A DNA stretch of 33,009 bases from a bacterium (GTDB lineage: Bacteria > UBA6262 > WVXT01), in the NCBI GenBank assembly GCA_035530055.1, contig DATKVN010000019.1:1-33009 (forward strand). Direction: 5' to 3'. The position numbers were made by a program, and so were the translations under genes. Positions 1 through 33,009 of this stretch are shown here, piece after piece. How positions within the stretch are numbered: the stretch's first letter is position 1; each line of letters begins with the position of its first letter. Below the pieces are notes generated by a model that searched no databases, was not told the origin of the DNA, and worked only from the letters and a program-made list of their open reading frames with translations.

Positions 1-89
1 AATTTGCATCCAATTTCCTTGGAGAAATAGACAGGAACCTTACCAATCGCCCCGTTTCCTACCAACGAATTATCGATGTTCCCTTTCAC
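1..89 (-). CDS. possible 5' end of an unidentified gene (runs off the window)
   Basis: A minus-strand reading frame opens with GTG at 87-89 and stays open for 29 codons to the window edge. Its GTG overlaps the TGA stop of the zinc-ribbon gene as GTGA, an arrangement seen in translationally coupled genes. The first residues read VKGNIDNSLVGNGAIGK, which I do not recognise. A run of 29 open codons is not rare by chance, and the Shine-Dalgarno match upstream is weak, so this is a tentative call. Confidence 0.3.
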   Translation of the reverse strand, partial: MKGNIDNSLVGNGAIGKVPVYFSKEIGCK

Positions 90-547
90 CTTCTCTCTTC
101 GATTTTTCCTCTCATCATATCAGTTCTTTTAGTGCTCTCTACCTGACGGTTAATAAAAGCCCATATCAATAAAAATGCAATTATAGTTCCCAAAACGGAA
201 ATACCAAAGAAAAACAGATTCAATTTCTTCTGCTTCTTCTTCCTCATCCCCTGTTCCAGCCACTCCTCTTCAGTCAATGGTCTTTCGGGTTTCATCTCTT
301 CTTCTTTAAACTCGTAATTACAGAATCGGCAGATCTTCGCTCCAGCTTTGACAAACTCTGCACATTGTGGGCACTTCTTCGATTTCTCAAAAACTCTCGA
401 TTCCGGAGAAAGTAGTGCCCCGACAATAAAGGCAATAAGAGGACTGGCAAAAAGACTTAACAAAAAGCCGAGAACGCTATTTAGCCCCTTCTGTTTATAA
501 TAATAACCAATCAGAACTGCCAAGCCAACCCAGACAACAAACCACAT
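86..547 (-). CDS. zinc-ribbon membrane protein of unknown function
   Basis: A 153-residue protein with hydrophobic segments at about residues 2-16 and 22-46, a cytoplasmic-type zinc ribbon with CxxC pairs at C59/C62 and C73/C76, a charged stretch rich in Lys and Glu, and a third membrane segment at about 109-132. The spacing CPQC(10)CRFC resembles the short zinc-ribbon modules found in many membrane-associated bacterial proteins, so one zinc ion is probably held between two membrane regions. The ATG is preceded by a good GGAGGG ribosome binding site. It lies 53 nt downstream of the release-factor-like gene and may be co-transcribed with it. The topology and metal binding are inferences, and no specific function can be assigned. 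Confidence 0.75.
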   Translation of the reverse strand: MWFVVWVGLAVLIGYYYKQKGLNSVLGFLLSLFASPLIAFIVGALLSPESRVFEKSKKCPQCAEFVKAGAKICRFCNYEFKEEEMKPERPLTEEEWLEQGMRKKKQKKLNLFFFGISVLGTIIAFLLIWAFINRQVESTKRTDMMRGKIEERR

Positions 548-600
548 AGTTTCCCTCCAGAATCATACTTTTCTAACCGGAATTAAGATGATTTATCAAT

Positions 601-927
601 TCACCCTTCTACTATTATTTTATGTCGCAGTTTCTTTTTTTCAGACCTTAACCGCTTCTCTTTGAGGATTCGCTCCTTTGTCGAAACTGATATTTTAGTG
701 GGAATTCTTCGTTTCTTTTTCCTTTTTAACCGTTCCAATCTCTCGTTAAGTCTTTTCAGAGCAAGCTGTCGATTTCTCGCCTGGGAACGAGACTCAGTGG
801 CAATTGCTGTTATCCCTGTGGGAATATGGCGGATTCGAACCGCTGTTTCCTTCTTATTCTTCCTTTGACCGCCTGGTCCCCTGCTCCTATAATATTCTAT
901 CCTGATGTCTCGAATTTTGTGTCTCAT
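601..927 (-). CDS. small RF-1-domain protein, ribosome-rescue peptidyl-tRNA hydrolase type (ArfB/C12orf65-like)
   Basis: This 108-residue protein carries the class I release-factor catalytic loop, GPGGQ, with the GGQ at residues 19-21. It is followed by a segment (ETAVRIRHIPTGI) typical of the RF-1 domain. The codon-recognition domain of full release factors is absent. The last 40 residues are very basic (KRKKKRR... then KERILKEKRLRSEKKKLR), like the C-terminal tail with which ArfB enters the empty mRNA channel. By family knowledge it would hydrolyse peptidyl-tRNA on ribosomes stalled without a stop codon. The residue after GGQ is Arg rather than the usual His or Val. Start: ATG with AGGA upstream. 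The exact subfamily (ArfB or a C12orf65-like group) cannot be settled by eye. Confidence 0.82.
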   Translation of the reverse strand: MRHKIRDIRIEYYRSRGPGGQRKNKKETAVRIRHIPTGITAIATESRSQARNRQLALKRLNERLERLKRKKKRRIPTKISVSTKERILKEKRLRSEKKKLRHKIIVEG

Positions 928-963
928 ACCTGTTCCTACAGTGAATTGTAGTCCACCATTCCT

Positions 964-1380
964 CTACTCACCTATAATCTTGATTAGAACTCTTTTTCTT
1001 CTTTGACCGTCAAATTCCCCATAAAAAATCTGTTCCCATGGTCCAAAATCTAATTTCCCCTTGGTTATGGCAACCACTACCTCCCTGCCCATAATAGTCC
1101 GTTTCAAATGAGCATCTCCATTATCTTCTCCGGCCAAATTGTGCTTATACTTTTCTTTTCCATAGGGAGCAAATTTTTCCAGCCATTCACTGAAATCCTG
1201 ATGTAAACCACTTTCATCATCATTAATAAATACGCTTGCCGTAATGTGCATGGCATTGACAAGGCAAAGACCTTCTTTCACCCCGCTTTTTCTCACAGCT
1301 TCTTCAACCTGCGGAGTTATGTTTATGAATTCGCGCCTATTTTTTGTATTAAACCAAAGGTGTTCCGTATAAGATTTCAT
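964..1380 (-). CDS. YjbQ/UPF0047 family protein (secondary thiamine-phosphate synthase family)
   Basis: A 138-residue protein covering the whole YjbQ (UPF0047, TIGR00149) family. The hallmark segments are [14 protein letters not shown] in the middle and, in the C-terminal half, [10 protein letters not shown], a [11 protein letters not shown] stretch and a final [10 protein letters not shown]. The conserved histidines and acidic residues of the presumed active site are retained. Members have weak thiamine-phosphate synthase activity in some hosts, but the physiological role is unsettled. I start it at the ATG at 1378-1380 because GGGAGG lies just upstream. An in-frame ATG at 1413 would add 11 residues, place that binding site inside the gene, and run into a palindrome. 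It lies 36 nt upstream of the GGQ-protein gene. Confidence 0.87.
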
Positions 1381-1401
1381 AAGAGTTATACCTCCCATTT
1401 T

Positions 1402-1553
1402 GTCCCGAGTCATCGGGACCTACAAATGTCTGGAGTGTGAAACGAAAGTTTCACCCTGGTCAAGCTTTCGCTTGACACTCCAGCAAATGGTTATAGGCAC
1501 AGATTTCCCGATTGAAAATCGGGATGCAAACTATTTTTGCGACACCCTAAAAC
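1402..1553. repeat. composite palindromic element (three structural parts)
   Basis: This gap between the ferredoxin and yjbQ-family genes holds three structures. The first is a hairpin at 1402-1419 (GTCCCGA/TCGGGAC). The second is a three-way junction at 1430-1483, in which an outer stem CTGGAGTGT/ACACTCCAG encloses hairpins GTGAAAC-gaaa-GTTTCAC and GTCAAGC-tttc-GCTTGAC. The third is a hairpin at 1507-1523 (CCCGATT/AATCGGG) inside a 60-nt module at 1494-1553 that reappears, diverged, at 32562-32621. All stems are perfect or nearly so. No reading frame is apparent. Confidence 0.75.
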
Positions 1554-1563
1554 AGTTGTTTAC

Positions 1564-1758
1564 CTATTCCTCGATACTTATTGCGTCAACGGGACAGCTT
1601 TCGGCAGCTTCCTTACAGGATTCTTTTGCTCCTTCAGGAACTTCGTTCACAATGACCTTGGCTGTATCATCATCGAGCACAAACACTTCCGGACAAGTAT
1701 CAGTGCAGACTCCACAGCCAGTACACAATTCCTTGTCAACAGTTGCTTTCATTTCCAC
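1564..1758 (-). CDS. ferredoxin, single [4Fe-4S] cluster
   Basis: A 64-residue ferredoxin with the motif CTGCGVCTDTCP at residues 12-23 and a distal CP at C55. Cluster ligands should be C12, C15, C18 and C55. The two other cysteines, C22 and C48, sit where Thermotoga maritima ferredoxin has a disulfide, so this is most likely a monocluster ferredoxin with a structural disulfide and not a 2[4Fe-4S] type. It would act as a soluble low-potential electron carrier. The ATG follows a strong AAAGGAGGG site. The neighbours give no redox partner. The gene stands alone between two palindrome-rich gaps, so it may be its own transcription unit, though no promoter was recognised. Confidence 0.93.
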   Translation of the reverse strand: MEMKATVDKELCTGCGVCTDTCPEVFVLDDDTAKVIVNEVPEGAKESCKEAAESCPVDAISIEE

Positions 1759-1776
1759 CCTCCTTTAATGAGCTCA

Positions 1777-1813
1777 CAACCCCACACCCAGTTTGCTGAG
1801 TGTGTGGGTTGTA
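1777..1813. repeat. GC-rich hairpin upstream of the ferredoxin gene
   Basis: ACAACCCCACACCCA and TGAGTGTGTGGGTTGT pair around a short loop, with a few mismatches that are tolerated as G-U pairs in RNA. It sits about 20 nt upstream of the ferredoxin start, so on the minus strand it would fold in the 5' leader. No T-tract follows in either direction, which argues against an intrinsic terminator. Confidence 0.55.
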
Positions 1814-1818
1814 TGAGC

Positions 1819-1992
1819 GAATTAAACCCAGCCCTAATTTTACTAATAAGGCTTGATATCGAACATAAAGGATGTTGTTAAACAAAAGCCTGTTTATTCC
1901 GATCTTAGGCATTGTAGTAAAATTAGGGCTGGGTCAAATTCAACCAACAGACTTATGTTCACTACGCTCCATAAGTCTGGGTTTCATTTGAC
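1819..1992. repeat. palindromic element with 27-bp terminal inverted repeats plus an adjoining long hairpin
   Basis: Arms at 1819-1845 and 1915-1941 are inverted repeats matching at 25 of 27 positions, including a perfect 20-bp core ending CCCTAATTTTACTA, separated by 69 nt. The right arm overlaps a second structure at 1932-1992: a perfect 10-bp stem (CAGACTTATG/CATAAGTCTG) inside an outer GGTCAAAT/ATTTGACC stem. The second structure abuts the stop codon of the beta-barrel gene, so on the minus strand it would fold at the 3' end of that mRNA. The size and arrangement resemble a non-autonomous miniature element, but no target duplication was identified. Confidence 0.65.
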
Positions 1993-3216
1993 CTAAAACT
2001 TATAATCTATGGAAACTCTCCCTGCGTTCTGGGTCACATTAGGCTTTAATTCATAGTCTTTCAATTTCCACTTATATTCCGTCGCCAAAGCTAATTTGCG
2101 GGTGATAATCTCTTTCTCAAACTGAATGCCCAGGGAATAATTAGTCTTATCCCTTTCTCTTCCGATAGTATAATCGTAAAAGCTCACCCCGAATTTTAGC
2201 TGGGCCTTCCAATTATTTTTCCGGGAATATTGGGCTTGCATTTCCACTGAGTCTTTGTCATAACTTGAAATATTACTTTGGGAATAGTCTGTTTCCCGGT
2301 GGAGATAACTGAAGATAAGAGATAACCTGTTGATATTGTCTTTTAATAATAGATACCTCCACCGATTTTCTATTTCATACCAGTGGTAATCATAATCAGC
2401 AGTTGTATAATTCTTATCATAATCAGTATATTTTAGAACCGTATACATCCTTTCCCGGACAGGATGTTCTGTTTTCAGCCACCACCTGCGGTATTTAAAA
2501 TAGTAGTCGCCTTCCTGTTCTTCCTCTATATCTTCGTCTTCATCCGTATATTTCTTTCCTTCTTCTATCGTCCCTGCCAATTCTGATAAGAAGCTAAATT
2601 TAGGCCTTACTTTTACGCCCAGGCCGTAGATAAATTGATTTGTATCCGACTGAGAGTTAAAATCTGTCTGACGGAAATTGAGAAGCGCGAGAAATTGAAG
2701 CCTCCTATCGTAGAAATATTTCTTGCCTTCCACTCTTTCGGAGAACTCCCTCCTGTCTTTCCCTTCGCTCAGGAAGTAGTCATAGTTTTTATACCCCAGC
2801 TCTCCCGAGAGACTCCATAAATCTTCAATCCTGTAAGTAGACTTTAACTTTAACAGCCACTGACTGTTGGTATATATATCTTTTTCTTTGTATCTCTTCT
2901 CCCGCCAGCCTAAGTCTAAGTCCAATTTCAGGCTGGAATCCTTTTTGGTAAAGAGAGAGTAATCCCAGTAGCTTTTGATCGATATCGTATTATTATTTAA
3001 ATCTCTCCTGTCTTCATATTTCTTAGTATAGGAATTGTAGACAAGCTTCAGATTGAGCGGTTTTCTAATTGGGTAGTCATATCTCAAATAATATTTGGCG
3101 TAATCGTAGGCTAGGGTCTTTTCTGCTTCAATGGCTTCTTTTGTGCTTCTGTTTCCCGCTTCAAAGAACCCGCTCAGAGTAGGCTCAAAAGCGTATGCCA
3201 AACGGGAAAAGAGCAT
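1993..3216 (-). CDS. outer-membrane beta-barrel protein of unknown specificity
   Basis: A protein of about 400 residues made of alternating polar and aromatic residues (many Tyr, Trp, Lys, Asp and Glu), with no internal hydrophobic helix. It ends RVSIDYKF, with the C-terminal Phe expected of a BAM-recognised beta-signal. This is typical of an outer-membrane barrel; no porin or receptor family is recognised. The first ATG (3216) gives only MLFSRLAYA before the mature part. However, the frame is open upstream to 3255, where it encodes SSIPKLAIISAV just before that Met, completing a normal signal peptide with an AYA cleavage site. The true start is therefore probably upstream of the coordinate given here (see the entry at 3253-3267). 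Confidence 0.72.
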   Translation of the reverse strand: MLFSRLAYAFEPTLSGFFEAGNRSTKEAIEAEKTLAYDYAKYYLRYDYPIRKPLNLKLVYNSYTKKYEDRRDLNNNTISIKSYWDYSLFTKKDSSLKLDLDLGWREKRYKEKDIYTNSQWLLKLKSTYRIEDLWSLSGELGYKNYDYFLSEGKDRREFSERVEGKKYFYDRRLQFLALLNFRQTDFNSQSDTNQFIYGLGVKVRPKFSFLSELAGTIEEGKKYTDEDEDIEEEQEGDYYFKYRRWWLKTEHPVRERMYTVLKYTDYDKNYTTADYDYHWYEIENRWRYLLLKDNINRLSLIFSYLHRETDYSQSNISSYDKDSVEMQAQYSRKNNWKAQLKFGVSFYDYTIGRERDKTNYSLGIQFEKEIITRKLALATEYKWKLKDYELKPNVTQNAGRVSIDYKF

Positions 3217-3252
3217 TACAGCCGAAATTATGGCTAATTTTGGAATACTTGA

Positions 3253-3267
3253 AATTTATGTCCCCTT
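3253..3267 (-). promoter_or_regulatory. candidate ribosome binding site and ATT start of the beta-barrel gene
   Basis: Directly after an in-frame TAA (3256-3258), the codon at 3253-3255 reads ATT. AAGGGG lies upstream at 3262-3267, six nt from this codon. Starting here gives a complete signal peptide, whereas the first ATG (3214-3216) has no good ribosome binding site and truncates the signal. ATT starts are known (infC, pcnB) but rare. A mutated ATG or a sequence error would explain the same data. Confidence 0.45.
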
Positions 3268-3313
3268 TTTTCCAACCGGAACTTGAGCGATGAAAACATT
3301 TTTTCAGAACTTT

Positions 3314-3820
3314 TTAAAGTATCAGAACAAGTCCAAAATAGTTGCCTTTACAATCGTCGCTCTTGAGCACTTCTATCTTGTAGCCATTGTTTCTGGCAGT
3401 CTGGTAAACATCTATCCCGGACGCTTCCATTGAAGGCCTTGCTTCATATGGTTTCTTGCAGGTTTTATTAACGTTACACGTATTACATAGATCGCATGGC
3501 CCTGCCCCCATGCCATAGGCTTTATAATAGCCTGAAAGAAATGCTTTCCTTTCTAACTTGGCCACTATTCCCCTGATATCCGTATAGTCATCACCATGGA
3601 TTAAAATTGCCTTCCTGAATTGTTTCAGTACTTCCCTGGTTTTCTCCGGCGTGGGCGAATACGGAGGGCAGGTAAGACATTCTCCGTAACCGTCGCATCC
3701 GTACTGGCACTTCAGCCTTACCCAGGGAGCAGTGACAACAGTGTCAACGGAGATTACTTTGGCATTAACCGCTCCCGATTTTTTGGCAAATTTACATAAA
3801 GACTGAAGATCTTTCTCCAT
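3314..3820 (-). CDS. DUF2284 cysteine-rich putative metal-binding protein
   Basis: A 168-residue soluble protein of the DUF2284 family. It shows a CQYGCDGYG segment followed by LTCPPYSPTPEKT, then CDLCNTCN with further Cys, and the conserved RPSMEASGIDVYQTARNNG near the C-terminus. The Cys arrangement suggests a metal or Fe-S site. The function of the family is not established. The start is the ATG at 3818-3820, preceded by GGTGGAG; a GTG three codons upstream lacks a binding site. A good promoter lies about 85 nt upstream (3907-3936), so the gene seems to head its own transcript, possibly reading on into the barrel gene 58 nt downstream. Confidence 0.82.
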   Translation of the reverse strand: MEKDLQSLCKFAKKSGAVNAKVISVDTVVTAPWVRLKCQYGCDGYGECLTCPPYSPTPEKTREVLKQFRKAILIHGDDYTDIRGIVAKLERKAFLSGYYKAYGMGAGPCDLCNTCNVNKTCKKPYEARPSMEASGIDVYQTARNNGYKIEVLKSDDCKGNYFGLVLIL

Positions 3821-3906
3821 GCTCTCCACCAGAAAGTAATTTAAGATTAACAGGCAAATCTCTCTCGACCACTGAAGGTCTATTTAGAATGAATATTCAA
3901 ATATGT

Positions 3907-3936
3907 ATATTAGTGTTTTTTTGACCAAAAAGTCAA
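3907..3936 (-). promoter_or_regulatory. sigma70-type promoter for the DUF2284 gene
   Basis: On the minus strand, TTGACT (3931-3936) and TAATAT (3907-3912) are separated by 18 nt. The -35 box is part of an inverted repeat TTGAC(6)GTCAA that could be an operator. The expected start point is near 3900, giving an 80-nt leader. The rest of the 3821-4011 gap shows no other feature. Confidence 0.6.
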
Positions 3937-4011
3937 GAAAAATGTAGTAATCAGTTGGGAAATATTCTCTTAGATGTTTGGGAAGGAAAAACTCATCCGG
4001 AAGAGGTGGGC

Positions 4012-4302
4012 CTAAACAACTTCCTCCAGTGGAAGGACGAATACCTTTAGGCCCTCTTTCTTGTAGATAGATTTCAGCTCTTTCATTCTGTTTAATACTT
4101 CATCTTTCTTTTCTTCTTCGACAGCAATAAATAGTCCGTGATTCACCTCCGGCCAGACGTGAGTATCCAGGTGGGGAACGGAATGGGTACCAGCGCCATG
4201 GATGGAAGGTAGTTTAGTGTAGGCTTTGACCTTTGCTTTTTCTAATTCTTCCATCACTTTGCTTTCAATTACAACATTATAGACGAGAAAGATGAGTTTC
4301 AT
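4012..4302 (-). CDS. PII-like protein coupled to an RND efflux pump
   Basis: A 96-residue ferredoxin-fold-sized protein: MKLIFLVYNVVIES resembles the first strand of PII-type trimeric proteins, and GLFIAVEEEKKDEVLNRMKEL the later strand-helix unit. The region in place of the T-loop (residues 35-55) carries five histidines (H35, H40, H44, H48, H55) and a Trp, which suggests metal binding. Its ATG overlaps the stop of the RND permease as ATGA, so it is the last gene of the efflux operon. PII-like genes next to heavy-metal RND pumps are known as a separate PII subgroup. That it regulates the pump or senses its substrate is inference. No uridylylation-site Tyr in a classical T-loop context was seen. 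Confidence 0.68.
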   Translation of the reverse strand: MKLIFLVYNVVIESKVMEELEKAKVKAYTKLPSIHGAGTHSVPHLDTHVWPEVNHGLFIAVEEEKKDEVLNRMKELKSIYKKEGLKVFVLPLEEVV

Positions 4303-7300
4303 CGCCTGCTCCTTGCATTCTTTCTTCTGGCGATGCGAGTTTCAAAAATAGAATAGAGCACCGGGATGAACACCAACGTAAAAAATGTTGCCACGATAAG
4401 TCCTCCCACTACGGCTCTGGCTAAGGGAAAACGGAGTTCAGCGCCCTCACCGATTCCTAAAGCCATAGGGCTCATTGCCAGAATAGTAGTTAAAGCAGTC
4501 ATCAAAACAGGGCGAATTCTAGTCCTTCCTCCTTGAATTATGGCCTGTCTGAGCTCCAGTCCCCGTGCCCTGAGGAGATTGATATAATCCACAAGCACGA
4601 TGCCATTATTGACCGCGATGCCTGAAAGCATGATTACCCCAATAAAGGCAATAATGTTGAAGGTGGTATGGGAGAAGAAAAGAAGCCAGACCACCCCGAT
4701 GATTGCAAGAGGAAAAGTGAACATAACGATAAAAGGGTCAAGCAAAGATTCGAACTGGCTGGCCATAACCATGTATACCAGGAAAATAGCTCCCAGAAGT
4801 GCTATTCCCAACCACATAAAAGATTCTCTCTGTTCCTTTGCTTCGCCTGCCATTACTATGGAAAAGTCCCGGGGAACCACAATGTTTTTCAACTTCCCGC
4901 TAATATCCCTGACGACAGCTCCCAGGTCTCTTCCCTCATAATCTGCACTCACGGTTATCAGCCGCTCTTGCATTTTCCTATTTATTGTTACGGGTCCCTT
5001 TGCCGGTCTCATTTCGACAAGAGTGCCCAAGGGAATCCTCTTACCCTGAGAAGTAAAGATTGGTATATTCTTAATATCTTCTATATCTTTTCTGTCGCTC
5101 TCCTTAAGTCTTACCAGAATCGGGTACTCTTCCCCTCTCTCGCGAAATTGAGTTGCCACTTCGCCGTAGATACTGGACTGTATGGTATTAGCGATAGAGG
5201 AAACGTTCAGTCCAAGAGCTGAGGCGCGTTTTCGGTCTACGTATATCTGGAATTCCGGCTTTGCTTCCTCAAAGTCAGTCTCCACATCGACTGCGCCAGG
5301 CGCGCCTTGCACAATTTCCTTGACCTGCTGGGAAAGCTCTTTAGCCTTTGCGAAATCGTATCCATATATTTCTATAGAAATCGGGCTACCTGCCAAGCCC
5401 ATCATCATCCTCCCGCCGCGGCCCCCGCCAAGATTCATCCTTACCCCGGGAATATTCTTTAGTTTCTCTCTCAGCATAGCCATAATTTCCCACTGTGACC
5501 TCTTTCTCTCTTTCAAATCAACCAGCTCCAGAGCAACCTGGGCAGTATGAGCGCCAGCGCGTCCACCGCCGAAGCCCATACCCGTTCCGATTCTGGAACG
5601 AACGTACTCTAATTCAGGAGTATTCGACTGTACTATCTTCTCCACTTTATTGACCACCTCTTCCGTAGCTTCCAGCCGCGAACCAACGGGAAGCTCCAGA
5701 TTTATTTCTATTCTTCCCTGGTCAAGTTTGGGCATAAATTCTGTCCCCACAAGGTGCAGAGGCCACACAAGCGTAAGACTGATAAGAAAAAGCCCTCCCA
5801 CAGCCATTATCGTCAACTTTCTATGATCCAGACACCAGTTCAGGAGTTTCTCGTATCTATTTTGCAGCCGGTCGAACCAGTTACCGACTAGACGGTAAAT
5901 CTTAGACGTCATTTTTCCAGATGGATTATCGGCCCTGACGACAATAAGTCTGGAGGCAAGAAGCGGAATTAGAGTCATGGCGACAAATAATGAGACTGTG
6001 AGGGAAAGAGTAACGGTAAGAGCTTGCTCTCTGAACAACACGCCGGCAATCCCGGGAACGAAAAATATGGGAAGAAATACAGCAATTGTGGTGAGTGTGG
6101 ATGCTACAATAGGCATAGCGACTTCCCTGGTTCCCCATATGGCACCCTCTTTTGCTGGCTCTCCTTCTTGCCGGTGCCGGAAGATGTTCTCCAGAACAAC
6201 AATAGAATTATCCACGAGAAGTCCCACTGCTAAGGCCAACCCTCCCAGAGACATCATATTGAGCGTCAACCCGGCGAAATCGAGAGCAACAAAACAGGCA
6301 ACTATGGAAAAGGGAATAGAAAGAGCGATGATAATAGTGGTCCTCAAAGAACGGAGGAAAAAGAGCAATACAAGCACTGCAAGAATCCCCCCCTGAACGG
6401 CAACATTTGACAAATTTATTATTGACTTCTTGATAAACTCAGACTGGTCCATAATTATTTCAATGCGCACTCCTCCGGGAAGCTCTCTATTCAAGCGACT
6501 TATCTCTTCTTTTACCCTAGCGGCAGTCTCCACTGTATTAGCCTGGGTGCGCTTCTGGATAAGAACCAGTACGGAAGGCTTGCCGTTCAGCCTCATTTCT
6601 CTCTCTCTTTCCTTGAAACTGTCCTCAACCACAGCCACGTCACGGAGATAGATAGGCGTGGTTTCTCTTGTAGCCACAACAATATTTTCAATTTCGTCGA
6701 CCGAACGAAACTCACCTAACGTCCTTATGAGATATTCGGTACGTTCCTCTTTTATGTCCCCACCGGGCAGATTAAGGTTTTCGTCCCTGACAGCGCCTAC
6801 CACCTTTTCAATGGAAAGCCCAAAGGCCTCCATTCGCCTGCGGTCAAGCCGAACCTGAATCTCCCTTTCCAGCCCGCCGTGCGTGTCAGCCACGGCCACG
6901 CCATCTATCCTTTCCAGTCTGGGCTCGACTTTATCCTCGGCAATCTCCCTCATCTGATCAGAGCTCAAATCTCCCGAAAGTCCAACAAAGAGAATGGGCA
7001 TCATCGACGGGTCAAATTTGAATATTATGGGCTCCTCTGCGTCCTCGGGAAGCTGGTGTTTAACAAGGCTTACCCTTTCCCTTATGTCAGAGACAGCCAC
7101 GTCCATGTCTGTGCCCCATTCAAAATCTATGATTGTTGTGCCAACTCCCTCGCGGCAGGTAGAGCGTATTTCCTTTACACGGTTTATTGTGGCCACAGAT
7201 TCCTCTACGGGACGGACAATCAACGTCTCAATATCCTCCGGGCCGACCCCGCTATAGTTAACTATGACCGCTGCTGTGGGAAAGGTGATATCGGGCAAAA

Positions 7301-7406
7301 GTTCGGGTTTTAATCTTAGAAGTGAAACTATTCCTAAGACACCAATAGCGATGAACACCATCGTATATGTTACGGCTCTTTTGATTGCTGATTCGAAAAG
7401 GCTCAT
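4299..7406 (-). CDS. RND-family efflux permease (AcrB/HAE1-type)
   Basis: A full-length, 1035-residue inner-membrane proton-driven pump of the resistance-nodulation-division superfamily. It has a membrane helix at about 13-31, two large periplasmic loops (about 35-330 and 560-865) and twelve membrane segments in two halves. TM4 contains LAVGLLVDNSIVVLENI with D399, the proton-carrying acidic position (AcrB has two Asp; here the second is N400). TM10 reads GIAVNNGIVLVDYIN (about 929-943), with Asn where AcrB has Lys940. This single-Asp/VNN pattern is common in a large RND subgroup and does not imply loss of function. The substrate is unknown; the adjacent PII-like gene hints at metals. Its ATG overlaps the adaptor stop as ATGA. 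Confidence 0.94.
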   Translation of the reverse strand: MSLFESAIKRAVTYTMVFIAIGVLGIVSLLRLKPELLPDITFPTAAVIVNYSGVGPEDIETLIVRPVEESVATINRVKEIRSTCREGVGTTIIDFEWGTDMDVAVSDIRERVSLVKHQLPEDAEEPIIFKFDPSMMPILFVGLSGDLSSDQMREIAEDKVEPRLERIDGVAVADTHGGLEREIQVRLDRRRMEAFGLSIEKVVGAVRDENLNLPGGDIKEERTEYLIRTLGEFRSVDEIENIVVATRETTPIYLRDVAVVEDSFKEREREMRLNGKPSVLVLIQKRTQANTVETAARVKEEISRLNRELPGGVRIEIIMDQSEFIKKSIINLSNVAVQGGILAVLVLLFFLRSLRTTIIIALSIPFSIVACFVALDFAGLTLNMMSLGGLALAVGLLVDNSIVVLENIFRHRQEGEPAKEGAIWGTREVAMPIVASTLTTIAVFLPIFFVPGIAGVLFREQALTVTLSLTVSLFVAMTLIPLLASRLIVVRADNPSGKMTSKIYRLVGNWFDRLQNRYEKLLNWCLDHRKLTIMAVGGLFLISLTLVWPLHLVGTEFMPKLDQGRIEINLELPVGSRLEATEEVVNKVEKIVQSNTPELEYVRSRIGTGMGFGGGRAGAHTAQVALELVDLKERKRSQWEIMAMLREKLKNIPGVRMNLGGGRGGRMMMGLAGSPISIEIYGYDFAKAKELSQQVKEIVQGAPGAVDVETDFEEAKPEFQIYVDRKRASALGLNVSSIANTIQSSIYGEVATQFRERGEEYPILVRLKESDRKDIEDIKNIPIFTSQGKRIPLGTLVEMRPAKGPVTINRKMQERLITVSADYEGRDLGAVVRDISGKLKNIVVPRDFSIVMAGEAKEQRESFMWLGIALLGAIFLVYMVMASQFESLLDPFIVMFTFPLAIIGVVWLLFFSHTTFNIIAFIGVIMLSGIAVNNGIVLVDYINLLRARGLELRQAIIQGGRTRIRPVLMTALTTILAMSPMALGIGEGAELRFPLARAVVGGLIVATFFTLVFIPVLYSIFETRIARRKNARSRR

Positions 7407-8305
7407 TGCTCCACAACCTCCACTCTATCCCCATCTTTAAGGTAGTGTTGGCCGGTAACGACCATTTTCTCACCAAAATTGAGTCCAGATTTTACTTCCA
7501 CCAGTCCCTGTTGAGATATGCCTGTTTCTACCACTTTTTTCATAGCGCTTCCGCCTGCAACAACAAAGACGAACGAACTCCCTGAATTGGGTTCCTCCAA
7601 TATCGCATCCTTCGGTACTACCACAGCCCCTTTTGAGGAAACTACAACAATGTCTATCTCAGCAAACATTCCTGGCTTCAAGCTGTGATGAGGATTGGGA
7701 AGAGTAATTTCGGCGTAGGCGCTACGGGTGATGGGGTCGACAACAGGGCTAAGGCGCGTTAGTTTTCCATTAAAGGTTCTATCAGGATAAGCGTCAACTC
7801 TAACCCTTGCTTGTTTTCCTTTAGAAACCTTCACCATATCTTTTTCCGGAATACTGAATTCCACTTTAACCCGGTCCATCCTGGCAATTAGCGCTACCGG
7901 GGTTTCCAGCCCGATCGTACTTCCTTTGTCAAGGTAAAGACGCCCCACGGTTCCGCTCAAAGGCGATTTCACTTTTGCTTCCTCAAACTCCATGCCAGTG
8001 ACTGCCCGGTCAACTAAAGCTATGACCTGGTCCTTTTTTACCCAGCTTCCTTCCTCTACTAGATACCGAGAAAGCCTGCCCGTGGCTTCAGAATAGACGG
8101 TCACCTGGTCCTCTCCCTTGATGTCTCCGACAAAAGAGAGAATCAGTTCTAAATCTCCCGACTTCACTTCCTGGATAGCTACTGGGACAAGGCCTTCACC
8201 AACATCCCTCATCTTTTTATCTACGTTTTCTTTCCTTGTGATTACTCGATAGCCTATTCCAATGATAAGAACAATGATTACTATCCAGATAACTTTTCTT
8301 CCCAT
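7403..8305 (-). CDS. RND periplasmic adaptor (membrane fusion protein), hairpinless type
   Basis: At 300 residues this is short for the HlyD/AcrA adaptor family. An N-terminal membrane anchor (about 4-20) precedes two lipoyl half-motifs: EATGRLSRYLVEEGSWVKKD (about 73-92) and SPLSGTVGRLYLDKGSTI (about 114-131). Only about 20 residues separate them, so the long alpha-helical hairpin that usually reaches TolC is missing. Beta-barrel and membrane-proximal domains follow (PVVDPITRSAYAEITLPNP, LKPGMFAEIDIVV, GLNFGEKMVVTGQHYLKDGD). Hairpinless adaptors are known, for example Borrelia BesA. The ATG follows GGGAGG. It lies between the tolC-like gene (52 nt gap) and the permease (ATGA overlap), so it is the adaptor of this pump. 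Confidence 0.9.
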   Translation of the reverse strand: MGRKVIWIVIIVLIIGIGYRVITRKENVDKKMRDVGEGLVPVAIQEVKSGDLELILSFVGDIKGEDQVTVYSEATGRLSRYLVEEGSWVKKDQVIALVDRAVTGMEFEEAKVKSPLSGTVGRLYLDKGSTIGLETPVALIARMDRVKVEFSIPEKDMVKVSKGKQARVRVDAYPDRTFNGKLTRLSPVVDPITRSAYAEITLPNPHHSLKPGMFAEIDIVVVSSKGAVVVPKDAILEEPNSGSSFVFVVAGGSAMKKVVETGISQQGLVEVKSGLNFGEKMVVTGQHYLKDGDRVEVVEQ

Positions 8306-8357
8306 CTAATCCTCCCTAATATTCCGCTATTTTTGATTAATCTCTTCCAGACTAAAA

Positions 8358-9662
8358 TCACCTGCCCATTGCTTTTTCAAGTTTTGCCTTTGCTATTTGA
8401 TAATTTGCCAGAGCCTGCAAGTAAGCTGTTTTGGCCTCTGTCATTGCCAGCTGACTATCCATGAATTCTAAGTTAGTTATCAGTCCGCCAGTATACCTTT
8501 TTTCAGCAATGCGCATCGCCTCTTCAGCCTGGCCCACATTTTCCCGCTGAGAAATAATTGTCTCTTCTTCCTGGCGAAGATTAAGGTATATTTCTCTTAC
8601 CTCAAGTTCAATCTCTTCATTTTTGCCTTCTAAGTTATACTTCACCTCTTTGAATTGCGATCGGGACTGAAGTACTTTTCCCTTTGTGGAAAACCCGCTG
8701 AAAATCGGAAACTGCAGAACTACCATGGCATTCCATTCCTTCCCCCACTCATCTTTCCAGTGGTAAGGCTTCTGAAACTGATAGTTATAAATGGTTGAAA
8801 GGAGTGGCTTATTGGAGGCACTCGCCAAGCGGACCTGGGCGAGAGCGATGTTTTCCTGTTCTTTTAAGGAGATTATTTCCGGTCTATTTCTTAGAGCCTC
8901 CTCTATGGCCAGGGAAAGCTCTATCTCCGTTGCTTCGTATTTGAGTTCCCCTTGAGGTCTCACTTCTGTCCGGGAAGGAAATCCAAGCAATGACTTGAAG
9001 CGGTTTTCAGCCAGGGTCAGACTGTTCCTTGACCTGATCAATTGAGGTTTAAGGTTGGCAAGCTCAACTCTGGCTCGCAGGAGGTCAAATTTAGAAGCTA
9101 ACCCATTCTCATAACGCTCCTCTACCTGCAGGAGATGTCTCTCCATCTGAGCATAGGATTCCTGGGAAAGGTTCAGGAGTTCTCCGGCCAGGATGAGATT
9201 ATAAAAAGACTCGGTTACCTGGAATTTAAGAAGATTCTTTTCTTTTCTATAATCTTCCTCGCTTATCCTCTGATTTGAACTGGCCTGTCTGTAGCTATTC
9301 TTGATTCTTCCCCAGGTGAAGATAGGCTGTTCAATCGTTGCCGTAGCAGTATACGTATCCTGGCCCCTAACGACAACGTCATTTCCTCCCCCGATTGATA
9401 TTTTCTGCCCCTCACCCAGCCGAAGATAGTTGCCCCCAAGAGAAAGTGTAGGCAAGAATCCAGCTCTGGCCACAATCAATTCTCCCTTAGCTACTCCCAG
9501 TCTCTCTTTTGCCGCCAGGATCTTTTTATTTCCCTCCAGAGCAATTTCTATACTTTTCTCCAAGGTCAGTTCCTTTATCTCCTCAGCCCAGGAAGGCAAG
9601 GATGAGAGGCAGGCGAGAAGAATAATGACGCTTGAAATTACTTTAACCCGGACGTGAATCAT
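8358..9662 (-). CDS. TolC-family outer-membrane efflux protein
   Basis: A 434-residue protein with a signal peptide cleaved after about residue 26 (...LSSLPSWA). The mature part shows the two-fold TolC repeat: long amphipathic helices and short barrel strands, for example ARAGFLPTLSLGGNYLR in the first half and ENGLASKFDLLRARVELANL and GGLITNLEFMDSQLAMTEAK at the repeat equivalents. It should form the trimeric outer-membrane channel and periplasmic tunnel through which the RND pump expels substrate. Its ATG overlaps the tetR stop as ATGA, so its translation is probably coupled to the regulator. The length is normal for the family. Confidence 0.92.
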   Translation of the reverse strand: MIHVRVKVISSVIILLACLSSLPSWAEEIKELTLEKSIEIALEGNKKILAAKERLGVAKGELIVARAGFLPTLSLGGNYLRLGEGQKISIGGGNDVVVRGQDTYTATATIEQPIFTWGRIKNSYRQASSNQRISEEDYRKEKNLLKFQVTESFYNLILAGELLNLSQESYAQMERHLLQVEERYENGLASKFDLLRARVELANLKPQLIRSRNSLTLAENRFKSLLGFPSRTEVRPQGELKYEATEIELSLAIEEALRNRPEIISLKEQENIALAQVRLASASNKPLLSTIYNYQFQKPYHWKDEWGKEWNAMVVLQFPIFSGFSTKGKVLQSRSQFKEVKYNLEGKNEEIELEVREIYLNLRQEEETIISQRENVGQAEEAMRIAEKRYTGGLITNLEFMDSQLAMTEAKTAYLQALANYQIAKAKLEKAMGR

Positions 9663-10270
9663 TTGCTAATCCCCTTAAGAAAAATGTCCATTACCATAAG
9701 CTTGTATCTATCCGGAGGATTTTTCTCATCCTTAACTAACCAGTCGAAGATCACTGACCTAATTATCCCCATAAAGGAGGCTGCTGCCAGGGTTGGCTCA
9801 ACTTTCCTGAATTCCCCGGACTTTATCCCCTCTTGAACTATCGAGGCTATTCCTTCCATCGTCTTTCTGTGCTCTTTTATAATATAAGAACGAACTTCCC
9901 TCAAAGTAGTGGCGTATAGCTTTTGGGACTCGGAATGTACAATTCGCATGAACTCTCTATTTTCTCCAACGTATTCAAACATTTTGGAGACGACTGCTTC
10001 CAATCTTTCCCCATTGGAGAGTTGGCTATTCATTATCTCTTTAAGCAATTTTCTTTGTCCCTCTAGTCCCTCTTTGATGAGGCTCAAGAAGACCTCCTCT
10101 TTTCTCTTGAAATAGAAATAGAGGCTAGCCTTTCCAAAGCCAGCTTCTAAAGCAATATCCTTCACAGTAGTTGCTTCATATCCTTTACGGGAAAAGACTC
10201 TTTTGGCTGCGGATAGAATCCCTTCTATTTTGGCCTCTTTTTCTTTCTCTTTCCTTTCCTCTCTTTTCAT
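9659..10270 (-). CDS. TetR/AcrR-family transcriptional regulator of the efflux operon
   Basis: A 203-residue regulator with a highly charged N-terminal extension (KREERKEKEKEAK) and a TetR DNA-binding domain, ILSAAKRVFSRKGYEATTVK with the helix-turn-helix DIALEAGFGKASLYFYF at about 38-54. The C-terminal ligand-binding domain is poorly conserved, as usual. It is the first gene of the efflux operon, with a GGAGGGCGGA site before its ATG and a strong promoter about 55-80 nt upstream. Palindromes overlap this promoter, so autorepression relieved by a pump substrate is likely. This is inferred from family habit and gene position. Confidence 0.92.
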   Translation of the reverse strand: MKREERKEKEKEAKIEGILSAAKRVFSRKGYEATTVKDIALEAGFGKASLYFYFKRKEEVFLSLIKEGLEGQRKLLKEIMNSQLSNGERLEAVVSKMFEYVGENREFMRIVHSESQKLYATTLREVRSYIIKEHRKTMEGIASIVQEGIKSGEFRKVEPTLAAASFMGIIRSVIFDWLVKDEKNPPDRYKLMVMDIFLKGISK

Positions 10271-10295
10271 TCCGCCCTCCGGGAATGGACTGTTC

Positions 10296-10311
10296 GGTCG
10301 ATAACCCGACC
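10296..10311. promoter_or_regulatory. candidate operator or leader hairpin upstream of tetR
   Basis: GGTCG and CGACC form an inverted repeat with 6 nt between, lying just downstream of the expected transcription start of the tetR operon. It could be a TetR half-site pair or a small leader hairpin. Confidence 0.4.
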
Positions 10312-10321
10312 TGTTGGTTTA

Positions 10322-10350
10322 ATATTATACCACTTCTCGGTATTTGTCAA
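10322..10350 (-). promoter_or_regulatory. sigma70-type promoter of the efflux operon with embedded palindrome
   Basis: On the minus strand a perfect TTGACA (10345-10350) is followed after 17 nt by TAATAT (10322-10327), or after 15 nt by TATAAT (10324-10329). The spacer holds an inverted repeat, ATACC(7)GGTAT at 10327-10343. A repressor bound there would sit between the -35 and -10 boxes, so it is the best TetR operator candidate. The leader to the tetR ATG is about 45 nt. Confidence 0.72.
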
Positions 10351-10365
10351 GTACATTTTAAAAAG

Positions 10366-10388
10366 AAAAAAGTGACAGGTACTTTTTT
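10366..10388 (-). terminator. candidate terminator downstream of the rhomboid gene
   Basis: An 8-bp perfect stem AAAAAAGT/ACTTTTTT with loop ACCTGTC is followed on the minus strand by CTTTTT. The stem is AT-rich and so weak, but its position, 36 nt after the rhomboid stop and just before the efflux promoter, fits the end of the aro operon. It may instead be one more small palindrome of the kind found throughout the window. Confidence 0.4.
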
Positions 10389-10423
10389 AGGTAGGACTTA
10401 CAGATGGGTTAAGAGAGGATGAT

Positions 10424-11230
10424 TTACTGCTTTTCCTTGCGTGAGTATTCGTCCATGATTTTTTTCTCTTCTGCCGTTAAACTATCAACACCATGTAGCA
10501 GAATCTTGTCAAGAATTTGATTAATTCTCTCTTCAATTTTGTAAGATTTAGTTTCGTATTTTTTCTTTCTTTTTAAACTGATTTTTGGCAGCCGTAAGAA
10601 TGTAAATAGTCTTTCTGGATGAAAACGATATTTCCAGAGGGGAAACTTTAAATATACATAACCTACTAATAAACCGCCAAGATGACCAAAATGGGCAATG
10701 TTAGACCTCCCCCTTGAAATCCCAGCCAACAAGGCAACAGCTCCAATCAGAATAACAAAATGTTTTGCTTTGATAGGAAAGAGGAAGTATAGATAAATTA
10801 TAGAATCGGGATATAGCATTGCAAATGCGACGAGAATTCCGTAGATTGCCCCTGAAGCTCCTACAACTGGGATTCTGGAATTTAGTGAAGTGATGAAGAT
10901 AAAAAAGCCAGCTCCTAAACCACAGGTAAAATAGTACTTAAGGAAGGATTTAGTTCCCCATTCTCTCTCTATCGGTTTTCCAAACATCCACAGGACAAAT
11001 AGATTTATTAACAGGTGGAATAGTCCCCCGTGAAGAAACATGTGGGTGATTATTTGCCAGAGCCATAAACTCTTCACCACCCGGTAAGGGACTAAACCAA
11101 AAATGTACAGAAAATTTCTTCCTACAAACATCTGAATTATGTATACAGAAACATTGGCGATTATTAGCCATTTTATCGCCCTGCCCCATCGACGGGAGAA
11201 TAAAGGTTGTTGATAATATCTGTAAGCCAT
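10424..11230 (-). CDS. rhomboid-family intramembrane serine protease
   Basis: A 268-residue polytopic membrane protein. Catalytic features of rhomboids are present: HxxxN in FHLLINL (H72, N76), GASGA with the nucleophile S126, and AHFGHLGG with the catalytic His, probably H183. It should cleave membrane-anchored substrates within the bilayer; the substrate is unknown. After the last membrane segment comes a basic stretch and a C-terminal tail with LHGVDSLTAEEKKIMDEYS, resembling the small soluble domain often attached to bacterial rhomboids. No good ribosome binding site precedes the ATG. It lies 14 nt after aroC and is the last gene of that operon, so it may rely on translational read-on from aroC. 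Confidence 0.92.
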   Translation of the reverse strand: MAYRYYQQPLFSRRWGRAIKWLIIANVSVYIIQMFVGRNFLYIFGLVPYRVVKSLWLWQIITHMFLHGGLFHLLINLFVLWMFGKPIEREWGTKSFLKYYFTCGLGAGFFIFITSLNSRIPVVGASGAIYGILVAFAMLYPDSIIYLYFLFPIKAKHFVILIGAVALLAGISRGRSNIAHFGHLGGLLVGYVYLKFPLWKYRFHPERLFTFLRLPKISLKRKKKYETKSYKIEERINQILDKILLHGVDSLTAEEKKIMDEYSRKEKQ

Positions 11231-11244
11231 TTTGGTTCAAAAGA

Positions 11245-12408
11245 TTAACGATTTTTAAGCTCTTCTATATAACGCTCGAAGTTCGATTTCATCTCTTTGA
11301 GAGAATCACCGCCAAACTTCTCTCTCATTGCCCGGACTATCTCTAAAGCGACTACTGCCTCTCCAATTACGCTGGCTGAAGGAACAGCGCAGATATCGGC
11401 TCTGACGACCTCAGCGGCAACCTCTTTCTTTGTAATCATATCTACCGACTTGAGGGGTTTCTTCAATGAAGAGAGTGGCTTCATTGCTACCCGGGTGATA
11501 ATATTTTCTCCATTACTTATTCCGCCCTCAATTCCACCAGAATTATTAGTCTTTCGGTAGTAACCCTTACCTGCTTCATAGAAAATCTCATCGTGTACCT
11601 TAGAGCCAGGTTTTCTGGCAATGACAAATCCTTCACCAATTTCCACTCCCTTCACTGCGGGAATGGACATCAATGCCTGAGCCAGCCTGCCATCAAGCCT
11701 TAAATCCCACTGCGTATGGCTCCCCAGCCCTAGTGGAGGATTAATAACTAACACGGTGAACACTCCCCCCAGGGTATCTCCTGATTTCTCTGCTTTTTTA
11801 ATTGCTTCTACCATCTTTTTTTCCGCGCCCTTATCCGGACAGCGAACTGGAGATGACTCACTCGCTTTTTCTATCTGTTCTGGACTTAATTTTGAAATTC
11901 CGGCCTGGATACCACCAATCTCTTCAGTCATACTCACCACTTTGATGGCGAACTCGGCCAGGAGCCTTTTGCACACAGCTCCCACTGCTACTCTGGCAGC
12001 AGTTTCCCGAGCAGAGGCCCTTTCCAGGATATCCCTTAAATCCTCACGGCCATACTTCAGGGCACCAGCCAGGTCGGCATGACCTGGTCGGGGACGAACC
12101 ATCCTCCCTTCCATCTTTTTATCTGAGGCATAAATAGACATCAATTTTTTCCAGTTTTCCCAGTCTTTGTTAATTATGGTCATAGTAATGGGGCTACCGA
12201 TAGTTTCTCCCCAGCGTAAGCCAGAAGTAACTTCCACTCTATCTTTCTCAATCTTTTGCATTCTCTCGCCCCGGCCGAAGCCTCTCTGTCGCCGGGCAAG
12301 TTCTTTATTAATCTCTTCCTCTCTCAATTTTAATCCTGAAGGTATCCCTTCAAGTATCGCATGCAAACATTTCCCATGAGACTCACCAGAGGTAACATAA
12401 CGGAACAT
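11245..12408 (-). CDS. aroC: chorismate synthase
   Basis: A 387-residue enzyme converting 5-enolpyruvylshikimate-3-phosphate to chorismate, using reduced FMN, in the last step of the shikimate pathway. Family signatures are complete: GESHG (8-12), the RRQRGFGRGERM segment near residue 40, RPGHADLAGALKYG, SARETAARVAVGAV, and GGIEGGISNGENIITRVAMKP. The length is normal. The ATG is preceded by GGAGGGCG. It shares the transcript with aroE, which acts earlier in the same pathway, with only the small unknown gene between them. Confidence 0.97.
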   Translation of the reverse strand: MFRYVTSGESHGKCLHAILEGIPSGLKLREEEINKELARRQRGFGRGERMQKIEKDRVEVTSGLRWGETIGSPITMTIINKDWENWKKLMSIYASDKKMEGRMVRPRPGHADLAGALKYGREDLRDILERASARETAARVAVGAVCKRLLAEFAIKVVSMTEEIGGIQAGISKLSPEQIEKASESSPVRCPDKGAEKKMVEAIKKAEKSGDTLGGVFTVLVINPPLGLGSHTQWDLRLDGRLAQALMSIPAVKGVEIGEGFVIARKPGSKVHDEIFYEAGKGYYRKTNNSGGIEGGISNGENIITRVAMKPLSSLKKPLKSVDMITKKEVAAEVVRADICAVPSASVIGEAVVALEIVRAMREKFGGDSLKEMKSNFERYIEELKNR

Positions 12409-12434
12409 AAGCGCCCTCCATTGAAAGTTTTTAT

Positions 12435-12659
12435 CTATTCCCTTTCTTTCTTAAAGAATTCGAGCTCCCATAAGTCTTTTTCTTGATCATATTTTAAGAT
12501 ATAAATGTGTTTATCCTTGTCTCTTACTTTGAAATAGAGACAACCCGGGCTATACCATTGATCGATTATTTCCTTGATGAGAAATTCTCTGTTGTTAATG
12601 GTAAAACTGATAGGTCTTTGGTTAGCTTTATAATCAGAATAACATTTTACTTTTAGCAT
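12435..12659 (-). CDS. small conserved-looking protein between aroE and aroC
   Basis: A 74-residue protein, MLKVKCYSDYKANQRPISF at the start, predicted mostly beta-strand, with many aromatic and charged residues and no membrane segment or signal. Its pattern (a Cys-Tyr-Ser start, RPISFTINNREFLIKEIIDQW, then KVRDKDKHIYILKYDQEKDLWEL) recalls short beta-rich proteins of unknown function in several phyla, but I cannot name a family. Its ATG lies inside the end of aroE (7-nt overlap), indicating coupled translation, and it ends 26 nt before aroC. Confidence 0.72.
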   Translation of the reverse strand: MLKVKCYSDYKANQRPISFTINNREFLIKEIIDQWYSPGCLYFKVRDKDKHIYILKYDQEKDLWELEFFKKERE

Positions 12660-13516
12660 TGCCCTAAAAGCTCTTCAAGAATTTTATTTCTCATTACTTC
12701 TATAGGTGCCTTCTGACCTGTCCAGATTTCAAATGAGGCTGCTCCCTGATGTATCAACATTCCTATTCCGCCCAGAGCTTTTAATCCTCTTTTTTTTGCT
12801 GCTTCAATTAATGGAGTTTCTCTATTATAAACCACATCATAAATAAAAAGGTCTTTATGGAGATACTCAGGGTCAACCACACAGGGATCTCCTTTCTTCA
12901 TGCCCATTGACGTGGCATTGACGAGAAGGGTGCTTCCCAAGAGGGTTTTTGCAAATTCCTTATCATCGGGAAAGAGGGCATAGACTGGACAATCGGGAAT
13001 GTTTTCTCGAAGTCTCCCTACCAGAGTTTCTGCCCTTTCCACTATCTTATCAGTAATAACCAGTCTCTCCACTCCCCTCTCAGCCAATTTTACAGCTACT
13101 GCCTTTCCTGCCCCTCCTGCACCGATCAGAAAAACCTTCTGACCTTCGAGTTTTACTTTGCCATCGGTGAGTAAAGATGTGATGAAACCCTGACCATCCG
13201 TATTATAACCTATAAGTTTTCCCTCTCGATTATGAATCGTGTTTACAGCACCAATTAATTTAGCTTCGGGCGTGATTTCATCCAGGTATTTCATAACTTC
13301 TTCTTTATAGGGGATGGTTACATTTGCCCCCGCGACATTTGATGCCCTTAAACCCGTTACTGCTTCCTTCAAATGAGAGGGCTTTACCGAAAAGAGGAGA
13401 TATACAAAATCGAGCCCCAGGGATTGGAAAGCAGCATTGTGCATAAGTGGGCTTCTCGAATGCTCTACCGGATAGCCAATCAATTTCACAATTTTCGTAG
13501 AACCAGATGGTTTCAT
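12653..13516 (-). CDS. aroE: shikimate dehydrogenase
   Basis: A 287-residue NADP-dependent enzyme reducing 3-dehydroshikimate to shikimate. Seen in the sequence: the substrate-binding GYPVEHSRSPLMHNAAF near the N-terminus, catalytic K71 in NVTIPYKEEV, D107 in YNTDGQGF, the dinucleotide-binding glycine loop GAGGAGKAV at about 132-140, and GGIGMLIHQGAASFEIWTG near the end. The ATG follows the pmbA-like stop by 2 nt, with GGTGAG upstream inside that gene. The length is normal for AroE. Confidence 0.96.
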   Translation of the reverse strand: MKPSGSTKIVKLIGYPVEHSRSPLMHNAAFQSLGLDFVYLLFSVKPSHLKEAVTGLRASNVAGANVTIPYKEEVMKYLDEITPEAKLIGAVNTIHNREGKLIGYNTDGQGFITSLLTDGKVKLEGQKVFLIGAGGAGKAVAVKLAERGVERLVITDKIVERAETLVGRLRENIPDCPVYALFPDDKEFAKTLLGSTLLVNATSMGMKKGDPCVVDPEYLHKDLFIYDVVYNRETPLIEAAKKRGLKALGGIGMLIHQGAASFEIWTGQKAPIEVMRNKILEELLGQC

Positions 13517-13518
13517 CT

Positions 13519-14892
13519 TTACTCACCACTAATAAGAAGATTGGAGATTCTTATGGTAGGAGAACCTAAACTTCCATAAAATTCTAAGTCATCGCCAATG
13601 GCGTCGATGGAATTCAAAAGGTCGAGAACATTGCCTGCTATGGTGACTCCGTGGACAGGAAAGGAAAACTTTCCTTTATCTATCCATAATCCACTAACTC
13701 CCACGGAAAAATCTCCCGAGACAGGGTCTGCTGTGTGCATTCCCATAGTCTCCATTACATAGAGCCCTTTATCTATACTGGCAATCAATTCCTCCCTTTT
13801 GGTCCTTCCTTTCTCCAGAAAGAAATTGGTGATCCCCACAGAGGGTAAAGCCTTAAAAGAGCTCCTGGAAGCATTGCCGGTTGAGGCAACTTTATCCTTT
13901 CTCGCAGTATAGGAATCGTAAAGGAATGTAGAAAGTATGCCATCCTTAACCAGAACTGTCCTTCTTTTCGGTATACCTTCGTCATCGAAGGGAAAGGTAG
14001 CTACTCCTCCTCTCAAGGTGCCATCATCAATAATATTGACAATCTTATTGGCAATCCTCTTTCCTCTCTTTTTTGCAAATGGAGACTTTTTCTTCTGTAC
14101 AGAGTCGGCGCCAAGACCTCTGGCGATAAACCTGAGAAAACTGGAAACCACCAGCGGTTCTAAAACGATAGATGCCCTCTGAGTTTTTAGCCTCTTCGCT
14201 CCCAAAAGAGAGACAGCCCGACGGGCTGCATTTTCAGCAAGCTTCTTGAAATGGAGCTCTTCAAACTTCCTCTTCTCAGCAAAATCGGAGCCAAGCTGAA
14301 TCTCTTTACTTCTCTCCCTCAGAAACATTTTAGCCTCAGCCACAGCAATCAGGCCACAAGAACAGTGGGTACCTCTATAACCTGCTTTCAGTCCTTTCGA
14401 ATTGAAGATAAATATTTCCTGCTGGCTATCACTATAGGATGTCCTAAGTACTCTTTTTACCCTCTCATCGTAAGCAAGAGCCTTCTTTTCCATCTCTTTA
14501 ATTTTGTCGATTTTTATTCCCACGGGAATTTTAGTCAACTCTTGGTCATATAAATCTTCATATAAAAACCTATTCGACTTTTTTTGCCTGCTGACTTGGG
14601 GCAAAGAGTTGCACTCATCGGGAGTAGCGTTTAAGGCATTATTCTTAGCCTGCTGAATTAACCTCTCAATACTCTCCCGGTCAAAACCAGTAGTATAAGC
14701 AAAACCCATCCTGTTTTTAGAAAAGATTCTTAAGCCAATTCCAGAACTATACGGGGTATTAAAATTTTCCAGTTTCTGCTCGGAAACATCAATACCGATT
14801 GCCCGAAATGTCTTTATATAAACTTCAGCTTCTTCTCCCTTCGAACGGCAAACTCGCTCGATTATCTCCTCGCCTATTTTTGAATAGTCCAC
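13519..14892 (-). CDS. pmbA: TldE/PmbA-family protein (TldD-TldE protease partner)
   Basis: A 457-residue protein matching the PmbA/TldE half of the TldD-TldE complex, which unfolds and degrades certain peptides (for example microcin B17 precursor and CcdA in E. coli). The TldD subunit carries the HExxxH metal site. No HExxxH is present here, and the C-terminal portion (MGMHTADPVSGDFSVGVSG and GVTIAGN) fits the TldE/PmbA side. No tldD lies in the window, so the partner must be elsewhere if the complex exists. The start is GTG at 14890-14892, with AAAAGGA upstream. It follows the small membrane protein by 31 nt in one operon. Confidence 0.9.
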   Translation of the reverse strand: MDYSKIGEEIIERVCRSKGEEAEVYIKTFRAIGIDVSEQKLENFNTPYSSGIGLRIFSKNRMGFAYTTGFDRESIERLIQQAKNNALNATPDECNSLPQVSRQKKSNRFLYEDLYDQELTKIPVGIKIDKIKEMEKKALAYDERVKRVLRTSYSDSQQEIFIFNSKGLKAGYRGTHCSCGLIAVAEAKMFLRERSKEIQLGSDFAEKRKFEELHFKKLAENAARRAVSLLGAKRLKTQRASIVLEPLVVSSFLRFIARGLGADSVQKKKSPFAKKRGKRIANKIVNIIDDGTLRGGVATFPFDDEGIPKRRTVLVKDGILSTFLYDSYTARKDKVASTGNASRSSFKALPSVGITNFFLEKGRTKREELIASIDKGLYVMETMGMHTADPVSGDFSVGVSGLWIDKGKFSFPVHGVTIAGNVLDLLNSIDAIGDDLEFYGSLGSPTIRISNLLISGE

Positions 14893-14923
14893 ATTGAATC
14901 CTTTTTACTTAAACATTAAAATA

Positions 14924-15133
14924 TTATTTCCTTACAAATCCACCATAGAGAAAAATGATGGAAATGATTAAAAGGACCACACCTATTTTCTTACGGTGGG
15001 TTATCAATAGTTGATCGTTAAACAGATACTTTCGGCCCCAATCGTTAACCCTTATTATAATTGTTGGCCGGTAGAGATAACCCAAACTGATAATGAGAAA
15101 AAAAAGACCTATCAAGACCTCTAATAGTCTCAA
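14924..15133 (-). CDS. small two-helix membrane protein, first gene of the pmbA-aro operon
   Basis: A 69-residue protein with two membrane segments (about residues 4-23 and 48-66) linked by a short basic and polar loop. I do not recognise a family. I place the start at the TTG at 15131-15133: a perfect AGGAGG lies six nt upstream, inside what would be the coding region if the ATG at 15148 were used. It is the first gene after the promoter at 15167-15195, with a leader of only about 25 nt. Confidence 0.68.
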   Translation of the reverse strand: MRLLEVLIGLFFLIISLGYLYRPTIIIRVNDWGRKYLFNDQLLITHRKKIGVVLLIISIIFLYGGFVRK

Positions 15134-15166
15134 ATTAAACCTCCTCATTTATGTTAATTTTAACTA

Positions 15167-15195
15167 AAATTACCATAAAACCAATGCTTTGTCAA
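15167..15195 (-). promoter_or_regulatory. sigma70-type promoter of the pmbA-aroE-aroC-rhomboid operon
   Basis: On the minus strand TTGACA (15190-15195) and TAATTT (15167-15172) are separated by exactly 17 nt. Two perfect tandem copies of a 15-bp sequence end at the -35 box. Transcription should begin near 15160. Confidence 0.75.
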
Positions 15196-15225
15196 CAGAC
15201 TTATTTTAGACAGACTTATTTTAGA
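15196..15225. repeat. two tandem 15-bp repeats abutting the -35 box
   Basis: CAGACTTATTTTAGA occurs twice head to tail (15196-15210 and 15211-15225), directly upstream of the promoter. It may be an activator site or an AT-rich UP element. The rest of the gap (15226-15363) shows no clear feature. Confidence 0.7.
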
Positions 15226-15363
15226 AGAGCCCTGGCTGGCGTTTATATCTAAAATAGAAATTAGGCTTACCCTTTAACCATTCAATATTCATCTTATCCA
15301 TTTACAAAATCCCTATGCAAACCTATGGCTTATTGCAAACATTGAAATCTACTATTTTTCTAT

Positions 15364-17220
15364 TTACTTCTGCTTTATTTGCAACGTTCCAGGTTCTCTT
15401 AGAACTCCCTTATAAGTAGAATCTAAACTGACTGCCTTGGTAAAATATCTGGCAAATTCCTTTAATTTGCCCGTTCTCTTATAGACTATTGTAAGATTAT
15501 GATAGGGAACAATCCAGTCAGGGTCAATATTTAAAGAATCTTTATAGCTCTCAGTGGCTTTTGAAAATTCATTTTTATGGAAATAGGCATTGCCCAGACT
15601 GTTATAAATCGTTCTATTGTACGGTCTTAAAGGTCTTAGAGCCAAAACTTTCTTATAATGAGAAATTGCCTCATCATACAATTTTCCTTTGGCGTAAGCC
15701 ATACCAAAGTAATAGTAAAAATCAGCATTGTTTTTACACTCATCTGGAAAATCTCTTAAGAGGTTTGAAAAGGTCTTTATAGCTTCATTATATGGGCCTT
15801 TTTCAGCGTAGTACTTAGCCAAGGAGAAGTATGGCTTAGAAAGATTTGGATACATCTTATATGCCGCTGCGATATGATATAATGCTTTTTCATAATCTTT
15901 TTTTCTAATGTAGTTTTCAGCCAACTGAAGGCGTGCGTCCATTGATTGGGGATAAATATTTACATTTTTTTCTAATAAAGTTACTTCATCTTTCCAGTCT
16001 CTATTCCTTGCGAAAGTTACAAAAAAATAAAAACAGGTAATGGAAACAAGAAGTAATGTCCCTATTTTCTTTAAATTCTTGTCAAAAAATAGTCTCTTAA
16101 GCAAAAATGCTACAAGCAAACAAAATCCTAGAGATGGGATATATAACCAGCGTTCCCCATAAATTACACTTAAAGGTATAATCTGCGATACAGGTAGGAG
16201 GCTTATAAAAAAATAAAAGATTGAAAAGCTGGTTTCTTTAGAAAATTTTTTCATTTTAAGGGCAAAAATTAAAATTGCAACTAAGATTAAAACTGAAAAA
16301 AATTCCATTGGAGCTGGAATATAACCTATTATCTGATGAGGATATATTAAAACCAAATTTAGGGGTAAAAAAGACACCCAGATGTATCGCAAAATAGAAG
16401 GCCCCATGTAGGACAAAACCCTTAAATGTAACTTACTACCAAATGGACTTCCATAATAAAGTTCATGCTTGCCAACAAATTTGCCTGGTAGTTCAAACCC
16501 GCGGGCTATTACGATCCATATAAGAACTATGAGAAAAAAAGGAAGGACTGAAACAAGCAGTTTTTTTCTTTCTTTTTGCTGTGAAAAGAAATAAATATAC
16601 AAAACTATAATCAAAGGCAAGGAAGCCGCCATTTCTTTTGAACACAGAGCTAAAATAAACATAAAAATAGAAAGTAAATAAAACCCTTTTTTAATTTTTA
16701 TATTCCTTATACTCTTTAAATACAAAAAGAATGACCCTAGAAAAAATAGACAGGCAAGTAATTCCGTCCGGTAAACCACCACATTAACTGCCTCGGTATG
16801 TATAGGATGTATTGCAAAAATCAATGCTGTAATGGACGAGATTGTTCTATTCTTGAATATATATCTAATGAGAAAATAGATTAAGATTGTATTTAATATG
16901 TGGACAAAAATATTAAAAATTCTCCAACCATATACATTTAACTTAAAGAAATGGTAATTTAAGAACAATGTTAATGTATAAAGAGGCCGGTAAGTTGTCT
17001 CACGGAAATATGACAGATATTTCGAACTGAAAAGTAACGAAAGATTATCTAATCGTTTTATATACCCGTTTTCTACAATACGTCCTGGATCGTCCCAGAC
17101 GAATGGATTTTGAAAAGTATTTATAAAAGAAAAAAATGCAAGAATTCCTATTATAATCAAAATTATTTTTTCATTTTTCTCCCACCAGTTAGATATTATT
17201 GTGTTGTTTTGCTCTTTCAT
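15364..17220 (-). CDS. TMTC-like polytopic membrane glycosyltransferase with C-terminal TPR repeats
   Basis: A 618-residue protein in two parts. The first 410 or so residues are a GT-C-like membrane domain with about ten hydrophobic segments. Motifs include NPFVWDDPGRI (about 38-48, with the DD typical of GT-C enzymes), TTYRPLYTL, HPIHTEAVN (138-146) and ERWLYIPSLGFCLL. The last part (about 428-600) is about five TPR repeats (for example YEKALYHIAAAYKMYP, YDEAISHYKKVLALRP, FSKATESYKDSLNIDP). This layout matches the TMTC/O-mannosyltransferase-like family found widely in bacteria, which would transfer a lipid-linked sugar to a periplasmic acceptor; donor and acceptor are unknown. The gene is strikingly AT-rich compared with its neighbours, and its ATG has only a weak binding site. 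Confidence 0.83.
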   Translation of the reverse strand: MKEQNNTIISNWWEKNEKIILIIIGILAFFSFINTFQNPFVWDDPGRIVENGYIKRLDNLSLLFSSKYLSYFRETTYRPLYTLTLFLNYHFFKLNVYGWRIFNIFVHILNTILIYFLIRYIFKNRTISSITALIFAIHPIHTEAVNVVVYRTELLACLFFLGSFFLYLKSIRNIKIKKGFYLLSIFMFILALCSKEMAASLPLIIVLYIYFFSQQKERKKLLVSVLPFFLIVLIWIVIARGFELPGKFVGKHELYYGSPFGSKLHLRVLSYMGPSILRYIWVSFLPLNLVLIYPHQIIGYIPAPMEFFSVLILVAILIFALKMKKFSKETSFSIFYFFISLLPVSQIIPLSVIYGERWLYIPSLGFCLLVAFLLKRLFFDKNLKKIGTLLLVSITCFYFFVTFARNRDWKDEVTLLEKNVNIYPQSMDARLQLAENYIRKKDYEKALYHIAAAYKMYPNLSKPYFSLAKYYAEKGPYNEAIKTFSNLLRDFPDECKNNADFYYYFGMAYAKGKLYDEAISHYKKVLALRPLRPYNRTIYNSLGNAYFHKNEFSKATESYKDSLNIDPDWIVPYHNLTIVYKRTGKLKEFARYFTKAVSLDSTYKGVLREPGTLQIKQK

Positions 17221-17290
17221 AAATAACTCACTTTTTGTCCGTCCACTATCAAAGACTGTAAATCAAACCGCTCTACTTATTCAAGTATCC

Positions 17291-18610
17291 TTACTTTCCG
17301 ATGAGTTTTTTCTTTCGTAGTAACCTGTGGTACCTGATAGCAAAGCGGTGAGCTTCGTCTCGTATATGCTGGATGAGATGTAGAACAGGTGAGCTGAAGG
17401 GAAGGCGAATCGGACGGGAACGTTGAGGCAGAAATATTAACTCTTCTCCCTTAGCAAGTCCAACCACGGGAATAGTCCCCAGTCCCAGCTCATTAAGAAC
17501 TCCTTTAGCCCCATTCACTTGCCCTTTCCCTCCATCAACCAGAATCAAATCTGGCAACAATCCTTTTTCTTTTATCAACCTCGTATACCTTCGGTGGATT
17601 ACCTCTTTCATCATACCTACATCATCAATTCCTGTGACCATTTTTATCTTAAATTTCCTATAAGATTTATTTTCAGGCTTTCCACCGGAAAAGACGACCA
17701 TAGACCCCACAGCCGAGTCTCCATAAATATCGGATATATCGAAAGCCTCTATCCTTTCCGGTAAGTTTTCCAACTCTATTGCTTTTTGAAGCTCAATTAA
17801 AATCTCACCCTTTCCAGCAGCCTTTAATTTCTGTTTCTCTACTTGTCGCAAATTAACCCTTTGGGAAATGGACTGTATTGCTCCTATCTGGTCTCGAAAG
17901 ATTTTTGCCTTCTCAAAGTCGAGTTGCCTGGATGCCCCTTTCATCTCTTCTTTCAGCTTTTTCAAAAGACTCTCTCCCTTTCCCGAGAGAAACAGGACGA
18001 CTTTCTCCACTATTTTCCTGTAATCTTCCTTGCTTATCCACTCCACACAAGGTGCCAGGCACTGTCCCAGATGGAAATCCAAGCAACTACTGGGGTTACC
18101 CTCTTTTCGTCGAGCCAGAAAGAAGCTCTTACTACATTTAACCAGAGGGAATATCCTCTGGATTGTCTTAAGTGTCCTCTTGAGTGAAGAGACATCGGGA
18201 TAAGGACCAAAATATTTTATCCCAGGCATTCTGTGCTTCACCCTCTCCTTTTTTGAGATCCGCGCCATCACCAATTTAGGAAAATCCTCATCAATGGTCA
18301 ACTTGAGGTGAGGATAAGTTTTATCATCTCTTAAGGCTATATTATATTTGGGATGGAAGTATTTTATTAACTCGTTTTCTAATATCAAAGCTTCTTTTTC
18401 GTTTCGGGTTACAATGTACTGGAGGTCTCGCACATTCGAAATTAAAGCAAAAGTTCTTGGAGAGTAAGTGCTCGGGGATTGAAAATATGCAGGAATTCTC
18501 TTTCTAATCGATTTTGCTTTGCCCACATAAATAACTCTGCCAGTAATGTCCTTCATCATATATATTCCTGGTACATCAGGTAGAGAAGCGAGTTTTCCCT
18601 CAAACTTCAT
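17291..18610 (-). CDS. uvrC: compact UvrC-type excinuclease subunit lacking a middle region and the (HhH)2 domain
   Basis: A 439-residue UvrC, against about 560-610 usually. Domains: GIY-YIG nuclease (1-95; GIY 15-17, YVG 28-30, E78/E80 region), a four-cysteine set C159, C176, C184, C188 matching the Fe-S ligands reported for E. coli UvrC, a UVR helix pair (about 226-260), and the RNase H-like nuclease core with D291 (AFDISDI), D359 (LILVDGGKGQ) and H421 (RDEAHRFAI). It stops right after YHRLLRKKKL, where other UvrCs continue into (HhH)2. It also lacks roughly 75-110 residues usually found between UVR and the RNase H core. All catalytic residues remain, so it may still incise DNA with UvrAB. 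It overlaps the end of murJ by 11 nt; AAAGGA precedes the ATG. Confidence 0.92.
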   Translation of the reverse strand: MKFEGKLASLPDVPGIYMMKDITGRVIYVGKAKSIRKRIPAYFQSPSTYSPRTFALISNVRDLQYIVTRNEKEALILENELIKYFHPKYNIALRDDKTYPHLKLTIDEDFPKLVMARISKKERVKHRMPGIKYFGPYPDVSSLKRTLKTIQRIFPLVKCSKSFFLARRKEGNPSSCLDFHLGQCLAPCVEWISKEDYRKIVEKVVLFLSGKGESLLKKLKEEMKGASRQLDFEKAKIFRDQIGAIQSISQRVNLRQVEKQKLKAAGKGEILIELQKAIELENLPERIEAFDISDIYGDSAVGSMVVFSGGKPENKSYRKFKIKMVTGIDDVGMMKEVIHRRYTRLIKEKGLLPDLILVDGGKGQVNGAKGVLNELGLGTIPVVGLAKGEELIFLPQRSRPIRLPFSSPVLHLIQHIRDEAHRFAIRYHRLLRKKKLIGK

Positions 18611-20243
18611 TTGTCGATTCCTTTCGCGTAATTATCTTCCATACATATTTAATCTCATCACAACGCAAAAGATGCGCTACCAAAATGTAGATAATTACAC
18701 AAATCAGAATAGTACCAGCCACTTGTATCAACTTGTTAATCTGGCCTAATAATCGGGAGAAATATATGCAGGCTATTCCCATAGCTGATGAGGCAACTAG
18801 AATTTTAGCAAGCGAAAGTAATACTTTCTTCCCTCCCAACCTGCCAATCCTCTTTCTTAGATAGTATAGAAGGATTAACAAATTAATAAAGGAAGCAATG
18901 GCAGTAGCGAAAGCAAGCCCGCCTACATCCAGAATACGCATTAAGATCAGATTCAGAACTATGTTTGCCACCATAGCAATGGAGGCTATTCTTACTGGCG
19001 TCCGGGTATCCTGCATGGAATAGAATGCAGATGCTACCACCTTTACTCCCGCATAGGCCACTATTCCAGTTGAATAGAATAAGAGCGCCCAGCTGGTGGC
19101 CTGGGTAGCTTGGGATGTAAATCTTCCCCTTTCAAATAGAAGAGAGATTATGGGACTTCCTAAAATAATCAGTCCCAGTGAAGCAGGAATAATAGTAAAC
19201 ATTATCATTCTAAGTGATAACGATAGAGTATCCTTTAGTTCTTCCATGTTGGTAGCTGCCACTGAGCGAGACATCATGGGCAAGGCAACGGTTGCTATCG
19301 CTGTCCCAAACAGAGCTAAAGGAAGTTGCATCAGGCGATTTGCATAATATAGAGCGGTAACACTTCCTTCTCTAAGTAGTGTAGCGCAAATTGTATCCAC
19401 AAAGGTATTCACCTGGGATACAGATAATCCCAGAGTCGCTGGAAGCATCAACAGCCCTATTCTCTTCACTCCCGGATGATTTAAGATGGAAGTCCATCTT
19501 TTCCACAGGACATTCCAGTTCTTCAGGAGATTCTGAGGATAGTCCATCAGCTTTAGACGGGGATTACTGTAACTCCTCCCTGCTGGCAAAAGAAAACCTT
19601 TCTTTACTAAAGAGGGTACCTGAAAGAAGAACTGGGCAAACCCCCCAACCAGAACCCCCAAAACAAGTCCAATTATTGGTCGTTCCATTAATGGACATAT
19701 AAACAAAATAAAGAAAATTTCAGAAATACTGAGCAGAGAGGGAGCCAGGGCAGGAATAATAAACCTGTGAAGAGAGTTCAATATTCCCAAAGCTAAAGCC
19801 GCCATACCTATTGCCATCATGAAAGGAAAAAGGATACGGGTAAGAGTAATGGTTAAGGAGAGTTTTTGCGGATCCTTAATGAAACCCGGAGCAATCACGC
19901 GGACAATTATAGGAGAAAAGATAATTCCCAGAATTGTCAAAATAGATAAGATGGCCAAAAGTAGCAGGCCCGAAATTCTTGCCAGTCTCTGTGCTTCTTC
20001 CTTAGGTTTGGTAGTTAAATATTCGGTAAACACAGGAATAAAGGATGCGGAGAGCGCCCCTTCTCCAAGAAGCCGACGGAGAAGATTGGGAATGCGATAA
20101 GCAACAAAAAAGGCGTCGGCTACCAAACCAGCACCAAAAAAATTAGCTATAAGCATGTCTCTTAGATAGCCAAGAATCCGAGATGCCAGGGTAGAAACGC
20201 TAACACCAGCAACCGACCTAGTGATTTTTCCTTCCCTCTCCAA
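18600..20243 (-). CDS. murJ: lipid II flippase
   Basis: A 547-residue polytopic membrane protein of the MurJ/MviN family (MOP exporter superfamily), which flips lipid II across the inner membrane for peptidoglycan synthesis. The N-terminus (SVAGVSVSTLASRILGYLRD, then IANFFGAGLVADAFFVAYRI) and LLGEGALSASFIPVF are hallmark segments. About fourteen membrane helices are apparent. I choose the TTG at 20241-20243 as start because AGGAG lies 7 nt upstream and MEREGKITRSVAGVS is a normal MurJ beginning. A TTG at 20288 in the same frame lacks a binding site and would overlap the plus-strand rpsT promoter. uvrC follows with an 11-nt overlap. Confidence 0.94.
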   Translation of the reverse strand: MEREGKITRSVAGVSVSTLASRILGYLRDMLIANFFGAGLVADAFFVAYRIPNLLRRLLGEGALSASFIPVFTEYLTTKPKEEAQRLARISGLLLLAILSILTILGIIFSPIIVRVIAPGFIKDPQKLSLTITLTRILFPFMMAIGMAALALGILNSLHRFIIPALAPSLLSISEIFFILFICPLMERPIIGLVLGVLVGGFAQFFFQVPSLVKKGFLLPAGRSYSNPRLKLMDYPQNLLKNWNVLWKRWTSILNHPGVKRIGLLMLPATLGLSVSQVNTFVDTICATLLREGSVTALYYANRLMQLPLALFGTAIATVALPMMSRSVAATNMEELKDTLSLSLRMIMFTIIPASLGLIILGSPIISLLFERGRFTSQATQATSWALLFYSTGIVAYAGVKVVASAFYSMQDTRTPVRIASIAMVANIVLNLILMRILDVGGLAFATAIASFINLLILLYYLRKRIGRLGGKKVLLSLAKILVASSAMGIACIYFSRLLGQINKLIQVAGTILICVIIYILVAHLLRCDEIKYVWKIITRKESTNEV

Positions 20244-20270
20244 TCCCTTTCTCCTAAATAAAGATTGTTC

Positions 20271-20299
20271 TTGACTTTCGCTTCTCAATATGGTATTTT
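20271..20299 (+). promoter_or_regulatory. sigma70-type promoter for rpsT
   Basis: TTGACT (20271-20276) and TATTTT (20294-20299) are 17 nt apart on the plus strand. It begins 27 nt beyond the chosen murJ start, in the space between the divergent genes. The expected start, near 20306, gives a leader of about 130 nt that contains the palindrome at 20301-20387. Confidence 0.58.
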
Positions 20300-20300
20300 A

Positions 20301-20387
20301 GATCAACTGTCATTGCGAGAGAGCGAAGCGACCGAAGCAATCTCCCGACTGCCACGCTCCTTTCAGTCGCTCGCAGTGACATGATCA
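20301..20387. repeat. GTCATTGCGAG-type palindromic repeat in the rpsT leader
   Basis: Ends at 20301-20319 (GATCA..TGTCATTGCGAG) and 20370-20387 (CTCGCAGTGACATGATC) are inverted repeats. The interior reads GAGCGAAGCGACCGAAGCAATCTC. Elements with these TGTCATTGCGAG termini are widespread extragenic palindromes in unrelated bacteria. Here it lies between the rpsT promoter and the rpsT start. Confidence 0.8.
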
Positions 20388-20434
20388 TATATCAAAGCTA
20401 TTACTCTCAAGCTACGAGTCAGGAGATCTCGCTA

Positions 20435-20722
20435 ATGGTTAAACTAAAATCTGGACGACACACTCAAGCACTTAAATCACAAAGGCAGGATAAGAAAAGG
20501 CATCTCAGGAATGTCGCCGTTAAGACAAAAATCAGGACAATAGCTAAAAAAGTAGAGACGGCAGTCGTTCAGGGTAAACCCGAAGAAGCAAAAAAAATCT
20601 TTTTACAAGCTATGAAAGAGTTAGATAAGGCTGCCAGTAAGAATATCATACCTAAAAGAAGAGCCTCCAGAAAAAAGTCAAGATTAGCAAAAAAGATCAA
20701 TACCTTAAAAGAAAAAAAGTAA
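20435..20722 (+). CDS. rpsT: 30S ribosomal protein S20
   Basis: A 95-residue, very basic protein with the S20 pattern: KKRHLRNVAVKTKIRTIAKK in the N-terminal helix and KNIIPKRRASRKKSRLAKKIN at the C-terminus. It binds 16S rRNA at the bottom of the 30S body. The start ATG at 20435 is preceded by AGGAG, nine nt away; an upstream in-frame ATG at 20381 has no binding site and lies in the palindrome. It is the only plus-strand gene in the window. Its stop is 1 nt from the stop of the convergent holA. Confidence 0.95.
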   Translation: MVKLKSGRHTQALKSQRQDKKRHLRNVAVKTKIRTIAKKVETAVVQGKPEEAKKIFLQAMKELDKAASKNIIPKRRASRKKSRLAKKINTLKEKK

Positions 20723-20723
20723 A

Positions 20724-21749
20724 TTAACCTGAATAAATTGATGCTCTTTTCTTACCGCATAAATCCAAAATTAGAAGTTCCAGCACAAGCTGAGCTGGTT
20801 TCTTGCCTACCTTAATTTCCCAGTCTGCCCGAAGTAAGTGATGAAAATTATTCAACAGTTCTTTGCGATTGAAATTTTGAATCCGTGATGGAAAATCCTT
20901 GTCGAAAAAAGGATGTAGGCCCACTTCCTTAATTATCCTCGCTTGTCCTACTTTCTGGTCTAGAAGCTCTTTAGCGTAAATTATTTGTCGAATCCTCTTT
21001 GCTATTCTTACTAAAATCCCTACTGGCTTTTCTCCGTCTTCTGTCAACCTTGTTAGGATTTCCAGAGAGTGTTTTAAGTTCTTCTGGGTAATCGCTCTCA
21101 AAAGGTCAAAAATAGAGTTGGACACAGAACGACCTATCAATTGCTCAACGTCATCCAGGGTAACCTTTTTTCTATCTTTAGTATAGATTAACAATTTTTC
21201 AATCTCTCCAGATAAGTCTAATAGATTATTTCCCACTTCTACAAACAGATAATGTGCCGCTTCTGGGGAGATAATTTTTCCTTCTCTGGATATTTTATTC
21301 TCAATCCAACCCGGAATCTCTGAATCGAAAAGCCTCCAGAAAATCACTGTCTCACAAAAAGAAGAAATGGTTTTATATACTCCTCTATATAACGCCTCTC
21401 TTTTAACCTTTGCACTCACCAGAACAAGACACGTAGAGGAAATAGGTTTTTTCAAGTATTTAATAATTTCTTTCAACTCACTCTCTGTGAATTTATCTAT
21501 ACCTTTAACCACTACTAATCTCTTTTTCGACATAAAAGGATAGGTCTCGGCAAGGGAAATGGCCTCTCTAGCAGAAGTATCTTCAGCATAGAAAAGCCCG
21601 AAGTCAAAGTCCTGTGCCCCGGGCTTGATTAGCATCTTCTTCAATAAAAGGATGGCTTCCTGTTTTAGATAATCCTCCTCCCCACAAAAAAAGTAACAAT
21701 CGGCAATTTTTTTTCTGTTTAATTTTGTAATTAATTCTTTATACTTCAT
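20724..21749 (-). CDS. holA: DNA polymerase III subunit delta
   Basis: A 341-residue clamp-loader subunit. The N-terminus (MKYKELITKLNRKKIADCYF, then FCGEEDYLKQEA) is characteristic of HolA, followed by SMART motifs of the AAA+-like fold: TYPFMSKKRLVVVKG in the middle, and LLRAITQKNLKHSLEILTRL with GILVRIAKRIRQI in the collar region. It opens the beta clamp for loading. I start it at the second of two adjacent ATGs (21747-21749), which matches family starts. The frame is open for 33 more codons upstream but has no binding site or recognisable HolA residues there. It is separated from the lptE-like gene by a palindrome-rich gap. Confidence 0.9.
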   Translation of the reverse strand: MKYKELITKLNRKKIADCYFFCGEEDYLKQEAILLLKKMLIKPGAQDFDFGLFYAEDTSAREAISLAETYPFMSKKRLVVVKGIDKFTESELKEIIKYLKKPISSTCLVLVSAKVKREALYRGVYKTISSFCETVIFWRLFDSEIPGWIENKISREGKIISPEAAHYLFVEVGNNLLDLSGEIEKLLIYTKDRKKVTLDDVEQLIGRSVSNSIFDLLRAITQKNLKHSLEILTRLTEDGEKPVGILVRIAKRIRQIIYAKELLDQKVGQARIIKEVGLHPFFDKDFPSRIQNFNRKELLNNFHHLLRADWEIKVGKKPAQLVLELLILDLCGKKRASIYSG

Positions 21750-21876
21750 CATCTTTCTCGCGTTGAAAGCCTCCCAGCAACCCATCCTGTCTCTAACACC
21801 CTGAAATTTGAAAGATAGTTTACGAAGAACTTTTGGAATTTTAGCCAAAAAACAAGGACGGCTTTTTTTCTTTGAA

Positions 21877-22034
21877 GCAAATCACTGTTTGACGACTCCG
21901 ATTCATCGGAGGAGGAGTTTTGATTTGCGCCCTGCAGAGTCCAAAGTTTTTTGGCGTTAAGAAATTCCTCAGGAATGAGGAAACTATTTTTCGAATCCCT
22001 GACCGAGCGACTCCGATAACTATCCCTTCATCCT
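21877..22034. repeat. palindrome cluster between lptE-like gene and holA
   Basis: Three parts are visible. An outer stem GCAAATCA/TGATTTGC (21877-21884, 21921-21928) encloses the hairpin CTCCGA-ttca-TCGGAG (21896-21911). A second hairpin TTCCTC/GAGGAA lies at 21965-21982. A 31-nt segment at 22004-22034 is repeated at 32821-32851 with one mismatch. No reading frame explains the gap. Confidence 0.65.
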
Positions 22035-22036
22035 AC

Positions 22037-22600
22037 TTATTGACTCTGGATTTCAATCTGGCTTCCCCATCCATAGACTGTGCGTCGCACAATGTGATCG
22101 GCGAGCTCAATAACCAGTCGCTCCTGTGCTTCCTCTTCTGTTTCCACAGTTCCACCTGCCCTGGGAGTTACATAGTACCTTACATCTCCTTCAATCCCTC
22201 CAATAAGGTTCCCATCTACGCTCTCCCTCTTCTCTTCCCAGAGAACCTCTCCTGTAGCTAAATCCCGAAAAGAGAGATTGACTATGACCCAGAGCTTATA
22301 CTGTTCAACCACCTCGGTGGCATCGTAAGAGAGGGGTTGTAAAACGTAAGTAACAATCTCTCCGGTTAACAGAGCACCGGCCTCCCCTTTCTTGGCAATG
22401 GATAGATGGCCATCTCTAATGAATTCTTCTATTACAGCGTCGGTAAGTTTAGACTCAATGCCGTAGTGAGCGGTTCTGTTGATAAATGTGGGCACAGCTA
22501 TTGTCTTAATATGCTTGGGCAGAATTTCCACAGGCGTATAAGCACAACCAAATAATAGAAACATCCCCAACACAATGATAACGAAAATAAACTTTCTCAT
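22037..22600 (-). CDS. LptE-like outer-membrane lipoprotein
   Basis: A 187-residue lipoprotein with a lipobox ending LLFGC at C19. The mature part (KHIKTIAVPTFINRTAHYGIESKL..., VIEEFIRDGHLSI, LTGEIVTY, then SFRDLATGEVLWEEKR) matches the LptE/LPS-assembly lipoprotein family, which plugs the LptD barrel and helps place lipopolysaccharide in the outer leaflet. A good AAGGAG site precedes the ATG. It follows leuS by 16 nt, a gene order (leuS-lptE-holA) also found in Proteobacteria, which supports the assignment. Identity is by pattern; low sequence conservation is usual in this family. Confidence 0.85.
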   Translation of the reverse strand: MRKFIFVIIVLGMFLLFGCAYTPVEILPKHIKTIAVPTFINRTAHYGIESKLTDAVIEEFIRDGHLSIAKKGEAGALLTGEIVTYVLQPLSYDATEVVEQYKLWVIVNLSFRDLATGEVLWEEKRESVDGNLIGGIEGDVRYYVTPRAGGTVETEEEAQERLVIELADHIVRRTVYGWGSQIEIQSQ

Positions 22601-22616
22601 AAGTTTCTCCTTTTTT

Positions 22617-25079
22617 CTATTTTTCCACTACAATATTCACCAGTCGCTTGGGCACATAAATTATCTGTTTAATCTTTTTATTATCGATATATTTTCTAAC
22701 TCTCTCATCTACTTGGGCTCTTTTCTTTATCTCTTCCTCTTCTAAATTTACCGGAACTTCTACTTTGCTTCTCACTTTACCATTCACTTCAATGACAATA
22801 AGTACCTCCTCTTTTTTGATTACTTCTTGGTCGTATCTTGGCCAAGGTTTTTTAATCACACTTCCCCGATGTCCCAGCACTTCCCATAATTCTTCACAAA
22901 TATGTGGCGCAAAAGGAACTAGCAAAAGTATTAATTTTTCTACGCTTTCCCGTAAGTGGGAGCTCGTGCCTTTCTTCCTTAAGTAATCATATATTCCATT
23001 GGAGAGTTCCATAATGGCGGCAATAGCAGTATTAAAATGAAAACTTTCTATGTCTTCAGTAACTTTCTTAATAGCTGCGTGGGTAATTCTGTTTAGCTTT
23101 TTTTCTTCTTGGTCGTAAGTTTTAAGAACAGTTTCCTTGCGTTTACTTTCTATTTCTCCTACCAGATTCCGAACTCTGTTCAAGAACCTATAGCAGCCCT
23201 GAACCCCTCTATCACTCCATTCTAAATCTTTTTCCGGAGGTGAGGCAAAGAGAATGAATAACCTCGCTGTATCGGCGCCATATTTCTGAGTTATCTCATC
23301 TACGCTAACTACATTCCCCTTCGACTTTGACATCTTCGCTCCATCTTTAACTACCATTCCTTGACATAAGAGTTTTGTAAAAGGCTCATCAATACTGTAC
23401 AAGCCTATATCCCTCAAGGCCTTGGTAAAGAACCGGGCATACAAAAGATGCATAATCGCATGTTCAATTCCTCCTATATATTGGTCGACCGGCATCCAGT
23501 ACTTGACTTTTTTCTTATCAAAAGGTAACTTCTTGAAATGCGGGCTACAATAACGGGCAAAATACCAGGAGGAATCAACGAAGGTATCCATAGTATCGGT
23601 TTCTCTTCTTGCCGCACCACCACATTTAGGACATTTACAGTTTACGAAATCACTGCTTTTAGCCAAGGGATTCCCTCTGCCCGTAAACTCAACTTTCATT
23701 GGTAACTTTACTGGTAAATCTTTTTCCGGCACAGGCACAATTTTGCACTTATCACAGTAAATTATGGGAATAGGTGTGCCCCAATACCTCTGTCGGGAAA
23801 TCAACCAGTCGCGCAATCTGTACTGAAGCGTCTTTCTTCCCCAGCCTTTCTGGGTCAGATATTGCGTAATCTTTTCCCTTCCATCTGGTGAAGAAAGACC
23901 GTCAAACTGGGCTGAATTGGCCATAATTCCTTCGCCTTCGTAAGCTTCTTGTAAATCTTCCCCTGTAGAAGATTCCTCTGGAGAAGGGACAATTACCTGT
24001 TTTATCGGAATATGATACTTTTTAGCGAACTCGAAATCTCTCTGGTCATGAGCTGGCACGGCCATTATTGCTCCTGTCCCGTACTCCATCAACACGAAAT
24101 TAGCTACGTAGATGGGAATTTCATTTCCATTCAAAGGATTTATCGCGTGCCTGCCGATAAACATCCCCTCTTTTTCTTTGTTCTCCCCTGTGCGAGTGAA
24201 TCTATCTTCAATTACTACCCTGTTAATAAATTCTCTTATTTTCTTCTCATATTCTGTCCCAGCAATAAATTCTAAAACTCTGGGATGTTCGGGAGCGAAA
24301 GTCATAAAAGTAGCACCGTAAAGGGTATCCGGCCGCGTGGTAAATACTGGAATCAGACTATCAGAACCCTTCAATCTGAAATTGACCAGTGTTCCCTGAC
24401 TTTTGCCAATCCAGTTCTCCTGCATAATTCTAACTCTCTCTGGCCAGTCTTTTAGCTTTTTCAAATCTTCCAGAAGTTCCTCAACGTAATCGGTGATCTT
24501 AAAAAACCACTGCTCCAGACTTTTAATCTCCACAAAAGCCTCGCACCTCCAGCATTTTCCATTTACCACCTGCTCATTGGCCAGGACTGTCCCGCACTGT
24601 GGGCACCAGTTGATAGGTGCCTTCTTCCTGTAAGCGAGACCCTTCTCGTAGAACTTAAGAAATATCCACTGGTTCCAGCGATAATATTCTGGTTCAGCGG
24701 TAATTACCAACCTCTCCCAATCGTAACTCAATCCCATTTTCTTTTGCTGCTTTTTCATCATCTCAATACATCTATTCGTCCAGGAAGAAGGGTGAATCTT
24801 TTTCTCTATTGCTGCGTTCTCTGCAGGCAATCCCAAAGCATCGTAACCCATAGTGTAAAGGACGTTGAACCCTCTCATCCTCAGGAAGCGAGCCACAGTG
24901 TCTCCTATTGCATAATTACGCATGTGTCCCATATGGAGCTCTCCAGAAGGATAAGGGAACATCTCCAGAAGATAGAATTTTTTCTTTCCCGAGTCCTCAG
25001 AGATTTTAAAAGTTCCTTCCTCTTCCCATTTCTTCTGCCATTTCTTTTCAATCTTCTTGAAATTGTAAATTTTCTCCAT
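22617..25079 (-). CDS. leuS: leucyl-tRNA synthetase
   Basis: An 820-residue class I synthetase attaching leucine to tRNA-Leu. The signatures are HMGH (49-52, variant of HIGH) and KMSKS (582-586). The CP1 editing domain has TTRPDTLYGAT (about 247-257) and GTGAIMAVPAHD (335-346), so mischarged amino acids should be removed. CxxC pairs at 159/162 and 176/179, and others near 442-486, suggest zinc-binding insertions. The length is normal for bacterial LeuRS. It is flanked by tlyA upstream (46 nt) and the lptE-like gene downstream (16 nt). The binding site before the ATG is weak and distant. Confidence 0.98.
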   Translation of the reverse strand: MEKIYNFKKIEKKWQKKWEEEGTFKISEDSGKKKFYLLEMFPYPSGELHMGHMRNYAIGDTVARFLRMRGFNVLYTMGYDALGLPAENAAIEKKIHPSSWTNRCIEMMKKQQKKMGLSYDWERLVITAEPEYYRWNQWIFLKFYEKGLAYRKKAPINWCPQCGTVLANEQVVNGKCWRCEAFVEIKSLEQWFFKITDYVEELLEDLKKLKDWPERVRIMQENWIGKSQGTLVNFRLKGSDSLIPVFTTRPDTLYGATFMTFAPEHPRVLEFIAGTEYEKKIREFINRVVIEDRFTRTGENKEKEGMFIGRHAINPLNGNEIPIYVANFVLMEYGTGAIMAVPAHDQRDFEFAKKYHIPIKQVIVPSPEESSTGEDLQEAYEGEGIMANSAQFDGLSSPDGREKITQYLTQKGWGRKTLQYRLRDWLISRQRYWGTPIPIIYCDKCKIVPVPEKDLPVKLPMKVEFTGRGNPLAKSSDFVNCKCPKCGGAARRETDTMDTFVDSSWYFARYCSPHFKKLPFDKKKVKYWMPVDQYIGGIEHAIMHLLYARFFTKALRDIGLYSIDEPFTKLLCQGMVVKDGAKMSKSKGNVVSVDEITQKYGADTARLFILFASPPEKDLEWSDRGVQGCYRFLNRVRNLVGEIESKRKETVLKTYDQEEKKLNRITHAAIKKVTEDIESFHFNTAIAAIMELSNGIYDYLRKKGTSSHLRESVEKLILLLVPFAPHICEELWEVLGHRGSVIKKPWPRYDQEVIKKEEVLIVIEVNGKVRSKVEVPVNLEEEEIKKRAQVDERVRKYIDNKKIKQIIYVPKRLVNIVVEK

Positions 25080-25125
25080 GTTTAACTTGCACCCTCAATA
25101 AACTTACTTCTCGCCCCTGTCTTAT

Positions 25126-25878
25126 CTACTCCTTTTTCTTCAAGTAGATAAAATACTCAATATTTCCAGCAGGACCTTTAATCGGCGAAGTAGTCAATCC
25201 TTTTACTTCTAATCCCAAATCTCGAGCTAAAAGCTTTATTTTATCGATAACTTCCTGATGAACTTTCCTGTCTTTAACCACACCGCCTCTGAGCACTTTT
25301 TCTCTCACTGCCTCAAATTGGGGCTTAATCAGGGAGACTATCTCGCCCCTTTTTCTAATTAACTCTTTAACTTTCGACAAAACTTTATCCAGAGAAATAA
25401 AAGAGACATCGATAGTAGCCAAATCGATGGGGCTTTTAATCTTTTTTCCGTTAAAGTATCTTATGTTCATTTTTTCGATGGTGACCACCCTGGGATCGTT
25501 CCGTAATTTCCAATCAAGCTGACCGTAACCCACATCCAGGGCATAAACCTTTTTCGCCCCATTCTTAAGAAGACAATCCGTAAACCCTCCCGTTGATGCG
25601 CCAACATCAAGACAGACCTTTCCTTCAACGCTCAACCCGAACTCCTTTATTGCTGCTTCCAGCTTCAATCCTCCCCGGGAAACATATTTTCGTAAAGGAG
25701 ATTCCTTTACTTCTATCTCTATATCAATAGGGAACTCAGCACCTACTTTAATAACTTTCCGACCACCCACCCATACAGAGCCAGCCATTATCAATCCCTT
25801 TGCTCTATGGTGACTTGACGCCAGTCGCTTTTCCATCAAAAGCTTATCTAATCTCTCTTTTCTCTTTTTTATTTTCAC
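25126..25878 (-). CDS. tlyA: TlyA-family S4-domain RNA methyltransferase
   Basis: A 250-residue protein with an N-terminal S4 RNA-binding domain (about 7-66) and an FtsJ-type SAM-dependent methyltransferase domain. Motif I is CLDVGASTGGFTDCLL (about 89-104), and the K-D-K-E active-site set can be placed at K72, D157, K185 and E241. TlyA enzymes 2'-O-methylate 16S and/or 23S rRNA, and some were described as hemolysins. The start is a GTG at 25876-25878 with no clear binding site, but the S4 domain begins directly after it. A nested palindrome separates it from dxs. Confidence 0.93.
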   Translation of the reverse strand: MKIKKRKERLDKLLMEKRLASSHHRAKGLIMAGSVWVGGRKVIKVGAEFPIDIEIEVKESPLRKYVSRGGLKLEAAIKEFGLSVEGKVCLDVGASTGGFTDCLLKNGAKKVYALDVGYGQLDWKLRNDPRVVTIEKMNIRYFNGKKIKSPIDLATIDVSFISLDKVLSKVKELIRKRGEIVSLIKPQFEAVREKVLRGGVVKDRKVHQEVIDKIKLLARDLGLEVKGLTTSPIKGPAGNIEYFIYLKKKE

Positions 25879-25903
25879 AAATCTATTTGAATTCGATAAT
25901 TAG

Positions 25904-26021
25904 GTAGCAGCAAAGCGCAAGCTTTGCTTCCTCTGTAGGGGACGGACTCTATGCCGTCCCTTCCTCGGGCGACCACGGAGTGTCGCCCCTACACTGAAGC
26001 AGAGCTTCGCTCTGCAGCTAC
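25904..26021. repeat. nested multi-arm palindromic element between dxs and tlyA
   Basis: An outer stem GTAGC/GCTAC (25904-25908, 26017-26021) encloses three units. The first is a hairpin AGCAAAGC-gcaa-GCTTTGCT (25909-25928). The second is a module closed by GTAGGGG/CCCCTAC (25935-25941, 25986-25992) that itself contains GGGACGG/CCGTCCC and GGGCGAC/GTCGCCC hairpins. The third is a hairpin GCAGAGC-ttc-GCTCTGC (25999-26015). The GTAGGGG...CCCCTAC core resembles a common extragenic palindrome inserted within a second palindromic element. The dxs stop lies 1 nt beyond the outer stem. Confidence 0.8.
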
Positions 26022-26022
26022 A

Positions 26023-27876
26023 TTATCTACTTTTCACAAATTCACCGACTCTTTCGGCAATCTTGTCAGCAGTCAGTCCATACTTCTCTCTTAACTTTTC
26101 TCTACTACCATGTTCGATAAATTTATCAGGAAGTCCAATACTTAAAATACGCACATTATCAGTTGCCAGTAACTCCTTGATACCCGAGCCGAAACCTCCG
26201 GAAAGGGTATTCTCCTCCACAGTAACAACTTTGTGAACTTTCTTGGTTATTTTCTTTATTAGATCTTCATCTAAAGGTTTAACGAACCTCATGTTAACCA
26301 GATTTGCCTTTATGCCTTCTGCTTCCAGTCTCTGCCGGGCCAAGAGACAAGGATGCACAGTATTCCCTATCGCCAGGATGGCTACATCATTCCCTTCTGC
26401 AAGCACCTCTGCCTTTCCCAGGGGAAGGACTTTATATTGCCTGTCCAATTTAACTCCAATGCCCTGGCCTCGAGGAAAGCGAATGGCACAGGGGAAATTC
26501 CAGGATAAGGCAGTATTAAGCATGTGCACTAATTCATTCTCATCCTTGGGAGCCATCACCACCATATTGGGAATTAATCTAAGATACGAAAGGTCGAATG
26601 TTCCCTGATGAGTTGGTCCATCTTCACCTACTATACCAGCTCTATCTATAGCAAAGACTACGGGAAGGTTCTGGAGACAAACATCATCGATTATCTGGTC
26701 AAATGCCCTCTGAAGAAATGTGGAATAGATGGCACAAACTGGTCTGTACCCGGCTCTGGCCAACCCTGCGGCAAAGGTAACTGCATGTTGTTCAGCAATT
26801 CCCACGTCGAAATATCTCTTGGGAAACTCCTTCTGAAATGCGTCCAGCCCTGTGCCTTGAGGCATTGCCGCAGTAATGGCAATAATCCTTTTATTCGATT
26901 TAGCCAAATCTATAAGAACCCGACTAAATACTTTTGTATATGAAATAATTTTATTTTTTTCTGTCTCTCCAGTCAAAATATTAAAGGGCATTGTTCCGTG
27001 AAACTTTATAGGTTCTCGCTCCGCCGGCTGATACCCTTTACCCTTTTTGGTAATTACGTGAATCAGGACCGGACCTTTCATATCTTTTACTTTCTGAAAG
27101 ATTTCGATTAAATAGTGAACATTATGTCCATTAATAGGTCCCAGATAAGAGAAGCCCATTTCCTCAAAAAGCATCCCTGGAAAGAGAAGTACTTTAAATC
27201 GCCGAACTACTCTGAGAATTGCAATGCCCCAGAAGGAGACTCTGGTCAAAAACTTTTTTACTTTCCTCTCCAGTTTATTAACCAGGCCTAAAGTCATCAA
27301 TTTTGTCAGATATCCTGCCAGAGCTCCCACCCTATGGGAAATGAACATCTCATTATCATTTAGAACTACCAGAAGGTCTTTACCCAGGTGTCCGGCATTA
27401 TTAAGAGCTTCAAAAGCCATTCCTCCGGTCATCGAACCATCACCTATCACTGCCACCACCTTATGGTTGTTGTTGCCAGATAAATCGCGAGCGCAGGCAA
27501 TTCCCAGAGCAGCTGAGATTGCAGTGGAACTGTGTCCCACGCCAAAGACATCATATTCACTCTCGATGGGAGTAGGAAAACCACTTATTCCTCCGTGCTG
27601 GCGAAGAGTAGAAAAACTGTCCCTCCTGCCTGTTAGAATCTTATGGGTATAGGCTTGATGGCCCACATCCCAGATAATCTTGTCCTGAGGGGAGTCAAAA
27701 ACGTAGTGTAAGGCTATGGTCAATTCAACTGTTCCTAGACTACTGGCAAGATGTCCTCCTTTCTGGGATGTCACCGTAATTATTTTTTCTCTGATTTCCT
27801 CTGCAAGTTGCGGAAGTAATTCTTTCTTGATTAACCTGAGGTCGCTTGGTCGGTCAATCAATTCCAGGACTGCCAT
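26023..27876 (-). CDS. dxs: 1-deoxy-D-xylulose-5-phosphate synthase
   Basis: A 617-residue thiamine-diphosphate enzyme condensing pyruvate and glyceraldehyde-3-phosphate, the first step of the MEP isoprenoid pathway. Seen: H42 in KGGHLASSLG, DVGHQAY, the ThDP motif starting GDGS (145-148) and ending NDNEM (173-177), the catalytic-Glu segment DVGIAEQHAVTFAAGLA, and the C-terminal transketolase domain. Its length is normal. The start overlaps the end of the larA-family gene by 23 nt, with GAGGAGG inside that gene as the binding site. A polyprenyl synthase gene lies just upstream of larA, so two isoprenoid genes flank it. Confidence 0.97.
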   Translation of the reverse strand: MAVLELIDRPSDLRLIKKELLPQLAEEIREKIITVTSQKGGHLASSLGTVELTIALHYVFDSPQDKIIWDVGHQAYTHKILTGRRDSFSTLRQHGGISGFPTPIESEYDVFGVGHSSTAISAALGIACARDLSGNNNHKVVAVIGDGSMTGGMAFEALNNAGHLGKDLLVVLNDNEMFISHRVGALAGYLTKLMTLGLVNKLERKVKKFLTRVSFWGIAILRVVRRFKVLLFPGMLFEEMGFSYLGPINGHNVHYLIEIFQKVKDMKGPVLIHVITKKGKGYQPAEREPIKFHGTMPFNILTGETEKNKIISYTKVFSRVLIDLAKSNKRIIAITAAMPQGTGLDAFQKEFPKRYFDVGIAEQHAVTFAAGLARAGYRPVCAIYSTFLQRAFDQIIDDVCLQNLPVVFAIDRAGIVGEDGPTHQGTFDLSYLRLIPNMVVMAPKDENELVHMLNTALSWNFPCAIRFPRGQGIGVKLDRQYKVLPLGKAEVLAEGNDVAILAIGNTVHPCLLARQRLEAEGIKANLVNMRFVKPLDEDLIKKITKKVHKVVTVEENTLSGGFGSGIKELLATDNVRILSIGLPDKFIEHGSREKLREKYGLTADKIAERVGEFVKSR

Positions 27877-29179
27877 ATCTTCTGCCTCCTCCGTAATTAC
27901 AAGAGGTCTGACTCAGGTAAGGAATGGTCATAGGTCCTTCCGGGAGAACCGCTATCTTGGGACTATTCCCAAACTCTTTCTTTATTCTCGCCACTGTGTT
28001 TTCTATATTCTTAATAGGCTCGAGGTGACAAGCTACCACTTCTTTTTTCGGAAGCTCCGAATATAGATAGACTCTTGCCTTAGTCTGAATCTCAGCCTGT
28101 ATTTGGGCTTCCCACTGGTCAAACATGGAAAACCCGGGGGACTCGACTATTTTCAGAATCTCCTCTGGATTTTTCCCCATCTGGAGAATGCGGCGATAAT
28201 TGCCGTGTTCGGGAATGCCATCTGAGCACTGGGATACGCAAATAATAGCTCCGCCTTTCTTGACGATCTGGCTTGCTGCAGACATTCCTTTTACGGTCTG
28301 GTATAGATTCAGGTCGAGAGGATAACCGCTATTGGTGGTAATGACTAAATCGAATAGATGAGGAACAGGCCGCATTGCACTCTTCCGGGCGAATTCCACA
28401 CCCTTCTGGTGTGCCAAATTCATCTCTCCCGAAAAGACACCACTTATCTTTTTTTCCTTATTCAGCGTAACATTTATGATAAAAGTAGGTTGGGTCATAA
28501 GGGCTACTTCACGAATCTCTTCCCAGAGAGGATTTCCGTAAGTAATGGACCAGTTTGCCTTTGGGTTGTCCAACATATTGGCACTATGGTTATGCATTAC
28601 TGTCTCTTCGCCAGAAATACCAGGAAGTACTGATTTCGGGCCTCCGGAAAATCCAGCAAAGAAGTGGGGTTCGATAAATCCAGTCAGTATCTTAACATCG
28701 GCTCGCATGTAATTACCATTTACCCATATCTCCCCTCCAGCTTTCGTCTTTCCCAGATAGACCATTTCCTCCTTCTTCTGGGCATTATGGTTAATAATTC
28801 TATAATTTCTAACAACTTCTTCACCCAGCATCTCCGTAAGTTCTTCAGTTGTATTGGCTCGATGCATTCCCGTAGCATTGAGCAAAATTATTCTATCTTT
28901 ACTAACACCACTCAACTGCTGCAAAAGCCAGGGAATAATCTTTCTATTGGGCATAGGTCTGGTTATATCCGAGAAGACAATAGCGATAGAATCTTTGGAT
29001 TTAATCAGCTCCTTAAGTGGCGGACTTCCTAAGGGGTGGTTCAAGGAATCGATAAAAGCTTTCCTTTCATCAGAAAGCCCGGGCACGAATTTCGGCTCAA
29101 TAATCGTAAGACCTTCTTCCGGAAGAGTAATATCTAAACCTTCTTTTCCATACGCTAATTTCATATTTACTTCTTTCAT
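27854..29179 (-). CDS. LarA-family nickel-pincer racemase/epimerase
   Basis: A 441-residue member of the LarA (lactate racemase) family. The residues that hold the nickel-pincer nucleotide in L. plantarum LarA are all placed: H106 in TGMHR, H172 and K182 in EPHFFAGFSGGPK, and H198 in MHNHS, each offset by just two from the reference numbering (108, 174, 184, 200). It should therefore use the NPN cofactor to invert a 2-hydroxy acid; the substrate may not be lactate. No larB, larC or larE is in the window. I start at the ATG at 29177-29179, where GAGG lies upstream; a TTG at 29224 lacks a site. It sits between ispA and dxs, which it overlaps. Confidence 0.9.
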   Translation of the reverse strand: MKEVNMKLAYGKEGLDITLPEEGLTIIEPKFVPGLSDERKAFIDSLNHPLGSPPLKELIKSKDSIAIVFSDITRPMPNRKIIPWLLQQLSGVSKDRIILLNATGMHRANTTEELTEMLGEEVVRNYRIINHNAQKKEEMVYLGKTKAGGEIWVNGNYMRADVKILTGFIEPHFFAGFSGGPKSVLPGISGEETVMHNHSANMLDNPKANWSITYGNPLWEEIREVALMTQPTFIINVTLNKEKKISGVFSGEMNLAHQKGVEFARKSAMRPVPHLFDLVITTNSGYPLDLNLYQTVKGMSAASQIVKKGGAIICVSQCSDGIPEHGNYRRILQMGKNPEEILKIVESPGFSMFDQWEAQIQAEIQTKARVYLYSELPKKEVVACHLEPIKNIENTVARIKKEFGNSPKIAVLPEGPMTIPYLSQTSCNYGGGRRYGSPGID

Positions 29180-29235
29180 AAATTCCTCAGAGAGAGCGCT
29201 CTCATGAATGGGAGTGACTACCAAATTGAATAAAA

Positions 29236-29319
29236 TGGTAGCCGCAACCTTTAGGTTGCGTTAAGACGCAGACTAAAGTCTGCTACTCCTGATACGCAGG
29301 CTGAAGCCTGCGACTACCA
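29236..29319. repeat. three-hairpin cloverleaf palindrome upstream of the larA-family gene
   Basis: Outer stem TGGTAG/CTACCA (29236-29241, 29314-29319) encloses three hairpins: CGCAACC-ttta-GGTTGCG (29243-29260), GCAGAC-taaa-GTCTGC (29268-29283) and CGCAGGC-tgaa-GCCTGCG (29295-29312). All stems are perfect. It lacks tRNA features (no T-arm, D-arm or anticodon consensus) and looks like three related copies of a small palindrome. Confidence 0.8.
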
Positions 29320-29334
29320 AATTAGAATTCTATA

Positions 29335-30228
29335 TCATATTCTGGATTCGACAAAGTAGTCTATTAATTTTTTGAGGAGCTCTCCTCTTTTTTTAAATAT
29401 CCCCAGGGAAACTTTAGCACTTTTAATCAGCCTTTTTACCTTCTCTCTGGAAGTTTTTAAACCGTAAATTCGAAGATAGGTTAACTCTTTCTTCTCTTTC
29501 TTGTCCAAGATGTCATCGGTAATTTGAAAGGCTAATCCGAAATTACTCCCATATTTATCGAGCGCTTTCAACTCTCCACGAGAAGCACCTGCCAATATCG
29601 CTCCCACCTTTAATGCCACGTTAATTAGAGCAGCGGTCTTGTGGGAATGGATGTAAGATAATCTCTTCTTCCTTTGCCCTTTTGTCGGTGAACTTAAAGA
29701 TTGAATATCCTCCACCTGTCCTCCCAGCATCCCCTCCGTTCCTATAGCCTGAGTGATCTGGGCAATTACTTTTGCTTGAAGAACTTTATCTTTGGGGAAT
29801 CTCATTTGGGATAAAACTTCAAAGGCTCTGGTCAACAATGCATCGCCAGCCAAAATAGCCATAGCTTCCCCGAATTTCTTATGGCAGGACAATTTACCTC
29901 GGCGATAGTCATCGTCATCTATTGCCGGGAGGTCATCATGAATAAGAGAGTAGGTATGGATCATTTCTATGGCACAGGCAGCAGGCAGGACATCAGAGGC
30001 TTTCCCTCCACATGCTTCTGCTGCAGCGATAAGGAGAATTGGCCTCAGGCGCTTTCCCTTTCCAAAAACAGCATAGCGCATAGCCTGATGAATTATTGGC
30101 GGATACTTCTTGGGAGAATGAAGGAGTCTATTTAAAGTAGACTCAATAGCAATTCTTTTTTCTTTTAAATATTTTTCAATTGAAAAGCTCATAGGAGTAA
30201 TTCTATTCTGTAGAATTCGAATTCTCAA
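29335..30228 (-). CDS. ispA: polyprenyl synthase, farnesyl/geranylgeranyl diphosphate synthase type
   Basis: A 297-residue all-helical prenyltransferase. The first aspartate-rich motif is LIHDDLPAIDDDDYRRG (about 96-111), where the insertion typical of bacterial FPP/GGPP synthases is seen (DDxxxxD), and the second is ITDDILD (about 236-242). GKGKRLRP binds the diphosphate of isopentenyl diphosphate. It would extend prenyl chains to C15 or C20; product length cannot be read reliably. The frame can start at a TTG whose codon overlaps the xseB stop as TTGA, or at an ATG (30190-30192) that fits family starts but lacks a good binding site. xseB-ispA-dxs is a common bacterial gene order, here with larA inserted. 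Confidence 0.93.
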   Translation of the reverse strand: MRIRILQNRITPMSFSIEKYLKEKRIAIESTLNRLLHSPKKYPPIIHQAMRYAVFGKGKRLRPILLIAAAEACGGKASDVLPAACAIEMIHTYSLIHDDLPAIDDDDYRRGKLSCHKKFGEAMAILAGDALLTRAFEVLSQMRFPKDKVLQAKVIAQITQAIGTEGMLGGQVEDIQSLSSPTKGQRKKRLSYIHSHKTAALINVALKVGAILAGASRGELKALDKYGSNFGLAFQITDDILDKKEKKELTYLRIYGLKTSREKVKRLIKSAKVSLGIFKKRGELLKKLIDYFVESRI

Positions 30229-30479
30229 AAATTATTCTCTTTCTTTTCTACCTCTTCTTCCAAATTGAAAGGTTTTGCTGCTAGTTCTCCTTTCTCAGAT
30301 TTGGTCAAAATCTCAATTTTCTTTTTCGCTTCTTCGAGTTTCCCTGAACAGAATTTTGATAATTTTATCCCTTCTTCAAATAATTTCAAAGAACCCTCAA
30401 GCGACTTCTCTCCCTCCTCTAACTGTTGAACTATCTTTTCCAATCTACTTATAGCCTCTTCGAATTTCATCTCTTCCAT
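30225..30479 (-). CDS. xseB: exodeoxyribonuclease VII small subunit
   Basis: An 84-residue helical protein with the family pattern FEEAISRLEKIVQQLEEGEK at residues 5-24 and LEGSLKLFEEGIKLSKFCSG. Several copies bind each XseA to form exonuclease VII, which degrades single-stranded DNA in both directions. Its ATG lies 1 nt after the xseA stop, with GGAGAG from the end of xseA as ribosome binding site, so the two subunits are translationally coupled. The length is normal. Confidence 0.95.
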   Translation of the reverse strand: MEEMKFEEAISRLEKIVQQLEEGEKSLEGSLKLFEEGIKLSKFCSGKLEEAKKKIEILTKSEKGELAAKPFNLEEEVEKKENNF

Positions 30480-30480
30480 T

Positions 30481-31731
30481 TTACTCTCCTTTCATTCCTC
30501 TCTTTTCTGATTCTTTCTTAACCGGTATGTCGGTCTCTTCTACCGTGCAAATTATTTCGCCGCGGTGTAGCTTAACTTTCACTTTATCTTTCATTGTAAC
30601 TTGCGATATGCTCTTTAAAATCTCATTTTCTGGCAATTTGTAAGCGATACTGTATCCCCTGGCTAAAATATTCAGGGGGGAGAGAACATTCAACTTTCCA
30701 GCAATTGAATTTAACCTCTCCTTCTGGAAATCCAAAAAATGGGCACACTTAGAAGTTATTTTCTCTAAATAGTAATCTATTTCCTGTTGAAATTGAGAGT
30801 ATAGTTCTTCGGGATGGAGAAAGATTCTACTGTCCACAAGGCGTCTGTATTGGCTGGTGAGTTCATCTAGTTCGTGCTTCATAGACAATTTAATCTTAGA
30901 AGTCAAAAGCAATATTTTCTTTTCTAACTCAATTTTATTGGTAACCACTAATTCGGCAGCAGCTGAAGGTGTGGATGCGCGAAGGTCGGCAACGAAATCA
31001 GCAATAGTATAATCGACTTCGTGACCAACAGCAGAAATTACAGGAATCCTGGAGTTATAGATAGCCCGGGCAACAATTTCTCTATTAAAAGGCCAAAGGT
31101 CTTCTAAGGATCCACCACCTCTTCCCACGATTAGCACATCCAGAGAGGGAAAACGTTCGTTAACATAGGCTATTGCTTCGGCAATCTCGCCAGCGGCACG
31201 GTCGCCTTGCACCCTTACTGGATGGATTAAAATGTGTACATTGGCAAATCTGCGCTCAATTATATTCAAGATATCACGAATTGCTGCTCCGGTAGGTGAT
31301 GTAACTATGCCAATCTTCTGCGGTAACATGGGTATTGGTCTCTTACGTGCCTTATCGAATAGACCTTCTTTCTCCAGTTTCCGTTTCAATTGTTCGAATG
31401 CTTGCTGCAATGCGCCTATCCCTATGGGTTTGAGACCGTATACAATAATCTGGTATCTCCCGCCTTTTACGAAGACACTTATCTTTCCTTGGGCAATTAC
31501 TTTCATTCCATTTTCTGGCACAAACTCCAGTTGTCCAGCCTGCCACTTATACATAATGGCATTTATCTGAGCATCTTCATCTTTTAAACTGAAATAGAGG
31601 TGCCCTGAGGAGTGGAGAGTAAAATTGGATATTTCTCCTTCAAGCCAAATCTCAGGAAACTCTTCTTCCAGGAGATTCTTGGCTATTTTATTTATTTCCG
31701 ATACTTTATAAATTTTTCTTGGCTCTTCCAC
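30481..31731 (-). CDS. xseA: exodeoxyribonuclease VII large subunit
   Basis: A 416-residue protein with an N-terminal OB-fold (about 5-100; WLEGEISNFTLHSSGHLYFS), then the catalytic domain with GIVTSPTGAAIRDIL (141-155), GRGGGSLEDLWPF (203-215), AVGHEVDYTIADFVAD (234-249) and RASTPSAAAE (251-260). A coiled-coil C-terminal part holds XseB. It degrades single-stranded DNA into oligonucleotides. The start is a GTG (31729-31731) with GGGAG upstream. It lies 3 nt after ymdB and directly precedes xseB. Confidence 0.97.
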   Translation of the reverse strand: MEEPRKIYKVSEINKIAKNLLEEEFPEIWLEGEISNFTLHSSGHLYFSLKDEDAQINAIMYKWQAGQLEFVPENGMKVIAQGKISVFVKGGRYQIIVYGLKPIGIGALQQAFEQLKRKLEKEGLFDKARKRPIPMLPQKIGIVTSPTGAAIRDILNIIERRFANVHILIHPVRVQGDRAAGEIAEAIAYVNERFPSLDVLIVGRGGGSLEDLWPFNREIVARAIYNSRIPVISAVGHEVDYTIADFVADLRASTPSAAAELVVTNKIELEKKILLLTSKIKLSMKHELDELTSQYRRLVDSRIFLHPEELYSQFQQEIDYYLEKITSKCAHFLDFQKERLNSIAGKLNVLSPLNILARGYSIAYKLPENEILKSISQVTMKDKVKVKLHRGEIICTVEETDIPVKKESEKRGMKGE

Positions 31732-31734
31732 CTT

Positions 31735-32526
31735 TCACTCCCTTTTTCCCTTAAATGGTTTAGCAATTCTCTTTATGCTTTCAGCCTTTCCCGTTTTCTC
31801 GTCGATTTCCATCACTACTCCTGCAAAAATTAAATCATCTTTTGCCACTTCAAACCTGATGGGCATCTGGGTCAAATACCTCTTCAGGATAATCTCCTTT
31901 TTTACCCCGATAACCGAATCGCGGGGACCGGTCATTCCTACATCAGTAATATAAGCTGTCCCCTGTGGAAGAATCCGTTCATCAGCAGTAGGAACGTGCG
32001 TATGAGTGCCTATTACCGCGCTTACTTTACCATCTAAGTACCAACCCATAGCAACTTTTTCTGATGTAATTTCCGCATGCATATCCACAACGATTATCTT
32101 TGTCTGTTTACTGATTTCTTCTATAATTCCATCAGTTGCACGGAAAGGACACTCTAAAGTGGACATATAAACTCTACCCATAAGATTTATGACACCAACT
32201 TTTATTCCATTATCCGCTTGAACAATCGTCCACCCTTTCCCGGGAACTTCAGGTGGAAAATTCGCTGGCCTTAAGATATTCTCTTCTTCTATTATTTCTG
32301 AAATCTCCTTCCTTGCCCATACATGATTGCCCATAGTAATTACATCGACTCCCTCTGAAAATACCTCGCGAGAAATATTAGGGGTGAGACCAAAACCGCC
32401 TGCTGCATTTTCACAATTAGCAATCACAAACTGAATATTTTCCTCTGTCATTATTTTAAGAAGAACGTTTCTAATTATTTCCCTACCCGGCTTACCGATT
32501 ATATCACCAACAAATAGTATTCTCAC
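31735..32526 (-). CDS. ymdB: YmdB-family metallophosphoesterase
   Basis: A 263-residue calcineurin-like phosphoesterase of the TIGR00282/YmdB family. All residues of the dinuclear metal site match the B. subtilis protein position for position: D8, E39, N40 (NCENAAGG), N67 and H68 (MGNHVW), H150 (VDMHAEI), H175 and H177 (GTHTHVP). B. subtilis YmdB hydrolyses 2',3'-cyclic nucleotides and affects RNA turnover and the motility/biofilm choice. The gene follows rny, as in Firmicutes, supporting a role in RNA metabolism. The start is a GTG (32524-32526) behind a strong AAAGGAGG. Confidence 0.95.
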   Translation of the reverse strand: MRILFVGDIIGKPGREIIRNVLLKIMTEENIQFVIANCENAAGGFGLTPNISREVFSEGVDVITMGNHVWARKEISEIIEEENILRPANFPPEVPGKGWTIVQADNGIKVGVINLMGRVYMSTLECPFRATDGIIEEISKQTKIIVVDMHAEITSEKVAMGWYLDGKVSAVIGTHTHVPTADERILPQGTAYITDVGMTGPRDSVIGVKKEIILKRYLTQMPIRFEVAKDDLIFAGVVMEIDEKTGKAESIKRIAKPFKGKRE

Positions 32527-32560
32527 TTTTCCTCCTTTAAAATTTCAAACTCATTTAGTT

Positions 32561-32851
32561 GTAGGCATAAATTCCCCGATTGAAAGTCAGGATACATAAC
32601 CTGTTTTTGCCCGGTTAAAACCGCCCCTACAAATGTCAGGTAGGAGTGTCCCGACTTGTCGGGACTGGTAAAGTAGTGTCATGCCGAACTCGTTTCGGCA
32701 TCTCTTGAGAGGGAGAAGATCCTGAAACAAGTTCAGGATGACAGAGAAAACAAGTTCAGGATGACAGAGAAAACAAGTTCAGGATGACAGGAGACACAGA
32801 TTCAATCTGTGCATCTCACCCGAGCGACTCCGAAAACTATCCCTTCATCCT
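32561..32851. repeat. array of palindromic modules filling the 347-nt rny-ymdB gap
   Basis: The gap 32527-32873 holds no gene. In order: a 60-nt module at 32562-32621 related to 1494-1553, closed by GTAG/CTAC; a hairpin GTCCCGA/TCGGGAC (32648-32665); an inverted pair at 32677-32703 and 32717-32743 (TGTCATGCCGAACTC... and ...GTTCAGGATGACA); three tandem 23-nt units; a hairpin CACAGA-ttcaa-TCTGTG (32795-32811); and the 31-nt segment 32821-32851 shared with 22004-22034. The sequence suggests successive insertion of several extragenic palindrome families. Confidence 0.78.
32728..32790. repeat. three tandem copies of a 23-nt unit
   Basis: CAAGTTCAGGATGACAG occurs at 32728-32744, 32751-32767 and 32774-32790, period 23. 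The first copy is the right arm of a palindrome (CCTGAA...TTCAGG), so the array looks like local duplication of that arm, not a CRISPR. Confidence 0.85.
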
Positions 32852-32873
32852 CCCCAAATCCCGAGCTACCTTT

Positions 32874-33009
32874 TTATTTTGCAGTTTCGATGGCTCTTGT
32901 CTCTCTGATAACCGTAACTTTTATCTGTCCAGGATACTCTATTTCTTTTTCGATTTTCTTAGCTATCTCCCTGGCCAGATTTTGCACCATACTATCCTCC
33001 ACCTCTTCC
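32874..33009 (-). CDS. rny: ribonuclease Y, C-terminal end only
   Basis: The last 45 codons of a gene running in from beyond the window. The end reads [20 protein letters not shown] followed by [15 protein letters not shown], the conserved C-terminus of RNase Y, the membrane-anchored HD-domain endoribonuclease that starts mRNA decay in many bacteria. The following gene, ymdB, is its usual neighbour. The stop is TAA at 32874-32876. Confidence 0.93.

Follow-up and report, generated by a model that had tools for sequence, protein, structure and literature searches.

A UvrC lacking the central ribonuclease H-like domain and the (HhH)2 domain, and the recurrence of this architecture across bacterial lineages

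The orthodox UvrC protein has the architecture C4-UvrBb-EndoV-HhH, and the passages on UvrC architecture in the same paper do not describe a form that keeps EndoV and is without HhH (Dunin-Horkawicz et al., 2006, PMC1564403). In Helicobacter, according to the sections of PMC9426483 dealing with UvrC, the proteins of H. felis and H. suis lack the middle region, and all species aligned there have a truncated or missing HhH region. Disruption of the remaining HhH motif in H. pylori was reported not to raise UV sensitivity markedly, whereas mutations in the nuclease sites did raise it, and the same sections assign a DNA-binding patch to the RNase H core and a part in DNA binding to the Fe-S loop (PMC9426483). 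According to a review passage, the 5' cut requires (HhH)2 (PMC7835731). Since both losses are reported in those sections for Helicobacter, a reduced UvrC is already a known kind of protein (PMC9426483). Our literature search, in which the coverage of subscription papers was thin, found no survey of the double loss outside Helicobacter. New here are the precise description of the reduction as loss of PF22920 and (HhH)2, and the finding that it recurs in several lineages.

The gene described here lies in a window of 33,009 nucleotides, by which we mean the whole stretch of DNA analyzed. Two whole domains are absent from its product, the C-terminal (HhH)2 and PF22920, both at clean boundaries. 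The features of the locus are as follows:

18600..20288, minus strand: murJ (PF03023), the conserved upstream neighbor, overlapping uvrC by 11 nt, with the gene order as in locus L051
17291..18610, minus strand: uvrC, 439 aa, reduced architecture, ATG at 18610 and stop at 17291-17293
18314..18610, minus strand: GIY-YIG nuclease domain, residues 1-99 (Pfam 15-90; Y17, Y28, R38, E78, N90; structural match to 1yd6)
18047..18136, minus strand: four-cysteine stretch of the Fe-S type, C159 to C188, conserved in 80 of 84 rows
17870..17974, minus strand: UVR motif, UvrB-binding, residues 213-247 (PF02151, E 1.3e-9, over the cut-off)
17789..17857, minus strand: short junction, residues 252-274, with PF22920 (about 115 residues) absent
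17336..17788, minus strand: RNase H (EndoV-like) nuclease domain, residues 275-425 (PF08459, E 1.6e-56; D291, D359, H421)
17291..17347, minus strand: basic C-terminal helix end, residues 422-439 plus stop, with (HhH)2 absent beyond it

Pfam identified GIY-YIG (15-90), UVR (213-247) and UvrC_RNaseH_dom PF08459 (275-425) in the uvrC product and nothing else over the cut-off. An initial annotation of this DNA had listed the GIY-YIG residues, four cysteines and D291/D359/H421 as present, and this was confirmed by an alignment of 84 rows: Y17, Y28, R38, E78, D291, D359 and H421 were identical in all 84, while C159, C176, C184 and C188 were conserved in 80. The Fe-S cluster itself is predicted, and the Fe-S role of such a four-cysteine stretch is taken from the relevant sections of PMC9426483. 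In L137, from a small genome of 0.9 Mb, the four-cysteine stretch of UvrC was found to be mostly lost. The window protein scored 439.5 bits with the TIGR00194 uvrC equivalog model, against a curated cut-off of 285.45, and carries the sequence features of UvrC, namely a GIY-YIG domain with the catalytic Tyr, Arg and Glu, four cysteines, UVR and the DDH triad of RNase H.

PF22920, termed the 'UvrC Ribonuclease H-like domain', has 116 positions and lies between UVR and RNase H in full-length UvrCs. In the full-length relatives L008 and L015, Pfam placed it at 247-362 and 257-371, with HhH models near the end of the protein. UVR and RNase H are separated by 24 residues in the window UvrC vs 136-194 (median 144) in 27 canonical UvrCs. 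The claim that 75-110 residues are missing from a shortened middle thus holds for the loss and not for the shortening, as a whole domain is gone. At the other end, the protein stops 18 residues past H421, at the point where full-length UvrCs enter the linker to (HhH)2. With the threshold relaxed to E = 1, Pfam gave no HhH or PF22920 match in the window UvrC, and PF22920 had no match in the genome to which the window belongs. Six-frame HMM scans of positions 15001-20400 and of four relatives found no significant remnant of the missing domains, with HhH scoring no better than E 0.88 anywhere in the window. A frameshift or a hidden HhH domain was rejected on these scans. The initial description of a protein ending soon after the catalytic His, 70 nt before the next gene and with no frameshift, agrees with both the scans and the coordinates of the open reading frame.

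The 70 nt lie between the uvrC stop and a gene of unrelated product that starts at 17220. L051 (WJOT01000027.1) has the upstream gene order of the window and a different downstream gene, so the end of uvrC is not the product of its neighbor or of a single assembly. The downstream gene in the window (15364-17220, minus strand) encodes a membrane protein with DUF6056-like and TPR domains and lies in a stretch of low GC content (35-37%). Because L051 carries a different gene in its place, glycosyltransferase-like by eye, it is likely a recent insertion or replacement. Upstream of murJ, at 20321-20342 (minus strand), there is a GC-rich intergenic element resembling a dispersed repeat, of which one more near copy, with two mismatches, was found elsewhere in the genome.

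A search of the genome (106 contigs, 96% complete) gave the window UvrC as the sole UvrC match; a second, full-length uvrC, which the initial annotation had considered, was not found there. The same genome encodes a full-length UvrB that carries UvrB_inter and, at its C-terminus, a UVR motif, as well as full-length UvrA and Mfd, and UvrD_C (UvrD-type) proteins. Compared to two species of the same genus, uvrC had dN/dS values of 0.139 and 0.095, and its RNase H part alone had 0.128 and 0.101. The UVR-linker part showed relaxed constraint against one of the species (0.473) but not against the second (0.152). The gene is under purifying selection, with dN/dS about 0.09-0.14. The UvrCs of G003, G002 and G004 (94, 89, and 56% identity) have ends that coincide with those of the window UvrC, and the architecture is identical in four genomes of the order. 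In G001, of the same genus, the UvrC match covers 46 residues only, possibly at a contig edge, and G005, of the same order, gave no match to the window UvrC.

The reduced architecture was also found in other lineages. Among 386 genomes from across the bacterial domain, the RNase H part of the window UvrC had a match in 364 and PF22920 in 306, with 58 genomes having an RNase H match and no PF22920 match. As a proxy for deletion, a missing PF22920 match proved too loose: the T. maritima control has none, and neither do G015, G041, and G055, yet the frames of these three genomes are full length (585-607 aa). The UVR-to-RNase H gap was therefore used instead; in some Verrucomicrobiota rows it reaches up to 139 solely from a partial RNase H match. 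We fetched 24 of the 58 loci, chosen mostly for short open frames, and all 24 were found to have a gap of 16-49 residues. HhH was also missing in 18 of them and retained in six (L005, L006, L031, L046, L047, and L048). The reverse state, with PF22920 kept and (HhH)2 lost, was seen in nine tree rows (L018, L131-L134, L137, and L139-L141). Each domain can be lost alone. The best 80 named loci for the short profile are a biased sample, in which none had the middle domain and 59, mostly Planctomycetota, had no HhH match; HhH was retained there in Verrucomicrobiota and Selenomonadaceae loci and in one of the two Omnitrophota loci. The double loss occurs in many Planctomycetota, in an Omnitrophota MAG and in other families. 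In one locus (L050, G211:C31) UvrC is spread over two frames of 245 and 395 residues, by a frameshift or a sequencing error.

Genome G277, a single contig that is 99% complete, has one RNase H match and the double loss. It is taken as a member of the Planctomycetota because it is close to Gimesia L060 in the tree. The RNase H match was present in 143 of the 147 genomes of this phylum and PF22920 in 88, and the Planctomycetota are therefore mixed with respect to the middle domain. Of the double-loss genomes, 17 of 18 had one RNase H match, G061 having two. UvrA and UvrB were searched for in 21 genomes, comprising the 18 with double loss, G294 and the HhH-less G365 and G098; each was found over the cut-off in 20, and the misses fall in G002 and G384, two less complete genomes. 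At G277:C1:1504004-1509826, two full UvrA-type matches were observed in one open frame of 2335 residues, i.e., a tandem UvrA fusion.

A tree restricted to the shared core (84 rows, 403 columns) was built and included 23 of the 80 named loci. Masked, truncated, frame-split or duplicate sequences were dropped beforehand (L007, L012, L028, L037, L038, L050, L051, L135, L136, and L142), and L138 was left out since it was scored HhH-less with a frame running off the contig end. The tree requires at least 10 changes each for the middle domain and for HhH, without by itself telling gain from loss, and the well-supported branches alone require at least three changes for the double-loss state. The exact number of losses is uncertain because of four long branches and an unsettled bootstrap. 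The placement of the window UvrC with G002-G004 is firm (100/99), and that with eight further double-loss rows is weak (81/92). That relatives share the architecture, as the initial annotation had suggested checking, holds for G002-G004 and for other lineages. The UvrC of L112, on a contig labelled Vicinamibacteraceae (Acidobacteriota), falls inside the Planctomycetota (100/92); this probably reflects a wrong label or a transferred gene.

An AlphaFold2 model of the window UvrC, built on 44 sequences, had a mean pLDDT of 81 and a pTM of 0.50; the domain folds are therefore credible and their relative arrangement is uncertain. The RNase H part matched D. radiodurans 8b0q with Z 24.6 over 164 aligned positions (rmsd 1.6) and 2nrz with Z 24.2 over 154 (rmsd 1.6), and the N-terminus matched 1yd6 (Z 16.6, rmsd 1.5, 93 aligned). 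A structural search with the model gave single-domain matches only, and none to the whole UvrC arrangement.

The window protein is probably a functional reduced UvrC and the only 3'- and 5'-incising excinuclease subunit of the cell. The computations show which domains it has, that its key residues are intact, that it is the sole UvrC match, that the partner genes are present, that it is under selection and that its architecture recurs in other lineages; dual incision and a replacement of the HhH contacts are inferred. UvrA and UvrB would find and verify the lesion, after which the UVR motif of UvrC would dock onto the C-terminal UVR motif of UvrB. By analogy with UvrABC biochemistry as given in review passages, the GIY-YIG site would then cut 3' and the RNase H site would cut 5'. 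The DNA contacts of HhH may instead be made by UvrB, by the RNase H core with the basic C-terminal helix, and by the Fe-S region. As the central RNase H-like domain is gone, only a short link beside the UVR helices would join the two nucleases. That domain, an inactive RNase H, was reportedly proposed by Seck et al. in 2023 to be a platform keeping UvrC closed.

Other explanations were weighed against a functional reduced UvrC. A decaying paralog or relic, or an assembly error, standing beside a full-length UvrC that was missed could be imagined in a genome of 106 contigs and 96% completeness, where a second copy may have escaped detection. It is very improbable given that four genomes of the order share the identical architecture, that dN/dS is 0.09-0.14 with no remnants of HhH or the middle domain, and that the gene ends at the same place in L051 despite a different downstream gene. 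The single-contig genome G277, of another lineage, likewise has this architecture at its one RNase H match. Cho is likewise short and without HhH in the description of PMC1564403, and the initial annotation had suggested a narrower role of that kind, i.e., an accessory enzyme making the 3' cut only. However, both UVR and the whole RNase H core, DDH triad included, are kept in the window protein and lacking from Cho in the same description. The window protein scores 43 bits with the Cho model (cut-off 367) while exceeding the cut-off of TIGR00194, and no other UvrC for it to assist was found in the genome; we regard a Cho-like role as scarcely credible. Since it is the sole UvrC match, has its NER partners, is under purifying selection and has ends matching those of its relatives, the window UvrC is most likely neither a decaying paralog, nor an assembly error, nor Cho.

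A change of main function, by which the reduced UvrC would serve recombination or some other nuclease task in place of general NER, appears unlikely. It would find a parallel in H. pylori, where, according to the sections on DNA import in PMC9426483, UvrC has a role independent of the nuclease sites and HhH, but the nuclease sites are under strong constraint here and the full NER gene set is present. The minimal working UvrC envisaged in the initial annotation is, as judged from sequence, supported by the sole copy, UvrA, UvrB and Mfd, the catalytic residues, the low dN/dS and the architecture shared by relatives.

We tentatively raise the possibility that several lineages independently made UvrC a permanently 'open' tool with two nucleases by deleting the central platform and (HhH)2, leaving UvrB alone to position the cuts. 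If so, the platform and HhH would be modules for regulation or for the range of lesions and would not belong to the incision machine; lineages with the double loss may then differ in the spacing of the cuts or in the range of lesions handled. The recurrent trimming is a natural test of which UvrC parts are needed. Because stable natural UvrCs lack both parts, some of them in cultivated Planctomycetota, the claims of a 5' cut dependent on (HhH)2 and of a platform keeping UvrC closed are directly testable. Reduced UvrCs may also offer a smaller and simpler UvrABC for structural work.

Compared to the orthodox UvrCs of E. coli, T. maritima and D. radiodurans, the window UvrC shares GIY-YIG, the four cysteines, UVR, the RNase H core and all catalytic residues, whereas it has 439 aa vs 610 aa for the E. 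coli protein and is without PF22920 and (HhH)2. The orthodox architecture in Table 1 of PMC1564403 includes the HhH that is missing here; PF22920, detected in 306 of the 364 genomes with an RNase H match and also missing here, is not named in that table. Cho has GIY-YIG and four cysteines in common with the window UvrC and likewise no HhH, but is without UVR and RNase H in the part of PMC1564403 that describes it. The reduced UvrCs of Helicobacter belong to another lineage and resemble the window UvrC in the absence of the middle region (H. felis and H. suis), in a truncated or missing HhH and in the kept nuclease sites, a likeness based on the description in sections of PMC9426483. The UvrCs of Planctomycetota, e.g., G277 (L049), Gimesia L060 and Roseimaritima L114, have about 40% identity to the window UvrC and form a separate well-supported clade in the tree, and they show the same double loss with the catalytic residues intact.
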